From Herminiimonas sp. KBW02 (GTDB lineage: Bacteria > Pseudomonadota > Gammaproteobacteria > Burkholderiales > Burkholderiaceae_D), in contig NZ_QAJP01000002.1 of assembly GCF_003852535.1 (NCBI RefSeq), positions 62,001-126,000 on the forward strand: a DNA stretch of 64,000 nt, given 5' to 3'. The notes beneath the pieces are model-generated. The model made no database searches. It was not told the DNA's origin and saw only the letters and a program-made list of their open reading frames with translations. The first letter of the stretch is position 1. Every line of letters begins with the position of its first letter. Shown one piece after another: positions 1-64,000 of this stretch. The position numbers were made by a program, and so were the translations under genes.

Positions 1-2
1 TG

Positions 3-332
3 ATCGGCTTTGGTTCGGCCCTGACCGGCACCGGTGGCCCGGTGCTGATCCTGCCGCTATTGATGTTGATGCGTCAGCCGCTGCCCTTCGCCGTCGTCGC
101 AGCACAGGCGATACAGTTTCCGATCGCCATCGCGAGCAGTACCGTGCATGCGCTGGAAGGACGGCTGGATATCAAACTCGCACTGATCTGTGGTGTGCTG
201 ATGCTGCTCGGCTCTTTCGCCGGACAACGTGCGGCGGCTGCCTTGAATGTGGCGCAACTGCAGCGCATGGTGGCGCTGCTCTTGCTGGCGGTAGGTCTGT
301 GGTTGGGCTGCTTACTGCTGCGCCTGCCTTAG
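3..332 (+). CDS. TauE/SafE family sulfite exporter-like permease (C-terminal part, cut by window edge)
   Basis: The open frame enters from the left edge and ends at the TAG at 330-332, giving about 109 residues of a hydrophobic protein. It starts with the glycine-rich stretch GFGSALTGTGGPVLILPLLM, which resembles the repeated motif of TauE/SafE inner-membrane permeases (sulfite, sulfoacetate or other organosulfur anion export), followed by two or three membrane spans and a short hydrophobic tail. The substrate cannot be read from this fragment. It meets the GNAT gene tail to tail, with the two stop codons overlapping by 4 nt. Confidence 0.75.
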   Translation: MGFGSALTGTGGPVLILPLLMLMRQPLPFAVVAAQAIQFPIAIASSTVHALEGRLDIKLALICGVLMLLGSFAGQRAAAALNVAQLQRMVALLLLAVGLWLGCLLLRLP

Positions 333-919
333 CGCACCATCTTTTGTGCCAGCATCGCCTTCACCTCATTCCACTCTGTATCGATGATGCTGAAGCGTAC
401 CGAATTGCGCTTGCGGCCATCCGGCATGATGCGTTCATGCCGGACTATGCCCTCCTGCTTCGCGCCTATGCGCAAAATCGCCGCGCGTGATTTCTCATTC
501 AATTCATCCGTCGTGAATTGCACGCGTATCGCCTGCATGGTTTCGAAGGCATGCGTCAACAGCAAATACTTGGCTTCGGTATTGATGCCGGAACGCTGGG
601 TCGAACTGCCTAACCAGGTGTGACCGATTTCCATCTTGCGGTTCGCCAGGTCTACCTTCCAGAAACGCGTGCTGCCGACGATCTGTCCGGTATCGCGGCG
701 GATGATGACGTAAGGCATGACGGTGCCGTTGTCACGTCCTTCCAGCGCCGTCGCAATGTATTTATCTACGCTGTCCGGCCCCGGAATCACGGTCACCTTC
801 ATATTCCATAACTCGCCATCGGCCGCAGCCTTTACCAGCTGTGCGGCATCTTCTTTTTGCAAAGGACGGAGTTCTACGGTCGGGCCTGTCAGTACAGGCT
901 GAATGAGCTGCTGTTTCAT
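329..919 (-). CDS. GNAT family N-acetyltransferase (RimJ/RimL type)
   Basis: A 196-residue protein with the layout of RimJ/RimL-like GNAT acetyltransferases, which move an acetyl group from acetyl-CoA to an amine. The N-terminal TVELRPLQKEDAAQL segment is the usual first strand and helix. The middle holds VGSTRFWKVD and the IGHTWLGSSTQRSGINTEAK segment, where this subfamily binds acetyl-CoA, and the end holds NEKSRAAILRIGAKQEG, the typical last helix. The protein or small-molecule substrate is unknown. It is a single leftward gene with imuA starting divergently about 245 bp away. Confidence 0.85.
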   Translation of the reverse strand: MKQQLIQPVLTGPTVELRPLQKEDAAQLVKAAADGELWNMKVTVIPGPDSVDKYIATALEGRDNGTVMPYVIIRRDTGQIVGSTRFWKVDLANRKMEIGHTWLGSSTQRSGINTEAKYLLLTHAFETMQAIRVQFTTDELNEKSRAAILRIGAKQEGIVRHERIMPDGRKRNSVRFSIIDTEWNEVKAMLAQKMVR

Positions 920-1089
920 TGATAGCTGTTTGCGTGTCGTTACGTTACCGGACTCTCATCATAAAACGCGCAGGAAAACTGATGCAAAAATATTGCCAAG
1001 TGGAATCCGCAAGCCGGAAGCAACGCCGCCGATAGCATTCCGGCAAGCCCTGCAAATAAATCCGCACCTTTTCGACCAAAGCTTTTATA

Positions 1090-1105
1090 CTGTACATATA
1101 TACAG
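1090..1105 (+). promoter_or_regulatory. LexA (SOS) box of the imuA-imuB-dnaE2 cassette
   Basis: CTGTACATATATACAG fits the LexA consensus CTGT-N8-ACAG. TATATT (1106-1111) follows at once and suits a -10 element, so bound LexA would cover the promoter. A good ribosome site, TTTGGAGGT (1153-1161), precedes the ATG at 1165, 59 nt from the box. The same arrangement recurs at 11737 and 57381. Confidence 0.92.
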
Positions 1106-1164
1106 TATATTGACACATGTAAATCAATAAAAGCTTTATCGCCAAGCAATACTTTGGAGGTCGT

Positions 1165-1959
1165 ATGGCTGCCGCCCTGCACTTATCCCGATCCTTTGCC
1201 CTACCTGTCGCCGCCCCCGAGCATCCGTCCACACTGCCGGATGCCGTCTGGCGCGCTGATCAGATGGGTTCTTATCGTTCAACCCCGGTTCCATCCGGCT
1301 ACCAGGCACTGGATCGCGAATTACCAAACGGCGGCTGGCCACCTTCTGTATTGATTGAATTACTCATGGCACAGCCCGGCATAGGCGAGCTGCGTTTGCT
1401 CGCACCTGCGCTGGCACGTCTCACGCAAGCCGACAAAACCGTAATCCTGCTGGGGCCACCACATATACCCTACCCAGCCGCACTGGAAGATCTGGGCATA
1501 CGTTTAAAGAAACTGATCCTGATCGAAACCGACAAGCCTGCTGATCGTATCTGGGCCATAGAACAAACCTTGAAAAGCGCCAGCTTCGGTGCGCTGCTGT
1601 GCTGGTTGCCGCAAGCCCGCACTGATCATTTACGTCGCCTGCAACTGGCAGCGGCTGGTGGTGAAGGCCTGAGCTTTGTCTTTCGCCCGCTCAATACGCA
1701 AGACACTTCGTCACCCGCACCGCTGCGCATCGCCTGCCAGCCAGCCGCCGCCGGACGCATGTCGGTTGAACTCATCAAACGGCGTGGCCCCATACACGCC
1801 GCCCCCTTAATCCTGCCGCTGGCCATACCTGAGATCCTGCGGCAGCCACTCACTCATCGCATGTCAGGCAAAACCTTTTCTGATACTTCTACCTATGCTG
1901 TGGATCGCCCTACACTTGCCGCAACTGCCGCTAGACGCCGCGCTACGTTGCCGGCTTAG
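1165..1959 (+). CDS. imuA: ImuA, SOS-induced translesion synthesis accessory protein (cassette copy)
   Basis: A 264-residue RecA/SulA-related protein, the first gene of the SOS mutasome cassette. ImuA works with the inactive Y-family protein ImuB and the polymerase DnaE2 to copy past DNA lesions. Family landmarks are LPNGGWPPSVLIELLMAQPG near residue 50, the GALLCWLPQAR strand and the RMSVELIKRRGP segment near the end. The ATG at 1165 sits just behind the ribosome site TTTGGAGGT. The 3' end overlaps imuB by 65 nt in another frame, which suggests coupled translation. A paralogue with its own LexA box lies at 57457. Confidence 0.93.
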   Translation: MAAALHLSRSFALPVAAPEHPSTLPDAVWRADQMGSYRSTPVPSGYQALDRELPNGGWPPSVLIELLMAQPGIGELRLLAPALARLTQADKTVILLGPPHIPYPAALEDLGIRLKKLILIETDKPADRIWAIEQTLKSASFGALLCWLPQARTDHLRRLQLAAAGGEGLSFVFRPLNTQDTSSPAPLRIACQPAAAGRMSVELIKRRGPIHAAPLILPLAIPEILRQPLTHRMSGKTFSDTSTYAVDRPTLAATAARRRATLPA

Positions 1960-3409
1960 GCATACCTCCTGCGAGCCGGATCCATATGACCATACCCCTA
2001 TCGTCATATGCGAACGGAACATCGTAGGCTGGTGCAATCAACTGGCGGATGATGCAGGCATACGCGCGGGCAGTTCGGAAGCCAGTGCACGCGCGCTGGC
2101 GGCTGACCTGCAATCATTGCTGCGCGATCCTGCGCAGGAAACAAAAGCATTGGAAGAAGCCGCGCTGTGGAGTTTGCACTTCACCCCGCATGTCGTCTTG
2201 CGTCCTGACGGATTGCTGCTGGAAGTCGGTGCCAGCCTGCGCCTGTTCGGCGGCCACCAACGCATCGCCACACAATTACTCAGCGGCTTGCTGGAACTCG
2301 GCCTGCATGCACGCCTGGCCAGTGCCGCTACCGCAGGCGGAGCATGGTTACGGGCGCAAACGGAAGGCATCACACAAGTGTTTGCACATGATGGCGACAT
2401 CAGCGCTGCGCTCGATCCCCTTCCCTTGCATGTGCTGGATCATGCGCAAGCGCATCTGGATACGCTGGATGGCATAGGCTGTCACTGCCTCGCTGACTTG
2501 CGTCAATTGCCACGAGCCGGTGTCGCGCGTCGCTTCGGCCAGGCGCTGCTGAGTGAACTGGATCGTGCTTACGGCACGGAAGCAGAGGCACACCAGTGGT
2601 TTGAAGCACCCGCCACCTTCGACGTCAAACTGGAGTTGCCGGCGCGTGTCGAACATACCGAAGCACTGCTGTTTGCCGCACGTCGTTTGCTGCTGCAACT
2701 GACAGGATGGCTCAGTGCACGTCATGCTGCAGTCGCCGGTATCACACTCCACCTGCATCATGAATCGACACGGCAGCGCGATCATCGCAGCACCGCCGTC
2801 AGCATTCAGCTCGGTATGCCGAGTCGCGACATCGATCATCTGGCGCTCTTGTTACGCGAACGCATGGGGCAACTCGACTTGATTGCACCCGTTATCGAGA
2901 TCAGTCTGAAGGCAGATCAGATCACCGCGCAGGCAGCACCGAATACCGAGTTATTCCCGACCCCGACCTCGGATGCAGAAAATACCGGACGTCTGGTCGA
3001 ACGCCTGCAAAGCCGACTCGGCAATGACGCGGTGCGCCAGCTCTCGGTATTTGCCGATCACAGGCCGGAAAAAAGTGTCATGAGCAAGGTACTCAGCCAT
3101 CAACAAGCTGTACGACGCAATGCACGCAATGAAGTTGCTGACACACACCCCCATTGCGTGCGACCGACCTGGCTGCTGCCGCAACCGCTAGCCTTGCACA
3201 CGCATCAACACAAGCCTTTTTACCAAAGTCCGCTGACCTTGCTGACCGGGCCGGAACGCATAGAATCCGGCTGGTGGGATGATGGACTCGCCACGCGCGA
3301 TTACTTCATTGCACAAAACGAACAGCATGTATTGCTCTGGATCTTCCGCTTGCGCACCACCAGCAGTACGCACGGTTCAGGCTGGTTCCTGCATGGCTTA
3401 TTCGCCTGA
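1895..3409 (+). CDS. imuB: ImuB, catalytically inactive Y-family polymerase-like mutasome hub
   Basis: A 504-residue Y-family polymerase homologue. It starts MLWIALHLPQLPLDAALR, where active Y-family enzymes carry an acidic metal-binding motif near the N-terminus; the missing acidic residues fit the known lack of catalysis in ImuB. The LDGIGCHCLADLRQLPRAGV segment (about 191-210) is the helix-hairpin-helix-like thumb. QLSVF at residues 382-386 resembles the beta-clamp binding pentapeptide (QLSLF type), and the C-terminus ends WFLHGLFA as usual for the family. The start lies inside imuA, and dnaE2 begins 18 nt after the stop. Confidence 0.93.
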   Translation: MLWIALHLPQLPLDAALRCRLRHTSCEPDPYDHTPIVICERNIVGWCNQLADDAGIRAGSSEASARALAADLQSLLRDPAQETKALEEAALWSLHFTPHVVLRPDGLLLEVGASLRLFGGHQRIATQLLSGLLELGLHARLASAATAGGAWLRAQTEGITQVFAHDGDISAALDPLPLHVLDHAQAHLDTLDGIGCHCLADLRQLPRAGVARRFGQALLSELDRAYGTEAEAHQWFEAPATFDVKLELPARVEHTEALLFAARRLLLQLTGWLSARHAAVAGITLHLHHESTRQRDHRSTAVSIQLGMPSRDIDHLALLLRERMGQLDLIAPVIEISLKADQITAQAAPNTELFPTPTSDAENTGRLVERLQSRLGNDAVRQLSVFADHRPEKSVMSKVLSHQQAVRRNARNEVADTHPHCVRPTWLLPQPLALHTHQHKPFYQSPLTLLTGPERIESGWWDDGLATRDYFIAQNEQHVLLWIFRLRTTSSTHGSGWFLHGLFA

Positions 3410-3427
3410 TATGCGACACAGAAGCTC

Positions 3428-6400
3428 ATGCTGCCCAGCCTGCCCTCCTATGCGGAATTGCATTGCCGCTCCAACTTCAGCTTCCTGCATGGCGCTTCGC
3501 ATCCGGAAGAACTGGTAGAACGCTCCTGCGACCTCGGTTACAGCAGCCTCGCCATTACCGATGAATGCTCGCTGGCTGGTGTGGTGCGCGCACATGTGGA
3601 AGCAAAGAAGCGCGAACTGCACCTGATCATAGGCAGCGAAATCAAACTGGCTTGCGGCACGAAGCTGCTCTTCCTCGCACGCAACAAAACAGGCTATGGC
3701 AATTTATCCGAACTGATCACGCTGGCGCGACGCCGTGCCGCGAAAGGCAGCTACACCCTCTATCGCAGCGACCTCGATGCACAGCCTGATGACAGCGCGG
3801 CGCATCTGATGCATTTACCGGATTGCCTCGCCATCCTGCTGCCGCAACGTTCTGTCAGTCTTGACGAACTAAGCGAGCAGGCAGCATGGCTCAAACAGAC
3901 ATTCGGCAAGCGTGCATGGATCGCTGTTGAGTTGCTGCACTGGTCAGGTGATGAGCACTGGCTGACACAACTCAGGCACGTGGCGGCACAACAATCGCTG
4001 TCATTGGTGGCCATGGGCGATGTGCTCATGCATGTGCGTTCACGCAAACCTTTGCAAGACACGCTGACGGCAGTGCGCCTAGGCAAATCGATAGCCGAAT
4101 GCGGAATGGCGCTGCAGCCGAATGCCGAACAGCATCTGCGTTCGCGTTTACGGCTGTCGCAGGTTTATCCGGCAGCCTTGCTGGAAGAAACACTCAAGTT
4201 GGCTGCGCTCTGTACTTTTTCGCTGGAAGAACTCCGCTATCAATATCCGAAAGAGATCGTCCCGGATGGTGTAACGATGGCAGCCTATCTGCGCCGTCTG
4301 ACGTATGAAGGTGCCACGCAAAGACGCTACAAAAATGGCCTTCCTGAGCATCTACGCACACAGATAGAACATGAACTCAGCCTGATCCACGAACTGCGTT
4401 ATGAGCCTTACTTCCTCACGGTGTACGACATCGTCAAGTTTGCCCGCAGCCGGGACATCCTGTGCCAGGGACGCGGCTCGGCGGCCAACTCCATCGTCTG
4501 CTATTGCCTCGGCATCACTGAAGTCGATCCGTCGCGCAGCAGCGTCCTGTTTGAACGTTTCATTTCACGTGAACGCAATGAACCGCCGGACATTGATGTC
4601 GATTTCGAGCACCAGCGACGTGAAGAAGTCATGCAATACATTTACGGCAAATACGGCCGTCATCGTGCCGCATTAACCGCAGCCCTGATCACCTATCGCC
4701 CACGTTCGGCGATGAAAGATGTCGGCAAGGCGCTGGGCCTGGACTTTGAACAGGTCAATCGCCTGTCGCAATCGCATAAATGGTGGGACGGCAAACAAAT
4801 CGGCGCAGATCGCCTGCAGGAAAACGGTTTTGATCCGGCCTCACCTATCGTACAGAAACTGGTGGAGCTGACGCACACCCTGATCGGTTTTCCGCGTCAT
4901 CTGTCACAACATACCGGTGGCTTTGTCATCTCACACGATAGTCTGGCGCGCCTGGTACCGATCGAAAATGCCGCAATGAAAGACCGCAACGTCATTGAAT
5001 GGGACAAGGACGATCTGGATGCCCTGGGTTTGCTCAAAGTCGATGTACTCGCGCTCGGCATGCTGTCTGCGATACAGCGTGCGCTGAAGATGATAGGTCA
5101 ACGGCGCGGTACTGACTTCGAACTACAGGACATCCATGATGACGACGCTGCCACCTACGAAATGATCTGCGCCGCCGACACCATAGGCGTATTCCAGATC
5201 GAATCGCGCGCGCAAATGTCGATGCTGCCGCGCCTGCGCCCGACCTGTTACTACGACCTGGTGATACAGGTCGCCATCGTCAGGCCGGGGCCTATACAAG
5301 GCGGCATGGTGCATCCTTACCTGAAGAACCGGCGCATGAATAAGGACGACATTATTTACCCCGGTGATGAAATAGAAGAAGCGCTATCCCGTACTTGTGG
5401 CGTTCCCATCTTCCAGGAACAGGTCATGCAAATCGCGGTACTTGCGGCTGGATACTCTGCCGGTGAAGCGGATGATTTGCGGCGCTCGATGGCCGCATGG
5501 AAACGCAAAGGCAATCTGGAAAAACACGAAAAAAAACTCAAGGACGGACTCGCGGCAAATGGCTACGACCCGACTTTCGCCGACCGCCTGTTCGAACAAA
5601 TCAAAGGCTTCGGTGAATACGGCTTCCCCGAATCGCATGCCGCCAGTTTCGCGCTGCTGGTCTATGTCTCGGCATGGATCAAGTGCCATGAACCGGCGGC
5701 TTTCCTCGCGGCCCTGCTGAACTCACAACCGATGGGATTTTATTCTGCGTCGCAACTGGTGCAGGATGCGAAGCGCCATGGCGTACCGGTACGTCCGGTC
5801 GACATCATGATCAGCGCAACAGATTCAACGATGGAAGACATACACGCGCCCTATCCGGCAGTACGCCTTGGCTTGCATATGGTCAAAGGCTTATCACTGG
5901 CCGCAGCCGGGCGCATAGTCGCAGCGCGTGCGCGTCGCAGCTTTAACAATATCGATGATCTGGCACGTCGCGCCGCACTGGATCAGCATGAGCTCAGTGC
6001 ACTGGCACGTGCCAACGCACTGCTCGCGCTGAGCGGTCATCGTCGCCAGGCCAAATGGGAAGTCGCCGGCATGCTGCCGCCGCCAGCCTTGTTGCGCGAT
6101 GCACCGATAGTGGAAGCGCCGTTAATCCTGCCGCCAGCCAGCGAAGGCCAGGAAATCATCGCCGACTATGCCAGCACCGGCCTGACCCTGCAGCGCCATC
6201 CGCTCGCATTGCTGCGACCACGACTCAAGCAAATGAATTTGTCGACGGCACTGGAAATGAAAGGCTTTGCCAACCGCAAGCTGGCGCGCACCACCGGCAT
6301 CGTCACGATGCGACAACGGCCACCGACCGCCAAAGGCACCATGTTCGTCACACTGGAAGATGAAACCGGCATCACCAACGTCATCATCTGGCCCGATCTG

Positions 6401-6559
6401 GTCGACAAACAGCGCAAGGAAATCCTGCATGCGCAATTAATGACCGTCTACGGCATCTGGCAATCGAAAGACGATGTACGTCATCTGGTCGCCAAACGCA
6501 TCGTCGATCATTCCGAACTACTCGGCGAACTCTCTATCTCCAGTCGGGACTTCCAGTAA
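3428..6559 (+). CDS. dnaE2: DnaE2 (ImuC), error-prone DNA polymerase III alpha subunit
   Basis: A 1043-residue C-family polymerase, the catalytic member of the ImuA-ImuB-DnaE2 mutasome. The N-terminal PHP domain opens with ELHCRSNFSFLHGASHPEEL. The palm motif PPDIDVDF (386-393) carries the metal-binding aspartates D390 and D392, with a third likely in LLKVDVLALGML near residue 539. A helix-hairpin-helix region and a C-terminal OB fold (TGIVTMRQRPPTAKGTMFVT) follow. The length is typical for DnaE2 and shorter than replicative DnaE. Third gene of the SOS operon, convergent with the anti-sigma gene. Confidence 0.95.
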   Translation: MLPSLPSYAELHCRSNFSFLHGASHPEELVERSCDLGYSSLAITDECSLAGVVRAHVEAKKRELHLIIGSEIKLACGTKLLFLARNKTGYGNLSELITLARRRAAKGSYTLYRSDLDAQPDDSAAHLMHLPDCLAILLPQRSVSLDELSEQAAWLKQTFGKRAWIAVELLHWSGDEHWLTQLRHVAAQQSLSLVAMGDVLMHVRSRKPLQDTLTAVRLGKSIAECGMALQPNAEQHLRSRLRLSQVYPAALLEETLKLAALCTFSLEELRYQYPKEIVPDGVTMAAYLRRLTYEGATQRRYKNGLPEHLRTQIEHELSLIHELRYEPYFLTVYDIVKFARSRDILCQGRGSAANSIVCYCLGITEVDPSRSSVLFERFISRERNEPPDIDVDFEHQRREEVMQYIYGKYGRHRAALTAALITYRPRSAMKDVGKALGLDFEQVNRLSQSHKWWDGKQIGADRLQENGFDPASPIVQKLVELTHTLIGFPRHLSQHTGGFVISHDSLARLVPIENAAMKDRNVIEWDKDDLDALGLLKVDVLALGMLSAIQRALKMIGQRRGTDFELQDIHDDDAATYEMICAADTIGVFQIESRAQMSMLPRLRPTCYYDLVIQVAIVRPGPIQGGMVHPYLKNRRMNKDDIIYPGDEIEEALSRTCGVPIFQEQVMQIAVLAAGYSAGEADDLRRSMAAWKRKGNLEKHEKKLKDGLAANGYDPTFADRLFEQIKGFGEYGFPESHAASFALLVYVSAWIKCHEPAAFLAALLNSQPMGFYSASQLVQDAKRHGVPVRPVDIMISATDSTMEDIHAPYPAVRLGLHMVKGLSLAAAGRIVAARARRSFNNIDDLARRAALDQHELSALARANALLALSGHRRQAKWEVAGMLPPPALLRDAPIVEAPLILPPASEGQEIIADYASTGLTLQRHPLALLRPRLKQMNLSTALEMKGFANRKLARTTGIVTMRQRPPTAKGTMFVTLEDETGITNVIIWPDLVDKQRKEILHAQLMTVYGIWQSKDDVRHLVAKRIVDHSELLGELSISSRDFQ

Positions 6560-6574
6560 GCGCCAAGTACCGTT

Positions 6575-7276
6575 TCAAGTCGTCAGTTTGACGGCACGAC
6601 CGATATAGAGGATAGGTCCGGTCGGACGACCTATAGGCGAACCGGCTTCAGGCTCCAGGGTGATTTCGAAGAGCTGGTTCGCCTGCATAGGAGGTAAATG
6701 ATCCAGCGTATAAGTCGCATCCTTGCCTGGACTGACCAGGCCCAGCGATACCGGACCGTTCCAGCCGTCGCCCTTGGTCCAGAACTGCAAGGACTTGTTG
6801 GCAGGGACCTCTTCCTTGCCCAATGGTTGCAACTGCAATTGTTGTCCCAGCTTGGCTTGTACTATCCAGCCCGGCGTCTGTCCTTTAGGATCGACCAGCA
6901 CCACCATGAACTTGGTTTCGGTCGCGACCGGACGTGTCACCATCAGCACAGCCAGCAAGACAGCGGCAGCCATGCTGCCGGCACTGAGCAAGCGCCATAA
7001 ACGTACGTTATTCCACAAGCCGACCCAGCCGGACTCCAGTGCGCGCGTCGCCGGCCGTATGCTGGCGGCAATACGTGGCCATAACTGCGGTGGCAATTCC
7101 TGTGGCTCCGGGATAGCCGTGAGTGGCATCAGACGCTGCTCCCACTGTTGGACGGCATGACGCAGTGCGTCTTCCCGTGGCAGGCGAGCTTCCACTTCCT
7201 TGCGTTGCGCAGCGTTCAGCGTGCCGAGAACATATTCACCGGCGAGCTGTTGCAACTCGTCATCCGATTCATTCAT
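6575..7276 (-). CDS. Anti-sigma factor, RskA-like
   Basis: A 233-residue single-pass membrane anti-sigma factor expected to hold the neighbouring ECF sigma factor inactive. The cytoplasmic N-terminus (LAGEYVLGTLNAAQRKEVEA) matches the RskA anti-sigma domain. A membrane span (AGSMAAAVLLAVLMV) lies near residue 115 and the periplasmic C-terminal domain ends with a PTGPILYIGRAV strand. I prefer the ATG at 7276 because it forms an ATGA overlap with the sigma stop codon; an ATG nine bases upstream is possible. No zinc-binding HxxxCxxC motif is seen. Confidence 0.88.
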   Translation of the reverse strand: MNESDDELQQLAGEYVLGTLNAAQRKEVEARLPREDALRHAVQQWEQRLMPLTAIPEPQELPPQLWPRIAASIRPATRALESGWVGLWNNVRLWRLLSAGSMAAAVLLAVLMVTRPVATETKFMVVLVDPKGQTPGWIVQAKLGQQLQLQPLGKEEVPANKSLQFWTKGDGWNGPVSLGLVSPGKDATYTLDHLPPMQANQLFEITLEPEAGSPIGRPTGPILYIGRAVKLTT

Positions 7277-7923
7277 CCCATGCACTCCCGTAACGCCAGC
7301 AAACCTCGTTTAATCCACGCCTTGACCGATCCTACCGGCGACTTCATGCGCTCCGCAATTTCGCGATGACTACAACCGTCGACATATGCATACAGCAGAC
7401 TACTGCGTTTAGCCTGATCCAGATGCGACAGGCAGTCATCCAGCTTGCCGAGATTGACATGCGTTTCAAACGGATCATGTGCATCCTCGCCCTGCTGTGC
7501 ATCCAGTGCATCTACCGTGTCCTCGTCAGTATAAATTTCCTGCTGACGATCACGCATCAGATTCAGCGCCTGGTGCCGCACTATGCTGTGTATCCAGCCA
7601 CGTCCCGCACCGCGTGCCGCATCGAAACTGCCCGCCTTGCGCCAGATATTGACGAAGGCGTCATGCAACACGTCCTCTGCCAATGCCCGCTGCCGCACGA
7701 TACGCAGGGCGACGCCCAGCAGACGTTGGCCATCCTGCCGGTAGATCTGCTGTAGCGCTTCTTGCTCACCGCGGGCACAAGCCCGCAAGGCGGCATCGTA
7801 ATCAAAGGAGTCTTCGTTCAAGGATAAATACGCCAGTAAGTAATCGGCTGCAAACAGTCTTGTCAGCCGATTATAACTGCTGCAACTTTGCCCGCCGACA
7901 ATTGTGACGGGCAAGGATGACAT
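7273..7923 (-). CDS. ECF RNA polymerase sigma factor (SigK-like)
   Basis: A 216-residue sigma-70 family factor of the ECF type. Region 2 is seen as LRIVRQRALAEDVLHDAFVN and GRGWIHSIVRHQALNLMRD, and region 4 as the helix-turn-helix CSHREIAERMKSPVGSVKAW. The frame at 7923 overlaps the stop of the DUF3455 gene by one base (TAATG); the first 30 or so residues are poorly conserved in character, so a later start near residue 35 cannot be excluded. It is coupled to the anti-sigma gene downstream. The inducing signal is unknown. Confidence 0.9.
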   Translation of the reverse strand: MSSLPVTIVGGQSCSSYNRLTRLFAADYLLAYLSLNEDSFDYDAALRACARGEQEALQQIYRQDGQRLLGVALRIVRQRALAEDVLHDAFVNIWRKAGSFDAARGAGRGWIHSIVRHQALNLMRDRQQEIYTDEDTVDALDAQQGEDAHDPFETHVNLGKLDDCLSHLDQAKRSSLLYAYVDGCSHREIAERMKSPVGSVKAWIKRGLLALRECMG

Positions 7924-8456
7924 TACATGGCTTTCCAGAAGATGTAGTCAGCCTGGTACTTGACGATTTGCTTGGCGCCCAGATTGGCTGCGGCACAAGC
8001 CGAAGCTGGTGCTACGCCGCCTTTGGTCGCTACGCGCTGGATGAAGGTCACGCCACTCATTGCGCCGTTACCCATAGCAGGATTGGCCTTGACCAGTTGC
8101 AGCGGAATGTTGCCAGTGCCGCCAGGGGAGACTGCCAGCTGGGTAGCTGTGATTTTCGAACCATCATTGCTTTCCCAGGTTGCTGGTGGGCCAAAGTATT
8201 TGCCTACGGCCTTGCCGCTACGATCCGACAAGACAGCGTCAGGACCAACGAATACCCATTCATGCTGGTCTGTCGTGTCTTTTTTGACTTTGCATTCATA
8301 GGTAATATCACCGGCGCCTACTGTTTCCAGTGCGACCTTGTTGCCTGCAGGAACCTGAACTGCTGCTGGAAGTGCATCTTGTGAAAACGGCGCAGCCCAT
8401 GCGCTGGAAAATGCGGCAAAACCGGCCAGGACGACAACGGAATGGAGCTTATTCAT
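7923..8456 (-). CDS. DUF3455 domain secreted protein
   Basis: A 177-residue protein with a Sec signal peptide (MNKLHSVVVLAGFAAFSSAW, cleavage near AWA) and one DUF3455 domain: PAGNKVALETVGAGDITYEC, a central HEWVFVGPDAVLSDRSGK stretch and the closing YQADYIFW. The function of the family is not established. The ATG at 8456 is chosen because it starts the signal peptide. It is the first gene of an operon with the ECF sigma and anti-sigma genes, so it may be both a target and a part of that stress circuit (inference). Confidence 0.85.
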   Translation of the reverse strand: MNKLHSVVVLAGFAAFSSAWAAPFSQDALPAAVQVPAGNKVALETVGAGDITYECKVKKDTTDQHEWVFVGPDAVLSDRSGKAVGKYFGPPATWESNDGSKITATQLAVSPGGTGNIPLQLVKANPAMGNGAMSGVTFIQRVATKGGVAPASACAAANLGAKQIVKYQADYIFWKAM

Positions 8457-8611
8457 GATGGTTTCCTTTTTGTAGTGGATAAGTGTGACCAACAAGAGCT
8501 ACCGCTATTGCGATAATCCGGTTGATGCAGGTACTACCCACGGGAAACCAATTTGGAGGCAGGGTCAGGAAAATATTTTTAAATTATTTTTAATCTACGC
8601 CCTGCCGCAGC

Positions 8612-10141
8612 CTACCCGGGTAACTGCTTCGCTTTAAACTTCTTCCACAATTTCCTGACTTTGCGTTCATCTTCCTCTGCACGCGCAGCAAGGTAACCGC
8701 GGATAAAGCCGCCAATCCCGCTCAGCCCGAATTGATCCTTTTCGATTTGCAGCAATAATTCTTCCCCTACAGCGACATCATTCAGCCAGCCCAGGCCATC
8801 CTGCAGATTCGCCAATGCGGCCACATACTCTTTTGTCTCATTTGACGGATAAAGTGACTGGAAGAATTCGGTGTTATAGCGCATCTTCTTCGCTGCTATG
8901 CGTACACGGTGGCGCGTGCTGGCATCTGCATCTTTCAACTGGCGACCGCGTTTTTTCAAACGTTGCTGGTCTTTTTCCAGCATGTCCTGCGAAAACATTT
9001 TCAGGCGTTTACGCAAATCCTTACCCTTCAACTGCGGCAATGTTTCACGCCACTCCGAGCCAAGCAGCCAACGGGCGAAGGACAATACGAGTCGGGTGTA
9101 GCGCACCGAGCCGACCGCTGCGGCAGCATGCTTGTGCAAGGCAGCCGCTTTTTCCTGCGCAGCTTTTTTGACCTCAGCCAGCTCCTTGTCCACCGCTTCG
9201 GTCTTGATGGATTCCAGCGTTTTGCTTGCCAGCACATCCCAGTCACGCGCCGCACTGATGGCATCAGACAGCCATTCCAGTTCCAGCTGCAACTCCTCGG
9301 GCAAGACAATCAACTCCTGGAATAGCTTGAGAGCTGAGCGCAATCTGCGCAGTCCTATGCGCATCTGATGCAGGTGTTCCATGCTGTTCCCGGCAATTAC
9401 ACCGGGAGCGTTCGCCTGTATTTGTCGGAAACAGTTTTCAACGATAACCTCGAAAGCCTGGTTGATCGTCATTTTTCTGGACAACTGCAAATTCCCAGCC
9501 TTCACCGCGCCGTGCTTTTCCTGCGCGTGCAATATATATCCACGCTCCGCCTTGCTGAGATTCTCTATGCGCAAAGGTACTTTCTTAAGCAACGCCAATG
9601 CGAAATCAAACAGATGCGCAGGCTTGCCGGATTTCAGCTCCAGCTCAATTTCACTGACCGCGTCATGACGATCTGCATGGCTGATATTGCCCTGATCCAG
9701 CACGCATTCGATTTCACTGCCGCTGGGCAGCTGCAATTGCCAGATCGTCCGGCTAATCGTAGTCGTAAAAATCGGATGCAGGCGGGCGACAAATTTGGGC
9801 GACGAGAGCAAGTCATCCCACGCGCCGCGCACATCGATCAACTTGCGTAATGCATACAGATCAGGCTCTGCGCGATGCACGACCGATTCCCATTCGTGCC
9901 GCTGATGCAAGCCGCTGCCAACCTCGCCACCTGCTTTCAAGGTTTGCGTCCAGACCTTGGCCGCTTGTCGCACCCGCAAACCAGCATCAGATTTGCGCAA
10001 CTCATGGGTATCGGTATCAAAATAAATCCCGACCTGTTCCTGCACCACGGGCACTGACTGTGCATACTTCTTAAGCAAAGGATGCTTCTTGAAAGATGCG
10101 ATATCTCGCGGATGGATAAATAGTTTCAGTTCGACTTCCAT
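8612..10141 (-). CDS. CYTH and CHAD domain protein (inorganic triphosphatase/polyphosphate-associated)
   Basis: A 509-residue protein. The N-terminal CYTH domain (about 1-200) opens with MEVELKLFI, which contains the diagnostic ExExK motif for binding triphosphate and metal. The C-terminal CHAD domain (about 225-500) contains MRIGLRRLRSALKLFQELI and HRVRIAAKKMRYNTEFF, with the conserved basic and histidine residues of a polyphosphate-binding helical bundle. CYTH-CHAD proteins are linked to inorganic triphosphatase activity or polyphosphate granules. The start at 10141 gives the classic N-terminus; an ATG three codons earlier (10150) is an alternative. It is transcribed alone. Confidence 0.88.
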   Translation of the reverse strand: MEVELKLFIHPRDIASFKKHPLLKKYAQSVPVVQEQVGIYFDTDTHELRKSDAGLRVRQAAKVWTQTLKAGGEVGSGLHQRHEWESVVHRAEPDLYALRKLIDVRGAWDDLLSSPKFVARLHPIFTTTISRTIWQLQLPSGSEIECVLDQGNISHADRHDAVSEIELELKSGKPAHLFDFALALLKKVPLRIENLSKAERGYILHAQEKHGAVKAGNLQLSRKMTINQAFEVIVENCFRQIQANAPGVIAGNSMEHLHQMRIGLRRLRSALKLFQELIVLPEELQLELEWLSDAISAARDWDVLASKTLESIKTEAVDKELAEVKKAAQEKAAALHKHAAAAVGSVRYTRLVLSFARWLLGSEWRETLPQLKGKDLRKRLKMFSQDMLEKDQQRLKKRGRQLKDADASTRHRVRIAAKKMRYNTEFFQSLYPSNETKEYVAALANLQDGLGWLNDVAVGEELLLQIEKDQFGLSGIGGFIRGYLAARAEEDERKVRKLWKKFKAKQLPG

Positions 10142-10305
10142 GTCACCCATACTTTCATGCGCTGTATATTTAGTCGCTATATTAGCGCGCCGAATTTTTC
10201 CGGCAGATGAATTTAGGCAGGCATGTGAAAAAATTAGTGCAAGATGTTGAATGCCTGCACACGTCATCGAACGGTCACATTCAATATAGCGCTGATGAAA
10301 TAAAC

Positions 10306-10334
10306 AAAAAGCCCATGTGTCACATGGGCTTTTA
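10306..10334 (-). terminator. Rho-independent terminator of the isochorismatase-like gene
   Basis: GCCCATGTG at 10311-10319 and CACATGGGC at 10321-10329 form a near-perfect hairpin. Read leftward it is followed by a T run (A-rich at 10306-10310 on the plus strand), 23 nt after the stop codon of the gene ending at 10357. Confidence 0.85.
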
Positions 10335-10356
10335 TCTTTAACTATCTCTGCCAGGC

Positions 10357-10983
10357 TTACTTCGCTTTGGTCAGCGTGTTGTAGCTGGTGATCAGGTTGC
10401 GATAGTCAGGAATATGGTTGGAGAACAGAGTTCCGAGGCCCTCCACATCATTACGCCAGTCGCGGTGCAGTTCACAGGCAACACCAAACCAGCTCATCAA
10501 TTGCGCCCCGGCTCGCGACATGCGATCCCATGCTGCGTCACGCGTCATTTCATTGAAGGTGCCGGAAGCATCGGTAACGACGAACACTTCATAACCTTCG
10601 GCCAGTGCAGACAAAGCCGGAAATGCCACGCACACTTCAGTTACCACACCAGCGATCAGTAATTGCTTCTTGCCGGTAGCCTTGATCGCCTTGACGAAGT
10701 CTTCGTTATCCCAGGCATTGATCTGGCCAGGACGTGCGATGTAGGGGGCATCCGGGAATTGCGCTTTCAGCTCCGGCACCAGAGGGCCGTTCGGGCCGTC
10801 TTCGAAGCTGGTGGTCAGGATGGTCGGCAGTTTGAAGTAGCTGGCAAGGTCAGCCAGAGCCAGCACATTGTTCTTGAATTTGTCCGGATCGATATCGCGC
10901 ACCAGCGATAACAAACCAGCCTGGTGATCTACCAATAGAACGGCAACATCGTTTTTATCGAGACGGGTGTAAGGTTGGGACAT
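10357..10983 (-). CDS. Isochorismatase-like cysteine hydrolase (YcaC family)
   Basis: A 208-residue isochorismatase-fold hydrolase. The catalytic triad is visible as Asp in LLVDHQAGLLSLV, Lys in the AIKATGKKQLLIAG region and Cys in VVTEVCVAFPALSAL. The DASGTFNEMTRDAAWDRM segment is typical of YcaC-like enzymes, whose natural substrate is unsettled. A ribosome site (AAAGGAGAAATAGCC) precedes the ATG. Its own terminator follows, so it is probably expressed alone; soxR lies 147 bp upstream in the same direction. Confidence 0.87.
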   Translation of the reverse strand: MSQPYTRLDKNDVAVLLVDHQAGLLSLVRDIDPDKFKNNVLALADLASYFKLPTILTTSFEDGPNGPLVPELKAQFPDAPYIARPGQINAWDNEDFVKAIKATGKKQLLIAGVVTEVCVAFPALSALAEGYEVFVVTDASGTFNEMTRDAAWDRMSRAGAQLMSWFGVACELHRDWRNDVEGLGTLFSNHIPDYRNLITSYNTLTKAK

Positions 10984-11130
10984 GGCTATTTCTCCTTTAA
11001 ATTATCGAATTTGTCTGAATTGTGCACGGTTGATTCCGGCCACAGACGAACAATAATTGCAAAGGAAAATGCCCGGTAGATAGCAATTTCTCTCTTAACC
11101 GTCCTATTTTTAGAACGATTGTTTTTATTC

Positions 11131-11601
11131 TTACCCCGCCTTTATATCGTCCAGCAGATGCGGTCCCGCTCCCTGCTCTGCCAATTGATCGCCCGGATTG
11201 CGCAAGCCGCAGTGCTCTATCGAGAGGCAACCGCAACCTATGCACTGATCCAACTGATCACGCAACTGCATCATCTTCGCTATGCGCTCATCCAGCTCAG
11301 CGCGCCAGGTCGCAGACAATCGTGCCCAATCCTTGATAGTCGGCGTCCGGCCTTGCGGCAAGCTGGCGAGCGCTGTAGCGATCGAAGCCAGCGGAATGCC
11401 AGAGCGCTGCGCTACCTTGATCACCGCCACCCGACGCAACACATCACGCGCATAACGCCGCTGGTTACCTGCATTGCGACGACTGCTGATTAAGCCTTTC
11501 GCCTCATAGAAATGCACGGCCGACACAGCCACGCCACTGCGCTCGGCGACTTCTCCGACTGTCAGTTCTGCGTGAATACTCCCATCCTGGATTTTTTTCA
11601 T
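11131..11601 (-). CDS. soxR: SoxR, redox-sensing MerR-family regulator
   Basis: A 156-residue MerR-family regulator. The N-terminal winged helix ([20 protein letters not shown]) is followed by a dimerisation helix and a [2Fe-2S] cluster-binding set Cys120, Cys123, Cys125 and Cys131 (CX2CXCX5C), the SoxR signature. Oxidation by redox-cycling compounds or superoxide switches SoxR from idle to activating. No soxS is present here, as is normal outside enterics. A SoxR-type dyad lies at 11615-11632 in the divergent promoter region; its promoter geometry points toward the flavin reductase. Confidence 0.93.
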
Positions 11602-11610
11602 GGCGACCTC

Positions 11611-11641
11611 TTGACCTCAAGTTAAGTTGAGGTTTTACACT
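11611..11641 (+). promoter_or_regulatory. SoxR-type promoter facing the flavin reductase
   Basis: The dyad CCTCAAGTTAAGTTGAGG (11615-11632) matches the classical SoxR site CCTCAAGTTAACTTGAGG except for one base in the centre. It lies between a -35 element TTGACC (11611-11616) and a -10 element TACACT (11636-11641) with a 19-bp spacer, the overlong spacing that SoxR/MerR regulators remodel. The promoter reads rightward. It also lies just upstream of soxR, so autoregulation is possible. Confidence 0.85.
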
Positions 11642-11736
11642 AAGCCGTCATCGTTGCGCAAGCCCCATGCACTGCCAGGCATCGCTTTATGCCTGCATCA
11701 GCAGGTTGAACAAGGGATGTAATTATTTCTTTTTAA

Positions 11737-11752
11737 CTGTATGTATATACAG
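11737..11752 (+). promoter_or_regulatory. LexA (SOS) box upstream of the flavin reductase
   Basis: CTGTATGTATATACAG fits CTGT-N8-ACAG. As at the two imuA loci, TATATT follows directly (11753-11758). The 17 nt AACAGCATTTGGAGGTT (11795-11811) are identical to those before the second imuA (57438-57454). The box ends 61 nt before the start codon at 11814. Confidence 0.9.
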
Positions 11753-11813
11753 TATATTATCAGCGCGCCACTTGTCCGACGCATCGTCTAAAACAACAGC
11801 ATTTGGAGGTTCA

Positions 11814-12431
11814 ATGTCAGCACTACTACCAAGCATAGCCACCAGGGAATTAAGCACGTCTAGCGAAAAACTCAATCTCGTCCTGATTTACGGCAGCATC
11901 CGCGAAGGACGGTACTGCGACATCGTGGCGAACTGGGCCAGCACGCAAGTCCGCAAGCATCAGGAATTCGCATTGGAAATCGTCGATCCGGCCAAGCTGT
12001 CCTTGCAGCCACAGAGCGATCAGAACCCGGATCTGCATGTGCTCAGGACATGCCTGGAACGCGCCGATGCCTTTATCGTGGTCACGCCTGAATACAACCA
12101 TGGCTACCCTGCACCACTCAAACACCTGATCGATTCTGTATCGCGGGAATGGCAAGCCAAACCACTGGCTTTTGTTTCTTATGGCGGTGTGTCTGGCGGC
12201 TTGCGTGCGGTCGAACAATTACGACAAGTGTTTACAGAGCTGCATGTCGCCACCATGCGCAACAGCGTCAGCTTTGCCAATGCGTGGGAGCAGTTCGACG
12301 ACCAGGGTCGTTTATACGCGGCGACGCGTGCGGAAAAGTCGATGGAGATGATGCTGGCGCAACTGCAATGGTGGGCAGTCGCGCTGAAGGATGCGCGGCG
12401 CACGATACCTTACGGCATCGTCGCCACCTGA
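11814..12431 (+). CDS. NADPH-dependent FMN reductase, predicted SOS- and SoxR-controlled
   Basis: A 205-residue flavodoxin-fold reductase. LVLIYGSIREGRYCDIVANW near the N-terminus is the FMN phosphate-binding loop. VVTPEYNHGYPAPLKHLID and FVSYGGVSGGLRAVEQLR are the conserved TPEYN and GG loops of the NADPH-dependent FMN reductase family, which includes quinone and azo reductases. The start at 11814 follows TTTGGAGGT by three bases; an upstream in-frame ATG at 11667 would add 49 residues translated through the LexA box. The substrate is unknown; the promoters suggest a role in redox or genotoxic stress. Confidence 0.85.
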   Translation: MSALLPSIATRELSTSSEKLNLVLIYGSIREGRYCDIVANWASTQVRKHQEFALEIVDPAKLSLQPQSDQNPDLHVLRTCLERADAFIVVTPEYNHGYPAPLKHLIDSVSREWQAKPLAFVSYGGVSGGLRAVEQLRQVFTELHVATMRNSVSFANAWEQFDDQGRLYAATRAEKSMEMMLAQLQWWAVALKDARRTIPYGIVAT

Positions 12432-12475
12432 GGCGGGATCAGAGATCCGCAGAAAAAACCACCACGAACGACTGC

Positions 12476-13345
12476 TTACTTCTTGCCCGGCTGGACGATC
12501 ACGGTACAAGTCATGCCCGCCACCAGTTGATGATCTTTATCCAGGTCGTCTATACGTATGCGCACCGGCACCCGTTGCGCCAGGCGTACCCAGTTAAAGG
12601 TCGGATTGATATCGGCCAGTAATTCACGGCCGGTGCTGGCTTCACGATCAGTAATGCCACGGGAAACACTTTCGATATGACCTTGCAAGGTCGCACCGCC
12701 ACTCATCAGACGTATTTCCACCTTGTCGTTAACCTTCAGGTAAGGCAATTTGGTTTCTTCAAAATAGCCACTGACATAGTAGGAATTGCTGTCGATAACG
12801 GCCAGTTGCGCGACGCCAGCCGTTGCAAAATCACCTGCATATACATGCAAATTGGTGACATAGCCATCGACCGGCGCACGCACATCAGTACGCTCCAGAT
12901 TCAATTGCGCAGTATCACGTGCAGCGGCGGCTGCCTGGTACTTGGCTCCGGCTATCGATGACAGCGAAGCCGCGGCTTCACGATTTTCGCTGGTGACGAT
13001 GGAAGAATCCAGTCCGCTGCGACGTGCTGCTTCCTTGCTACGCATCCCCTTCTCTGCCTGCTGCGCGGCCAGCGTCGCTTCCGCTTGCGTCAACACGTGT
13101 GCATAACGGCTCTTGTCAATAGTGAACAGGATATCGCCCTTGTGCACAAACTGATTGTCCTTCACCTCGACCCTGGTCACGATGCCAGAGACATCAGGTG
13201 CAATGTGGATGATGTTGGCCTTGACGCGACCGTCACGCGTCCATGGCGAATACATATTGTCATCCCACAAATACTTGCCAAACAAAATGGCCAGCAGCAG
13301 GAAGACGCCTGTGATGATGTAGCGGAGATAAGCGGAGGTACGCAT
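12476..13345 (-). CDS. HlyD-family membrane fusion protein of an aromatic/drug efflux pump (AaeA/EmrA-like)
   Basis: A 289-residue periplasmic adaptor. It has an N-terminal membrane anchor (ITGVFLLLAILFGKYLW), the lipoyl-like half motif VSGIVTRVEVKDNQFVHKGD near residue 50, an alpha-helical hairpin, then RTDVRAPVDGYVTNLHVYAG and a beta barrel. The ATG at 13345 places the anchor directly at the N-terminus; a longer frame exists. Last gene of the leftward efflux operon, 11 nt after the DUF1656 gene. It should link the FUSC inner-membrane protein to the NodT outer-membrane channel. Confidence 0.9.
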   Translation of the reverse strand: MRTSAYLRYIITGVFLLLAILFGKYLWDDNMYSPWTRDGRVKANIIHIAPDVSGIVTRVEVKDNQFVHKGDILFTIDKSRYAHVLTQAEATLAAQQAEKGMRSKEAARRSGLDSSIVTSENREAAASLSSIAGAKYQAAAAARDTAQLNLERTDVRAPVDGYVTNLHVYAGDFATAGVAQLAVIDSNSYYVSGYFEETKLPYLKVNDKVEIRLMSGGATLQGHIESVSRGITDREASTGRELLADINPTFNWVRLAQRVPVRIRIDDLDKDHQLVAGMTCTVIVQPGKK

Positions 13346-13356
13346 AGCGATGATCC

Positions 13357-13554
13357 CTAGTAAATAACAAGCGCGAGTGCGCCGAATATGCAAACCAGCA
13401 GGCACAAGCGGAATAGCGAGCGATGCCAGACATGTTTATAAATGCCGAAGTGGCCGCACAGCCAGTCCACACCAATGTGGATGACGACTGCCAGCAGGAA
13501 GACCAGCAGCAGCGATGGCGCCAATACGCCAAAAATGGAAATCTCACGCGGCAT
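13357..13554 (-). CDS. DUF1656 small inner-membrane protein (AaeX-like)
   Basis: A 65-residue protein with two membrane spans (LLLVFLLAVVIHIGVDWL and LCLLVCIFGALALVIY), the DUF1656 pattern. Such proteins are encoded between FUSC and HlyD subunits in aromatic acid efflux operons such as aaeXAB; their exact role is not known. The start overlaps the end of the FUSC gene by 11 nt. Confidence 0.88.
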   Translation of the reverse strand: MPREISIFGVLAPSLLLVFLLAVVIHIGVDWLCGHFGIYKHVWHRSLFRLCLLVCIFGALALVIY

Positions 13555-15766
13555 GATGGTTTGCTCCGTTCGTCAATGCGGCTTCGGTAGAAAATTCGTT
13601 CAGTGACTGATCCAGCAAGGATGCGTGGATCAGGTGCAAGTCGGTCAGCGCACGCTGCAATTGCGCCGCTTCGCTTGCCTGCAATGACTCTTTATTCAGC
13701 AGCAGGCTGCGCAACATCACACCTGCGGCCTGGGTCTCTGCCAGTGCGCGTGCATGCTGCGGCGCTTGCGGCTTGCGGAAGTAATCCGCCAGGCTGGCCA
13801 CGCATTTCTCTTTCGCGACACGCGCCGGATGGCCTGGTTTCAGGCGCGCACTCAAATCACGTAAATCGATAATGGCATGACCGATTTCGAGCAAGGTAAT
13901 CGCCTGGTTCAGGATACGACGCGTGGCAGCGTCTGCCGTACCGCGTATGCTCATGCTCAATTGGTTCAGCAAGTCACGTACCCGGCTTTCAAAATGATGA
14001 CGCAGGTTGGCCGCATCGCTGATGCACAGGCGCAGCGCCTCCCCCCACAAGGAATCGGCGATATGGCGACGCGAACCCTGTTTATGTTCAGGCAGAATTA
14101 ATGCAAACATCAGACCGGCGAGGATCAGACCAAGGACTTGCGCCATGCTGTCATTGATGAAGTTGAGCACATCGAAGCGCATCAGGTTTTCCGGCGCGAT
14201 CATTTGCGCAAACATCAGGTTGAAGCCGATGCCGATACCCGCCACCTTGCGCCAGGTACTGATGTACGCACCCACCAGCAAGAACGGCAACATCGCCAAT
14301 ACCAGCATCATGTAACCTTCGACGTGATTCAGCATGAAGAAGGCACAAAAGAATGCAAACGGCGTCGCACTGGCAAAGCCCAGCGTGGTCTGGCGTATCA
14401 AGTCGCCAGGATCAGGCGACGATGCGGCGAGCCCGCAAAAAATCACAGTGATGATGACCGCGCCACCCGCACTCGGCCAGTTCAGCCCATGCCATGCCAG
14501 CGTCAGCAGCAACAAGGCCGCAGCACTGCGCAAACCTGCCGCCAGCGCAATCATGGGTGGCGTCTTCGCGCTGTAGCTGAGGATCTGCCCGGCATTTTTC
14601 GCAGGCTGCTCCGACAGGCGTTTAGGCAGATCGTGATAAATCACTACCAGCTGATAAAACTCATCACTGAAGCGTTGCATCAGCTCCAGCGCCGTATCCA
14701 GGTTCAGCCTTTGCACATCGTTATATTCATGACGCTGAAAATTCTCACGCGCCTCGACTATCATCTGCGGCAAGACTGCCTGCAAGGCGTTCAGTTTTTC
14801 GCGGGTAACGCCGACTTCGACTGCGGTACGCGCCGGGATATTCGTCACCAGCAAGGCATTTGAGAACGCATCGTATAAAGGCAACATCACATCCGGCACC
14901 AGCATATCGCCGCGATTGCGCAGGCGCTGCATCAATTGATGCAAGGTATGGAAGGTGGTCAGGCCGACCATCGCTGCCGCATTGAACGCGTGCAATTGCT
15001 GGTTGCGGGTACGGATATCGCCAGCTTCAAAAAAAGCCGCGGCGCGACCGGATTCCAGCGCGGCCACTTCGGTGGCAAATTGCAGGTGCAAACGTTCCAG
15101 CTGCTCCGGGCTTAAGCGCCCTTGCATCGCATCGCTGCATAACTGCGCAATATTGCGATACAGGCGACGCACAGCCTGCACCAATTGTTCACTCTGGTGC
15201 CTGGGAAATAATGCATCGTTCACCAGTGCCGCGCACAGAATACCCAAAGAAATTTCCGTCACACGCGACACCGCAAGATTAAACACATGCAACGGCGCAT
15301 CGATAGCGGGCACAGCGATCATGCAGGCGGTATATCCGGCCAGCACAAAACCATAGGAACGCGCATTGCGCATCAGGGCAGAACCAGCGGTACACAAGGC
15401 AACCCAGAATGCGAGTGCGATGAAGAGCAACATTGCCTGTTGCGGGAACAAGGCAATCAGGGTCAGCGCAGCGGCACAACCGACCAGCGTGCCTAACAAG
15501 CGATAAATACTTTTTTCCAGCGCCATGCCGCTACTTGGCAAGGCCACGATGAATACCGTCATCATCGCACTGCGTGGCGAATCAAAGCCGAGACGGAACG
15601 CGATCCATAAAGCGAGGAAAGCCGCCAGCAAGGTTTTCAGCACGAAGACCCAACGCTGACCTTCCGTCTCCAGCCAGTCCTGCGCAATCACACGCGCACG
15701 GCGGTGCCATGCAGCAGGTGGTGCCGGCGTCGTGGCTGGTGCAGTGACTTCGGCGGCGCTATTCAT
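13544..15766 (-). CDS. FUSC-family aromatic acid/drug efflux inner-membrane protein (AaeB-like)
   Basis: A 740-residue protein with two blocks of membrane spans, about residues 40-190 (VLKTLLAAFLALWIAFRLG and LLFIALAFWVALCTAG) and 400-540 (GLRSAAALLLLTLAWHGL and GGAVIITVIFCGLAASS), each followed by a long cytoplasmic helical domain. This is the FUSC/YccS architecture seen in AaeB, which exports aromatic carboxylic acids and related compounds. It is coupled by an ATGA overlap to the upstream marR gene. The substrate is not shown by the sequence. Confidence 0.9.
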   Translation of the reverse strand: MNSAAEVTAPATTPAPPAAWHRRARVIAQDWLETEGQRWVFVLKTLLAAFLALWIAFRLGFDSPRSAMMTVFIVALPSSGMALEKSIYRLLGTLVGCAAALTLIALFPQQAMLLFIALAFWVALCTAGSALMRNARSYGFVLAGYTACMIAVPAIDAPLHVFNLAVSRVTEISLGILCAALVNDALFPRHQSEQLVQAVRRLYRNIAQLCSDAMQGRLSPEQLERLHLQFATEVAALESGRAAAFFEAGDIRTRNQQLHAFNAAAMVGLTTFHTLHQLMQRLRNRGDMLVPDVMLPLYDAFSNALLVTNIPARTAVEVGVTREKLNALQAVLPQMIVEARENFQRHEYNDVQRLNLDTALELMQRFSDEFYQLVVIYHDLPKRLSEQPAKNAGQILSYSAKTPPMIALAAGLRSAAALLLLTLAWHGLNWPSAGGAVIITVIFCGLAASSPDPGDLIRQTTLGFASATPFAFFCAFFMLNHVEGYMMLVLAMLPFLLVGAYISTWRKVAGIGIGFNLMFAQMIAPENLMRFDVLNFINDSMAQVLGLILAGLMFALILPEHKQGSRRHIADSLWGEALRLCISDAANLRHHFESRVRDLLNQLSMSIRGTADAATRRILNQAITLLEIGHAIIDLRDLSARLKPGHPARVAKEKCVASLADYFRKPQAPQHARALAETQAAGVMLRSLLLNKESLQASEAAQLQRALTDLHLIHASLLDQSLNEFSTEAALTNGANHHAA

Positions 15767-16266
15767 TCCGGACTTCTTGCTTCCAGGTTGCTGAGTTGAC
15801 GTCGGAGCATGGCTTCCTGCTGCGACAGTTCTTTTTCAGTCAGGCCTTCATAGGTCTGATGCAGGATGGCCCAGTAATCCGGCGACACTTGTTCGACGCG
15901 TTTGCGACCTGCAGTCGTCAGCGATATCTCTACACTACGACGATCTTCCAGGCTGAAGCGACGTTTGATCAGACCCTGCTTTTCGAGGTCGTTACAAATG
16001 CGCGTCAGATTGGCTGGTTTTTCCGAGCAGGCATCACCCAGATCCGAAGCGCGCTGCGTTTCTTCATCCGAACCATAGAGCACCATCAGCGCGGTGTAGC
16101 TGACGCTGGTCAGGCCGTGTTCTTTCATCACCGCATTCAACTGATCCTGGGTACGCTTCTGGATGTGATACGCCAGACGGCTCAGGGTTACCAATTGCTT
16201 GGGATGTTCGGGCATGCGTTCACCACAACGCGCGATGCGACGTACGGTACTGTCAAAGTTACTCAT
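15763..16266 (-). CDS. MarR-family transcriptional regulator of the efflux operon
   Basis: A 167-residue winged-helix regulator. The recognition part is TQRASDLGDACSEKPANLTR followed by the wing KRRFSLEDRRSVEISLT. It lies inside the efflux operon between the NodT and FUSC genes, with ATGA overlaps on both sides, so it is most likely a ligand-responsive repressor of its own operon (inference). Confidence 0.9.
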   Translation of the reverse strand: MSNFDSTVRRIARCGERMPEHPKQLVTLSRLAYHIQKRTQDQLNAVMKEHGLTSVSYTALMVLYGSDEETQRASDLGDACSEKPANLTRICNDLEKQGLIKRRFSLEDRRSVEISLTTAGRKRVEQVSPDYWAILHQTYEGLTEKELSQQEAMLRRQLSNLEARSPE

Positions 16267-17735
16267 GGCTTATCCTTGTTGCTGTTTGTTTGTTGCGACT
16301 GCGGTTCCGGTTGATATCCACCACCCAATGCCAACATCAGCGCGGCGTGACTTTCCAGCATGCGCGCAGTGATTTGCGCACGTTGCTGTTCCTGCGTCAG
16401 CAAGGCAACTTCGCTATTGAGCAATACCAGGAAGTCGGTCATGCCGGCGGCAAAACCCTTGCTGGCCAGCGTACGCGCCTTGCTCGCCGTTAGCAGTGCG
16501 CCATCGTTCAGGGTTTTCTGTTGCTGCAATGATTGTGCAACGACCAGTGTGTTGGCCACGCTTTCCAGCGCGTGGATCAGGGTGCCGTTATAACTCTCGA
16601 CGGCAATATCGTAAGCCGCAGTATGTGCACCCAGATTGCTGCGCAGGCGACCACCATCAAAAATCGGTAGTGAAATGGCTGGTCCTATGCCGCGTATAGC
16701 CGAATCGCCTTTGAGGAAATTCGAAAAGCCTATGCCCTGGAAGCCAATAAAGGCCATCAGGTTGATGTCGGGATAAAACGCAGCCTTGGCCGCTTCGATT
16801 TGTTTACCAGCTGCTTCTACACCCCAGCGACGTGCTGCCACGTCAGGCCGACGGCCGATCAGGTCCGCTGGCAGTACTGCAGGCAAACGCAACCAGGCAT
16901 TATTGTCCAGCGCCAGCGTCGGACGCTTGATCTTCTCGCCTTCTGCCGGACCTTTGCCGGTAAATGCGGCAAGCTGATTACGCAACACGACGATGGCTTC
17001 GTCGTATTGCTCTATCTGTATATGCAAGGGCGGAATCGCGGCTTCCAGCTGCGTCACATCCATCTCGGTGGCCAGGCCTGCAGCCAGGCGTTTGCGCATC
17101 ACCTGCAAACCTTTTTCGCGATGCGACAGGGTGTCTTCGGCGATATCCTTCAATGCATATTGCAGGGACAGCTGCACATAGCTGCGCACGATATTGTTTT
17201 CCAGCGCCAGTCGCGCCATCTGTGATTCAGCTGCAGATACTTTTACTTCATCCAGCGCTGCCGCCAGCTCCTGACGATGCCTGCCCCACAGGTCAAGATC
17301 ATAAGTCGCTTCTACCGCGACGCGGTTATACCAGGCGTAATTGCCGGCTTCTGGTGGCGGAATGAAATCATGTGCGGAGAATAATTGACGCGTCATCGAT
17401 GTCGATGCACTGACATTCGGCAAGGTCGCCGACTCGGCCAGACCGGCATACGACTGCGCCTGACGCACGCGCGCTTCAGCGATGTGCAGGTTCGGGCTGT
17501 CACTCAGCGCTGTAGCAATCAGCGCATCCAGTTGTGCATCACCATAGGCACGCCACCACTGCTGCTGCGGCCATAGCGCCGCATCGTTGGCCGCGGACTG
17601 GCTGATCGCCGAGCCACTACCCAGCGTATTCGCATCCATGCGCTGCGCTTGTGGCTTGATATTGCCCATATCAGCACAGGCGCTCAGCAGCACCGTCATG
17701 CAGGCAATACCCAAATAAGCAATTCTTCGATTCAT
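16263..17735 (-). CDS. NodT-family efflux outer-membrane lipoprotein
   Basis: A 490-residue TolC-like channel. The lipobox is LLSAC (Cys20), marking a lipoprotein. Two OEP repeats follow, with LIATALSDSPNLHIAEARVR near residue 90 and LPADLIGRRPDVAARRWGVE near residue 290, the usual start of the second half. First gene of the operon NodT-MarR-FUSC-DUF1656-HlyD, supplying the outer-membrane exit duct of a tripartite pump. Confidence 0.92.
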   Translation of the reverse strand: MNRRIAYLGIACMTVLLSACADMGNIKPQAQRMDANTLGSGSAISQSAANDAALWPQQQWWRAYGDAQLDALIATALSDSPNLHIAEARVRQAQSYAGLAESATLPNVSASTSMTRQLFSAHDFIPPPEAGNYAWYNRVAVEATYDLDLWGRHRQELAAALDEVKVSAAESQMARLALENNIVRSYVQLSLQYALKDIAEDTLSHREKGLQVMRKRLAAGLATEMDVTQLEAAIPPLHIQIEQYDEAIVVLRNQLAAFTGKGPAEGEKIKRPTLALDNNAWLRLPAVLPADLIGRRPDVAARRWGVEAAGKQIEAAKAAFYPDINLMAFIGFQGIGFSNFLKGDSAIRGIGPAISLPIFDGGRLRSNLGAHTAAYDIAVESYNGTLIHALESVANTLVVAQSLQQQKTLNDGALLTASKARTLASKGFAAGMTDFLVLLNSEVALLTQEQQRAQITARMLESHAALMLALGGGYQPEPQSQQTNSNKDKP

Positions 17736-17911
17736 GATGCAAACACCTGTTAGCTTGTGACCGTGCTTTATTTTACTCCAATATATTTTACTAATGAACT
17801 ATAATTTTCTGAAAATTTACAAATGATTTATTTCATCAATAAAAATGTCGTCTTACCAATATAGGCAAGACGACAAGATTATCCAGGGAAATGTGGTGCC
17901 CAAAATCAACG
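17736..17911. promoter_or_regulatory. Divergent control region between the NodT efflux operon and the kefB leader
   Basis: An AT-rich stretch upstream of the leftward efflux operon. It holds the 15-bp palindrome AATTTTCTGAAAATT (17803-17817), a possible MarR operator, and a strong inverted repeat at 17847-17874 (GTCGTCTT and AAGACGAC with a short loop). The repeat has an A run on its left side, so it would look like a terminator if read leftward. No gene is visible in it. Confidence 0.45.
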
Positions 17912-17940
17912 TTGTACATTTCTCCGAATAAGAGCATAAT
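17912..17940 (+). promoter_or_regulatory. Predicted sigma-70 promoter of the kefB leader or small RNA
   Basis: TTGTAC (17912-17917) and CATAAT (17935-17940) are separated by exactly 17 bp. Transcription would begin near 17947, about 95 nt before the terminator-like hairpin at 18012-18042. Confidence 0.5.
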
Positions 17941-17946
17941 CAGTTC

Positions 17947-18042
17947 GCGTTGAGGCAACTCGCGCCAGGTTTTGCACTTTCCACTATAGGACTGGTGAAA
18001 CCCTCATATCAAGCCTGCTACCTTTTGGTCGCGGGCTTTTTT
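17947..18042 (+). ncRNA. Candidate small RNA or attenuated leader upstream of kefB
   Basis: The segment between the predicted promoter and the intrinsic terminator is about 96 nt. It can fold a hairpin at 17946-17964 (CGCG-TTG against CAA-CGCG), pair CCAG at 17965 with CTGG near 17992, and ends in a terminator. No known riboswitch class is recognised. It may be a free small RNA or a leader controlling the antiporter gene. Confidence 0.4.
18012..18042 (+). terminator. Intrinsic terminator 62 nt upstream of kefB
   Basis: AGCCTGCTACC (18012-18022), loop TTTT, GGTCGCGGGCT (18027-18037), then a T run to 18042. The stem has one G-T wobble and one mismatch. No protein gene precedes it on this strand, which is why a small RNA or attenuator is suspected. 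Confidence 0.7.
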
Positions 18043-18103
18043 GTTTGCCGTCCTGCATACAACATCGCCCTTCGAGCTTCACACACAGAATCAGGAAAAC
18101 TTT

Positions 18104-19891
18104 ATGGCCATCGAAGGAAGCCCCAGCCAACTGGTAGGCATCGTAACTCTCCTCGGCGCTGCCGTCGTTGCCGTGCCACTGTTCAAGCGCATAGGCCTGG
18201 GCTCCGTCCTGGGCTACCTGGCCGCCGGACTGGCAATAGGACCATCCGGTTTGGGCCTGATGTCCGATGCGCAGACCATCATCCATGTCGCAGAACTGGG
18301 CGTCGTCATGTTTCTCTTCATCATCGGCCTGGAAATGAAACCGTCGCATCTGTGGAGCTTGCGCGGACAGATTTTCGGTCTGGGCAGCATGCAGGTGGTG
18401 CTGAGTTCGGTCTTGCTGACAGGCGTAGGCATCGCCTTCGGCTTCCCGTGGCAAGTATCCTTTATCGCTGGCGCAGGATTCGTGTTGACGTCAACCGCCA
18501 TCGTGATGCAAGTACTCAGCGAACGCGGCGACATTCAAACACCCACAGGACAACGCATCGTTTCCATCTTATTGTTTGAAGATTTGCTGATCGTTCCTTT
18601 GCTGGCCATCGTCGCCTTCCTGGCACCAGCCGATGCCGCCGCCACACATGGCGCACCGGTTGCGCAAAAAATCATCTTCGCGGCCTTGTCCTTAAGCGCA
18701 TTGATAGCTGCCGGCATCTGGCTGCTTAATCCACTGTTCCGTGTACTGGCCAAGGCAAAGGCACGCGAAGTCATGACTGCCGCCGCCTTGCTGGTGGTGC
18801 TTGGTGCCGCGCTACTGATGGAGTTGGGCGGATTGTCGATGGCGATGGGAGCGTTTCTGGCAGGCGTACTGTTGTCGGAATCGACCTTCCGCCATCAGCT
18901 GGAAGCAGACATAGAACCGTTCCGCGGTTTGTTGCTGGGCCTGTTCTTCCTTGGCGTCGGCATGGCATTGAATGTGGATGTCGTCGCCAGAAACTGGCAA
19001 CTGGTCATTGCCGGCGTATTGGCACTCATGATCACCAAGGCTTTTTGTATCTACTGTGTCGCACGTCTGGCCAAAAGCAATCATGCAGAAGCAATCGACC
19101 GCGCCATCCTCATGGCGCAAGGCGGTGAATTCGCCTTCGTGCTTTTTACCGAAGCACTCAAGCTAAATGTGATTTCCGCTGAAATCAATGCCAACATTAC
19201 CGCCATCGTCGTGCTGTCGATGGCCTTGACACCACTGGTCGTGGTCTTGCACAAACGCTTCGGCGGCAAATTAATAGCCTCACTCGATGGAATAGAAGAA
19301 CCCAGGGACGTACAAGCCAGCGTCCTCATCATAGGCTTTGGCCGGGTTGGCCAGATCGCCAGCCAGGGTCCGCTGGCCAAGGGAGCGAAACTTTCCATCA
19401 TCGATAGCGACCCGGACGTCATACGCGCCGTGGAGCCTTATGGCTTCAAGGTTTTTTATGGTGATGGTGGTCGCCCGGATATCCTGCATGCAGCAGGCGC
19501 ATTACAAGCTTCAGTCATCCTGGTCTGTATCAACGATAAACACGCCGTCACCCGTATTGTTGAAACAGCGCGGCAGGAATGCCCGCATATCAAACTCGTA
19601 GTACGTGCTTTCGACCGTGAACATGCTCTCGAACTGGTCAAACACAATGCCGACTTCGTGGTCCGCGAAACCTTTGAAGCATCGCTGCAAATGGCCAGAC
19701 AAGCCGTCATCCTGCTGGGCTCCGAGCCACAGGAAGCGGAAGATTTGATAGCTGAGGTACGTAGCCGCGATGCCGAACGTTTTGCACTGGAGACTACTGG
19801 CGGCCTGTTTGCCGGTCGTGCGCTGGTTCTGGGAAATATTGAATATATTCCGCCGCCCGGAGCAGATGAAGATGAGCCCAAGGATGGCTAG
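18104..19891 (+). CDS. KefB/KefC-type monovalent cation:proton antiporter with TrkA-N domain
   Basis: A 595-residue CPA2 antiporter. About 12 membrane spans fill residues 1-390, including GYLAAGLAIGPSGLGLMSD and the GAGFVLTSTAIVMQVL core segment. The cytoplasmic Rossmann domain (RCK/KTN) is seen as VLIIGFGRVGQIASQGPLAK with the acidic end of strand 2 in LSIIDSDPD. In Enterobacteria, KefB/C export K+ and are gated by glutathione adducts; whether this copy is so gated is not shown. The ATG at 18104 fits the first membrane span better than longer frames. No KefF/KefG-type partner gene is adjacent. Confidence 0.88.
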   Translation: MAIEGSPSQLVGIVTLLGAAVVAVPLFKRIGLGSVLGYLAAGLAIGPSGLGLMSDAQTIIHVAELGVVMFLFIIGLEMKPSHLWSLRGQIFGLGSMQVVLSSVLLTGVGIAFGFPWQVSFIAGAGFVLTSTAIVMQVLSERGDIQTPTGQRIVSILLFEDLLIVPLLAIVAFLAPADAAATHGAPVAQKIIFAALSLSALIAAGIWLLNPLFRVLAKAKAREVMTAAALLVVLGAALLMELGGLSMAMGAFLAGVLLSESTFRHQLEADIEPFRGLLLGLFFLGVGMALNVDVVARNWQLVIAGVLALMITKAFCIYCVARLAKSNHAEAIDRAILMAQGGEFAFVLFTEALKLNVISAEINANITAIVVLSMALTPLVVVLHKRFGGKLIASLDGIEEPRDVQASVLIIGFGRVGQIASQGPLAKGAKLSIIDSDPDVIRAVEPYGFKVFYGDGGRPDILHAAGALQASVILVCINDKHAVTRIVETARQECPHIKLVVRAFDREHALELVKHNADFVVRETFEASLQMARQAVILLGSEPQEAEDLIAEVRSRDAERFALETTGGLFAGRALVLGNIEYIPPPGADEDEPKDG

Positions 19892-20173
19892 TTAGGCAGT
19901 GCGACTATTTGCTTCGTCTGCGTTTGTCGCACCGATTTTTACCGGACATGTCAGAACGAATGCATTTAGAGCAGCCAGTCATTGCTCAAAATCCTAATCA
20001 AGACTTTGTATGGATATTCAACCTGACAACAGAATTTACTTTACCGTCTTCGAAGCGCAATCATAATGTTGCTCTAAACCATACGCATCGAAACACTCGC
20101 ATCCACTCTCCGACACGATATAGATGTTGCATCTCGTAGAGCCAACAGTCGGCTATAAGAAGTCATGCAATTA

Positions 20174-21118
20174 TCATGGCCGCCACTCCGGCGGTATACT
20201 TTGCTGCAGATAATCCAGCAATAGCCGCAGCTTGCCATTCGCAGCGCGCCTGTCCTGGTAGCAGGCATAAAGATTCAATGGTTCAATATCAGCAAGCACA
20301 GTATCTGCGTTCGCCTTTTTGCTGCCATTCTGTCGGGCTTCAAACAAGGGTTGCAACAGGCCCTGAGCTATCAATGGATCGGCAATAAATGCCCCTAGCC
20401 GCGCGATCCCTGCACCGTCCAGAGCGAAGCGCGCCAGGCATTCGATGTCGTTACTGATCATGGTGGGATTGAGACGGGGTTCAAACCGTACGCCATTCCG
20501 AAAAAATCCCCAGCCCAGCAAGCGGCCATCCATATGTGAGCGAAACAGCAGACACTGATGCGCATGCAATGCCTCCGGCGTGTCCGGTATGCCGTGTTGT
20601 GCAAAATAGGAAGGTGAAGCGCACAGTCGCAGTGGTACGCAGGCGATGTGCCGCGCGACCAGACCCGGCTCCACTTGCTGGGCAAAGCGGATGCTGATGT
20701 CTATGTCTTCACTGATGTGATCGACATAATGATCAGCCAGCACCAGCTCTATCATCAACCGCGGATATACACGTGCAAATGCAGGGATCAGCGGCGCCAG
20801 CACGATGCGGCCGAAGGCCGAAGAACAAGCTATCCGCAGCTTGCCCTGCGGCACCCCATGCAGATCCGCTACCTCGGCCTGCGCTTGCTCCAGTTCCCGT
20901 ACGATGGCCTGCACCCGCTGGAAATATACCTGCCCGCTTTCCGTTAATGCCAGTTGCCGCGTGGTGCGCGCCAGCAAACGTGTGTTGAGCTGCTGCTCCA
21001 GCCGGGCAATATTCTGGCTGGCTGCGGCAGCCGATATGCCGAGTCGGCGACCTGCACCGGCAATGCTTCCCTCTTCCACCGCCTTGACGAAGCATTCCAC
21101 GCCTTTGAAGCTGTCCAT
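20174..21118 (-). CDS. LysR-family transcriptional regulator
   Basis: A 314-residue LysR-type regulator. The N-terminal helix-turn-helix is GSIAGAGRRLGISAAAASQN, followed by the linker helix and a periplasmic-binding-like effector domain (KLRIACSSAFGRIVLAPLIP) of the CrgA/DsdC-like group. It is divergent from the DUF2798 gene across 130 bp that hold the palindrome TAAGTTTAACTTA (21153-21165), a likely binding site. The inducer is unknown. Confidence 0.9.
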   Translation of the reverse strand: MDSFKGVECFVKAVEEGSIAGAGRRLGISAAAASQNIARLEQQLNTRLLARTTRQLALTESGQVYFQRVQAIVRELEQAQAEVADLHGVPQGKLRIACSSAFGRIVLAPLIPAFARVYPRLMIELVLADHYVDHISEDIDISIRFAQQVEPGLVARHIACVPLRLCASPSYFAQHGIPDTPEALHAHQCLLFRSHMDGRLLGWGFFRNGVRFEPRLNPTMISNDIECLARFALDGAGIARLGAFIADPLIAQGLLQPLFEARQNGSKKANADTVLADIEPLNLYACYQDRRAANGKLRLLLDYLQQSIPPEWRP

Positions 21119-21152
21119 ACTGCTTTTCTCATAGTGAAGTAATCAACAGTCA

Positions 21153-21165
21153 TAAGTTTAACTTA
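21153..21165. promoter_or_regulatory. Palindrome in the lysR/DUF2798 divergent promoter region
   Basis: TAAGTTTAACTTA is a perfect dyad with one central base, placed 35 nt upstream of the LysR start and 84 nt upstream of the DUF2798 gene. A candidate LysR operator by position. Confidence 0.45.
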
Positions 21166-21248
21166 ATAAAACATATAGCTATTAACCACTACTTACTTAT
21201 GATTCTTAAGGCTAAAGTACGGTCTTTGCAATCAAGAGCCGTCAATTC

Positions 21249-21515
21249 ATGCCTTTTAGCTTTTTCCGCCGTATAAACGCCTTGCGCGTTCCCGCTCGCT
21301 TTACCCCGTTTGTCTTTGCTTTTTATATGTCTTCTATCATGGGTATGCTGATGTGCTTAGTCATCGTCGGTGCTGGTACCGGTGTGCATGATGGTTACGG
21401 CATGCGCGTCTGGCAGGCGTACAAACTCGCGATGCCTGTCGCATTCGTTTGTGTCCTGATCGTACGTCCGCTCGTGGTCAGACTCGTGCTGCTATCGGTA
21501 CGACAAGTGGCTTGA
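21249..21515 (+). CDS. DUF2798 small membrane protein
   Basis: An 88-residue protein with two membrane spans (FVFAFYMSSIMGMLMCLVIV and LAMPVAFVCVLIVRPLVVRL). The pattern, including the RPLVxRLV end, matches DUF2798. Function unknown. It is divergent from the LysR gene, so it may be that regulator's target. Confidence 0.78.
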   Translation: MPFSFFRRINALRVPARFTPFVFAFYMSSIMGMLMCLVIVGAGTGVHDGYGMRVWQAYKLAMPVAFVCVLIVRPLVVRLVLLSVRQVA

Positions 21516-21708
21516 TGCACTGCAACCGATGGGTGAGATATGTGATTGGATGCATCGAGTTGTCAGCGCTCTGCAACGAGGCCGCTTATCTCCATGCTTA
21601 TCGGAGAGAACACTAAAGGCTATGCAAATAGCATGAAGGTGCAATGATGCGACTGCTGACGTTGCTCTATAGCCGCATCACCGGATAACGGCAGGCCACT
21701 CTTTGCCA

Positions 21709-21951
21709 TTATGGGAGGGTCAAGTCCAGACCGAGCTTATTGCCAAGGACGAAGGTGACGAGAACCAGGCACAGAACTGCCACTGTGAAAACGGCGACTA
21801 CCTTGACACCGGCGCGTAACACCGCGCGCCGTTCCTTCGCCTTCTCAGGGTCCTTCTTCCCCTGATCGTAATGCCACTTGATGGCAAAAAACATACCCGT
21901 GGCGAGCACGACAGCCTTGAAGGCAACGAAGATTATAAGAACCCAATCCAT
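21709..21951 (-). CDS. Small hypothetical membrane protein
   Basis: An 80-residue protein with two membrane spans (IIFVAFKAVVLATGMFFAIK and VVAVFTVAVLCLVLVTFVLG) joined by a charged loop (DQGKKDPEKAKERR). I do not recognise a family. The hydrophobic pattern and the absence of an overlapping gene support it as real. It stands alone between the DUF2798 and EamA genes. Confidence 0.6.
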   Translation of the reverse strand: MDWVLIIFVAFKAVVLATGMFFAIKWHYDQGKKDPEKAKERRAVLRAGVKVVAVFTVAVLCLVLVTFVLGNKLGLDLTLP

Positions 21952-22140
21952 CTTTTGAATATATCCAGGCGATTACTTGACACTATCTATCATGAAGAAC
22001 ACAGCTGCAAAACGCTGCATGACATCTCAATCGAAGTCGGTTTATTCTATGACAAGCGAACAGTGATCAACATTGGACATAAAGCCCTAGGACATAATGT
22101 CCCTACTGACTTGTCAGACCTTCTGCCTGGCGAATTTGCA

Positions 22141-23040
22141 TCAGCGACGTGAAGAAACGACAATCCCGCCGACAATCAGTATGAAGGCAATGCCGTGATA
22201 AAAATGCGGCATCTCGCCAAGGAAAGCCGATGACATCAATGCGGCGAATAACGGAGTCAGGTTGCTGAAGAAACCGGCTACCGTCGGCCCTACCCTTTGC
22301 ACACCGATACCCCAGCAACGCAATGCGATGATGGCAGGGCCTATCGCGACGAAGATCAGCGCCGCAATCAATGGCCAGCCCCAATCTATGTGCAGATCGC
22401 CGAGCGCCCATTCGCCAGCGGTAAACATACATGACCAGGCCACGCCGAAAGCGACCTGTGCCAGCAGGAAGGCAGCCCAGTTGCTGCGTATCTCTTCCGG
22501 GTCTTTCGGCAGCGTCAGCAACCAGCTATAGAAAGACCAGACTATGGCGGCGATGATCATGAAAATATCACCGGCCACCAGACGCAAGGCCAGCAGTTGC
22601 CGCAACTCACCCCGGCTCAACACGATGAGCACGCCGACGATAGATAACACTGCGCCCACGCCTTGCTTGAACGACACACGTACACCAAAAAACAGCGTCC
22701 CTATCAGCAACATCCACACCGGCATGCTGGCCGCAACCAGCGTGACGTTAATCGGAGAAGAAGTCTGCAGCGCCAGGTATTGCAGGGTGTTGTACAAGCC
22801 GACGCCAAGCAGACCCAACAAGGAAAAGCGTCGCCAGTTACTCCAGAACGGACTGTTGCGACGGAAAATCCAGCTCGCCAGCGGCAACAGGATCAGCATC
22901 GCTATCGCCCAGCGCAGCAAATTCAAGGTGACCGGCGGCACCATCGCATTCACCGAACGGCCAACAATCGCATTCCCGGCCCACATCATGGGCGCGAGTG
23001 TCAGCAGCAGTACAGTCGATGGCGTAATCTTGTGAGTCAT
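22141..23040 (-). CDS. EamA-family (DMT superfamily) transporter
   Basis: A 299-residue inner-membrane protein with ten predicted spans in two EamA repeats. The first starts LAPMMWAGNAIVGRSV and the second GDIFMIIAAIVWSFYSWLLT. Such proteins export metabolites or amino acids; the substrate is unknown. The ATG at 23040 starts the first membrane span closely; an upstream frame adds 36 unlikely residues. It is 118 bp downstream of the VOC gene, in the same direction. Confidence 0.88.
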   Translation of the reverse strand: MTHKITPSTVLLLTLAPMMWAGNAIVGRSVNAMVPPVTLNLLRWAIAMLILLPLASWIFRRNSPFWSNWRRFSLLGLLGVGLYNTLQYLALQTSSPINVTLVAASMPVWMLLIGTLFFGVRVSFKQGVGAVLSIVGVLIVLSRGELRQLLALRLVAGDIFMIIAAIVWSFYSWLLTLPKDPEEIRSNWAAFLLAQVAFGVAWSCMFTAGEWALGDLHIDWGWPLIAALIFVAIGPAIIALRCWGIGVQRVGPTVAGFFSNLTPLFAALMSSAFLGEMPHFYHGIAFILIVGGIVVSSRR

Positions 23041-23157
23041 GGCTAAAAAGAGAAAGCCTTTGCAAGTCCTGACTATGCAAAGGCAAATGTAAACAATCCG
23101 AGAGGATACTTGATAAGGCTGACTCGTGTCTGACGCCGCTTTATTCAAGCGTTAACA

Positions 23158-23568
<411 letters not shown>

Positions 23569-23630
23569 TTAATAGAGCTCCATTATGTGCCAAAACCCTG
23601 AACCGAAAAATACCCCGTCCTGCACATCGT

Positions 23631-24023
23631 TCAGCCATGCTGATAACGATACTCCTGCGTATAACCGCCATAGCCGTATGAAGCCGCCCGCACATCCTGC
23701 ACATAGATATAACTTTCTTCATGCAGATTACCCAGGATGCGCTCAAAACCGGCAAACGCTTCCCTGATGTACAACGCCTTTTCATCCTTGGTGTTGGTTT
23801 CATCTGTAATCTTGATGTCGAAGTAAAAGCTGTTCTTCTTTTGTTCACTCAACAGATGGCCGCCGACTACCCAGCTATCGTGGCTCACGTAATCAATGGC
23901 GATCGCCGTGACTTCGCGTTTCTTTTTAAGGATACGGGTCGTCAGATCCAGCAGTAACCCGGCGATTTGCCTGGTCAGTTCCGGTGTTTTTTCTGCGCTT
24001 ACTTTCACGTTCAGGATAGGCAT
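23631..24023 (-). CDS. Tautomerase family protein
   Basis: A 130-residue protein starting MPILNVKVSAEKTPELTRQI; removal of Met would expose Pro1, the catalytic base of 4-oxalocrotonate tautomerase-type enzymes. It is longer than the 62-residue classic and resembles the two-unit or extended tautomerases. The ribosome site AAAAGGAGC precedes the start. A MarR-type dyad lies at 24038-24055, 15 nt upstream of the start, and a matching one precedes the marR gene, so MarR control is predicted. Confidence 0.83.
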   Translation of the reverse strand: MPILNVKVSAEKTPELTRQIAGLLLDLTTRILKKKREVTAIAIDYVSHDSWVVGGHLLSEQKKNSFYFDIKITDETNTKDEKALYIREAFAGFERILGNLHEESYIYVQDVRAASYGYGGYTQEYRYQHG

Positions 24024-24037
24024 TTTCAGCTCCTTTT

Positions 24038-24055
24038 TAGTTTGCTATACAACTA
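24038..24055. promoter_or_regulatory. Predicted MarR operator upstream of the tautomerase gene
   Basis: TAGTTTGCTATACAACTA is a TAGTT-N8-AACTA dyad. It matches the site at 24508-24525 at 15 of 18 positions, and both lie just upstream of leftward start codons. Confidence 0.6.
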
Positions 24056-24070
24056 TTTATTTAAAAAAAC

Positions 24071-24487
24071 TCAGGCAATGACTGAGCGGACTTTTTTTAC
24101 TTTACTAACGGTTTCTTCAAAATACGCCGGGCCCAGCTCTTTCTTCAGGCGCCGGGTTACTTCTCCGCTGGCCGCATCCAGTTGCTCTCTCAATGCGACG
24201 CCTGCGGCACTTGGTTCGATCGCCGACTCGCGGCCATCACGCTCAGTCGCCACCCTTTGCAGCAAGCCCACATGCTGCAAACCATCCAGCGTGCGGGTCG
24301 CCGTTGAACGAGAGATAGCCAAAGTAGCAGCAAGCTCGCTCTGCAACATCCCCGGATGAGCCAATACTGCACGCAACATGAAAGCCTGCGACGGCGTCAG
24401 ACCGAATGGTTTGAAAGCCTTGGTCCATTCGCGCTCGAGAACGCGGGCAAGGGCTGTCGTATTGAAATAGAGGCAGTGATCAAACAT
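24071..24487 (-). CDS. MarR-family transcriptional regulator
   Basis: A 138-residue MarR-family winged-helix protein. It has LTPSQAFMLRAVLAHPGMLQ, the recognition helix SELAATLAISRSTATRTLDG and the wing QRVATERDGRESAIEPS. The start at 24487 gives the compact family length. It is divergent from chrB, and is followed by the tautomerase gene after 47 nt. Paired operator-like dyads suggest autorepression and control of the tautomerase-VOC genes. Confidence 0.87.
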   Translation of the reverse strand: MFDHCLYFNTTALARVLEREWTKAFKPFGLTPSQAFMLRAVLAHPGMLQSELAATLAISRSTATRTLDGLQHVGLLQRVATERDGRESAIEPSAAGVALREQLDAASGEVTRRLKKELGPAYFEETVSKVKKVRSVIA

Positions 24488-24507
24488 GACTGCAGCATAG
24501 ATCAAAC

Positions 24508-24525
24508 TAATTCGCTATGCAACTA
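24508..24525. promoter_or_regulatory. Predicted MarR operator upstream of marR
   Basis: TAATTCGCTATGCAACTA, the partner of the dyad at 24038-24055, lies 20 nt upstream of the marR start codon. Confidence 0.55.
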
Positions 24526-24662
24526 AATTTATAACTATCGATTTAAACACGCGCTGCTCACAAGAACTATCAGCGTCGCACATGCCAACCGGAAACGGCC
24601 TGCTCGCTGGCAAAGAAAAAATAGTAGAGATATTTACATTTATGTAGACTACAATACATATT

Positions 24663-25595
24663 ATGAAATACTTATTACTGATACTCACTCTGCCCACAGG
24701 CAATGCCACCGCCCGCATGCGTGCATGGCGCGCGCTGAAAACTTCGGGCGCAGCAGTCATGCGTGACGGCGTGTATGTATTGCCAGAGCGGGATGCCTGC
24801 AAGGCGACGCTATCCGATATCGCAAGCGATATCGACAACAATGGTGGCACTACCCATTTATTACACACCAGCACGGACGACGACGCATACCTGGCCTTGT
24901 TTGATCGTGCGGCGGAATTCGCAGAGTTAGCCCATGACATAGCGCAGTGTCAGGCCAGGCTGGCAGAAGATAAAGCGTCTGACATCATCAAACAGGCACG
25001 CAAACTACGTAAGAACTTTGAACAACTGGCGACGATAGATTTCTTTCCCGGCGAAGCGCAAAAACAAACGGCTGCCTTGCTGCAGGATTTGGAAACGGCA
25101 GCGCTACGCAGTGCATCGCCGGATGAGCCACATTTCGTTGCAGGAGAAATACCGCGCCTGTCATCGGCCGATTATCGCGGCCGGATATGGGCCACGCGCG
25201 CACGTCCGTGGATGGACAGACTGGCAAGCGCATGGCTAATACGTCGCTTTATCGATCCCGAGGCAAGCATACTATGGCTGGCCTCCGCCAGCGACTGTCC
25301 ATCCGACGCATTGGGATTCGATTTTGATGGCGCGACCTTCACACATATCGGTGCCAAAGTAACGTTCGAAACCCTGTTAGCCAGCTTCGGCCTTGACTCT
25401 CCTGCGCTCTCCCGTTTGGGCGGCATCGTGCACTTTATCGACGTCGGCGGCATCCAGCCGCCAGAGGCCAGCGGCATCGAACGCGCATTGGCAGGCGTGC
25501 GGTCAACCATTACCGATGACGACCAGTTACTCGCCATCGCATCAGGCATTTTCGATGGCCTGCTCACCACTTTTGAACAGGACCTTTCCGCATGA
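24663..25595 (+). CDS. chrB: ChrB, chromate-responsive regulator/resistance protein
   Basis: A 310-residue ChrB protein. The N-terminal part (MKYLLLILTLPTGNATARMR and VMRDGVYVLPERDACKATL) is the ChrB winged-helix-like domain; the C-terminal part (RIWATRARPWMDRLASAWLI followed by FIDPEASILWLA) is the chromate resistance domain. In Ochrobactrum, ChrB senses chromate and controls chrA. It is coupled to chrA by an ATGA overlap and reads away from the marR gene. Confidence 0.9.
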   Translation: MKYLLLILTLPTGNATARMRAWRALKTSGAAVMRDGVYVLPERDACKATLSDIASDIDNNGGTTHLLHTSTDDDAYLALFDRAAEFAELAHDIAQCQARLAEDKASDIIKQARKLRKNFEQLATIDFFPGEAQKQTAALLQDLETAALRSASPDEPHFVAGEIPRLSSADYRGRIWATRARPWMDRLASAWLIRRFIDPEASILWLASASDCPSDALGFDFDGATFTHIGAKVTFETLLASFGLDSPALSRLGGIVHFIDVGGIQPPEASGIERALAGVRSTITDDDQLLAIASGIFDGLLTTFEQDLSA

Positions 25596-26962
25596 ACGAC
25601 ATTACCGCTACTACGTTACCGGATACAGATGAACCTTCACGTCCCGACCACGTTCCGTTCTGGATAGCACTTAAACTATGGTTCAAATTAGGCTTCATAG
25701 GCTTCGGTGGGCCTGCTGCACAAATCTCCCTGATGCATCGTGAACTGGTCGAGCAAAGACGCTGGATCAGTGAACGGCGGTTCCTGCATGCGCTCAACTA
25801 CTGCATGCTCTTACCCGGCCCGGAAGGACAGCAACTCGCCACTTATATGGGCTGGCTGATGCACAAAACCAAGGGCGGTATCGCCGCCGGTGTATTGTTC
25901 GTTCTGCCTTCGCTGTTTTTCCTGATCACGCTGTCCTGGCTGTATATCGCTTACGGTCACGTGCCATTGGTCGCTGGTCTGTTTTACGGCATCAAACCGG
26001 CGATCACAGCTGTCGTCGTGCACGCCGTCCATCGTATAGGTTCCCGCGCCCTGAAGAACGGCTGGATGTGGGCAATCGCCGCCGCATCGTTTGTTGCGAT
26101 ATTTGCGATGAATGTGCCCTTCCCCGTCATCGTCGCGACAGCTGCACTGGCAGGCTTCCTCGGTGGCCGTTATATGCCAGCCAAGTTCACGGTTGGCGGC
26201 GCGCACAAGCAAGCCGATAAATCATATGGCCCGGCCCTGATCGACGACGATACGCCGACACCAGCACATGCACAGTTCCGCTGGCCCAAGCTGATCAAAA
26301 TCCTGCTGGTCGGAGCTGTATTGTGGTGCGTTCCGATGGCTATCCTGACCCTCAAACTGGGCTGGGATCATACGCTGACACAAATGGGCTGGTTCTTTAC
26401 CAAGGCTGCATTACTGACCTTTGGCGGTGCTTATGCGGTGCTGCCATATATCTATCAGGGCGCGATCAGTCATTACAACTGGCTGACGCCGACGCAAATG
26501 ATAGATGGCCTGGCACTGGGTGAAGCCAATCCCGGCCCGTTGATTATGGTGGTGGCTTTTGTCGGCTTTGTGGGTGCTTATGTGCAATCCGTATTCGGCC
26601 CGGACCTGCAGTTTGTTGCGGGTAGCACGGCGGCGGTGCTGGTGACCTGGTTCACTTTCCTGCCCTCGTTCATCTTCATCCTGGCGGGCGGCCCGCTGGT
26701 TGAATCCACGCATGGCAATCTGAAATTCACCGCACCGCTGACTGGCATTACCGCGGCAGTCGTCGGCGTGATCCTGAACCTGGCGGTGTTCTTCGCCTAC
26801 CATGTGCTGTGGCCGACCGGATTTGCCGGTAGCTTTGACTGGATTGCTGCATGCATGGCTATCGTCGCAGCTATCGCACTAGTGCGTTACAAGCGCAATG
26901 TCATCCACGTCATCGCGGCCAGCGCCGTGATCGGTTTGCTGCTGAAAACACTGATCCTGTAA
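25592..26962 (+). CDS. chrA: ChrA, chromate efflux transporter
   Basis: A 456-residue CHR-family transporter with two homologous halves. Each half carries the FGG motif region: GFIGFGGPAAQISLMHREL near residue 33 and LTFGGAYAVLPYIYQGAI near residue 273. LPGPEGQQLATYMGWL and EANPGPLIMVVAFVGF are the paired PGP motifs. It exports chromate from the cytoplasm driven by the proton gradient. Second gene of chrBA; the downstream hairpin at 26969-26994 could serve both strands. Confidence 0.93.
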   Translation: MNDITATTLPDTDEPSRPDHVPFWIALKLWFKLGFIGFGGPAAQISLMHRELVEQRRWISERRFLHALNYCMLLPGPEGQQLATYMGWLMHKTKGGIAAGVLFVLPSLFFLITLSWLYIAYGHVPLVAGLFYGIKPAITAVVVHAVHRIGSRALKNGWMWAIAAASFVAIFAMNVPFPVIVATAALAGFLGGRYMPAKFTVGGAHKQADKSYGPALIDDDTPTPAHAQFRWPKLIKILLVGAVLWCVPMAILTLKLGWDHTLTQMGWFFTKAALLTFGGAYAVLPYIYQGAISHYNWLTPTQMIDGLALGEANPGPLIMVVAFVGFVGAYVQSVFGPDLQFVAGSTAAVLVTWFTFLPSFIFILAGGPLVESTHGNLKFTAPLTGITAAVVGVILNLAVFFAYHVLWPTGFAGSFDWIAACMAIVAAIALVRYKRNVIHVIAASAVIGLLLKTLIL

Positions 26963-26994
26963 AAAAAACGGAGTTGCCTTGTGAGGCAACTCCG
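26961..26994 (-). terminator. Terminator of malate synthase (possibly bidirectional)
   Basis: CGGAGTTGCCT (26969-26979) and AGGCAACTCCG (26984-26994) form a perfect 11-bp stem. Read leftward, a run of T (A8 at 26961-26968) follows, so it ends the malate synthase transcript. Without a T run on the plus strand its value for chrA is less certain. Confidence 0.85.
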
Positions 26995-27065
26995 GATAAA
27001 GAGAAGGCACTATGCAGCGCTATCCCAGACACATCAATTATTTCTACGTCTCAGATTTCTTCGCT

Positions 27066-28664
27066 TTAAATCTCTTCATATAAAGGCAGCGTCAGGAATT
27101 CTGCAAATGCAGTTGCCGTAGACATTTCCTCGAAGATTTGTGCCGCACGCACATAGCTGGGGCTGCTGCCGTTCGGCGCGTCCTGCTTCACCTTCAACAA
27201 CTCTTCCTGGATCATCGGACGCACCATCTCTGCAGTGATTTTGCGGCCGTCATCCAGCACACCTTTGCCCGAACGTATCCATTGCCAGACTTGCGAGCGG
27301 CTGATTTCTGCCGTCGCTGCGTCTTCCATCAGGTTATGGATAGGCACGCAGCCATTACCGTCCAGCCAGCTGCCGAGGTAGTGAATACCGACGTTGATGT
27401 TGTAGCGCAAACCAGCTTCAGTGATCGGCGTTTCCGGCTGGAAGGCCAGCAAGTCGGCTGCCGTTGCATGCACGTCGTCGCGCTGCTTGCTGATCTGGTT
27501 AGGCTTGTCGCCCAAAACTTTTTTGAATTCCGTCATAGCCAGATCAACCAGACCCGGATGCGCAACCCAGCCACCATCGTAGCCGTCTACCGCATCACGT
27601 TCCTTGTCTATCCGTACGGCATTCATCGCCAGCTCATTCTTGACCGGATCATTTTTGATCGGGATCAGCGCGGCCATGCCACCCATCGCATGCGCGCCGC
27701 GACGATGACACGTTTTCAGCAGCAGCAAGGCGTAAGAACGCATGAAAGGCACCGTCATCGTAACCTTGGCACGATCGGCCAGACAGAAGTCTTTGTCGAG
27801 GCGGAATTTTTTGATACACGAGAAGATGTAGTCCCAGCGTCCGGCATTCAAACCTGCACTGTGGTCTTTCAGTTCGTACAGGATTTCATCCATTTCGAAC
27901 GCAGCCAGGATGGTTTCGATCAGCACCGTTGCCTTGATTGTGCCTTGTGGCAGACCCAGTTCACGTTGCGTCATGACGAAGATATCGTTCCACAGACGTG
28001 CTTCCAGATGCGATTCGAGTTTAGGCAAATAGAAGAACGGGCCGGAACCTCGCTTCAGCAATTCATGCGCGTTGTGGTACATGAATAGCGCGAAGTCGAA
28101 GATACCGCCAGACACGCGTTTGCCATCAACCAGCACATGTTTTTCATCCAGATGCCAGCCGCGCGGGCGCACCATCAGGGTTGCGATCTTGTCGTTGAGT
28201 TTGTATTGCTTGCCGTTGCGCTCGGTGGCGATGGTTTTGCGTACGGCGTCGATCAGATTGAGTTGGCCCTCGATCTGGTTTTCCCAGTTCGGCGTATTTG
28301 CGTCTTCAAAGTCGGCCATGTACACATCAGCCCCCGAATTGAAGGCATTGATTACCATCTTGCGATCGACCGGACCGGTAATTTCCACCCGGCGACAAGC
28401 CAGCGCTTCAGGGATCGGTGCAATGCGCCAGTCGGCAGCACGGATTGCTGCTGTTTCGGGCAGGAAGTCAGGACGCTCACCGGCGTCAATGCGTTTGGCA
28501 CGTTGGACGCGTATCGCCAGCAATTCCTGACGGCGTGCTTCAAAGCTACGGCTCAGTTTGACGACCAACGCCAGCGCTTCAGGCGTCAACACCTGTTCGT
28601 AGTCTGCTTTGAATTCGCCTTCAATTTCTATTCCTGCCGGGATGTCTATCGTGCTCTCAGTCAT
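27066..28664 (-). CDS. aceB: Malate synthase A
   Basis: A 532-residue malate synthase of the A type: glyoxylate plus acetyl-CoA gives malate plus CoA, the second step of the glyoxylate shunt. Visible are VDGYDGGWVAHPGLVDLAM near the C-terminus, the active-site stretch YLPKLESHLEARLWNDIF and the TIKATVLIETILAAFEMDEI segment typical of AceB. It follows isocitrate lyase by 93 nt in the same direction, so the two are probably co-transcribed. Confidence 0.95.
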   Translation of the reverse strand: MTESTIDIPAGIEIEGEFKADYEQVLTPEALALVVKLSRSFEARRQELLAIRVQRAKRIDAGERPDFLPETAAIRAADWRIAPIPEALACRRVEITGPVDRKMVINAFNSGADVYMADFEDANTPNWENQIEGQLNLIDAVRKTIATERNGKQYKLNDKIATLMVRPRGWHLDEKHVLVDGKRVSGGIFDFALFMYHNAHELLKRGSGPFFYLPKLESHLEARLWNDIFVMTQRELGLPQGTIKATVLIETILAAFEMDEILYELKDHSAGLNAGRWDYIFSCIKKFRLDKDFCLADRAKVTMTVPFMRSYALLLLKTCHRRGAHAMGGMAALIPIKNDPVKNELAMNAVRIDKERDAVDGYDGGWVAHPGLVDLAMTEFKKVLGDKPNQISKQRDDVHATAADLLAFQPETPITEAGLRYNINVGIHYLGSWLDGNGCVPIHNLMEDAATAEISRSQVWQWIRSGKGVLDDGRKITAEMVRPMIQEELLKVKQDAPNGSSPSYVRAAQIFEEMSTATAFAEFLTLPLYEEI

Positions 28665-28757
28665 GCTTGTCTCCGTATAATTAAATCAGTAATGGTCTAC
28701 GCTGCTACTACTGAAACTAACCGCACCCTCACGGATGCGGCCTCCTTTTACAAGACG

Positions 28758-30080
28758 CTAAGCTGCACGCCCTGCAATACAAACCTTGGCTAGCTTGCTG
28801 TCAAAAAATTGTTCGTCTTCGGTCGAACCGTGCAAGGCAGTGGTCGAGGACTGTCCTTGCTGGATGACCTGGGTAATCGCATCGAAATAACCGGTGCCGA
28901 CTTCACGCTGATGCTTGACGGCTGTAAAACCTTTGTCCGCAGCTGCAAACTCGGCTTCCTGCAACTCGACGAAAGCAGACATTTGATTGCGGGCATAGCC
29001 GTGCGCGAGGTTGAACATCGAATAGTTCAGCGAATGGAAACCAGCCAGCGTGATGAACTGGAATTTGTAACCCATCGCACCCAGCTCTTTCTGGAACTTG
29101 GCGATGGTCGCGTCGTCGAGATTTTTTCTCCAGTTGAACGATGGCGAGCAGTTATAGGCCAGCATCTTGCCGGGGAATTTGGCGTGAATCGCGTCAGCGA
29201 ATTGTTTGGCGAATTGCAGGTCCGGTTTACCGGTTTCGCACCACAGCATGTCAACATACGGTGCATACGCGAGACCACGCGAGACTGCCTGGTCAAAACC
29301 GGAACGGGTTTTGTAGAAACCTTCCACCGTGCGTTCACCAGTGAGAAAAGGCTGGTCGTTGGCATCGACGTCCGAAGTCAGCAAGTCAGCCGCTTCCGCA
29401 TCAGTACGTGCAATCACCAGCGTGCGTGTGCCGCAGACGTCGGCAGCGAGGCGCGCCGCATTGAGTTTTTCTACTGCTTCACGGGTAGGCACCAGCACCT
29501 TGCCGCCCATGTGTCCGCATTTTTTGACCGATGCCAGCTGATCTTCAAAGTGCACACCGGCAGCACCCGCGTCTATCATCGCTTTCATCAACTCATAGGC
29601 ATTCAGCACGCCACCGAAGCCGGCTTCCGCATCTGCCACGATAGGCGCAAAGAAATCGATATCGCCCGAACCTTCCGACCACTGGATCTGGTCGGCACGC
29701 TGGAAGGTGTTGTTGATGCGCCGGACTACCAGCGGCACCGAATTGGCCGGATACAGCGATTGATCCGGATACATTTCACCTGCGACATTGGCATCACCGG
29801 CAACCTGCCAGCCCGACAGGTAAATCGCTTTCAAGCCGGCCTTAACCTGTTGCATCGCCTGATTGCCGGTCAGCGCACCCAGCGAATTGACGAAGGGTTC
29901 GTTATTACACATCTCCCACAGCTTGTCGGCGCCACGTTGCGCGATGGTGTGTTCAATCTGCAGCGAACCACGCAGGCGCACGACGTCTTCTGCCGTGTAG
30001 TTGCGGGTCACGCCCTTCCAGCGTGGGTTGTCCTGCCAGTCCCGTTTGAGAGCTTCGATTTGTTGTTCGCGGTCTGCCAT
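28758..30080 (-). CDS. aceA: Isocitrate lyase
   Basis: A 440-residue isocitrate lyase that splits isocitrate into glyoxylate and succinate, allowing growth on acetate or fatty acids. The signature [19 protein letters not shown] with its catalytic Cys lies near residue 190. [20 protein letters not shown] provides the metal-binding acids. The ribosome site GAGGAGAATCATC precedes the ATG. A dyad at 30167-30184 upstream is a candidate operator. Confidence 0.95.
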
Positions 30081-30166
30081 GATGATTCTCCTCAGTTAAA
30101 TGCGTGAAATAACAAAGACAAGAAAAAACATTGAATTAATCATAGGCGATATTGCGCAGAGCAACA

Positions 30167-30184
30167 ATGTCTTATATAAGATAT
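30167..30184. promoter_or_regulatory. Palindrome upstream of isocitrate lyase
   Basis: ATGTCTTATATAAGATAT, whose core TCTTATATAAGA is a perfect 12-bp palindrome, lies 87 nt upstream of aceA. It has the size of an operator for a dimeric regulator such as a GntR-family protein; the regulator is not identified here. Confidence 0.5.
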
Positions 30185-30409
30185 TTTAATTTTTTATTTT
30201 TCTTATTTATCAAATACTTATAACGCATTTTTCTGAATGTGAAACGATATTCTACCCTTTGGAATTTTTTATTGATGCAGCGCGATATGAATATTCCGTA
30301 TTATGAAAACATATATTTGGTCGTGAAAAATCAACGCTTTTCAGCTGTTTACATGATTTCAAATCGGCAAATAAACGATGCGAAGAAATGAGGAGGTAGT
30401 GAGTCGAAA

Positions 30410-30643
30410 GTGGACGCGGCACAGACCACCGAACATACGCATCAGCGCATGCCTCCCTTATCAAACTTCCAACTTGAGTTGCGAGAAGGTAAGATGGCGC
30501 CCATGTTGCTGCGACATGCATACCACAGCGCGCAAGTTTTTACGCAACTCATCTCTGTCTCTGGAGCCAGCTCCGGACGGCATGTTTCCCGACTATTTAA
30601 GCAAGCGGCCCAGGGCGCTGCGTTTCAAACGCTTATTTTTTGA
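30410..30643 (+). CDS. Possible small protein ahead of the diguanylate cyclase
   Basis: A 77-residue frame with a GTG start, whose TGA stop overlaps the TTG start of the cyclase (TTGA). A strong AGGAGG lies 13 nt upstream of the GTG, rather far. No family is recognised. It could be a coupled leader protein or chance. It occupies much of the 559-nt space between aceA and the cyclase, the rest of which is AT-rich and otherwise shows only the aceA operator. Confidence 0.3.
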   Translation: MDAAQTTEHTHQRMPPLSNFQLELREGKMAPMLLRHAYHSAQVFTQLISVSGASSGRHVSRLFKQAAQGAAFQTLIF

Positions 30644-31824
30644 GAGTACAGCCAGTGCCAAAAATCGACGTCTTTTCCCTGTTTGTCGCCATGACACTCA
30701 ACCTGTGCATCATGGCCGTCGCGCTGCCTTACTTCATGGGCCGGGTGAATCGTGCCGCGCGGTATGCGCAAAGCGGGATCGTGCTGCAAACGGCAGGCTG
30801 GATTTCGCTGTTTTCATCGAGCGCTGTGATATCGGGCGGATGGGCCGACCAGTTGCTGTCTACCCTTGCGATGGCCTGCGTTTCCAGCGGTATGGTGTTC
30901 AACGCCATGGCTTTTCAGATATGGTGCGGCCGACAAGTGGCCGTACGTGCACCGACCATCATTGCCGTGTTGATGACCACGGGTTACACCATCGGCTTTT
31001 CCGACTATCCGTTCCGGGTCGGCTGGGCCAACGGTCTGCTGGCCTTGCAGATCGCCACAGTGATCGTTGAGCTGTGTCGCCCGCCACTGGTAGCAGTCGG
31101 ACGCTGGCGCTGGCTATTGGCTATTTGTCTCACCATACAAATGATCGTGCTGGCCTGCCGCGCTGTGCTTGGTGCGTTCTACACCGCCGAGTTCCCGAAT
31201 TTCTTTGGCCCCTACCTGGTCAACCAGGTGTTTGCCTTGTCATCGAATTCGATGATGGTGCTGTCAGTCGTCGCCATCCTGCTCGCACATCGTGACGAAG
31301 CGGCGCGCGAGCTGGAACGGCTGGCCACACTGGACGGCCTGACCGGCGTCCTGAATCGTCGCGCCTGGCTGCTGCAATCCGGTATCGACTTCGCCAGTAG
31401 CGTGCGTTACCGACAGCCTATTGCCTTGCTGATGATAGATCTCGACTATTTCAAGCAAATCAACGACACACACGGCCACATTGTGGGAGACGGTGCGCTC
31501 CAGCTTTTTGCGACCGGATTGCGCGCCGTCAGCCGTACCGGGGACGTATTCTGTCGATACGGTGGTGAGGAATTCTGTGTGCTGCTCAAATGTGCGGATC
31601 TCAACGCGGTCATGGCATACGATCAACGCTTGCGCCAGTGGCTGGCACAGCACTCGCCCCAGGAGCTTGGATTCAACCTGTCTTATAGCGCCGGTATTGC
31701 CATGCGTATGCACGATAACGACACCATAGACACCATGCTGCAGCGAGCCGACTTCGCACTGTACGAAGCCAAGTCGCAAGGACGTGGCTGTACGCTGACC
31801 AGCTCGGTACGCTTGACTGCTTAA
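30640..31824 (+). CDS. Diguanylate cyclase with membrane sensor domain (GGDEF)
   Basis: About 394 residues. Six or so membrane spans fill residues 8-215 (FVAMTLNLCIMAVALPYFMG first), then the GGDEF domain opens with ATLDGLTGVLNRRAWLL. The metal site is IDLDYFKQINDTHGH and the active site is GGEEF at 308-312, so cyclic di-GMP synthesis should be intact. No RxxD inhibitory site is obvious. The start is uncertain: TTG 30640, GTG 30655 or ATG 30691. The signal is unknown. Confidence 0.87.
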   Translation: MRVQPVPKIDVFSLFVAMTLNLCIMAVALPYFMGRVNRAARYAQSGIVLQTAGWISLFSSSAVISGGWADQLLSTLAMACVSSGMVFNAMAFQIWCGRQVAVRAPTIIAVLMTTGYTIGFSDYPFRVGWANGLLALQIATVIVELCRPPLVAVGRWRWLLAICLTIQMIVLACRAVLGAFYTAEFPNFFGPYLVNQVFALSSNSMMVLSVVAILLAHRDEAARELERLATLDGLTGVLNRRAWLLQSGIDFASSVRYRQPIALLMIDLDYFKQINDTHGHIVGDGALQLFATGLRAVSRTGDVFCRYGGEEFCVLLKCADLNAVMAYDQRLRQWLAQHSPQELGFNLSYSAGIAMRMHDNDTIDTMLQRADFALYEAKSQGRGCTLTSSVRLTA

Positions 31825-31972
31825 TCTGACACCTAATTGGGCACGTACGATGATGCCAATATGCAAGTCGCTACGCTTGCATGAATTTATTGGCGGTTTA
31901 TGCAGCCGAATTCTGCATCTGCCGCCCATGCCTGTTAGACTGCGTGTCCTTTGCTGCATTACCTTATAGCCC

Positions 31973-33367
31973 ATGACCGCCACTTCCTTTTCCAGTCTCG
32001 CCCTCTCACCTGCCATGCTGAGCAATCTGGAGTCGCTCGGCTATCGCGAGATGACGCCGATACAGGCACAAAGCCTGCCGGTGATACTGGAATTGCGCGA
32101 TTTGATTGCGCAGGCCAAGACTGGCAGTGGCAAGACTGCGGCGTTTGGTATCGGTTTGCTGCAAAAGCTGAACCCGACCTGGTTTGCGGTGCAAGCGCTG
32201 GTGATTTGCCCGACGCGTGAGCTCGCGGATCAGGTATCGAATGAACTGCGCCGCCTGGCACGCGCAACCGAAAACATTAAAGTACTGACCCTGTGCGGAG
32301 GTGCACCGATGCGTCCGCAAATCGCCTCGCTCGAGCATGGCGCACACATCGTGGTCGGCACGCCCGGCCGTATCCGCGATCACATCTCGCGCGAGACCAT
32401 CAATCTGTCCAAAGTACAAACCCTGGTGCTGGATGAAGCTGATCGCATGGTCGATATGGGTTTTTATGAAGAGATCGCCGGCATCGTCAGCGCCTGCCCG
32501 ACACGTCGCCAGACCCTGCTGTTCTCCGCTACCTACCCCGATGACATCCGCCGCGCCAGCGCTGAATTCCTGCGCGATCCGGTCGAGATCAAAGTCGAAG
32601 CACAGCATGATGACAGCCAGATCGAGCAACGCTTCTATGCGGTCGACTATGACGATCGTAATGCCGCAGTCGCCACCCTGCTGAAGCACTACCGTCCGGT
32701 ATCCACGCTGGCTTTTTGCAATACCAAAATCCATTGCCGCGAACTGGCAGCCGAGTTGCGTGCGCAAGGTTTCAGCGCACTGGCCTTATACGGTGAACTG
32801 GAACAACGCGAGCGCGATGAGATCCTGGTGTTGTTTGCCAATCAAAGTTGTTCAGTGCTGGTTGCCACCGACGTCGCCGCACGCGGACTCGATATCCAGT
32901 CGCTGGGTGCAGTGATCAACGTCGATGTCTCAAAAGATACCGAAGTCCACATCCACCGCATCGGCCGTACCGGTCGCGGTGGGGACAAGGGGCTGGCACT
33001 GAGCTTGTGCGCACCGAATGAAAAGAAGTGGGTCAAGCTGATCGAGGAATATCAGAACAAACCGGTACAGTGGTACGAGCTGAATGAGCTGGAAGTGGCT
33101 GAAGGCGGCGACTTGCACGCACCTATGGTGACGCTGTGCATTATGGGCGGCAAGAAAGATAAGTTGCGCCCCGGCGATCTGCTGGGTGCCCTGACCGGTG
33201 ACGCCGGCCTCACCAAGGAACAGGTCGGCAAGATCAATGTCTTTGAATTCATGACCTATGTCGCACTGGATCGCAAGATCGCGGACAAGGCTTATGCGCG
33301 CTTAAGCAATGGCAATATCAAGGGGCGCAATTTCAAAATGCGTTTCATCGATACCGACAGCAATTAA
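31973..33367 (+). CDS. dbpA: ATP-dependent RNA helicase DbpA
   Basis: A 464-residue DEAD-box helicase. It has the Q motif (REMTPIQAQSLP), Walker A AKTGSGKTA near residue 50, DEAD in TLVLDEADRM near 155, SAT in LLFSATYPDDIRR and HRIGRTGRGG. The C-terminal DbpA domain (VTLCIMGGKKDKLRPGDLLG and the closing KGRNFKMRFI) recognises hairpin 92 of 23S rRNA, tying it to 50S subunit assembly. It is a single gene. Confidence 0.95.
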   Translation: MTATSFSSLALSPAMLSNLESLGYREMTPIQAQSLPVILELRDLIAQAKTGSGKTAAFGIGLLQKLNPTWFAVQALVICPTRELADQVSNELRRLARATENIKVLTLCGGAPMRPQIASLEHGAHIVVGTPGRIRDHISRETINLSKVQTLVLDEADRMVDMGFYEEIAGIVSACPTRRQTLLFSATYPDDIRRASAEFLRDPVEIKVEAQHDDSQIEQRFYAVDYDDRNAAVATLLKHYRPVSTLAFCNTKIHCRELAAELRAQGFSALALYGELEQRERDEILVLFANQSCSVLVATDVAARGLDIQSLGAVINVDVSKDTEVHIHRIGRTGRGGDKGLALSLCAPNEKKWVKLIEEYQNKPVQWYELNELEVAEGGDLHAPMVTLCIMGGKKDKLRPGDLLGALTGDAGLTKEQVGKINVFEFMTYVALDRKIADKAYARLSNGNIKGRNFKMRFIDTDSN

Positions 33368-33395
33368 GCCGACGGTATCGACGCTGGCCTACACA

Positions 33396-33614
33396 TCAAT
33401 GATGATGGTGCGACCAGTTACCGTCTTCCGAATTCATGTAGGACTCGACCGCGTCTTTCTGGCCGGTCGCATAACGCGTAATTTCACCGCAGGTGCAAAT
33501 GCCCTGATACGGCTGGATGTGTGAGCAGGCAGAGACTTTCTGCAAAAATACCTGTACCGATTTCGTGCACTTCTTGCACTTGAAAGTCAGTATGCGGGCT
33601 GGTTTGTTAGCCAT
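33396..33614 (-). CDS. Small zinc-ribbon-like protein with histidine tail
   Basis: A 72-residue protein starting MANKPARILTFKCKKCTKSV. The Cys pair KCKKC near residue 13 and CTCG near residue 42 could form a four-cysteine metal site, and the C-terminus ends in HHHH. I do not recognise a named family. The ATG at 33614 has the Cys pair at a natural distance; a longer frame exists upstream. Confidence 0.65.
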   Translation of the reverse strand: MANKPARILTFKCKKCTKSVQVFLQKVSACSHIQPYQGICTCGEITRYATGQKDAVESYMNSEDGNWSHHHH

Positions 33615-33683
33615 GTTGATTCCTGAATGATGTGAGTACGACGCTGCGTCTTCCATATGCTGCAGCGCCGCTATTATAAAAGA

Positions 33684-34826
33684 TCAGCGTGCAACCAGAC
33701 GCCACAAGGACGTGGTTTCTGCCGAGCGCGCATGGTGCAGCGGATCGCTGGCATCTGCCGCGCGTGGATGCACTGGTTTGGTATCGATGCGGGCGACCAC
33801 CTTCAGACCTGCAGTCTCTATCATCTGCAGCAACTCTTCCCGCGTACGCAAACCCAGATGCTCGGCCAGATCCGACAGAATCAGCCAGCCCTCGCCTTTC
33901 GCTTCCAGATGCGCCGCCAGGCCGTTCAGGAAACCGCGCAGCATGCGGCTGTCCGGATCATAGATCGCATACTCGATGGCGGAACTGGGACGTGCCGGTA
34001 TCCACGGCGGATTACAGACGATCAGCGGCGCCTTGCCTTCGGGGAATAAATCCGCTTCCAGCACTTGCACACGATCCCGCAGATCAAGCCGTGACAAATT
34101 TTCTTTGGCGCAGGCCAGTGCCCGCACATCCTGATCCGTCGCAATCACCTTCTCGACACCACGTTGCGCCAGCAGAGCGGCAATGACACCGGTACCGGTA
34201 CCGATATCAAACGCCAGTTTTTTCGATGGCAGCGGTGCATCTGCAATCAGGTTCAGGTACTCACCGCGTACAGGTGAAAACACACCGTAATAAGGATGGA
34301 TGCGTGCACCCAGCGCAGGGATTTCCACGCCGTTTTTACGCCACTCATGCGCGCCTATCAAACCCAGCACTTCACGCAACGAGAGCACGAAAGGCCCGGT
34401 ACTCGCGCCATACGCTTCATTGCACGCCAGCTTGATGTCCGGTGCACGGCGCAAGCCTATGCTGTAGTCTGCATCAACTTCCAGCAACACCATGCCCAGC
34501 GTGCGCGCACGTTGTGATTGTGCCTGGCGGTGAAAATTGAACGCATCTATAGGCGTGGTCGCCGCCTTGCGCGGTTTGCGCTCTATCCGGCGTGCCAGTG
34601 CTTGCAGCAGTTGACGCGCATTCTGGTAGTCACCACGCCACAGCAAGGCCGTGCCTTCACTGGCAAGACGGAAGGCTGTATCAGCCGTTAACTTGTCGTC
34701 GGCGATGATGACGCGCTTAGGTGCGGCGTGGCCGCTCTCGGATTGCCAGCGCGCCGTACGGTCGGCACCGGCTTCACTCCAGGTGATCAATGCAGGCGTG
34801 CTCAAAGCGGTGTCCGTGACAGGCAT
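33684..34826 (-). CDS. Class I SAM-dependent methyltransferase (MTS/PrmB-RlmG-like)
   Basis: A 380-residue protein. The N-terminal half is unassigned; the C-terminal half is a Rossmann methyltransferase with motif I AFDIGTGTGVIAALLAQRG and the catalytic VCNPPWIPARPSS (NPPW, the NPPY-type motif of N-methyltransferases acting on Gln or purine/exocyclic nitrogen). This combination resembles RlmG/RsmC and PrmB relatives, but the target (rRNA or protein) cannot be decided. Confidence 0.82.
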   Translation of the reverse strand: MPVTDTALSTPALITWSEAGADRTARWQSESGHAAPKRVIIADDKLTADTAFRLASEGTALLWRGDYQNARQLLQALARRIERKPRKAATTPIDAFNFHRQAQSQRARTLGMVLLEVDADYSIGLRRAPDIKLACNEAYGASTGPFVLSLREVLGLIGAHEWRKNGVEIPALGARIHPYYGVFSPVRGEYLNLIADAPLPSKKLAFDIGTGTGVIAALLAQRGVEKVIATDQDVRALACAKENLSRLDLRDRVQVLEADLFPEGKAPLIVCNPPWIPARPSSAIEYAIYDPDSRMLRGFLNGLAAHLEAKGEGWLILSDLAEHLGLRTREELLQMIETAGLKVVARIDTKPVHPRAADASDPLHHARSAETTSLWRLVAR

Positions 34827-34939
34827 ACAGCAGCCTTGATGGCAGGAAGGTTAAAATACATGGTTATTCCGATGTTACAAAGGCAGCGATCTGCTTCAGA
34901 GCGCTGCCCGGGAGTAAAAAGAGTCTGCTGCAGCCTGCC

Positions 34940-35176
34940 TTATTTCTTTTTGTAGATTTCCGGCTTGGATTTATTGCGTTGCTCGAAGATGGTTTTGGCG
35001 TCTTGTTCCGCCCGTTCCTGCGTGCGCATGGCCGGATCATCGTCGTGCAAGGTAAAGTAATCTGCGGCCTGGGCGCGCATCACGTACTTGATGGCAGCGG
35101 CATCGCTGAGGTCGAATCTTTCGGTCATGAGCGTCGTCACTTCGTCCAGATACTCTTCGTAGGTCATGCTTTTCAT
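34940..35176 (-). CDS. Small hypothetical protein
   Basis: A 78-residue hydrophilic protein, MKSMTYEEYLDEVTTLMTER at the start and a lysine-rich end. A second ATG at 35167 gives MTYEE. It is acidic, mostly helical, with no signal or membrane segment. No family recognised. It lies upstream of the methyltransferase gene in the same direction. Confidence 0.6.
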   Translation of the reverse strand: MKSMTYEEYLDEVTTLMTERFDLSDAAAIKYVMRAQAADYFTLHDDDPAMRTQERAEQDAKTIFEQRNKSKPEIYKKK

Positions 35177-35368
35177 CTTAAAAATGCGGTTTATTGAACG
35201 AAGTTGAGAGTATGCCCTTCAAACTGTCAGCAACCTAGCTGTATCGCAGTAATTGCTTTCAATTTAAGCAACACCAATGCCAAATATTGACTATATTGAA
35301 AGTATTCCGGCATTTTGCCTAGCTTGGAAATTGACAAACAATACTCGCCTTATTCATCCATTCAGCCG

Positions 35369-35384
35369 TGACATGATCATGTCA
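35369..35384. promoter_or_regulatory. 16-bp perfect palindrome upstream of cbpA
   Basis: TGACATGATCATGTCA is fully self-complementary and lies 84 nt before the cbpA start codon, in a 292-nt intergenic space. It has the size of an operator. The binding protein is unknown. Confidence 0.5.
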
Positions 35385-35468
35385 AAATGACCCTGCCATA
35401 AACCGCTTGCAGCTTGAAAGCGAACCAATTCCGGCTAAATCGACGCAGGCGAGTAACGAAAACAGCAG

Positions 35469-36452
35469 ATGAAATTCAAGGATCATTACGCAACCCTGGG
35501 CATCCCGCGCGATGCGACGCAAGACGCAATCAAGAATGCGTACCGCAAACTCGCGCGCAAATATCACCCTGACGTGAGCCGGGAGATGTATGCCGAAATC
35601 CGCTTCAAGGAAGTCGGCGAAGCCTATGCCGTCCTGAAGGATACGGCCAAGCGCATGGCCTATGATCTGGAATACCGCCCTGCCTTCAACTATCGCGAAG
35701 CCTCGGCCAAACGCGCGCAGGAACAGGCCCGTCCACAGCCGCAAGCAAACACCAGCAGCCGCAACGCAGCGCCGAAAGAAGCACCTTCAGCCGCCAAAGC
35801 GCGCCCCGAAGATAACTTCGGCCACATCCTGGATGAAATGATGGGACGTCCGGGCACCCCGCCGCCGAAACCACGCGGCGTGCACATCCACGGCAGCGAC
35901 CAGCACACCAAGGTGCAGATAGACCTGGAAGACACCTACCACGGCACCACACGCAATGTCTCGATGCCGACCTATATGACCGACGAATACGGCATGCCCA
36001 TCGTCTCCAAGCGCACGCTGAAAGTCAGCATCCCGAAAGGCATGCGCTCCGGTCAGACGCTGCGCCTGGCTGGCCAGGGTTTCCCTGGTACCGGCGATGG
36101 CAAGGCAGGTGACCTGTACCTGGAAATCGTGATCAAGCCGCACCGCCGCTATCGGGTCGATGGCCGCGATATCTATGTGGATGTTCCACTCAACAGCAGC
36201 CATGCCGAACAAGGTACGGTCGTGCATGTGCCGACACCGGAAGGTTCGGTACAGCTGGCGATCCCGCCCGGTTCCGGCATAGGACGCAAACTGCGCCTCA
36301 AAGGCAAAGGCATCCCTGGTGATCCGGCTGGCGATATGTATGCGGTCATTACCAAGCTGAGCCAGCCCATCCATACTGCCGTCGCACAAAAAGCGTATCG
36401 CGCATTGAAGGCCGCCTTCGACTTTGCGCCGCGTACCGACACCGAGCGTTAA
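35469..36452 (+). CDS. cbpA: CbpA-like DnaJ-family co-chaperone/curved DNA-binding protein
   Basis: A 327-residue type II J-domain protein. The J domain (1-70) contains HPD in KYHPDVSREM. A linker rich in Ala, Gln and Pro follows, and two C-terminal peptide-binding domains (VQIDLEDTYHGTTRNVSMP and HRRYRVDGRDIYVDVPL). There is no zinc finger, which separates it from DnaJ. CbpA stimulates DnaK and binds curved DNA. No cbpM modulator gene is adjacent. Confidence 0.9.
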   Translation: MKFKDHYATLGIPRDATQDAIKNAYRKLARKYHPDVSREMYAEIRFKEVGEAYAVLKDTAKRMAYDLEYRPAFNYREASAKRAQEQARPQPQANTSSRNAAPKEAPSAAKARPEDNFGHILDEMMGRPGTPPPKPRGVHIHGSDQHTKVQIDLEDTYHGTTRNVSMPTYMTDEYGMPIVSKRTLKVSIPKGMRSGQTLRLAGQGFPGTGDGKAGDLYLEIVIKPHRRYRVDGRDIYVDVPLNSSHAEQGTVVHVPTPEGSVQLAIPPGSGIGRKLRLKGKGIPGDPAGDMYAVITKLSQPIHTAVAQKAYRALKAAFDFAPRTDTER

Positions 36453-36495
36453 ACCACTCTGTCCGGCACCCTTCAATATCCATTGCAACAATCCG

Positions 36496-36533
36496 CCGTT
36501 TTCATGGTCTGAGCATGACAGACATGAAAACGG
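36496..36533. repeat. Long inverted repeat between cbpA and ppnN
   Basis: CCGTTTTCATG (36496-36506) and CATGAAAACGG (36523-36533) form an 11-bp perfect stem, extended by TCTG/CAGA around a short loop. There is no T run after it, so it is not a standard terminator; it may slow or stabilise the cbpA transcript or act in the ppnN leader. Confidence 0.6.
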
Positions 36534-36663
36534 AGAATTCCTTGCATGCATTTCTCCCGCCCACTACCTGCGGCGCGACACTGACGCTATACTTGCCCGT
36601 AAAGCCAGTCTAAAAAATATAAACGCGCCTGCCCACTCTTACCATACGGAAGTAAAGCACTCT

Positions 36664-38034
36664 ATGACATATGAAGTAGTCGATACACAGCTCTCCCCTG
36701 ACGGCCGCCTTGATATCTTGTCGAAGGCCGAAGTACACAGACTCCTGGACACCCGCAACGGCGGCTTATACCAACTCTTCCGTAATTGCGCACTGGCGGT
36801 ACTGAATTGCGGCAATGACACTGACGATGCCAAGGAGCTGCTGAATCGTTATAGCACCTTTGAAATCAGCATCATCCAGCGCGAACGCGGCATCAAGCTT
36901 GACATCAAGAATGCACCGGCCAGCGCCTTCGTCGACGGCAAGATGATCAAGGGTATACACGAACATCTGTTCTCAGTCCTGCGCGACATCCTGTTCACCC
37001 ACGATGAAGTGATTTCGAACCCTACCTTCGACCTTGAGTCATCAGCTGGCATTACCGACTCGGTGTTCCACATCCTGCGCAATGCGAATGTGCTGCACCC
37101 GCATCTCAATCCAAAGCTGGTGGTGTGCTGGGGCGGCCACTCGATCTCACGCGAAGAATACGACTACACCAAGAAGGTCGGTTACGAGATCGGCTTGCGT
37201 GAAATGGATATCTGCACCGGCTGCGGGCCTGGCGCAATGAAGGGCCCGATGAAAGGCGCGACCATCGGCCACGCCAAGCAACGCATCCCGACCGGACGTT
37301 ACCTCGGCGTCTCCGAGCCTGGTATTATCGCAGCGGAAGCACCGAACCCTATCGTCAACGATCTGGTCATCCTGCCGGATATCGAGAAACGCCTGGAAGC
37401 ATTCGTACGCATCGGCCACGGCATCGTCGTGTTCCCGGGCGGTGCCGGTACGGCAGAAGAAATCCTCTACATCCTGGGCATCCTGCTGCATCCGGACAAT
37501 GCCGGTCAGCCGTTCCCGCTGGTCTTTACCGGCCCGGCCAATTCGGCTGATTACTTCAAGCAGATCGACCACTTCATCGGCGTGACGCTGGGACCCAAAG
37601 CGCAGAAACTGTACAAAATCATCGTCGATGATCCGGTGCAGGTGGCGCAGGAAATGCAGGACGGCATCAAGGCGGTACGCGAGTTCCGCAAAGGTAAAGG
37701 CGACGCCTATTACTTCAACTGGGGTCTGAAGATAGACCACGCATTCCAGATGCCGTTTTTCCCGACCCATGAAAACATGCGCAATTTATCGCTGCATCAG
37801 AATCAGGAACGACATGAATTGGCAGCCAATCTGCGCCGGGCGTTCTCTGGTGTAGTAGCAGGTAACGTCAAGGAAAGCGGTATCCGGGCGATAGAAGAAC
37901 ATGGCCACTTTGAAATCAGCGGCGACCTCAGCATCATGGATCCTATGGATAAATTGCTGGCGGCCTTCGTGGCGCAGGGACGCATGAAATTACCTGGTAA
38001 GGCATACAAGCCCTGCTATCACGTCATCAAGTAA
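36664..38034 (+). CDS. ppnN: PpnN, pyrimidine/purine nucleotide 5'-monophosphate nucleosidase (LOG family)
   Basis: A 456-residue LOG-family protein of the YgdH/PpnN type, which cleaves nucleoside monophosphates to base and ribose 5-phosphate; the E. coli enzyme responds to ppGpp. The Rossmann core contains CTGCGPGAMKGPMKGATIGH and the catalytic VFPGGAGTAEEILYILG (PGGxGTxxE). The N-terminal DUF4478-like domain and the C-terminal DUF3412-like domain are both present. The start at 36664 is preferred over a longer frame. Confidence 0.9.
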   Translation: MTYEVVDTQLSPDGRLDILSKAEVHRLLDTRNGGLYQLFRNCALAVLNCGNDTDDAKELLNRYSTFEISIIQRERGIKLDIKNAPASAFVDGKMIKGIHEHLFSVLRDILFTHDEVISNPTFDLESSAGITDSVFHILRNANVLHPHLNPKLVVCWGGHSISREEYDYTKKVGYEIGLREMDICTGCGPGAMKGPMKGATIGHAKQRIPTGRYLGVSEPGIIAAEAPNPIVNDLVILPDIEKRLEAFVRIGHGIVVFPGGAGTAEEILYILGILLHPDNAGQPFPLVFTGPANSADYFKQIDHFIGVTLGPKAQKLYKIIVDDPVQVAQEMQDGIKAVREFRKGKGDAYYFNWGLKIDHAFQMPFFPTHENMRNLSLHQNQERHELAANLRRAFSGVVAGNVKESGIRAIEEHGHFEISGDLSIMDPMDKLLAAFVAQGRMKLPGKAYKPCYHVIK

Positions 38035-38058
38035 GAAGTGTAAGAAGTGTAAGAAGTA
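38032..38058 (+). repeat. Triplicated 9-bp repeat carrying the ppnN stop codon
   Basis: TAAGAAGTG, TAAGAAGTG, TAAGAAGTA in tandem. The first TAA is the stop of ppnN; the other two are in the same frame. It ends exactly where the convergent DUF1631 gene ends (38059). Confidence 0.9.
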
Positions 38059-40467
38059 TCAGGCAGCATACTGCTGGGCACCGCTGGTGTTCAGCAGTGA
38101 CTCCATCGCCCGGTCAAAGATAGGCGCAGACTCCACCATGCCGACCGACCCCTCACGCAAACCCTTGATCAGTGCGATCGACGAATACACCAGCAAACGT
38201 GGCCGCGCTTCCGGTGCATTGATCCGGAACAAATAGAAAGATTGCGCCGCGTCTATCCAGAGCAAGCTTGCCGGCAGATAAGCACCTTCATGCCACCACT
38301 CTGCCTGCGTTCCTACGTGCATGCCACCCAGCCATTTGGCATCCGAACTCATCAGGGTGCCAAGGTCGCTGTCCAGATGCAGGTGTGCGGCGACATGGAA
38401 TTGCTGCAATGCCGCTTGCAGACGCTCATGCGGCACAGTAGGCGCATGGATTTCAGTTGCCTGCGGTGCCAGTGCGCTGCCTATGTGCAGGGTCGAGAAG
38501 TGTTGCTGCAGACTCAGCAATGAGCGCGCGCCTTTCAGCTGGTTGCCTTGTATCGTACGCAGTACGTCGGCATGCATGGCGACCAATTGATCCAGCACCT
38601 GCTTGCTTTCGATGTCCGACATCAGCAGCAATTGCAGGCCGGTCTTGATGCGTTGTACCAGCTTGGGCAACAGCCGCATCAGGGCGCTGCGTTCACTGGC
38701 ATCCAGTTCTTCCTGCACACTCCACAGCAAATCGGCTACGACTTCGCGATACGGCTCGATCTCGATGCTGTCATGTTCACTGACGTAAACCAGCACCCGG
38801 CTCCAGACCTTGATCAGGAAATCGACGGCGCGCTGATCAGTCTCTATCGATGCCAGGCGCTCGCGCAAGGCATTGACGGTTTGTACCACCAGTACATCAT
38901 GCTGCTGTGGATTCTTTTGCGCATTTTCCAGCGCCTCGATAGCACGCAAGGCTTCGGCATCACCGGCATGCAAGGCTGCTGCCACCGTATGATTCAGGTG
39001 CAGGCTGGCCGTTTCAAACACTTGCATGTCCGTATTGAAATCCCGGCAAATACAGGCGATCGCTTCCGCCATGCCGGTATAAATTTCCTGGCCCGGCGAG
39101 GTGCTCGCGTTCAGGCCGCTGGCGATCGATGCTGCGCGATTCAGAAACTGCCGCGCCGGATGACCGGCCTGCTGCAAGACGTCTTCATCCAGCATCGCCG
39201 CTTTTACAAACGGTATCTGTAATTGCGCCAACAAACTGCGGAAAGCCGGCATCAGCATTTCATCATCAGCGATGTATTCGAACAGCATGGTGCTTACATC
39301 CAGCCCCACCCGGTCGATCTCGCTGACCTTATCCAGATCCAACACTTCGCGCAAATCCTCTACCGGCTCGGCAATGTCGGCAGAGGCATCTCCGCCTTGC
39401 GCGGGTGCACCGGCCTGCTGCATTTGCTGCAATTGACGGAACAAGGGATGAGCGTTGGCTTGCTGCCCCGCTGCTTTGGCAGCAGGCGTATTCGGCACGC
39501 CATCGGGGTAACGCAAATTGGGTGGTATCCGCCCCGGTGCAGACTGATTGAATATCTTCCAGACAAAATCTTGCAGTTCAATTTGTCCGTCCGACGGCAA
39601 GACCGGCATGCTGCCGGCCTGGCTGCCTGGCCTCTGCAATTGCGCCAGCACCCGCTCCAGCGCGGGTGAAGCCGGTACGGTTTCATGCAGCGTGGGGAAA
39701 CCATTCACCACGCCAGTCGTGATGCCGCTTACCAGGCCGGTAGACAAACCGGCGTCAACAGCTGTCGCGCGATAAGCGCCCTGGTTGGCCAGCGCCAGCA
39801 TTTCACGTTCACGCTTGCTGAGCGCACTCGGACGCGCCAACAGGCGCGCATGCACACCATTCGATTCAAACACATCACGGATCGCGGAAAAATACTCCGG
39901 CAGTTGCTCAGCCAGCGCACCGGACAGGTGATCAAACAGCATCGCGCAGACATTGCTGTTGCTATTCATTGCGCACAGCACATCATGCAGTGCGCGTGCC
40001 ATCAGATAAGGGCGGAACGGATTCTCACGTTCACGGACATCGTGTTCATCGTGCAACTGCGCAATCATCAGGTTCAGCCGTCCCAGGCTTTGCTGGTCGG
40101 CATCACGCAAACGCAGGACGCGTCGCTCCACCTCAATCTGACGGGTCACGGTATCGTCATCCATCAGGGACAGCGTCTCAGCTGAGACATCCTGCAAACT
40201 CAGGCGCAAGTCGCGATACATGGTTTGCATGCCGCGCTCTATGTAGCCAATGTAGCTTGCATTTAAACGTTTAAGGAATTCCTGCCCGTGCGTACCGAGG
40301 AAATCGCGTGAGGCGGAAATCCATTTTTGTTCATTGGCTGAACCGGCAGTGGGTATTTGTTGCGCCAGGCTGACATTGGCGTCTTGCAGCATGCGCTCTG
40401 CAAGGGTGGAGAATCGGAATAAGGCGCGCTCTTTGGCCAGTTGAATAACAGGTTTGATCGCGTGCAT
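38059..40467 (-). CDS. DUF1631 domain protein of unknown function
   Basis: An 802-residue, mainly helical cytoplasmic protein. It begins AIKPVIQLAKERALFRFSTL and shows the DUF1631 segments ENPFRPYLMARALHDVLCAM, FVKAAMLDEDVLQQAGHPAR and QFLNRAASIASGL. A Gly/Ala/Gln-rich linker lies at about 330-370. The C-terminal third includes a PilZ-like tract (WWHEGAYLPASLLWIDAAQS). The role is unknown. No operon partners. Confidence 0.85.
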   Translation of the reverse strand: MHAIKPVIQLAKERALFRFSTLAERMLQDANVSLAQQIPTAGSANEQKWISASRDFLGTHGQEFLKRLNASYIGYIERGMQTMYRDLRLSLQDVSAETLSLMDDDTVTRQIEVERRVLRLRDADQQSLGRLNLMIAQLHDEHDVRERENPFRPYLMARALHDVLCAMNSNSNVCAMLFDHLSGALAEQLPEYFSAIRDVFESNGVHARLLARPSALSKREREMLALANQGAYRATAVDAGLSTGLVSGITTGVVNGFPTLHETVPASPALERVLAQLQRPGSQAGSMPVLPSDGQIELQDFVWKIFNQSAPGRIPPNLRYPDGVPNTPAAKAAGQQANAHPLFRQLQQMQQAGAPAQGGDASADIAEPVEDLREVLDLDKVSEIDRVGLDVSTMLFEYIADDEMLMPAFRSLLAQLQIPFVKAAMLDEDVLQQAGHPARQFLNRAASIASGLNASTSPGQEIYTGMAEAIACICRDFNTDMQVFETASLHLNHTVAAALHAGDAEALRAIEALENAQKNPQQHDVLVVQTVNALRERLASIETDQRAVDFLIKVWSRVLVYVSEHDSIEIEPYREVVADLLWSVQEELDASERSALMRLLPKLVQRIKTGLQLLLMSDIESKQVLDQLVAMHADVLRTIQGNQLKGARSLLSLQQHFSTLHIGSALAPQATEIHAPTVPHERLQAALQQFHVAAHLHLDSDLGTLMSSDAKWLGGMHVGTQAEWWHEGAYLPASLLWIDAAQSFYLFRINAPEARPRLLVYSSIALIKGLREGSVGMVESAPIFDRAMESLLNTSGAQQYAA

Positions 40468-40643
40468 TACAGTGACCGTCTCCGACGAGGGTTTGCGTAA
40501 ATTTTTTTGATCATAACGTAATGCATGGTATGTGACGAGATCGCGCTGTCAGGCGTGCTGCAAATGTTAGATTTAACCTTACATTTGTCTCTGATTACAC
40601 ACATTTAACGCTAATTTACAAATTGCCGACACAATTGAAAAAC

Positions 40644-40679
40644 AACGGGCTTGCTGACGGCAAGTTCAGCAAGCCCGTT
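40644..40679 (-). terminator. Terminator of the pseudouridine synthase gene
   Basis: AACGGGCTTGCTGA (40644-40657) and TCAGCAAGCCCGTT (40666-40679) form a 14-bp perfect stem with an 8-nt loop; leftward it is followed by TTTTT. It lies 48 nt after the stop at 40728. Confidence 0.9.
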
Positions 40680-40727
40680 TGACTACTGACTGGGATTCCG
40701 CCGGTGACCGCATCCGGCAACCTTGTT

Positions 40728-41444
40728 TTAAACCGGTGCCAGCAAAGCCAGCTGCGCTTCGCTCAGGTAGGCCCACTCGCCCTCTTCCAGCTCCAGCGAT
40801 TCCAGCGTCAGGCTGCCGATGGCAACCCGGCGCAAGGCAGAGCAATGATTCCCTGCCGCCGCCAGCATGCGCTTGACCTGATGGTATTTACCCTGCTCCA
40901 GCACGATTTCCAGCTCGTTGGCACCCAGCATGCGGCAGGTCTGCGCTGCCAGCGGCGCCAGCTCATCGTGCAACTGCACGCCACCCAGCAATTGCGCGAT
41001 CAGTTCCGGCGTGACCGGATCATGCGTGGTGGCAACATACACTTTGGGGATATGACGCTTGGGCGAGGACTGGGCATGGATGAAAGGGCCGTCATCCGAC
41101 ATCAGCAACATGCCGGTCGTATCGTGATCCAGCCGTCCGACCGGTTGCAGTTCGCGCCAGGTGAATTGCTCAGGCAGCAACGTCAGCACGCCGGGATGGT
41201 GGCTGGGCTTGCGCGAGCATTCAAAGTTGGCTGGTTTGTTCAACACGATGTAAACGTGTGCGCGGTAACGCCAGACTTCATCAAAAATCGTGAATTCGAG
41301 GTCGCTGGTATCGAAAGCGGCACGGTAATCAGTCACGCTCTCGCCATTGATGCTGACTTCGCCGTCTTCTATCAGGTTGCGGCAGTATTTTCTGGTGCCG
41401 AATCCCTGCGATTGCAGGATGCGGTCTAAGGTCAATTTACTCAT
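40728..41444 (-). CDS. RsuA/RluE-family rRNA pseudouridine synthase
   Basis: A 238-residue protein. The N-terminal S4 RNA-binding domain (LDRILQSQGFGTRKYCRNLI) precedes the synthase domain with the catalytic aspartate in VGRLDHDTTGMLLMSDDG. This is the RsuA/RluB/E/F group, which makes pseudouridine in 16S (position 516) or 23S rRNA; the RsuA assignment is the more likely. The start at 41444 gives the family N-terminus MSKLTLDRIL. Confidence 0.87.
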   Translation of the reverse strand: MSKLTLDRILQSQGFGTRKYCRNLIEDGEVSINGESVTDYRAAFDTSDLEFTIFDEVWRYRAHVYIVLNKPANFECSRKPSHHPGVLTLLPEQFTWRELQPVGRLDHDTTGMLLMSDDGPFIHAQSSPKRHIPKVYVATTHDPVTPELIAQLLGGVQLHDELAPLAAQTCRMLGANELEIVLEQGKYHQVKRMLAAAGNHCSALRRVAIGSLTLESLELEEGEWAYLSEAQLALLAPV

Positions 41445-41644
41445 GGCGGCACTGTACCAGAATGGGGCCGATTTATCAGCCGTAGCGCGTGCAGCCATGC
41501 ATAAAATCCTTGCCCCGGCCACGTTCTGCGACGACTTCCTTGTCACAAGCGCAAGGAACTTTCGCCGCCCTTATGCCCGGCGATTTTCTATTTAGTCACC
41601 GCTCACGATAAAATGCGCATATCTATCGAAAAAGGAAAGCAGTC

Positions 41645-42712
41645 ATGAGCCAGTTCTGGAGCCCTATAGTGCAAACACTCACGCCGTACGTACCGGGTGA
41701 GCAACCGAAGTTGCCGGGCCTGATCAAGCTGAACACCAACGAAAACCCATATCCGCCGTCACCAGCCGTCATGTCGGCGATGCACGCGGTCACCGCAGAA
41801 TCGCTGCGCCTCTACCCTGACCCGGACTCCAGCGCGCTGAAACAGACGTTGGCTGACTATCACCAGGTAGCAACCAATGAAATTTTCATCGGCAATGGTT
41901 CCGACGAGGTGCTGGCCTTTGTCTTCATGGCCTTGCTCAAGCACCAGGCGCCTTTGCTGTTCCCGGACATCACCTACAGTTTCTATCCGGTCTATTGCAA
42001 ACTGTTTGGCATCGACTATCAGGAAATCCCGCTGGATCAGCAAATGGGTATCAGGCTGGCCGACTACCATGCGCAGTCATGCGGCGGCATCATCTTCCCG
42101 AATCCGAATGCACCGACCGGCATCGCCCTGCCACTGGCTGCGATCGAGGAGTTGCTGATCAAACAGCCGAATGTGGTGATAGCGATAGACGAAGCCTATG
42201 TCGATTTCGGCGGTGAAACGGCGTTGCCGCTCATCCATAAGTACCCGAATCTGCTGGTGATTCGCACCTTCTCGAAATCGCGCTCGCTGGCTGGTTTGCG
42301 CGTCGGCTTTGCGATGGGTCATCCGAAACTGATAGAAGCACTGGAACGCGTGAAGAATAGCTTCAACTCGTATCCATTGGATCGCATGGCGCTGACTGGT
42401 GCAGTTGCCAGCTACGGTGACGAGGCTTACTTCCAGCAAACCCGCAAGGCGATTATCGACAGCCGTGAACACATGACGCAGGAACTGGAAAAGCTCGGTT
42501 TCTCAGTCTTGCCATCGACTGCCAACTTCATCTTTGCGCGTCACGCCTCCCTGCCAGCGAGCCAGTTGGCGGCCGGTTTGCGTGAGCGTGCGATTATCGT
42601 GCGTCACTTCAATCATCCGCGCATCAACCAGTACCTGCGCATCAGCATAGGCAATCCGGATGAATGCAAGGCGCTGATCCAGACCCTGCGTTTGCTGACC
42701 TCGGAGCACTAA
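41645..42712 (+). CDS. hisC: Histidinol-phosphate aminotransferase
   Basis: A 355-residue PLP enzyme (fold type I) that converts imidazole acetol phosphate to histidinol phosphate. [16 protein letters not shown] at the start, the NPNAPTG binding loop, [11 protein letters not shown], and the PLP lysine in [18 protein letters not shown] are all visible, as is the C-terminal arginine region [14 protein letters not shown]. It lies outside a his operon. This class can also act on tyrosine or phenylalanine precursors. Confidence 0.92.
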
Positions 42713-42820
42713 AAGGCGGGATTTCCCGTACGCGCACAACTGCTACGGGAAATATCGCCGCATCTGATGCTGTGTAGCCGGGCATACCAGGCGTATGCTT
42801 AGGCTGACCTGAAGGAGAAA

Positions 42821-43036
42821 ATGATGTCGGAACCGATCAAGCAGGAACCCGAAAAAATGTCGTTTTTCGCGACGCTGGGCGCGATTTTCTGGTCCTTCAT
42901 CGGCTTGCGCCGCCGCTCGGATTACGAGAAGGACAATACCAGCCTGAATCCGTTCTACGTGCTGGCCGCCGCGCTGCTCGGCGTGGCCATCTTCATCGGC
43001 ATCCTGCTGCTGGTCGTCTCACTCGTCCTCAAATAG
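42821..43036 (+). CDS. DUF2970 small membrane protein
   Basis: A 71-residue protein. MSFFATLGAIFWSFIGLRRR and the closing span LGVAIFIGILLLVVSLVLK match DUF2970, a betaproteobacterial family of unknown role. A ribosome site (AAGGAGAAA) precedes the ATG. A bidirectional terminator follows. Confidence 0.85.
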   Translation: MMSEPIKQEPEKMSFFATLGAIFWSFIGLRRRSDYEKDNTSLNPFYVLAAALLGVAIFIGILLLVVSLVLK

Positions 43037-43037
43037 A

Positions 43038-43068
43038 AATAGCGAGCCTGCTGCGCTCGCTATTTTCA
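43038..43068 (+). terminator. Terminator after the DUF2970 gene
   Basis: AATAGCGAGC (43038-43047) and GCTCGCTATT (43055-43064) form a stem followed by T residues. The A-rich left side means it could also act leftward for the methyltransferase gene, which ends at 43094. Confidence 0.8.
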
Positions 43069-43093
43069 TCCTCACCCTATCCGGCATCAGCTA

Positions 43094-44026
43094 TCAGGCA
43101 TAAGCAGCCACATGCCGGGTCTGCGTCGCCCATTCCGCTTCCACCACATGCAAGTGCTGGGCGCGCAACGAAGCTTGCAGCGACGGTATCGAACCACCCG
43201 CCTTGTACTCCAGGCTCACATATAGCTGATCGCCTTTTTGCACGCTGACCGGCTCCGCCAGCGGCAAGACCAGGTAATGATTCAACCAATCAACAGTCGT
43301 TGACTGCTCCATCACGACGGCCAGGATGTTCTTGGTCACGAAGCGCAAGGCATTCACCGTACCATCATGTTCAATCGCAAACACGCCTTGCCACGCAATC
43401 TGCGCAGGCACTGCTTGCGTGAAATCCAGCAAGGAATAGACGGAAGGCTGTGCCAGCTCGACGCTGCCAGACTGAATGAAGGTCGGCTCCTGGAACTGCA
43501 CGATAGGTGCGTTATAACCTTCGAAGCAGTAATCCTGCTGCAAAGGCTGAACTGCCATGATCATCGCTTCCGGAATGAAAAGTGGCAGCGGGCCGCCGAA
43601 TTTTTCCAGGTAGCGCTGCTTGAAGGATTCGATGACCTGCACCTGTTTTTCACGCAGCATCGCGACGTGGATCATTTCGCAGATGACGACATCGACCGGT
43701 TCCGGCGGCAGGTATTCAAAGGCGTCGCCCTGTATCACTTCAACCCGGTCACCGTTCACGTTCTGCGCGAGGAAACGTTTGGCTTCCGCTACCAGATCCG
43801 GGTTGTACTCTACGCACCAGACCTTCTCGGCCTTCGCGGCAGCAAACCATGACAGCACGCCGGTACCACCGCCCAGCTCCAGCACCTTGGCACCCGGCGC
43901 AACCAGATGCGTGATCGCCGCCTTGAAGCCCGACATGCGTCGATTGTCCATCAGCATATTGTGGTGATAGTGCACAGGAATGAATTGGCCCAGATAACAG
44001 CTCTCTAGTTCGCGTTCGGTCAGCAT
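43094..44026 (-). CDS. PRMT-like SAM-dependent methyltransferase
   Basis: A 310-residue protein with the pattern of protein arginine methyltransferases. FIPVHYHHNMLMDNRRMSGF resembles the PRMT N-terminal helix (HEEMLKD...R). Motif I is VLELGGGTGVLSWFAAAKA, motif post I is VWCVEYNP. Glu117 and Glu126 in EMIHVAMLRE reproduce the E-x8-E spacing of the PRMT double-E loop, and WLNHYLVLPLAEPV stands where PRMTs have the THW loop, here NHY. Arginine methylation is therefore suggested but unproven; a small-molecule or ribosomal target is possible. Confidence 0.75.
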   Translation of the reverse strand: MLTERELESCYLGQFIPVHYHHNMLMDNRRMSGFKAAITHLVAPGAKVLELGGGTGVLSWFAAAKAEKVWCVEYNPDLVAEAKRFLAQNVNGDRVEVIQGDAFEYLPPEPVDVVICEMIHVAMLREKQVQVIESFKQRYLEKFGGPLPLFIPEAMIMAVQPLQQDYCFEGYNAPIVQFQEPTFIQSGSVELAQPSVYSLLDFTQAVPAQIAWQGVFAIEHDGTVNALRFVTKNILAVVMEQSTTVDWLNHYLVLPLAEPVSVQKGDQLYVSLEYKAGGSIPSLQASLRAQHLHVVEAEWATQTRHVAAYA

Positions 44027-44179
44027 CTTTTCATCCTTATGGATAGTCGGTGAGCGCTCGTACCCGGTATGGGTATGACGGCATGGAACACCATTATCGT
44101 GAATGGATGCAGAAGCTAAGAGTCGAGATGCGAGGCTTTTGGACAGCTATTCGCGGTTTGGAAAAATCTGTCTGATGAT

Positions 44180-44214
44180 GAAAAGAAGCGGATGCCATGC
44201 GCGGCACCCGCTTC
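44180..44214 (-). terminator. Terminator of the cyclic glucan synthase gene
   Basis: GAAGCGGATGCC and GGCACCCGCTTC pair with one mismatch around a 6-nt loop; read leftward TTTT follows. It lies just past the stop at 44228. Confidence 0.8.
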
Positions 44215-44227
44215 TTCAGGGCACGAT

Positions 44228-47200
44228 TCAGACGGCAGGCAAGACCGGCGTCCCCATCAGCACGGTGACGTTATGTGTCGCGCCATCATCGCGCATGGTG
44301 ACAAACTGATCCGGCATCATGACGCCATCCAGTTCGACGCGCAGCACACCTTTGCTGACCCCGGTCGGATTCTGCAGCGTGATGTTGTAGACCGCTGCAC
44401 CGTAGCGATAATGCAGCTTCGCACTACGCCATTCATGCGGCAGGCAAGGATCAAGGCTGAGCTTGTCTGCCTGCACGCACAGGCCCAGTATCGATTCCAC
44501 CCCGGCCCGGTACAGCCAGCCGGCAGCACCGGTGTACCAGGTCCAGCCGCCACGCCTGACGTGCGGTGACTCGGCATAGATATCAGCCGCCACCGCATAC
44601 GGTTCAACCTTGTAAGCGGCCATGCCGGTACGTGAACTGCTGCGATTCGCCGGGTTGATCATCTTGAACAAATCATGCGCCTGTCCGCCCTTGCCCATTT
44701 TTGAATAAGCGATCAGACACCACACTGCGGCATGCGTGTACTGCCCGCCATTTTCCCGTACGCCCGGCAAATAGCCCTTGATGTAACCAGGATCCAGCGG
44801 TGTCTTGTCGAACGGCGGCGTAAATAGCAAGATCAAGTCATCACCCGGCCGGATCAGGTATTGGTCCACCGAGTCCATCGCACGCTGGCTGCGCTCCAGC
44901 TCACCCGCACCGGAAATAACCGACCAGCTTTGCGCTATCGAATCGATGCGACACTCGGCATTGCTGGCAGAACCCAATGGCGTGCCATCGTCGAAGTAAG
45001 CGCGGCGATACCATGCGCCATCCCACGCATGCTGTTCGGTCGCTTTCTTCAGCTTCTCGGCATGCTTGCGCCAGCGCGTGGCACGCGCCTTGTCCTTGCG
45101 TGCCTCTGCCACCGGTGCGAAACGCAGCAAGGTCGCGTACAGGAACCACGCCAGCCATACGCTCTCACCCTTACCGCCATGCCCGACCCGATTCATGCCG
45201 TCATTCCAGTCACCGCCACCCATCAAGGGCAAGCCATGCGGGCCGGTATGCAGGCTGTGATCTAGTGCACGCGCGCAATGTTCATACACGCTGGCGGTTT
45301 GCTCCGAGATGTGCGCTTCAAAGTAGGCGTCTTCTTTTTCCGGCGGCAAGGGATCGCCTTCCAGGAACGGCAACAGTTCATCGTAAATCTGCGCATCGCC
45401 AGTCACGTCAACATAATGCGCCGCGCAATACGGCAGCCAGATCAAATCGTCCGAGATATGCGTGCGCACCCCACGCCCGCTAGGCGGATGCCACCAATGC
45501 TGCACATCGCCTTCCGGGAACTGGCGTGACGATGCGCGCAGGATTTGTTGTCGCGCCAGAGTCGGTGCGACCAGAGCCAGTGCCTGCGTATCCTGCAACT
45601 GATCGCGGAAACCGTAAGCGCCGCCAGCCTGATAGAAAGCCGTGCGCGCCCAGAAACGGCAACTCAGGGTCTGGTACAGCAGCCAGCCGTTCAACAGATA
45701 ATCCATCGAACGATCCGGTGTCTCTACCTGTACCTTGTGCAAGATCTCATGCCAGTTGCGCTGACTGGTTTCGTATACTTCTTCGATATTCGCTGCACGA
45801 TAACGCTGCACCAGTGCACGCGCTGTTTCAGCATCATCGGCCTGTCCCATCACGAATACGATTTCCACTTCGCCATCCACTACGATCTCGACCTGGGTCT
45901 GCAGCACGCCACAAGGATCGAACCCGGCACCGACACGATTCGACAATACGCTGCCATGCGTCAAGGCTTCCGGCTTCTGGAAGTTGCCGTTGCGGCCTAT
46001 GAATTCCTTGCGGTCACCGGTCCATGCAGTCTGCTTGCCGCACAGATCGATGAAAGCCACGCGCTGGCCGAATTCAATATTCCACGGATTACGTGCAAAC
46101 AGCGCGCCGCTCTCTGCGTCCCGTTCAGTTGCAATGAAAGGAACGTTATCGGCACGAGTCGCACCCAGCGCCCATTCCACATAGGAACTGAGGGACAGGC
46201 GACGCACCCCGTGCGACACATTCTTCAGACGCAGGCGACAGATTTTTACCGGATCGTCCCAACTGACGAATTGCAGCAACTCGCTGACGATGCCGCTGCA
46301 ATTAAGTTCGAAGCGGCTGTAACCCTGACCGTGCCGCGTCGTGTAAATAGCGTTAGGTACACGGATAGGAGAAATCGTCGGACTCCACAACGCGCCGCTT
46401 TCTTCATCACGTATGTAGAAGGCTTCACCGGAAGGATCCGAGACCGGATCGTTGGACCAGGGCGTCAGTTTGTTTTCCCGGCTGTTCTGACTCCAGGTGT
46501 AGCCTGCGCCACGTTCGGATACGGTAAAACCGAAAACCGGATTGGCGATGACATTAATCCAGGGTGCGGGTGTGACCTGATCCTGCCCCAGCACAATCAC
46601 ATATTCACGACCATCCTTATCGAAGCCACCGAGGCCGTTGAACAGCGCCAGTTGCGGCGGCACGCCAGGCGGCCCGGCACGCGGCCCCTGGATTTCACGC
46701 TTGAGCCATGAGAACGGCGGATTCTCTTCCACTTCCGGACGCGCCTGCAGCTGTTCAGCCAGACTGCCCTGCCCGCCTTCCAGCACCACGCGTGCCGATG
46801 CCAGCAGCAAAGTACGCTCATCATCGGTAATGACATCGGCCCTGACGATGTAAGCACTACCACGTTCCGCTTGCTCCTGTTGCGCGGAGAATGCTTGTGC
46901 GGCACGCACCATACCCTCCATGGCCGCCTGCAGTTCCTGTGCGTAAGATGCGCCCTTTTCATTCAGGATCACCAGGTCTACCGGCAATTGCTTCATACGC
47001 CAGTATTCATGCGCACGCAGCAGTTGCGACACCAGGCGCAGGTCTTCCTGCTTGGCCATACGCAGCAGGACGATAGGCCGGTCACCAGAAATCCCCTGGC
47101 CCCACAAACCGGCATGACTCAGGCGCATCGAACGTATCACGCGGCCACTGGCACGCGCACTGCGATCGGAAAACAGAATGCGACTGGCCAGATGCTGAAA

Positions 47201-50200
47201 TAGCTCCGCTTCGTAGTGCTCGACACGCAGGTAATGCAATTGCACCTGGGCATGCGTCCACACCAGCGCAGAGATCCGCGCGAAGGCAGAACCGTCATGG
47301 TATTTGTCGGCCAGACTGAGAATTTCTTCACGTGAATTTGCTGCCATGGTGGAAAACACCAGATGCACGATCTCACCCGGCTCCAGCCGCACTCTGACGC
47401 GCAGACTGAAGATGGGATCCAGCACCGCACCGACGGTATTCGACAAAGGACGCCCATCGATGATGGATAAGGGATTACTCACGCCCTGGCCACGTCCTAT
47501 GAAACGGGCGCGATCAGTTTCATACTCGATCCCGACCGCGCTGTCGCTACCTTCGCCGCGTGCGACTACATGTGCCGCCCACGGCCGTGTTTCGCCATCT
47601 TTGCGCGGCCGACGTGAAGCCAGCAAGCCGCGTATCTCGTGCAGGTATTCAGTTTCGACAAACAGATTGGAAAATGCCGGATGCGCGATATCCGCCGCCA
47701 CCGGCGCCAGCAACACTTCCATATAAGAAGTCACTTCGATGTGACGGGTACGCGTGCCGTTATTGGTCAGTGTCAGGCGGCGCAATTCAGTATCATCTTC
47801 CGGCGACACGATCACTTCCAGCATGCTGGAGATGGAACCGTCTGCGCGTGAGATACGTACCCGGTCCTCGGCAAATTTGACCTGATAGGAATCAGGCTCG
47901 ACTGCGGTCGGCTGAAAACCCGCAGACCAATATCCACCACTCTCCGAATCGCGCAGATAGATATGGCTACCCCAGTGATCGCGGGTTGCATCTTCACGCC
48001 AGCGCGTGACGCCCAGTTTATTCCACAGGCTGTAACCGGAACCGGCCGCCGTCATCATTACGGCGTAATGGCCATTCGACAGCAACTGGGTTTCCGGCAT
48101 TGCCGTCATCGCGCTGTCAAATTGCCGCGCCACGCCGGATTCCGGCATCACCACGGTCGGCCGTTCGCGTTCCTCGCGTAATGCCAGCGATGTCGGTTGC
48201 ACCCAGCGCGGTTGCGATTCATGCAGTAGTAATTCGGCGGCACGGATGATGGGTTCGTGATGGAAGCGATGGCGCATCACATTACGGTTGATGACATTCC
48301 CCAGCGCCACCAGCAACATACCCTGGTGATGTGCCATATAGGCGCGTACGGTGGCCATGGTCTGGTTCTCGGCGCGGCGCCCCGGTGTAAAGTCCAGCGC
48401 TTCATAAAAACCATACCGTCCCAGCGCACCTATCTCGGCCAGGCGCCGGAAGTTGGCGACTGCGCTCTTCGGCATATACATCGCTGCCAGTCCGGTTGCA
48501 TACGGCGCAATGACGATGTCCTTCTCCAGTCCGCGCTTGAGGCCAAGGCCGGGGACCCCGAATGCAGAGTATTGATAGGTGTAAGCACGATCACGCACAT
48601 TCAGCGCAGATTCGGATACACCCCACGGTACATGACGTTCCTTGCCATACTGGATCTGGCGCGCCACGATGTCGCGGCAAGTCTGGTCCAGCATGCTGCC
48701 ACGTGGCGTGGACATCACCAGCGACGGCATCAGGTACTCAAACATGGAACCCGACCAGGACGCAAGAACCGGCCCGTTGATCCCCGGCAGCATGCGACGA
48801 CCAAGGCGGAACCAGTGCGAAGGCGGCGCTTGCCGCTCTGCAATTGCAACCAGGCTGGCAAGCCGCGCTTCCGACGCCAGCAAGTCGTAATAGCTATCGT
48901 CCAGCCGGCCTTCGTCCGCGTTATAACCGATGGAAAACAATTGCCGCTCCGGCGACATCAGGAAACGGAAATCCATTTCTGCAGCCATCTCACGTGCCGC
49001 CATTTCCATACGCTCCAGCCGATCCAGCCACTCGATCGCCAGTACCGCAGCCTGCATCAAGGCGCCGTCCAACGCATCGAACAGCTGCTGCGGAATCACA
49101 TCCGGATCCAGCCGGTTTTGCGAACTGAACAGGCGCGCGATGTCGCGCCTTGCTGCCAGATAAGCGGCAGGCAGGTTTTCCAGCGCCACATAGATATTGA
49201 TGTGCGTATTGATGAGCTGCCACAGCTCGGGATTGCGCCCGCCGTCCTGTGCTTCCAGATGTACCCACGGCATCATCACAATGAAATCGTTGCCATGCAT
49301 GCGCACGGCGGTACGCAATTCATTCGCCCAGGTCAGTACTTCATTGTCAGGACTGTTGATCTCTACCGAGAAGGCCTGCGCCAGGTCAAACAGATTCTCT
49401 GAACGTTCAACCATTTTTTCCCAGAATGCATAGGTCGGCAGCACGGCATTGGTCGCCAGCAGGAAATCACTGAATTGCTCGGCGCTTTTACGCAATTCAT
49501 TAATGCTGACTGCCTGTGTGCGCAATTCATGCCCTATGCCGTCTATCGCCAGACGCAGCAGCAAAACGGCATCGCGCATGCCGGCCACGATAGTAGGTCG
49601 CAATACGCTTTGTTCTTTCGCATCCTTGCAGGCCTGCGCCAGCGCAAATAAGTGTCCAGCCAGATTGCCGCTATCCACTGTCGAGATATAACGCGGCGAC
49701 AGCACTTCCAGCCGCTCGGTTTCATACCAGTTGTAGAAATGGCCGTGATAGCGCGGCAATTTATGCAGCGTCTCCATCGTCGCTTCCAGCCTGCGCATCA
49801 TGTCGGTCAGACCGACCCAGCCAAAGTCGCGTGCGCTGACGACAGACAGCAGGTATAAACCAAAGTTGGTAGGCGAAGTCCGATGTGCAATGACTGGTTG
49901 CGGATCTTCCTGGAAATTATCCGGTGGCAGGAAATTATCCTGCGCCACCACAAAGGTCGTGAAGAAGCGCCAGGTGCGGCGCGCCACCAGACGCAACTCG
50001 GTCTCTTCCGCGACATCCAGTTCCTCGACATTGGTATCCACCGGCGGCAGGCTGATCGCACGGGCAATCAGCGGGCCTGCCAGCCATAACAGGCAGAACG
50101 GCGCAGCCAGCCACAAACCGGCAGGATCAAACACCGCAAGCGCGACCACGATCACGACCGCGATGAGCATGCCCATGCGACCGCGCCAGAAGAAGCTGCT

Positions 50201-53020
50201 ATATGAATATTTCTTCGCACGCCTGACCTGGGCGGAAGTCACCCACTCCAGCAATTTCTTGCGCGTGAAAACCAGGCGCACCAGCGTACGCACTATCGCA
50301 TCCAGCATCAGCCAGGAATACTGCGCCAGCATCGCGAGCGAGATGCAGACTACAGCGATGGTGTCTGGCAGCACCGCCAGCCCCCTGCGCCAGTGCGCTC
50401 TGAAATTCAGATCGTCACGGTGCGGCAGCAAATCAGAAAAGAAACGGAATACGGCAGGTGGCGCCAGGCCAACGATAGCCAACAGCAGCCACGGCCAGGC
50501 CGGCGCGCCTATCAGGAAGAAGCTGATGATCAGGGTCAACAGAATCGCCGGTGCCGTCAGTGAGCGCCGCATGTTATCGGCGATTTTGAGCCGGTCTATG
50601 CTGGACATGGAGACGCGCCCGGCGTGCAACAGCCATGGCAACAATTGCCAGTCGCCACGCGTCCAGCGATGTTGGCGCGCCGCCGCTTCTTCCACATGCG
50701 AGGGGAAATCTTCGAACAGTTCGACATCATTCACCAATGCGCACCGTGCCAGCGCACCTTCAAACAGATCATGACTGAGCATGGTGTTTTCCGGCACCTT
50801 GCCGGCCAGGGCACGCTCGAAGGCATCAACGTCGTACAGTCCCTTACCTGAGTAACTACCCCAGCCGAATACGTCCTGATACACGTCAGACACGGCACCG
50901 CCGTAGGGATCAACCCCGCCGCGCGCCGAGAAAAAGCGACGGTACAAGGTACGTTCCTGCTGCATCGGCAAGGTAGGCGTAATCCGTGGCTGCAGGATGC
51001 CGTAGCCCTCAATGACCTGCATGGTGTCCGGATCATGCCGTGGCTGATTCAACGGATGCACGGCGACACCAACCAGTGCACGCAAGGCACCGATAGGCAA
51101 ACGCGTATCCGCATCCAGCGTCACCACATAGCGCACATTGCGCGGCACCGGAATGTCGTCAAGCAGGAACGATGTATCGTGCGCGTCACGCAGCAGGCGA
51201 TTGAACTCATGCAACTTGCCGCGCTTGCGCTCCCAGCCCATCCACTTGCCTTCGCTCTCATTCCACAAGCGGCGACGATGCAGGATGTAGAAACGTATCT
51301 GCCCGCTTTTGCTCAGGCCATAGCGCGTATTCAGCTCCGCGACGCAACGGCGCGCCTTCTCCAGCAAAGGAAAATCCTGCGGCATATGTTCCTGCTTTGC
51401 ATCGGCCCAGTCAGACAGCAAGGTGAAATACACTTCGCCGTCAGGATTCGACAGGTAATGCGTTTCCAGTTGTTGTATCTCTTCTTCTATTCCTTCTTCA
51501 CTGGTGAGCATGATGGGCACCGCAACAAAGGTACGCATCTTATCGGTGATATCCGCCAGCTCCACACGCGGCAAGTGACGCGGCCAGAACAGCCGCATCA
51601 GGACCTTGTTGATGAAAGCGACCGCAATATCGACAGCCGGAAACAGACCGGCAATGACCAGCATCGTCAACCATACTGGCGATACCTCTTTGCCGTAGGT
51701 CGTCCACAACGGAAACGCCAGTATCAGCACGGCCATCGAGAGTATGGTCAGCGGGTAGTACAGACTGGCATGGGCGATGTAATGACGGCGTAGCTTTTGA
51801 GTCAGATGAGGTATGTAACCTAGCTCTGCCTCGAGGTCAGTGCGGCCACGACCCAGCAGGTAGTAACCAGGGTCGAGTGCACGCTCATCGGCAACGATGT
51901 CGTCAGTTGACATCTGACTGCGGTGCGATGCTATCTTGCGCACCAGTGCATCGGCAATTTGCTGCTCGGAATAACGTGCATTCAGCGCAATATGCTGAAT
52001 AATCTTGCGATAGCGATCACGCGTCAGAAAATCCAGCTCGGCGTAATTAGCCAGGGTTTGCAGTTTCTGCTCGACCAGGCTGACCGACTCAAAGAAGACG
52101 CGCCAGTCGTACGCCGCTATCGTACGCATGCTGGTAATGATATTGCGTATGGTCTGGTTCGAAGCGACCTGCGTCGTGTGTTCGCGCAATACGATGTCGT
52201 CTATGGTCGGCCCCTGATCCAGCAGGCGTGCTCCCAGGACATCGAGCAAAGGCGTAAAGCCCGGCTGCTGATAACGCAGGCGCTGCACCAGCTGCACCAC
52301 GAAAGGCTGCAACAGACGACCAGGCGGCAGGACGATGCCGGGCTGTTCGTTCTCCGGCATTTTTTGCGCAATGACGATCAGGTCGTTCGCAAAATCATCT
52401 GCTGCCTCACGCGCCGCCTGCGCCTTGACGACCCGCACTGCGACGCGGCGCAAATGTTCGAGCAGCACGGCGCGCATCACTACCGGCAAGCTCCACAACT
52501 CGGCCATCGTCAGACGTTGTACGGATTGATAGGAACGGACGAAGCGCAGGAACAGCTCAGCATCGAAATGATTGTCGGTGTGTGCAGCAAATTCCCAGCA
52601 CAAAGCGTATGTGCGCAGCTGTCCGGCGTAATCGCCGCCGACCAGCTTCGGCAATCCGCGATACAGACGACGCGGCAAACCTTCGACCACGCTGGCGACA
52701 TTTTCATCGATGACATGCAGGTTATCGAGCAACCATTCAGCCGCTGAAGTAATTGCGCGACGCTCTGCTGTTGCCTGCTCGATCGCACCATGAGCAGCGG
52801 TCAGTATCTGGCCGTTCTCGCGCGCAGCGACTACCAGACTGGCAGCACCGGAGGCAGAACCGATTTTTTGTATAGAGGCAAGATGCGCGGCGTGTGCTTC
52901 GAGTCGTTCCGCGCTGAATATTTCCACACGCACAGGTTCTTCCGATGGCGAAGATGCATCGTCGGAAAAAGAAAAATCAAGATTACGTTTGAGCAGTTTT
53001 TTAAGCAAAGCGAACCTCAC
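44228..53020 (-). CDS. ndvB: Cyclic beta-1,2-glucan synthase (NdvB/ChvB)
   Basis: A 2930-residue membrane enzyme that builds periplasmic cyclic beta-1,2-glucan from UDP-glucose (osmoadaptation, host interaction). Order: helical N-terminus, membrane spans at about 413-470, GT84 glycosyltransferase with TLDADTRLPIGALRALVG near 633, spans at about 820-985, a glycoamylase-like domain (LGPxW-type region near 1450), two carbohydrate-binding/GH94 units and the phosphorylase-type GGGDWNDGMNRVGHGGKGES near 2600. The start is GTG at 53020. A 57-codon frame runs into it from upstream. No adjacent exporter (ndvA) is seen. Confidence 0.95.
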   Translation of the reverse strand: MRFALLKKLLKRNLDFSFSDDASSPSEEPVRVEIFSAERLEAHAAHLASIQKIGSASGAASLVVAARENGQILTAAHGAIEQATAERRAITSAAEWLLDNLHVIDENVASVVEGLPRRLYRGLPKLVGGDYAGQLRTYALCWEFAAHTDNHFDAELFLRFVRSYQSVQRLTMAELWSLPVVMRAVLLEHLRRVAVRVVKAQAAREAADDFANDLIVIAQKMPENEQPGIVLPPGRLLQPFVVQLVQRLRYQQPGFTPLLDVLGARLLDQGPTIDDIVLREHTTQVASNQTIRNIITSMRTIAAYDWRVFFESVSLVEQKLQTLANYAELDFLTRDRYRKIIQHIALNARYSEQQIADALVRKIASHRSQMSTDDIVADERALDPGYYLLGRGRTDLEAELGYIPHLTQKLRRHYIAHASLYYPLTILSMAVLILAFPLWTTYGKEVSPVWLTMLVIAGLFPAVDIAVAFINKVLMRLFWPRHLPRVELADITDKMRTFVAVPIMLTSEEGIEEEIQQLETHYLSNPDGEVYFTLLSDWADAKQEHMPQDFPLLEKARRCVAELNTRYGLSKSGQIRFYILHRRRLWNESEGKWMGWERKRGKLHEFNRLLRDAHDTSFLLDDIPVPRNVRYVVTLDADTRLPIGALRALVGVAVHPLNQPRHDPDTMQVIEGYGILQPRITPTLPMQQERTLYRRFFSARGGVDPYGGAVSDVYQDVFGWGSYSGKGLYDVDAFERALAGKVPENTMLSHDLFEGALARCALVNDVELFEDFPSHVEEAAARQHRWTRGDWQLLPWLLHAGRVSMSSIDRLKIADNMRRSLTAPAILLTLIISFFLIGAPAWPWLLLAIVGLAPPAVFRFFSDLLPHRDDLNFRAHWRRGLAVLPDTIAVVCISLAMLAQYSWLMLDAIVRTLVRLVFTRKKLLEWVTSAQVRRAKKYSYSSFFWRGRMGMLIAVVIVVALAVFDPAGLWLAAPFCLLWLAGPLIARAISLPPVDTNVEELDVAEETELRLVARRTWRFFTTFVVAQDNFLPPDNFQEDPQPVIAHRTSPTNFGLYLLSVVSARDFGWVGLTDMMRRLEATMETLHKLPRYHGHFYNWYETERLEVLSPRYISTVDSGNLAGHLFALAQACKDAKEQSVLRPTIVAGMRDAVLLLRLAIDGIGHELRTQAVSINELRKSAEQFSDFLLATNAVLPTYAFWEKMVERSENLFDLAQAFSVEINSPDNEVLTWANELRTAVRMHGNDFIVMMPWVHLEAQDGGRNPELWQLINTHINIYVALENLPAAYLAARRDIARLFSSQNRLDPDVIPQQLFDALDGALMQAAVLAIEWLDRLERMEMAAREMAAEMDFRFLMSPERQLFSIGYNADEGRLDDSYYDLLASEARLASLVAIAERQAPPSHWFRLGRRMLPGINGPVLASWSGSMFEYLMPSLVMSTPRGSMLDQTCRDIVARQIQYGKERHVPWGVSESALNVRDRAYTYQYSAFGVPGLGLKRGLEKDIVIAPYATGLAAMYMPKSAVANFRRLAEIGALGRYGFYEALDFTPGRRAENQTMATVRAYMAHHQGMLLVALGNVINRNVMRHRFHHEPIIRAAELLLHESQPRWVQPTSLALREERERPTVVMPESGVARQFDSAMTAMPETQLLSNGHYAVMMTAAGSGYSLWNKLGVTRWREDATRDHWGSHIYLRDSESGGYWSAGFQPTAVEPDSYQVKFAEDRVRISRADGSISSMLEVIVSPEDDTELRRLTLTNNGTRTRHIEVTSYMEVLLAPVAADIAHPAFSNLFVETEYLHEIRGLLASRRPRKDGETRPWAAHVVARGEGSDSAVGIEYETDRARFIGRGQGVSNPLSIIDGRPLSNTVGAVLDPIFSLRVRVRLEPGEIVHLVFSTMAANSREEILSLADKYHDGSAFARISALVWTHAQVQLHYLRVEHYEAELFQHLASRILFSDRSARASGRVIRSMRLSHAGLWGQGISGDRPIVLLRMAKQEDLRLVSQLLRAHEYWRMKQLPVDLVILNEKGASYAQELQAAMEGMVRAAQAFSAQQEQAERGSAYIVRADVITDDERTLLLASARVVLEGGQGSLAEQLQARPEVEENPPFSWLKREIQGPRAGPPGVPPQLALFNGLGGFDKDGREYVIVLGQDQVTPAPWINVIANPVFGFTVSERGAGYTWSQNSRENKLTPWSNDPVSDPSGEAFYIRDEESGALWSPTISPIRVPNAIYTTRHGQGYSRFELNCSGIVSELLQFVSWDDPVKICRLRLKNVSHGVRRLSLSSYVEWALGATRADNVPFIATERDAESGALFARNPWNIEFGQRVAFIDLCGKQTAWTGDRKEFIGRNGNFQKPEALTHGSVLSNRVGAGFDPCGVLQTQVEIVVDGEVEIVFVMGQADDAETARALVQRYRAANIEEVYETSQRNWHEILHKVQVETPDRSMDYLLNGWLLYQTLSCRFWARTAFYQAGGAYGFRDQLQDTQALALVAPTLARQQILRASSRQFPEGDVQHWWHPPSGRGVRTHISDDLIWLPYCAAHYVDVTGDAQIYDELLPFLEGDPLPPEKEDAYFEAHISEQTASVYEHCARALDHSLHTGPHGLPLMGGGDWNDGMNRVGHGGKGESVWLAWFLYATLLRFAPVAEARKDKARATRWRKHAEKLKKATEQHAWDGAWYRRAYFDDGTPLGSASNAECRIDSIAQSWSVISGAGELERSQRAMDSVDQYLIRPGDDLILLFTPPFDKTPLDPGYIKGYLPGVRENGGQYTHAAVWCLIAYSKMGKGGQAHDLFKMINPANRSSSRTGMAAYKVEPYAVAADIYAESPHVRRGGWTWYTGAAGWLYRAGVESILGLCVQADKLSLDPCLPHEWRSAKLHYRYGAAVYNITLQNPTGVSKGVLRVELDGVMMPDQFVTMRDDGATHNVTVLMGTPVLPAV

Positions 53021-53174
53021 TTTGCTTACAGGAAAAACTCAGATGGGTACTGACAACCGTGGCCCGGCAAAAACCAGGCTTGTTGTTGATGAAATGCTGC
53101 TTATGAACAAAGCGCGGCGGGATATGAAGCGTCCCGCATAGGGCAAGAGCATGCGTGCAGGTAGTACTGACCAT
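53001..53174 (-). CDS. Possible leader peptide overlapping the ndvB start
   Basis: A 57-residue frame with ATG at 53174 behind a strong ribosome site (GGGGAGGAAGAAAT). Its TAA stop at 53001 lies 20 nt inside ndvB, in another frame, and ndvB itself has a GTG start with a weak ribosome site. This is the arrangement of a translationally coupled upstream reading frame. No family is recognised. The remainder of the 384-nt gap upstream of ndvB shows no other gene. Confidence 0.35.
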   Translation of the reverse strand: MVSTTCTHALALCGTLHIPPRFVHKQHFINNKPGFCRATVVSTHLSFSCKQSEVRFA

Positions 53175-53404
53175 ATTTCTTCCTCCCCGCTGACGCGGTT
53201 TTTAGATTGACATGGTGGTCCGTATTTTGCTCAGTTGGAGATGCAGAACAAACAAGAGTTCCCAACTATTTCAGAGATGCACGCAAAGCAGATGACAAGC
53301 AGGCGCCAGACAGACGTCTCAAATTACAGCTTGCTTGTGCAAGGGAACTGAAACTGTATAGCTGTTGACAAACAAGATCGAAAACAATGTGAGGTTAGCT
53401 TAAC

Positions 53405-53842
53405 ATGCAAAGCAAAATCATTAACGACGCACCGGAAAAGACCTATGTACTCATTTTAGAAACCGGTGAAGAAGTCGTCTCACAAATTCAGCGTTTCGCC
53501 CGGGAAAACAATCTGAACGCCAGCCGCTTCACTGCAATAGGCGCGTTTAGCAGCGCGACTCTGGGCTATTTCGACTGGAACCAGAAGGACTATGAAAAAA
53601 TCCCTGTGAATGAGCAGGTTGAAGTGCTGTCACTGATAGGTGATATCGCGCTGCAGGATGGCGAGGCGAAGATCCATGCACATGTCGTCGTTGGCAAACG
53701 TGATGGCAGCGCACATGGCGGGCATTTGCTGGAAGCCTATGTACGCCCTACGCTCGAAGTAATACTGACCGAAGCACCCAGCTATCTGAAACGCACATTC
53801 GACCCGGAAAGCGGACTCGCTTTAATCAATCTCGAATGTTGA
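53405..53842 (+). CDS. PPC/DUF296 domain protein
   Basis: A 145-residue protein consisting of one PPC (DUF296) domain: TYVLILETGEEVVSQIQRFA, ASRFTAIGAFSSATLGYFD, and the metal-binding histidines in HAHVVVGKRDGSAHGGHL. In plants this domain follows AT-hooks; the free-standing bacterial form is of unknown function and may bind zinc as a trimer. A ribosome site (TGTGAGGTTAGC) is weak. It reads away from ndvB. Confidence 0.88.
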   Translation: MQSKIINDAPEKTYVLILETGEEVVSQIQRFARENNLNASRFTAIGAFSSATLGYFDWNQKDYEKIPVNEQVEVLSLIGDIALQDGEAKIHAHVVVGKRDGSAHGGHLLEAYVRPTLEVILTEAPSYLKRTFDPESGLALINLEC

Positions 53843-53918
53843 TGCCGGATGCTTAATACGTGCAGCTTTGTAAAAATTGCAGGCATTATTTTCAAATGCT
53901 GATTTTTGCGTGTGCTCC

Positions 53919-54674
53919 TCACACCAGATGGCGCGGATAAATCAGTTCCAGCGAAAATTGTCGGCACATACGCATCATGGTGTCGCGCAAATCTGCATCA
54001 GGCACGGTGTCAGCCGCTTTTAGCATCACGGCAAGGTGACTGTTGCCCTCCACCGTCTTTAGCCACCACAGACGACCCAGCGTGAACAGGGACTGGCCTG
54101 CGGTCAATGCGACAGTCGCCGTATTCATGTCGTCAGCCATATTCATCAGCAAGACGCCACCATCACGCAGCACACGACGACAGTCATCGAAGAAGGCACG
54201 GCTATTCAATTCTGCTACTGCACCGTCAGCATTGAAACCGTCGAGCAAGATCACATCTGCACTTGCGTCCGCCATCTGGCGCAAATAGCTGCGCGCATCC
54301 GCGTGCACGACTTGCAGCCGCTCATCATCCGCAGGGATCATGAATTGCCCGCGCAAAGCGATCACGTCAGCATCTATTTCCAGCACTGTGAGCCGGGTCG
54401 CGGGTAAATACCGATGGCAATATTTGACCAGTGAACCACCGCCCAGGCCTATCAGCAGAATATGTGCAGGCGCCGGGTTAAATAGCAGGAAACCCGTCAT
54501 CGCCTGCGTGTAAGGAATCAATAGTTCATCCGGCGCGGACAAACGCATCGCGCTCTGCACTATGCGCTCATCAAACTGCAGCGTACGTATATCGCCATCA
54601 TCAAAGACAAAGGGCTTGCCGCCATCCGACATGGCTTTGAGGTGGGCTATGCGTTCCGGCTTGAAGAAATCCAT
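53919..54674 (-). CDS. Spermidine synthase-like methyltransferase-fold protein
   Basis: A 251-residue protein with the spermidine synthase Rossmann core: HILLIGLGGGSLVKYCHRYL (SAM loop), LTVLEIDADVIALRGQF and the active-site like region DVILLDGFNADGAVAEL. It lacks the full N-terminal beta hairpin domain, and conserved polyamine-site acids are not certain, so it may not make spermidine. It is convergent with the PPC gene and divergent from the MlaE-like gene. Confidence 0.78.
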   Translation of the reverse strand: MDFFKPERIAHLKAMSDGGKPFVFDDGDIRTLQFDERIVQSAMRLSAPDELLIPYTQAMTGFLLFNPAPAHILLIGLGGGSLVKYCHRYLPATRLTVLEIDADVIALRGQFMIPADDERLQVVHADARSYLRQMADASADVILLDGFNADGAVAELNSRAFFDDCRRVLRDGGVLLMNMADDMNTATVALTAGQSLFTLGRLWWLKTVEGNSHLAVMLKAADTVPDADLRDTMMRMCRQFSLELIYPRHLV

Positions 54675-54809
54675 ATAAGTTTATTTGTCTGTGGATCACA
54701 AGATGCAAGCTTACGGCATTGCACGCCGGATACAAGTACGCAATGCGAACTCACGCTACTTTCGGCTACAGAATGAAATATGCAGGCAATTCACTGCTAA
54801 CATATTCGC

Positions 54810-55625
54810 ATGAGCGTAAAAGTACCCGTCCCGCAATCCGTAGTACGTACCGGCGGCGCAGCCTTCAGCTGGCTGCTGGGCGGCTGGCGCATACTGCTGT
54901 TCGGCGTCATCGTACTGTCGCTGACCTTTTCGCCCACTACTTATAAGCGTGAGCATCGCTATGCGATCGCGCACCAGTTGGTACTCGGCACCAGCAATAA
55001 CCTGATCTGGTTTTCGCTGCTGTCTTCGCTAATCAGTGTCATCCTGATCCGTATCGTCATGGTCACCGCACTAAGCTACGGTCTGTCCAAATACGCGCTG
55101 GATATGGTGGTGCGTATGCTGGTGCTGGAACTGATTCCGCTGACTGCTGCCCTCTTCGTCGCATTGCGCCGCACCTTGCCCGACGGCGTCGAGCTGGCGG
55201 AAATGCGCAGGCGCGGCGATCTGCTGGCGATGCGGCAACAAGGCCTGGACCCGATACGCACGGAATTCTTCCCGCGTGCGATTGCCGGCATCTTCTCGGT
55301 CTGGATGCTGGCCGCCGTCAGTTGCATACTGGCGCTGATCCTGACCTATCTGTCGATCTACGGTTTCACGCAATGGGCGCTGGCCGACTACACGCGCGTG
55401 GTCGGCCAGATATTCAATCCGTCGGTATCGATGATTTTTCTGTTGAAAACTTTATTCTTCAGTCTTGCTGTATCGTTGATTCCGATGGCGTCATCGCTTT
55501 ACGATAATCCGCGGGAACCACTTGCCAGCCGCCTCAAGGCCGCCAGCGAACTGGCGGCCATGGTCAGGCTGTTCTTCGTTATCCTGCTGATACAGATTGC
55601 TTCCCTGATGGGCAATTATTTCTAA
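54810..55625 (+). CDS. MlaE-family ABC transporter permease
   Basis: A 271-residue membrane protein of the MlaE/YrbE type: five spans, with NLIWFSLLSSLISVILIRIV, the central loop LAEMRRRGDLLAMRQQGLDP (coupling helix) and FPRAIAGIFSVWMLAAVSCI. It is followed by an MCE protein 27 nt on and then a lipoprotein, so it belongs to a lipid or hydrophobic substrate transporter of the outer-membrane-to-inner-membrane kind. No ATPase gene is present in this set. Confidence 0.85.
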   Translation: MSVKVPVPQSVVRTGGAAFSWLLGGWRILLFGVIVLSLTFSPTTYKREHRYAIAHQLVLGTSNNLIWFSLLSSLISVILIRIVMVTALSYGLSKYALDMVVRMLVLELIPLTAALFVALRRTLPDGVELAEMRRRGDLLAMRQQGLDPIRTEFFPRAIAGIFSVWMLAAVSCILALILTYLSIYGFTQWALADYTRVVGQIFNPSVSMIFLLKTLFFSLAVSLIPMASSLYDNPREPLASRLKAASELAAMVRLFFVILLIQIASLMGNYF

Positions 55626-55652
55626 CCCTGAAAAAGGCTGTGCCTGATTGCC

Positions 55653-56636
55653 ATGCAAGTACCACCAGAACAGACACCGAATCCAGCCTCGCCGAACGCG
55701 CAATTGCGTGCGGTCGTGCCGCACAACCTCGAATTCAAGGCCGCCATCCTGCTGATCTTCCTGGTCGCATTGATTGCGGGCTCAGTCGCGTACCTGATGT
55801 ATGCACGTGGTGCCTTTGAAGCGACGCAGGAACTGGTTTTGCTGGCCGATGATTCGGACGGCGTCAGCGTCGGCATGGACCTGACCTTTTCCGGTTTCCC
55901 GGTCGGCCGTATCAACCGTATCGAACTGGGTAAGGATGGCAAGGCGCGCATCCTGGTCGCGATCGCCAGCAAAGATGCGCACTGGCTGCGCAGCTCCAGC
56001 ATCTTCACCATGGAACGCGGCATAGTCGGCAGCCCGCGCATCCGCGCCTTTACCGGCGTTCCCACTGATCCGCCGCTGGAAGCCGGTGCCGAGCGCACCT
56101 TGCTGGTCGGCGACGTGGCAGCCGAAATTCCGCTGCTGGTTTCCGCCGCCAAGCAGTTAATCGACAACGTCAACAACCTGACCTCAGCCGAATCCGCACT
56201 CAATGCCAGCCTGACCAATCTGCAAGGCCTGACCGACAAGCTCAATGGCAAACATGGTGCGCTGGGCGCACTGGTCGGTAACGACAAGGATGCACAAAAA
56301 ATCCTGCAGACACTGGATCGCGCCAACGATGTACTGGCCAAGGTCGATGGCTTGCTGGTGAAAACCGACAAGCAGGTCTTCGGCAAGGATGGCGACAGCC
56401 AGGCCACCATCGTCCAACTCAACGCCATGCTGGGCGAGGCGCGCACCAGCCTGAAGAAAATTGATACGGTACTGGCCGACGCGCAAGTCATCAGCGGCAA
56501 TGCCAAAGCAGCCAGTGGCGACCTCGGTTCCTTGCGCGCCGATGTGGATCGCAGCCTGCGCAAGGTGGAACAACTGGTGAATGAAATCAACCGCAAATGG
56601 CCATTTGCCCGCGACACGGAGTTGAACCTGCCATGA
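55653..56636 (+). CDS. MCE/MlaD-family substrate-binding protein
   Basis: A 327-residue protein with an N-terminal membrane anchor (FKAAILLIFLVALIAGSVAY), one MCE domain (LVLLADDSDGVSVGMDLTFS with GFPVGRINRI) and a long helical C-terminal tail (about 170-320). This is the periplasmic lipid-binding component of Mla-like systems. Its stop overlaps the next start (ATGA), so the three genes form one operon. Confidence 0.88.
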   Translation: MQVPPEQTPNPASPNAQLRAVVPHNLEFKAAILLIFLVALIAGSVAYLMYARGAFEATQELVLLADDSDGVSVGMDLTFSGFPVGRINRIELGKDGKARILVAIASKDAHWLRSSSIFTMERGIVGSPRIRAFTGVPTDPPLEAGAERTLLVGDVAAEIPLLVSAAKQLIDNVNNLTSAESALNASLTNLQGLTDKLNGKHGALGALVGNDKDAQKILQTLDRANDVLAKVDGLLVKTDKQVFGKDGDSQATIVQLNAMLGEARTSLKKIDTVLADAQVISGNAKAASGDLGSLRADVDRSLRKVEQLVNEINRKWPFARDTELNLP

Positions 56637-57307
56637 AGACTATCCGTCTCGTCCCTGCTCTATTGATCACCCTGCTGTTAGCCGCATGCGCAGGCAAACC
56701 GGTACCCGACTGGCGAATCAATGCCAAGGATGCGACCGAGCGCGCCAGCAATGCCTACCTCACAGGGAATACGCGCGTCGCCGATCAGGAATTCCTGTAT
56801 GCGCGCAATGAAGTCACCCGCACCGGGCGCATAGACCTGCTGGCACGCGTAGAACTCAGACGTTGCGCAGCCCAGGTCGCCAGCCTGGTACTGGATAGCT
56901 GCACCGAATTTGAAAAACTGCGGCAGGACGCACCCGCCGCCGAAATCGCGTATGCCAACTACCTGGCGGGCCACATTCAGCCATCTGAGATCGCACAGTT
57001 ACCGGCACAGCACCGTGCCATCGCCGGTGCCAGCTCGGACAGCGCCGCTGCCAGTGCCATGCTCGGTATCGAAGATCCGCTATCCCGCCTGGTTGCCGCA
57101 GGTGTCCTGTTACAAGGCAAACGCGCGTCCCCGGCGGTCATCAGTGCCGCTGTAGAAACCGCCTCCGCTCAGGGCTGGCGTCGGCCTTTACTGGCCTGGC
57201 TGGGGGTACAGGCGATGCGTGCAGAGCAAGCCGGGGATGCGGCTGAAGCCCAGCGTTTACGCCGAAAAATGGCGCTGACAGAAGGTAAGGCCGAGACTGG
57301 CAAGTAA
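56633..57307 (+). CDS. Lipoprotein of the MCE transport operon
   Basis: A 224-residue lipoprotein with signal peptide and lipobox LLLAAC (Cys near residue 18). The mature part is helical and includes ASNAYLTGNTRVADQEFLYA. The family is unknown to me. Position after MlaD suggests an outer-membrane or periplasmic partner of the transporter. The ATG at 56633 is coupled to the mlaD stop. Confidence 0.8.
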   Translation: MKTIRLVPALLITLLLAACAGKPVPDWRINAKDATERASNAYLTGNTRVADQEFLYARNEVTRTGRIDLLARVELRRCAAQVASLVLDSCTEFEKLRQDAPAAEIAYANYLAGHIQPSEIAQLPAQHRAIAGASSDSAAASAMLGIEDPLSRLVAAGVLLQGKRASPAVISAAVETASAQGWRRPLLAWLGVQAMRAEQAGDAAEAQRLRRKMALTEGKAETGK

Positions 57308-57380
57308 TAGACTGGATATAGAAAGGCCGGAAAGTCACGCCAACGACTGTCAGAAAATTTTTATAAAAAAACCTTTTATA

Positions 57381-57396
57381 CTGTATGTTTATACAG
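57381..57396 (+). promoter_or_regulatory. LexA (SOS) box of the second imuA
   Basis: CTGTATGTTTATACAG fits CTGT-N8-ACAG and is followed by TATATT (57397-57402). TTTGGAGGT (57445-57453) precedes the ATG at 57457, 60 nt from the box. Confidence 0.92.
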
Positions 57397-57456
57397 TATA
57401 TTGCTAACTCACCTGCTCATCGGGTGCGTTATCCCAAAACAGCATTTGGAGGTTTT

Positions 57457-58218
57457 ATGGCCGCAGTCGCAAGCAATTTCAGTTTCCCAGCAGTTTCCTT
57501 CCCAGACGCCGCATGGACTGCAGAGTCGGCACAAACCGCTCGTGCACATCCACAGCCATCCGCTTATCGTGCGCTGGATCTGGAATTGCCAAATGGCGGC
57601 TGGCCTGCTTCCGTGCTGATCGAATTGCTGCTGGCCCAGCCTGATATCGGTGAACTGCGCCTGCTGGCACCTACCCTGACACGCCTGACGCAAGAAGGCA
57701 AAACCGTGATTTTGCTGGCGCCGGCGCATATTTCCGCCGCTTTGTCCGACCTAGGTCTGGATAAAAACCACCTGATCCTGATCGAAGCCGACAAGCCCAT
57801 GGATCGCATCTGGGCCGTAGAACAGGCAGTCAAGAACGTACATTTTGGCGCCTTATTGTGCTGGTTGCCGGAAGCGCGTCCTGACCATCTGCGCCGCCTG
57901 CAACTGATGGCGGCCACCAACGATGGCCTGACTTTCGTATTCCGTCCGCTGGAAGCGCAAAACCAGTCTTCGCCGGCCCCTTTGCGCATGCTGTGCCAAC
58001 CCGCCGCTGATGGCCGCATGTCGGTTGAAATCATCAAGCGACGCGGCCCTGTGCATTGCAAACCTATCGTGTTGCCCTTATCGGTTCCGGCCATCATCCA
58101 CCGGCCACGCGTGGCACGCTCACTGAGTTCGCCTGCATTCGAAATGCCGTCCTACACGATTGCACATTCCGCACTGGCAGCCACCGCCGCCCGACATCGT
58201 GCAGCATTACCGGTTTAA
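57457..58218 (+). CDS. Second ImuA paralogue (orphan, SOS-controlled)
   Basis: A 253-residue ImuA-type protein, clearly homologous over its whole length to the cassette copy at 1165 (shared LPNGGWP, IGELRLLAP, GALLCWLP, DHLRRLQL, RMSVE-IKRRGP and LAATAAR blocks). It differs most at the N-terminus and the C-terminal linker. There is no imuB or dnaE2 after it. Start chosen at 57457 behind TTTGGAGGT. It may substitute for or compete with ImuA in the mutasome (inference). Confidence 0.9.
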   Translation: MAAVASNFSFPAVSFPDAAWTAESAQTARAHPQPSAYRALDLELPNGGWPASVLIELLLAQPDIGELRLLAPTLTRLTQEGKTVILLAPAHISAALSDLGLDKNHLILIEADKPMDRIWAVEQAVKNVHFGALLCWLPEARPDHLRRLQLMAATNDGLTFVFRPLEAQNQSSPAPLRMLCQPAADGRMSVEIIKRRGPVHCKPIVLPLSVPAIIHRPRVARSLSSPAFEMPSYTIAHSALAATAARHRAALPV

Positions 58219-58317
58219 TCTGGGAGACCGTTGCAAACACTTGCATAGAAAACATTTTTTAATGGCAAGCACGCAGACATAGCCGTATGATGGGGCATCC
58301 CAATTCCCTGCCCCACA

Positions 58318-59946
58318 ATGGCTACCATCCTCAATACCCGCCTTGCCAAGCTGCGCGCACTGGTTGTGGACGACATGCAGACGATGCGACAAAACATCCG
58401 CACCCAGCTCGGTCAGCTCGGTATCGAACAGGTCGACCAGTCTGCAACGCCGAATGATGCAATCAAACGCATACGTAATACCCATTACGACGTCATCATC
58501 TGTGACTACAATCTGAACAAGGAAACCAACGGCCAGCAAGTGCTGGAATACCTGCGCTCGCAAAAACTGCTGTCGCCGACCGCCATGTTCTTCATGGTGA
58601 CGGCTGAAAGCAGTTACGACAGCGTGGCCAGCGCCGCCGAGTTCCAGCCTGACGCCTATATGGTGAAGCCTCTGACCGGAGGAAAAATCGCGGATCGCCT
58701 GGAACGTCTGCTGGACCGGCAACAAGCCTTGAAACCCATCACCGACCGCCTGCAAATGAAAGACCTGGCAGGTGCCATCGCCGAATGCGATACCGTACTC
58801 GCCGCCGAACCGAAGTGGATAGTCGACATTCTTAAAATCAAGGCCAGCTCCTCACTGGAACTAGGCAATATCGAACAGGCACGAGCGACTTATCGCAAAG
58901 CATTGGCTTTACGTAACGACCTGGTATGGGCCAGGCTCGGCCTCGCACGCTGCGACCAGGCTGCTGGTCAGCTCGACCAGGCAAAAAAACAGGTCAGCGA
59001 AGTATTGGAAAGCAATGTGCAATTCGTCGATGCCTACGATTTGCTCGCGCAAATCGCCGAAGCGCAGGGCAATGAAGAAGCGGTACTCGACGCCTACAAC
59101 AAATCCTATGAAGTCATACCATCAGCGCGGCGCAGTCGCCTGATGGGCGATGCGGCCTACCGTGTCGGCAACCTCGAGCAGGCGAGACAGGCTTTCAACA
59201 AGGCGCTCACGCATACCCGCGGCTCACTCACCGCACAGGCATCCGACGCATTGTCACTGGCGCAGGTGCAGGTCGATATCGGCGATGCGGCAGATGCACT
59301 CTCGGTACTCAGCGCAGCCGCACAGGATCATCACGACGATCCCTACTTCGCCGCACGTCAGGCCACCATAGCAGCACAAGCTTTTGCCCGCCTTGGCGAT
59401 ATGAACTCGGCACAAGCGGCCTTCGCTTCAGCCAAAGAACTGGCCGATGGCATACGTGCCGACATCCATACATTGACCCTGGCCAAAGCAGCATTTTGCA
59501 TCGGCCTGGATGAAGAAGGTGCGCGCATCGTCGCCAAGGCGATCAAGGCCGATCATGAAAACACCCGCCTGGTCGCCTTCGCTCGCCGCGTCCTGCAAGA
59601 CACCGGCAATGAAGCCTTGATCGAAAAAGTCGTTGATGAAGCGATCAGTGAAGGTGCCCTCATCGTCGAGCAGGCCACGCAATTAATGCGCGCCGGCCAG
59701 TTCGATGAATCGCTGGCCAAACTGGAAGAAGCACTGACCGCAACACCTGAAAACACCGGTGTGCTGCTGGCGGCAGCGCAATTGCATCTGCTGTGGATGA
59801 GCCAGAAAGGCCTGGATCGCAACTATGTCGAACGTGTGAACGCCTATCTGGCGCAACTTGATGTCCTGATGCCCAATAGCGAACGCGTCGCCAAGATGTA
59901 TCGCTTCCTGCGCGAAACCCTGGTCAAAGCCAGCGTGGAGGCCTGA
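58318..59946 (+). CDS. Response regulator with TPR output domain
   Basis: A 542-residue protein. The receiver domain (1-130) has Asp18, Asp19, the phosphoacceptor Asp63 (VIICDYNLN), Thr95 and Lys117, all intact. The remaining 400 residues are tetratricopeptide-like helical repeats (LASAR-like ARATYRKALALRNDLVWARL and ARQAFNKALTHTRGSLTAQA), a protein-binding output rather than DNA binding. The histidine kinase gene begins 2 nt after its stop, so the two form a phosphorelay pair. Confidence 0.88.
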   Translation: MATILNTRLAKLRALVVDDMQTMRQNIRTQLGQLGIEQVDQSATPNDAIKRIRNTHYDVIICDYNLNKETNGQQVLEYLRSQKLLSPTAMFFMVTAESSYDSVASAAEFQPDAYMVKPLTGGKIADRLERLLDRQQALKPITDRLQMKDLAGAIAECDTVLAAEPKWIVDILKIKASSSLELGNIEQARATYRKALALRNDLVWARLGLARCDQAAGQLDQAKKQVSEVLESNVQFVDAYDLLAQIAEAQGNEEAVLDAYNKSYEVIPSARRSRLMGDAAYRVGNLEQARQAFNKALTHTRGSLTAQASDALSLAQVQVDIGDAADALSVLSAAAQDHHDDPYFAARQATIAAQAFARLGDMNSAQAAFASAKELADGIRADIHTLTLAKAAFCIGLDEEGARIVAKAIKADHENTRLVAFARRVLQDTGNEALIEKVVDEAISEGALIVEQATQLMRAGQFDESLAKLEEALTATPENTGVLLAAAQLHLLWMSQKGLDRNYVERVNAYLAQLDVLMPNSERVAKMYRFLRETLVKASVEA

Positions 59947-59948
59947 GC

Positions 59949-60548
59949 ATGGATCCGCAACTGGCCGCCATCATCGTGCACGATCTGAAAAATGCGCTGG
60001 GTGAACTGGAAGGTGAACTCTCCGCGCTGACGCTAGACCTGGATCAGGGCAAGGCCACCGAAGCACACCATCACTGCCAGAACTTGCGCGACAAGATGGT
60101 GGGTTTCCTCACCTTGTACAAGGCGGCGGAACAAGGCTTGCATCCGCGCATAGAAGCGGTCAATCCGGAAGACTTCCTGAAGGGCTTGTTGCGCAATCAC
60201 AGCAAAGCCGCAATCAGCATCACGCTGGATACCGACGACATGCCGCCAGTAGTATTTTTCGATGAGAATCTGATGGGACTGGCACTGGATGCAGCGCTGC
60301 AAAATGCCTTGCGCTTTGCCAAATCGACTATCGTCGTCGGCTGCAAAACCGTGGCGGAAGAAACGGTGTTTACCGTACAGGATGACGGACCCGGTCTCGG
60401 CACCGAAGAAGAAAAGCAATCAACCGGCATGGGCATGGCCTTGTGTTCTGCCATCGCCGCTGCGCATAAGAATGGTGAAAGACAGGGACGCACCCGTTTG
60501 CACAACTTGCCGCAAGGCGGTGCGCTGTTTTGCCTGTACTTACCCTAA
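59949..60548 (+). CDS. Small cytoplasmic histidine kinase-like protein
   Basis: A 199-residue protein with no membrane or sensor domain. His11 in IVHDLKNALGEL is the probable phosphorylation site. The ATPase domain has the N box (Asn119 in LDAALQNALRF), G1 DDGPGL (145-150) and G2 STGMGMAL (158-165). The C-terminus ends in GGALFCLYLP. It lies right after the response-regulator gene and is its obvious partner. A phosphotransfer or phosphatase role is also possible. Confidence 0.87.
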   Translation: MDPQLAAIIVHDLKNALGELEGELSALTLDLDQGKATEAHHHCQNLRDKMVGFLTLYKAAEQGLHPRIEAVNPEDFLKGLLRNHSKAAISITLDTDDMPPVVFFDENLMGLALDAALQNALRFAKSTIVVGCKTVAEETVFTVQDDGPGLGTEEEKQSTGMGMALCSAIAAAHKNGERQGRTRLHNLPQGGALFCLYLP

Positions 60549-60566
60549 GCTCTGACTACGGCTGAC

Positions 60567-61256
60567 TTAAGCAGGCATCCCTGCTTGCGGGTGTAAATTC
60601 ACCGGACGCATTTCCAGCTTTCCGTCACGTATCTTCAGGCGCTGCACTCCCGGCAATGCGATCAAATCCCTGTCATGGCAAGCCATGATGACGCTGCCAC
60701 CTTCGTTGACCAGGGTCGGGATCAGCGCAATCACCTGTTCACGCGCAGCACCGTCGAGGTTGGCAGTCGGCTCGTCCAGCAGCAACAACTTCGGCGACAA
60801 CACGCGTGCACGTGCCAGTGCTACGCGCTGCTTCTCACCACCGGACAGGAAGTTCGGTATGCTGGCGCGCAAATGCGCAATACCTGCCCATGCAATCGCT
60901 TCCTCTACTTTTTCGGCGATGATGTTTTTCGCTACGCCACGCACGGATAAACCGTAAGCTATATTCTCTTCGACGCTGGTAGAAAACATGACCGGATGCT
61001 GGTGTACGTACACGATAGCATCACGCATCAGACGCGGGTACGGTGCCAGCTGTACCGCATCTCCCTGGAATTTCACCTCTGCGGTATCCGCTGATTCAAG
61101 TCCGGCCAGTATGCGCATCAGCGTGCTCTTGCCCGAACCGTTGGAACCCGTCAGTACATACGCCTGTGCCTGAGCTATCGACAAATCTTCTATATCAAGC
61201 AGGCGGCGCTGATGAAAGCTCTTTTGCAAACGCTGGATAGATAAAAGTGCATCCAT
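60567..61256 (-). CDS. tupC: Tungstate ABC transporter ATP-binding protein (TupC-like)
   Basis: A 229-residue ABC ATPase. Walker A GSNGSGKST (37-45), signature LSGGEKQRVALARA, Walker B LLLLDEPTANLDG and a His switch in MACHDRD. Its start codon overlaps the stop codon of the permease gene by one base. With that TupB-type permease it should form the importer; the assignment to tungstate rather than molybdate rests on the permease and the neighbouring formate dehydrogenase genes. Confidence 0.87.
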   Translation of the reverse strand: MDALLSIQRLQKSFHQRRLLDIEDLSIAQAQAYVLTGSNGSGKSTLMRILAGLESADTAEVKFQGDAVQLAPYPRLMRDAIVYVHQHPVMFSTSVEENIAYGLSVRGVAKNIIAEKVEEAIAWAGIAHLRASIPNFLSGGEKQRVALARARVLSPKLLLLDEPTANLDGAAREQVIALIPTLVNEGGSVIMACHDRDLIALPGVQRLKIRDGKLEMRPVNLHPQAGMPA

Positions 61257-61960
61257 TACATATTCCTCGCTGGTCGCGTATCGCCCTGCAACAACATCAT
61301 CGCAGCATTGATCAGCAAGGCGAAGGCAATCAGGACGATGCCCAGCGCGATACCCTGCGCAAATTCGCCTTTACTGGTTTCCAGCGCTATCGCGGTCGTA
61401 ATCGTGCGCGTTTCACCGGCGATATTCCCACCCACCATCATCGCGCAACCGACTTCTGAAATGACGCGGCCAAAACCATTGATAACAGCTGCCATCACGC
61501 CAAACCTGACTTCATGCAGCACGGTCAGCATCACACGCCATTTGGAAGCACCGTGCACAATCGCGGTTTCCGCCAGACGCGGATCAGCCGCCTGCACTGC
61601 TGACAAAGTGAAGGCAATCAGTACCGGCAACACGATGAGAACCTGGCCCAGGATGATGCTCGACTGGGTAAACAGCCATTGCAGCGAACCCATAGGCCCC
61701 TGTCGTGACAACATCAAATAGAGCAACAGTCCGATCAATACGGTAGGCAGGGACAAGGCGGCCTGTGCAATCCAGATCACAATGCGACGCCCGATAAATT
61801 CACGGGTCGCAATCAGGTAACCGATCAGCACGGCGATCGGCGTTGCAATCAGCAAGCCGATGATGGAAGTCTTGAGCGAGATCCAGATAATGCGCCACAG
61901 CACAGCATCGCCCGAAAAGAGCAAGCCAAAGGCAGCCTGGGTAGCGTCAATAAGGGACAT
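61256..61960 (-). CDS. tupB: Tungstate ABC transporter permease (TupB-like)
   Basis: A 234-residue permease with five or six spans (WRIIWISLKTSIIGLLIATP first) and the EAA-like loop LAETAIVHGASKWRVMLTVL, as in TupB/ModB-type permeases. It imports tungstate or molybdate for molybdopterin enzymes such as formate dehydrogenase. No periplasmic binding protein (tupA) gene is in this window; fdhD lies upstream. Confidence 0.87.
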   Translation of the reverse strand: MSLIDATQAAFGLLFSGDAVLWRIIWISLKTSIIGLLIATPIAVLIGYLIATREFIGRRIVIWIAQAALSLPTVLIGLLLYLMLSRQGPMGSLQWLFTQSSIILGQVLIVLPVLIAFTLSAVQAADPRLAETAIVHGASKWRVMLTVLHEVRFGVMAAVINGFGRVISEVGCAMMVGGNIAGETRTITTAIALETSKGEFAQGIALGIVLIAFALLINAAMMLLQGDTRPARNM

Positions 61961-62071
61961 AAGGAGGCATATTACGACTGAGGTGTCGCTGATTCATTTT
62001 TGTAGCCGCAATTCTAACCCAGTCGCACGCATGCACCGAAATAATGCAGCCTTGAGAGCAGATAAATTAAA

Positions 62072-62926
62072 TCAGGCGACGCGCAACGAACTATCCAGCA
62101 GATGTGGCTCGTAAATCATGCGCTCCTTGCCGGTCACCAGCAGGAAGTGTTTGCCGGTGCAGCGCGCCAGCAAAGTCATATTCACTTTCTCTGCGACCAG
62201 ATGTCCCATCTGCGTAGTACCGGAGCGAGAAATCAAAAACGGCATGCCCATCTGCGCGCCCTTGATCACCATCTCGGAAGTCAGGCGCCCGGTGGTATAG
62301 AACACCTTGTCGGCACCGCTGATATTTTCCAGCCACATGATGCCGGCAATCGAATCGACGGCGTTGTGACGGCCTACATCTTCGATGAAATGCAGCAATT
62401 CGCCTTCGGCTGTAAACAAACCGCAGCCATGTACCGAACCGGCTTTGGCGTAGACCGAATCCTGCATGCGTATCGTGTTGACGATTTTATACAATGTCGA
62501 TTGCCTGAGTCGTGCATCGGTCGGCAAACTTATGCTGTCGATTTCATCCATCAAGCCGCCAAACATCGTGCCCTGGCCGCAACCGGTGGTGACGACGCGC
62601 TTGGCTGTGCGTTCTTCGATATTGGCGATGCCGTCACGCGTCGTGACGTGCACCGCATGCTGGTTCCAGTCCACATGGACAGCCACGACTTCTTCTATCG
62701 TCTGCACCAGTCGCTGGTTGCGCAAATATCCCAGGGTCAATGCTTCGGGCGCCGCCCCCAGCGTCATTAGCGTGACCAGTTCGCGCTGATCCACATACAC
62801 CGTCAACGGACGCTCGGCCGGAATCTCCAGCGGCGTTGTGCGCGCGGTTTCGTCGACCGCATTGACGTCATACGTCAACTTGACCGGTGTACTGGAAAAT
62901 TCGGGGCGATACGACATGGCGGTCAC
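62072..62926 (-). CDS. fdhD: FdhD, formate dehydrogenase accessory sulfurtransferase
   Basis: A 284-residue FdhD, which delivers sulfur from IscS to the molybdenum cofactor of formate dehydrogenase. Conserved stretches are EALTLGYLRNQRLV, FTAEGELLHFIEDVGRHNAV and SEMVIKGAQMGMPFLISRSG. The Cys motif is CGQG at Cys116, with one cysteine instead of the E. coli CxxC pair. It lies downstream of the fdh genes; an alternative start is at 62917. Confidence 0.92.
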   Translation of the reverse strand: MTAMSYRPEFSSTPVKLTYDVNAVDETARTTPLEIPAERPLTVYVDQRELVTLMTLGAAPEALTLGYLRNQRLVQTIEEVVAVHVDWNQHAVHVTTRDGIANIEERTAKRVVTTGCGQGTMFGGLMDEIDSISLPTDARLRQSTLYKIVNTIRMQDSVYAKAGSVHGCGLFTAEGELLHFIEDVGRHNAVDSIAGIMWLENISGADKVFYTTGRLTSEMVIKGAQMGMPFLISRSGTTQMGHLVAEKVNMTLLARCTGKHFLLVTGKERMIYEPHLLDSSLRVA

Positions 62927-63138
62927 TTATCTTGGACAGGGCAAAACGCCGCTGCTCCATTATCGGGATCATGCAAAACATGATGCGTTCAGGCGTGAAA
63001 TAGCAAATAGTCAGCTCGACTATCCGGTATTCGGTGCTGCAGGTGGGATTATAGCGGTATGCGCGCCATCAGGCTGTTTTCAGCAGATAACACGCATACG
63101 CCCGGACAGGCGTATGCGATGGAAAACCGAGATCTACT

Positions 63139-63465
63139 TTACTTCTTGGCACCGGCAGCAGGTACCGGCTTGGCATCGGCCACACCAACGGTAGATGTGG
63201 CGACTTGCAGTGCTACGTAAGGACCAGGATTGGTACATGGCGGCACCGCAATATCCGGCTTGGCCTTGCCGGTACGTTTGAAGTATAGCGCTGCCACTTT
63301 GTTTTGCGATTCACACAACTGATAAGCAGCAACTTTATCTGACCATCCGGCCTTGTTCTTGGTTTCCGCCGCCTTGGCCTTGGCTTCATCACTCGGCGGC
63401 GGCAATTTCGCTGTAGCACTGGCCATGACCATGGTGCCGAGCAATGCGATCAGTATTTTTTTCAT
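63139..63465 (-). CDS. Small exported protein of the formate dehydrogenase operon
   Basis: A 108-residue protein with a signal peptide (ILIALLGTMVMASATA). The mature part contains Cys residues in LCESQNK and PPCTNPG, and an Ala/Pro-rich tail. It lies directly after the gamma subunit, so it is likely a formate dehydrogenase accessory protein. The start at 63465 is spaced 8 nt from AAGGAG; another ATG two codons upstream is too close to it. Confidence 0.78.
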   Translation of the reverse strand: MKKILIALLGTMVMASATAKLPPPSDEAKAKAAETKNKAGWSDKVAAYQLCESQNKVAALYFKRTGKAKPDIAVPPCTNPGPYVALQVATSTVGVADAKPVPAAGAKK

Positions 63466-63477
63466 CTGCATATCTCC

Positions 63478-64000
63478 TTAAACAGCCTTGACCGGTGTGC
63501 CTGCTTTTTCCGTCTCTTCGGGCGTACGCACGCGTGGAATCTTGCCGCTTTCGATATCTGCATACCAGAGGTCGTGATGCTCTTTCGCCCATGCGTCATC
63601 GACGTAACCGGTCTTCATCGCTTTGTACGCGCCTTCCATGCCCAGCGTACCGATGTAGATATGCGCCAGCGAAGCACTGAATACCAGCACCGCCGCCACC
63701 AGGTGGATGATGTGTGCAATCTGCATATTGCCGCGGGTGTACAGAATGCCCGGCACCAGCATATCGAGCACGAAGCCGGAAGCGCTGACGATCAGGCCGA
63801 GGAACACCATGCCGCCCCAGAACCAGAGTTTTTCACCGGCGTTAAAGCGCCCTGCACTGGCATGACCGCGCGCACCGCCGAGGTTTTTCAGCCATTGCAA
63901 ATCACCTTTGCCCGGAAAGTTATCCTTCACGAAGATCGCAAACATCACGATCAGTGACACGGTGAACACCGGGCCGACGAAGTTGTGTATGTTTTTACAG
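63478..64000 (-). CDS. Formate dehydrogenase gamma subunit, cytochrome b (C-terminal part, cut by window edge)
   Basis: The open frame continues past the right edge, showing about 174 residues. It starts KNIHNFVGPVF, then a span (VSLIVMFAIFVKDNFPG), FWGGMVFLGLIVSASGFVLD, QIAHIIHLVAAVLVFSASLA with the haem histidines, and ends with EAYKAMKTGY-like sequence. This matches the di-haem cytochrome b subunit of membrane formate dehydrogenases (FdoI-like), which passes electrons to quinone. Other subunits lie beyond the window. Confidence 0.87.
   Translation of the reverse strand, partial: CKNIHNFVGPVFTVSLIVMFAIFVKDNFPGKGDLQWLKNLGGARGHASAGRFNAGEKLWFWGGMVFLGLIVSASGFVLDMLVPGILYTRGNMQIAHIIHLVAAVLVFSASLAHIYIGTLGMEGAYKAMKTGYVDDAWAKEHHDLWYADIESGKIPRVRTPEETEKAGTPVKAV

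Follow-up and report, generated by a model that had tools for sequence, protein, structure and literature searches.

How did one reductase gene come to stand behind the candidate sites of two stress regulators, SoxR for redox stress and LexA for DNA damage? The locus lies in a 64,000-nucleotide stretch of Herminiimonas sp. KBW02 (contig NZ_QAJP01000002.1, positions 62,001 to 126,000), hereafter the window. The initial annotation of this DNA described a SoxR dyad in a 19-bp spacer pointing at a flavin reductase gene and, about 120 bp further on, a LexA box with its own TATATT, and it proposed that redox and DNA-damage regulators feed one enzyme. The features of the region are listed below.

11131–11601, − strand: soxR, encoding a redox-sensing activator of the MerR family (TIGR01950, 236.7 bits; cut-off 116.9)
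11602–11813: intergenic region, spanning exactly from the soxR start (11601, − strand) to the reductase ATG (11814, + strand)
11611–11641, + strand: SoxR-type promoter reading toward the reductase (−35 TTGACC, 11611–11616; dyad CCTCAAGTTAAGTTGAGG, 11615–11632; −10 TACACT, 11636–11641; 19-bp spacer)
11642–11728: poorly conserved spacer (edges approximate) that a SoxR-driven transcript would cross
11729–11831, + strand: block resembling an imuA leader (edges approximate), located by BLAST and by a box-free profile
11737–11752, + strand: candidate LexA box CTGTATGTATATACAG, one mismatch from CTGTATATATATACAG
11753–11758, + strand: −10 hexamer TATATT abutting the LexA box, the same in 17 imuA leaders
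11805–11809, + strand: ribosome-binding site GGAGG inside CAGCATTTGGAGGTT, a string that recurs before imuA2
11814–12431, + strand: FMN reductase family gene, 205 aa (PF03358, 126.7 bits against a gathering threshold of 24)

The upstream promoter was found as described. Its 18-bp dyad, close to CCTCAAGTTAACTTGAGG, agrees with the E. coli consensus at 17 of 18 positions and sits within the over-long 19-bp spacer between TTGACC and TACACT, facing the reductase. It is the sole match at three or fewer mismatches in the window (expected 0.01) and the only place in the 3.64-Mb genome at two or fewer; one more appears at three. That additional dyad (L122, G000:C10:231774-231791; G000 denotes the window genome) lies between a MerR-like regulator gene and a methyltransferase-like gene, both named by eye. 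It was rejected as a second SoxR site, because it adjoins another MerR-like regulator and is therefore probably that regulator's own site. The SoxR translation encoded beside the reductase-facing dyad contains the [2Fe-2S] cysteine motif.

The reductase missed the NCBIfam equivalog cut-offs for ArsH (47.6 against 292.25 bits), SsuE (22.8 against 164.05) and MsuE (32.6 against 212.5). The only solved sequence that it reached at E ≤ 1e-10 was yeast YLR011w (PDB 1t0i; E 1.8e-13, best stretch residues 80–143), which we take to be the quinone reductase Lot6. The enzyme is likely to be a two-electron reductase of quinones, nitro-compounds or similar substrates, and probably serves detoxification. 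Convergent to the reductase gene, at 12476–15766, the window encodes an AaeA-like adaptor that scored 261.6 bits, short of the NCBIfam cut-off of 400, together with a FUSC-family permease (PF04632, 578 bits).

To place the SoxR promoter in context, we scanned one genome per species for relatives of the reductase, which yielded at least 520 confirmed relatives, and analysed the best 80 of these. Within this set, which includes Pseudomonas, Rhizobiales, Lysobacter, Microbulbifer and Acidobacteria, 78 of 80 carry, in the 500 bp upstream, a dyad that scores 13/18 or more, and 66 of 80 have a divergent gene with the SoxR cysteine motif by a simple pattern test. These sequence comparisons indicate that SoxR control of the reductase gene is the ordinary, widespread state.

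The downstream element was also borne out: the LexA box lies 122 bp past the SoxR dyad and is near-perfect, with TATATT directly behind it. Only two sites in the window match CTGTATATATATACAG at one mismatch (expected 0.00), the reductase box and one before an imuA gene. The genome encodes a typical LexA (TIGR00498, 242 bits) and RecA, and boxes of the form CTGT-N8-ACAG stand upstream of recA and lexA as well as of both imuA genes of the window. This half-site pattern is not clearly enriched across the genome (38 sites versus 33 for the reversed control), and the LexA site is credible on account of its core, its −10 and the leader that it shares with imuA, rather than its half-sites. A promoter scan did not pick TATATT with a good −35; an overlapping match uses a different pair of hexamers. 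Scanning for terminators returned none between the two promoters, the single hit falling within the reductase gene.

Two further LexA-type sites lie elsewhere in this genome. The palindrome CTGTATAAAAATACAG (L117/L126, G000:C11:730698-730713), identical to the first box of lexA, is positioned 111 nt before flhD, the FlhD product having been read from sequence. Nine of the 13 genus genomes have CTGT-N8-ACAG at −111 to −116 relative to flhD, and the remaining four read ACCG instead of ACAG; the flagellar master regulator may be under SOS control. At the second locus (L115, G000:C11:85731-85746), the first base of CTGTACAAATAAACAG precedes by 33 nt the start of a SocA/Panacea antitoxin-domain gene (PF13274, 71 bits; 118.7 bits against an NCBIfam SocA cut-off of 190, thus below it), perhaps an SOS-linked toxin-antitoxin locus.

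What the initial annotation overlooked is that the same type of leader stands before two imuA genes in the window, and that the LexA half appears to be a derived addition, imuA-leader-like, that would supply the start codon of the enzyme. The imuA genes and their neighbours are as follows.

1090–1105, + strand: LexA box of imuA1, at the head of the imuA-imuB-dnaE2 cassette
1165–1959, + strand: imuA1, first gene of the mutasome cassette (NF033429, 229.5 bits)
1895–3409: imuB frame, start not settled (PF00817 IMS, 27.8 bits)
3428–6559: dnaE2, error-prone polymerase (NF004225, 1516 bits)
57381–57396, + strand: LexA box of imuA2
57457–58218, + strand: imuA2, a standalone second imuA (NF033429, 200.1 bits)

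Both window imuA genes carry the LexA box with the abutting TATATT. Across the genus, imuA is present in 13 of 13 genomes in a total of 17 copies, and every copy has TATATT behind a LexA box that scores 15/18 or more. According to the accessible text of PMC3323433, imuA-imuB-dnaE2 is persistently LexA-regulated where present and belongs to the SOS core of alpha- and beta-Proteobacteria. The imuA2 gene has no imuB directly behind it and precedes a response-regulator-like gene in four genomes (G000, G005, G002 and G001); in G001, the sole imuA at E ≤ 1e-6 is this standalone copy.

A BLAST search of the reductase leader against its own genome returned three hits: itself, the imuA2 leader (72% over 94 bp, E 2e-5) and imuA1 (30 bp, E 0.003). 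In the converse search, the imuA2 leader was compared with 13 genomes, and matches that took in everything from the box to the start codon occurred only at imuA genes and at four reductase genes, those of G000, G005, G002 and G001; the remaining matches were restricted to the box or to short stretches. The shared block comprises a −35 region, the LexA box, the −10, a 5′ leader, a ribosome site, the start codon and perhaps the first few codons. In three of the four species, CAGCATTTGGAGGTT itself stands before the start codon of both the reductase and imuA2, and variants of it occur in most other imuA leaders. Because the box is palindromic and a weak promoter-like match on the reverse strand overlaps it, the box might be supposed to serve soxR on the opposite strand; this is scarcely credible, as the block faces the reductase and carries that gene's ribosome site and start codon.

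A more serious alternative is independent origin: the reductase gene would have acquired a LexA box and a good ribosome site on its own, and the likeness to imuA would reflect shared function only. The box, the −10 and the ribosome site are indeed functional motifs. We therefore built a profile from the 17 imuA leaders after removal of the −35, box and −10, and searched it against 0.62 Mb of other loci together with the four reductase leaders. The profile nonetheless detected all four reductase leaders (G001, E 1.4e-8; G002, 1.3e-5; G005, 7e-4; G000, 0.0086), with the best chance hit at E = 10. It also found the reductase leader of H. contaminans (L004), which lies on the same contig as G005 and is not independent of it. 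In pairwise comparisons, the four reductase leaders scored 45–56, versus a maximum of 34 among 365 unrelated gene leaders. Spacing points the same way: the box lies 59–69 nt from the ATG in the four reductases, resembling the 55–61 nt of 15 of the 17 imuA leaders (the other two, 37 and 41).

In a stricter test, confined to the leader without box, ribosome site or start, G001 and G005 scored 35 and 37, above all 372 controls (maximum 28). On the side of independent origin, G000 and G002 scored 18 and 19, at chance level, with 166 and 95 of the 372 null leaders as high. Both null sets (365 and 372 leaders) had been cleared of imuA leaders and of the H. contaminans reductase leader. Convergence of motifs alone was rejected outright for G001 and G005 on their leader-only scores. 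For G000 and G002, its rejection relies on their orthology to these two and on the comparison in which ribosome site and start were retained. Since the window leader falls within the leader-only controls, its strict match rests on orthology with G005 and G001, and the reading of this particular leader as imuA-derived leans on the same relationship. Taken over all four species, these comparisons render independent origin very unlikely and make capture from an imuA leader a well-supported proposal. As to which imuA copy was the source, two leader trees disagree, one of them with low inner support; in the window genome, the stretch that matches the reductase leader is longer for the imuA2 leader than for that of imuA1.

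The position of the start codon offers a separate view of the same event. Residues 1–15 of the window reductase are an N-terminal addition: codon 16 (11859–11861, TCT) lies where most relatives have their start ATG. Starts were compared in 78 relatives (the 80 less L045, which has no motif, and less one with no ATG that could be chosen), taking an ATG at least 18 nt past the dyad, with preference for a ribosome-site match of at least 4/6, and the farthest upstream. By this rule, 67 of 78 relatives start 10 residues before a YGS-type motif; the other 11 start 7, 9, 9, 9, 11, 12, 12, 17, 18, 21 and 25 residues before it, H. contaminans alone at 25. The four LexA-bearing species begin MSALLP or MSAQLP, 15 residues upstream of the usual start. 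Codon 16 is still ATG in G001, but G005 and G002 have ACG there and the window TCT; the old start has thus been lost in three of four species. In the 50 codons after the captured ATG, the window, G005 and G002 have no further in-frame ATG, and the predicted N-terminus of the enzyme is MSALLPSIATREL, with or without Met. The reductase frame could be extended upstream to an ATG at 11667, but it is closed there in G005, and we discarded the extension as a chance feature. The first few reductase codons may, weakly, be imuA-derived too, because imuA proteins begin MAALASALP or similar.

Genus members without the LexA box show the other arrangement. The reductase gene was detected at E ≤ 1e-30 in 8 of 13 genus genomes; the LexA box is present in G000, G005, G002 and G001 and absent in G003, G007, G008 and G009, whose genomes are the same as those of L005–L008 in the set of relatives. 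G003 and G007 use the usual start and G009 starts one residue later. The outgroup G008 (L007) apparently starts earlier, 17 or 20 residues before the motif, and as it has no LexA box, an early start need not involve LexA. The four LexA-bearing species split from the rest with a support of 94 in a 13-tip tree built from SoxR plus reductase. Only one of the 80 relatives (the best 80 of at least 520), H. contaminans L004, has a LexA box before the reductase. Because the box is general for imuA (all 17 copies, in line with the accessible text of PMC3323433) and rare for the reductase, we infer that the reductase gained the LexA block. The comparisons thus portray the LexA half as an unusual addition with an identifiable source.

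Alignment of the four species gives a graded picture of conservation. Invariant columns number 30 of 31 in the SoxR promoter, 13 of 89 in the spacer, 24 of 28 in the LexA block, 18 of 49 in the leader, 14 of 17 in the ribosome site plus start and 21 of 51 in the next 17 codons; for the reductase body, the figure over its first 300 bp is 59%. Both predicted switches are kept while the intervening DNA drifts, which agrees with the proposal of the initial annotation that two regulators may feed one enzyme. These counts bear on the possibility that the LexA box is a decaying relic, or is bound without consequence, and that only SoxR matters in practice, as its widespread control of such genes might suggest. 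We consider that improbable: the LexA block retains far more of its columns than either the spacer or the leader, and the reductase box is among the two best matches in the window.

On these grounds, we put at roughly three in four the probability that a SoxR-activated FMN reductase gene was additionally brought under LexA by capture of an SOS promoter. In the ancestor of the four Herminiimonas-group species, a short imuA control piece (from the −35 region through LexA box, −10, leader and ribosome site to the start codon, perhaps extending a few codons further) would have entered the DNA that separates the reductase from its old SoxR promoter and joined the old start in frame, leaving two promoters in series before the gene. 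Redox-cycling compounds would oxidise SoxR and fire the upstream promoter; the downstream promoter would become free once DNA damage had led, through RecA, to the loss of LexA. Since the old start has disappeared from three of the four species, the imuA-derived ribosome site and start codon would serve the translation of both transcripts. OR logic is the likely outcome, with either stress raising the enzyme.

The order of the promoters complicates this scheme. In the four species, the LexA operator sits about 66–88 bp beyond the inferred start of the SoxR transcript, and since that transcript must cross it, some gating by LexA is possible; LexA may partly block that transcript. Taken to its extreme, the operator would act as a roadblock, and full expression would need redox stress together with LexA release, an AND-like logic. 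The spacing would allow this, but a −10 directly follows the box, just as it does in imuA, which speaks for a promoter rather than a bare obstacle, and we regard such strict gating as unlikely. Returning to capture of an SOS promoter, its most detailed version is a two-stress switch: a mutasome SOS block spliced in frame onto a SoxR target, with the old start then lost in most descendants; a redox message that uses the SOS-derived start and must pass the LexA operator; and serial promoters that join both signals, with LexA able to gate SoxR. Our judgement on this complete picture is evenly divided.

The origin of this regulatory link can be read from living relatives, which preserve the before-state, the type of donor and the after-state, the last two of them in the window. 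At this locus one could test how bacterial stress regulons become joined, and whether OR or AND logic results when a repressor operator lies downstream of an activator-driven promoter. A reductase under such control would presumably be useful where compounds both cycle electrons and damage DNA, and one enzyme may thereby answer two alarms. Among the titles and abstract openings listed by our literature search, which covered few subscription journals, none described joint SoxR and LexA control of a reductase or an imuA promoter before another gene.

Several known systems resemble parts of this arrangement. Divergent pairing of soxR with its target gene is reportedly found outside the enterics in Agrobacterium. 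Rewiring of bacterial regulation by transfer or capture of promoter DNA is a general theme, and here too a gene would have changed its control by gaining a ready-made promoter; unlike promoter capture in general, the piece brings its own leader with a start codon, makes the protein longer and does not displace the earlier promoter. At the level of the enzyme, YLR011w is a distant sequence relative of the bacterial protein. The closest counterpart of the SoxR half is mfsA of Stenotrophomonas maltophilia, a SoxR-controlled transporter gene divergent from soxR (PMC4411124). As far as the accessible text of that report goes, both systems have a divergent soxR and a SoxR box between −35 and −10, near the soxR start; the present locus differs in that its target is not a transporter and in the extra DNA and new start codon added downstream, and that text mentions no LexA promoter for mfsA. 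With the imuA-imuB-dnaE2 cassette, the locus shares the LexA box, the −10 next to it, the ribosome site and the start region and, by way of its G001 and G005 orthologues, the leader, but here the block precedes a redox enzyme instead of a translesion-synthesis gene and lies behind a SoxR promoter.
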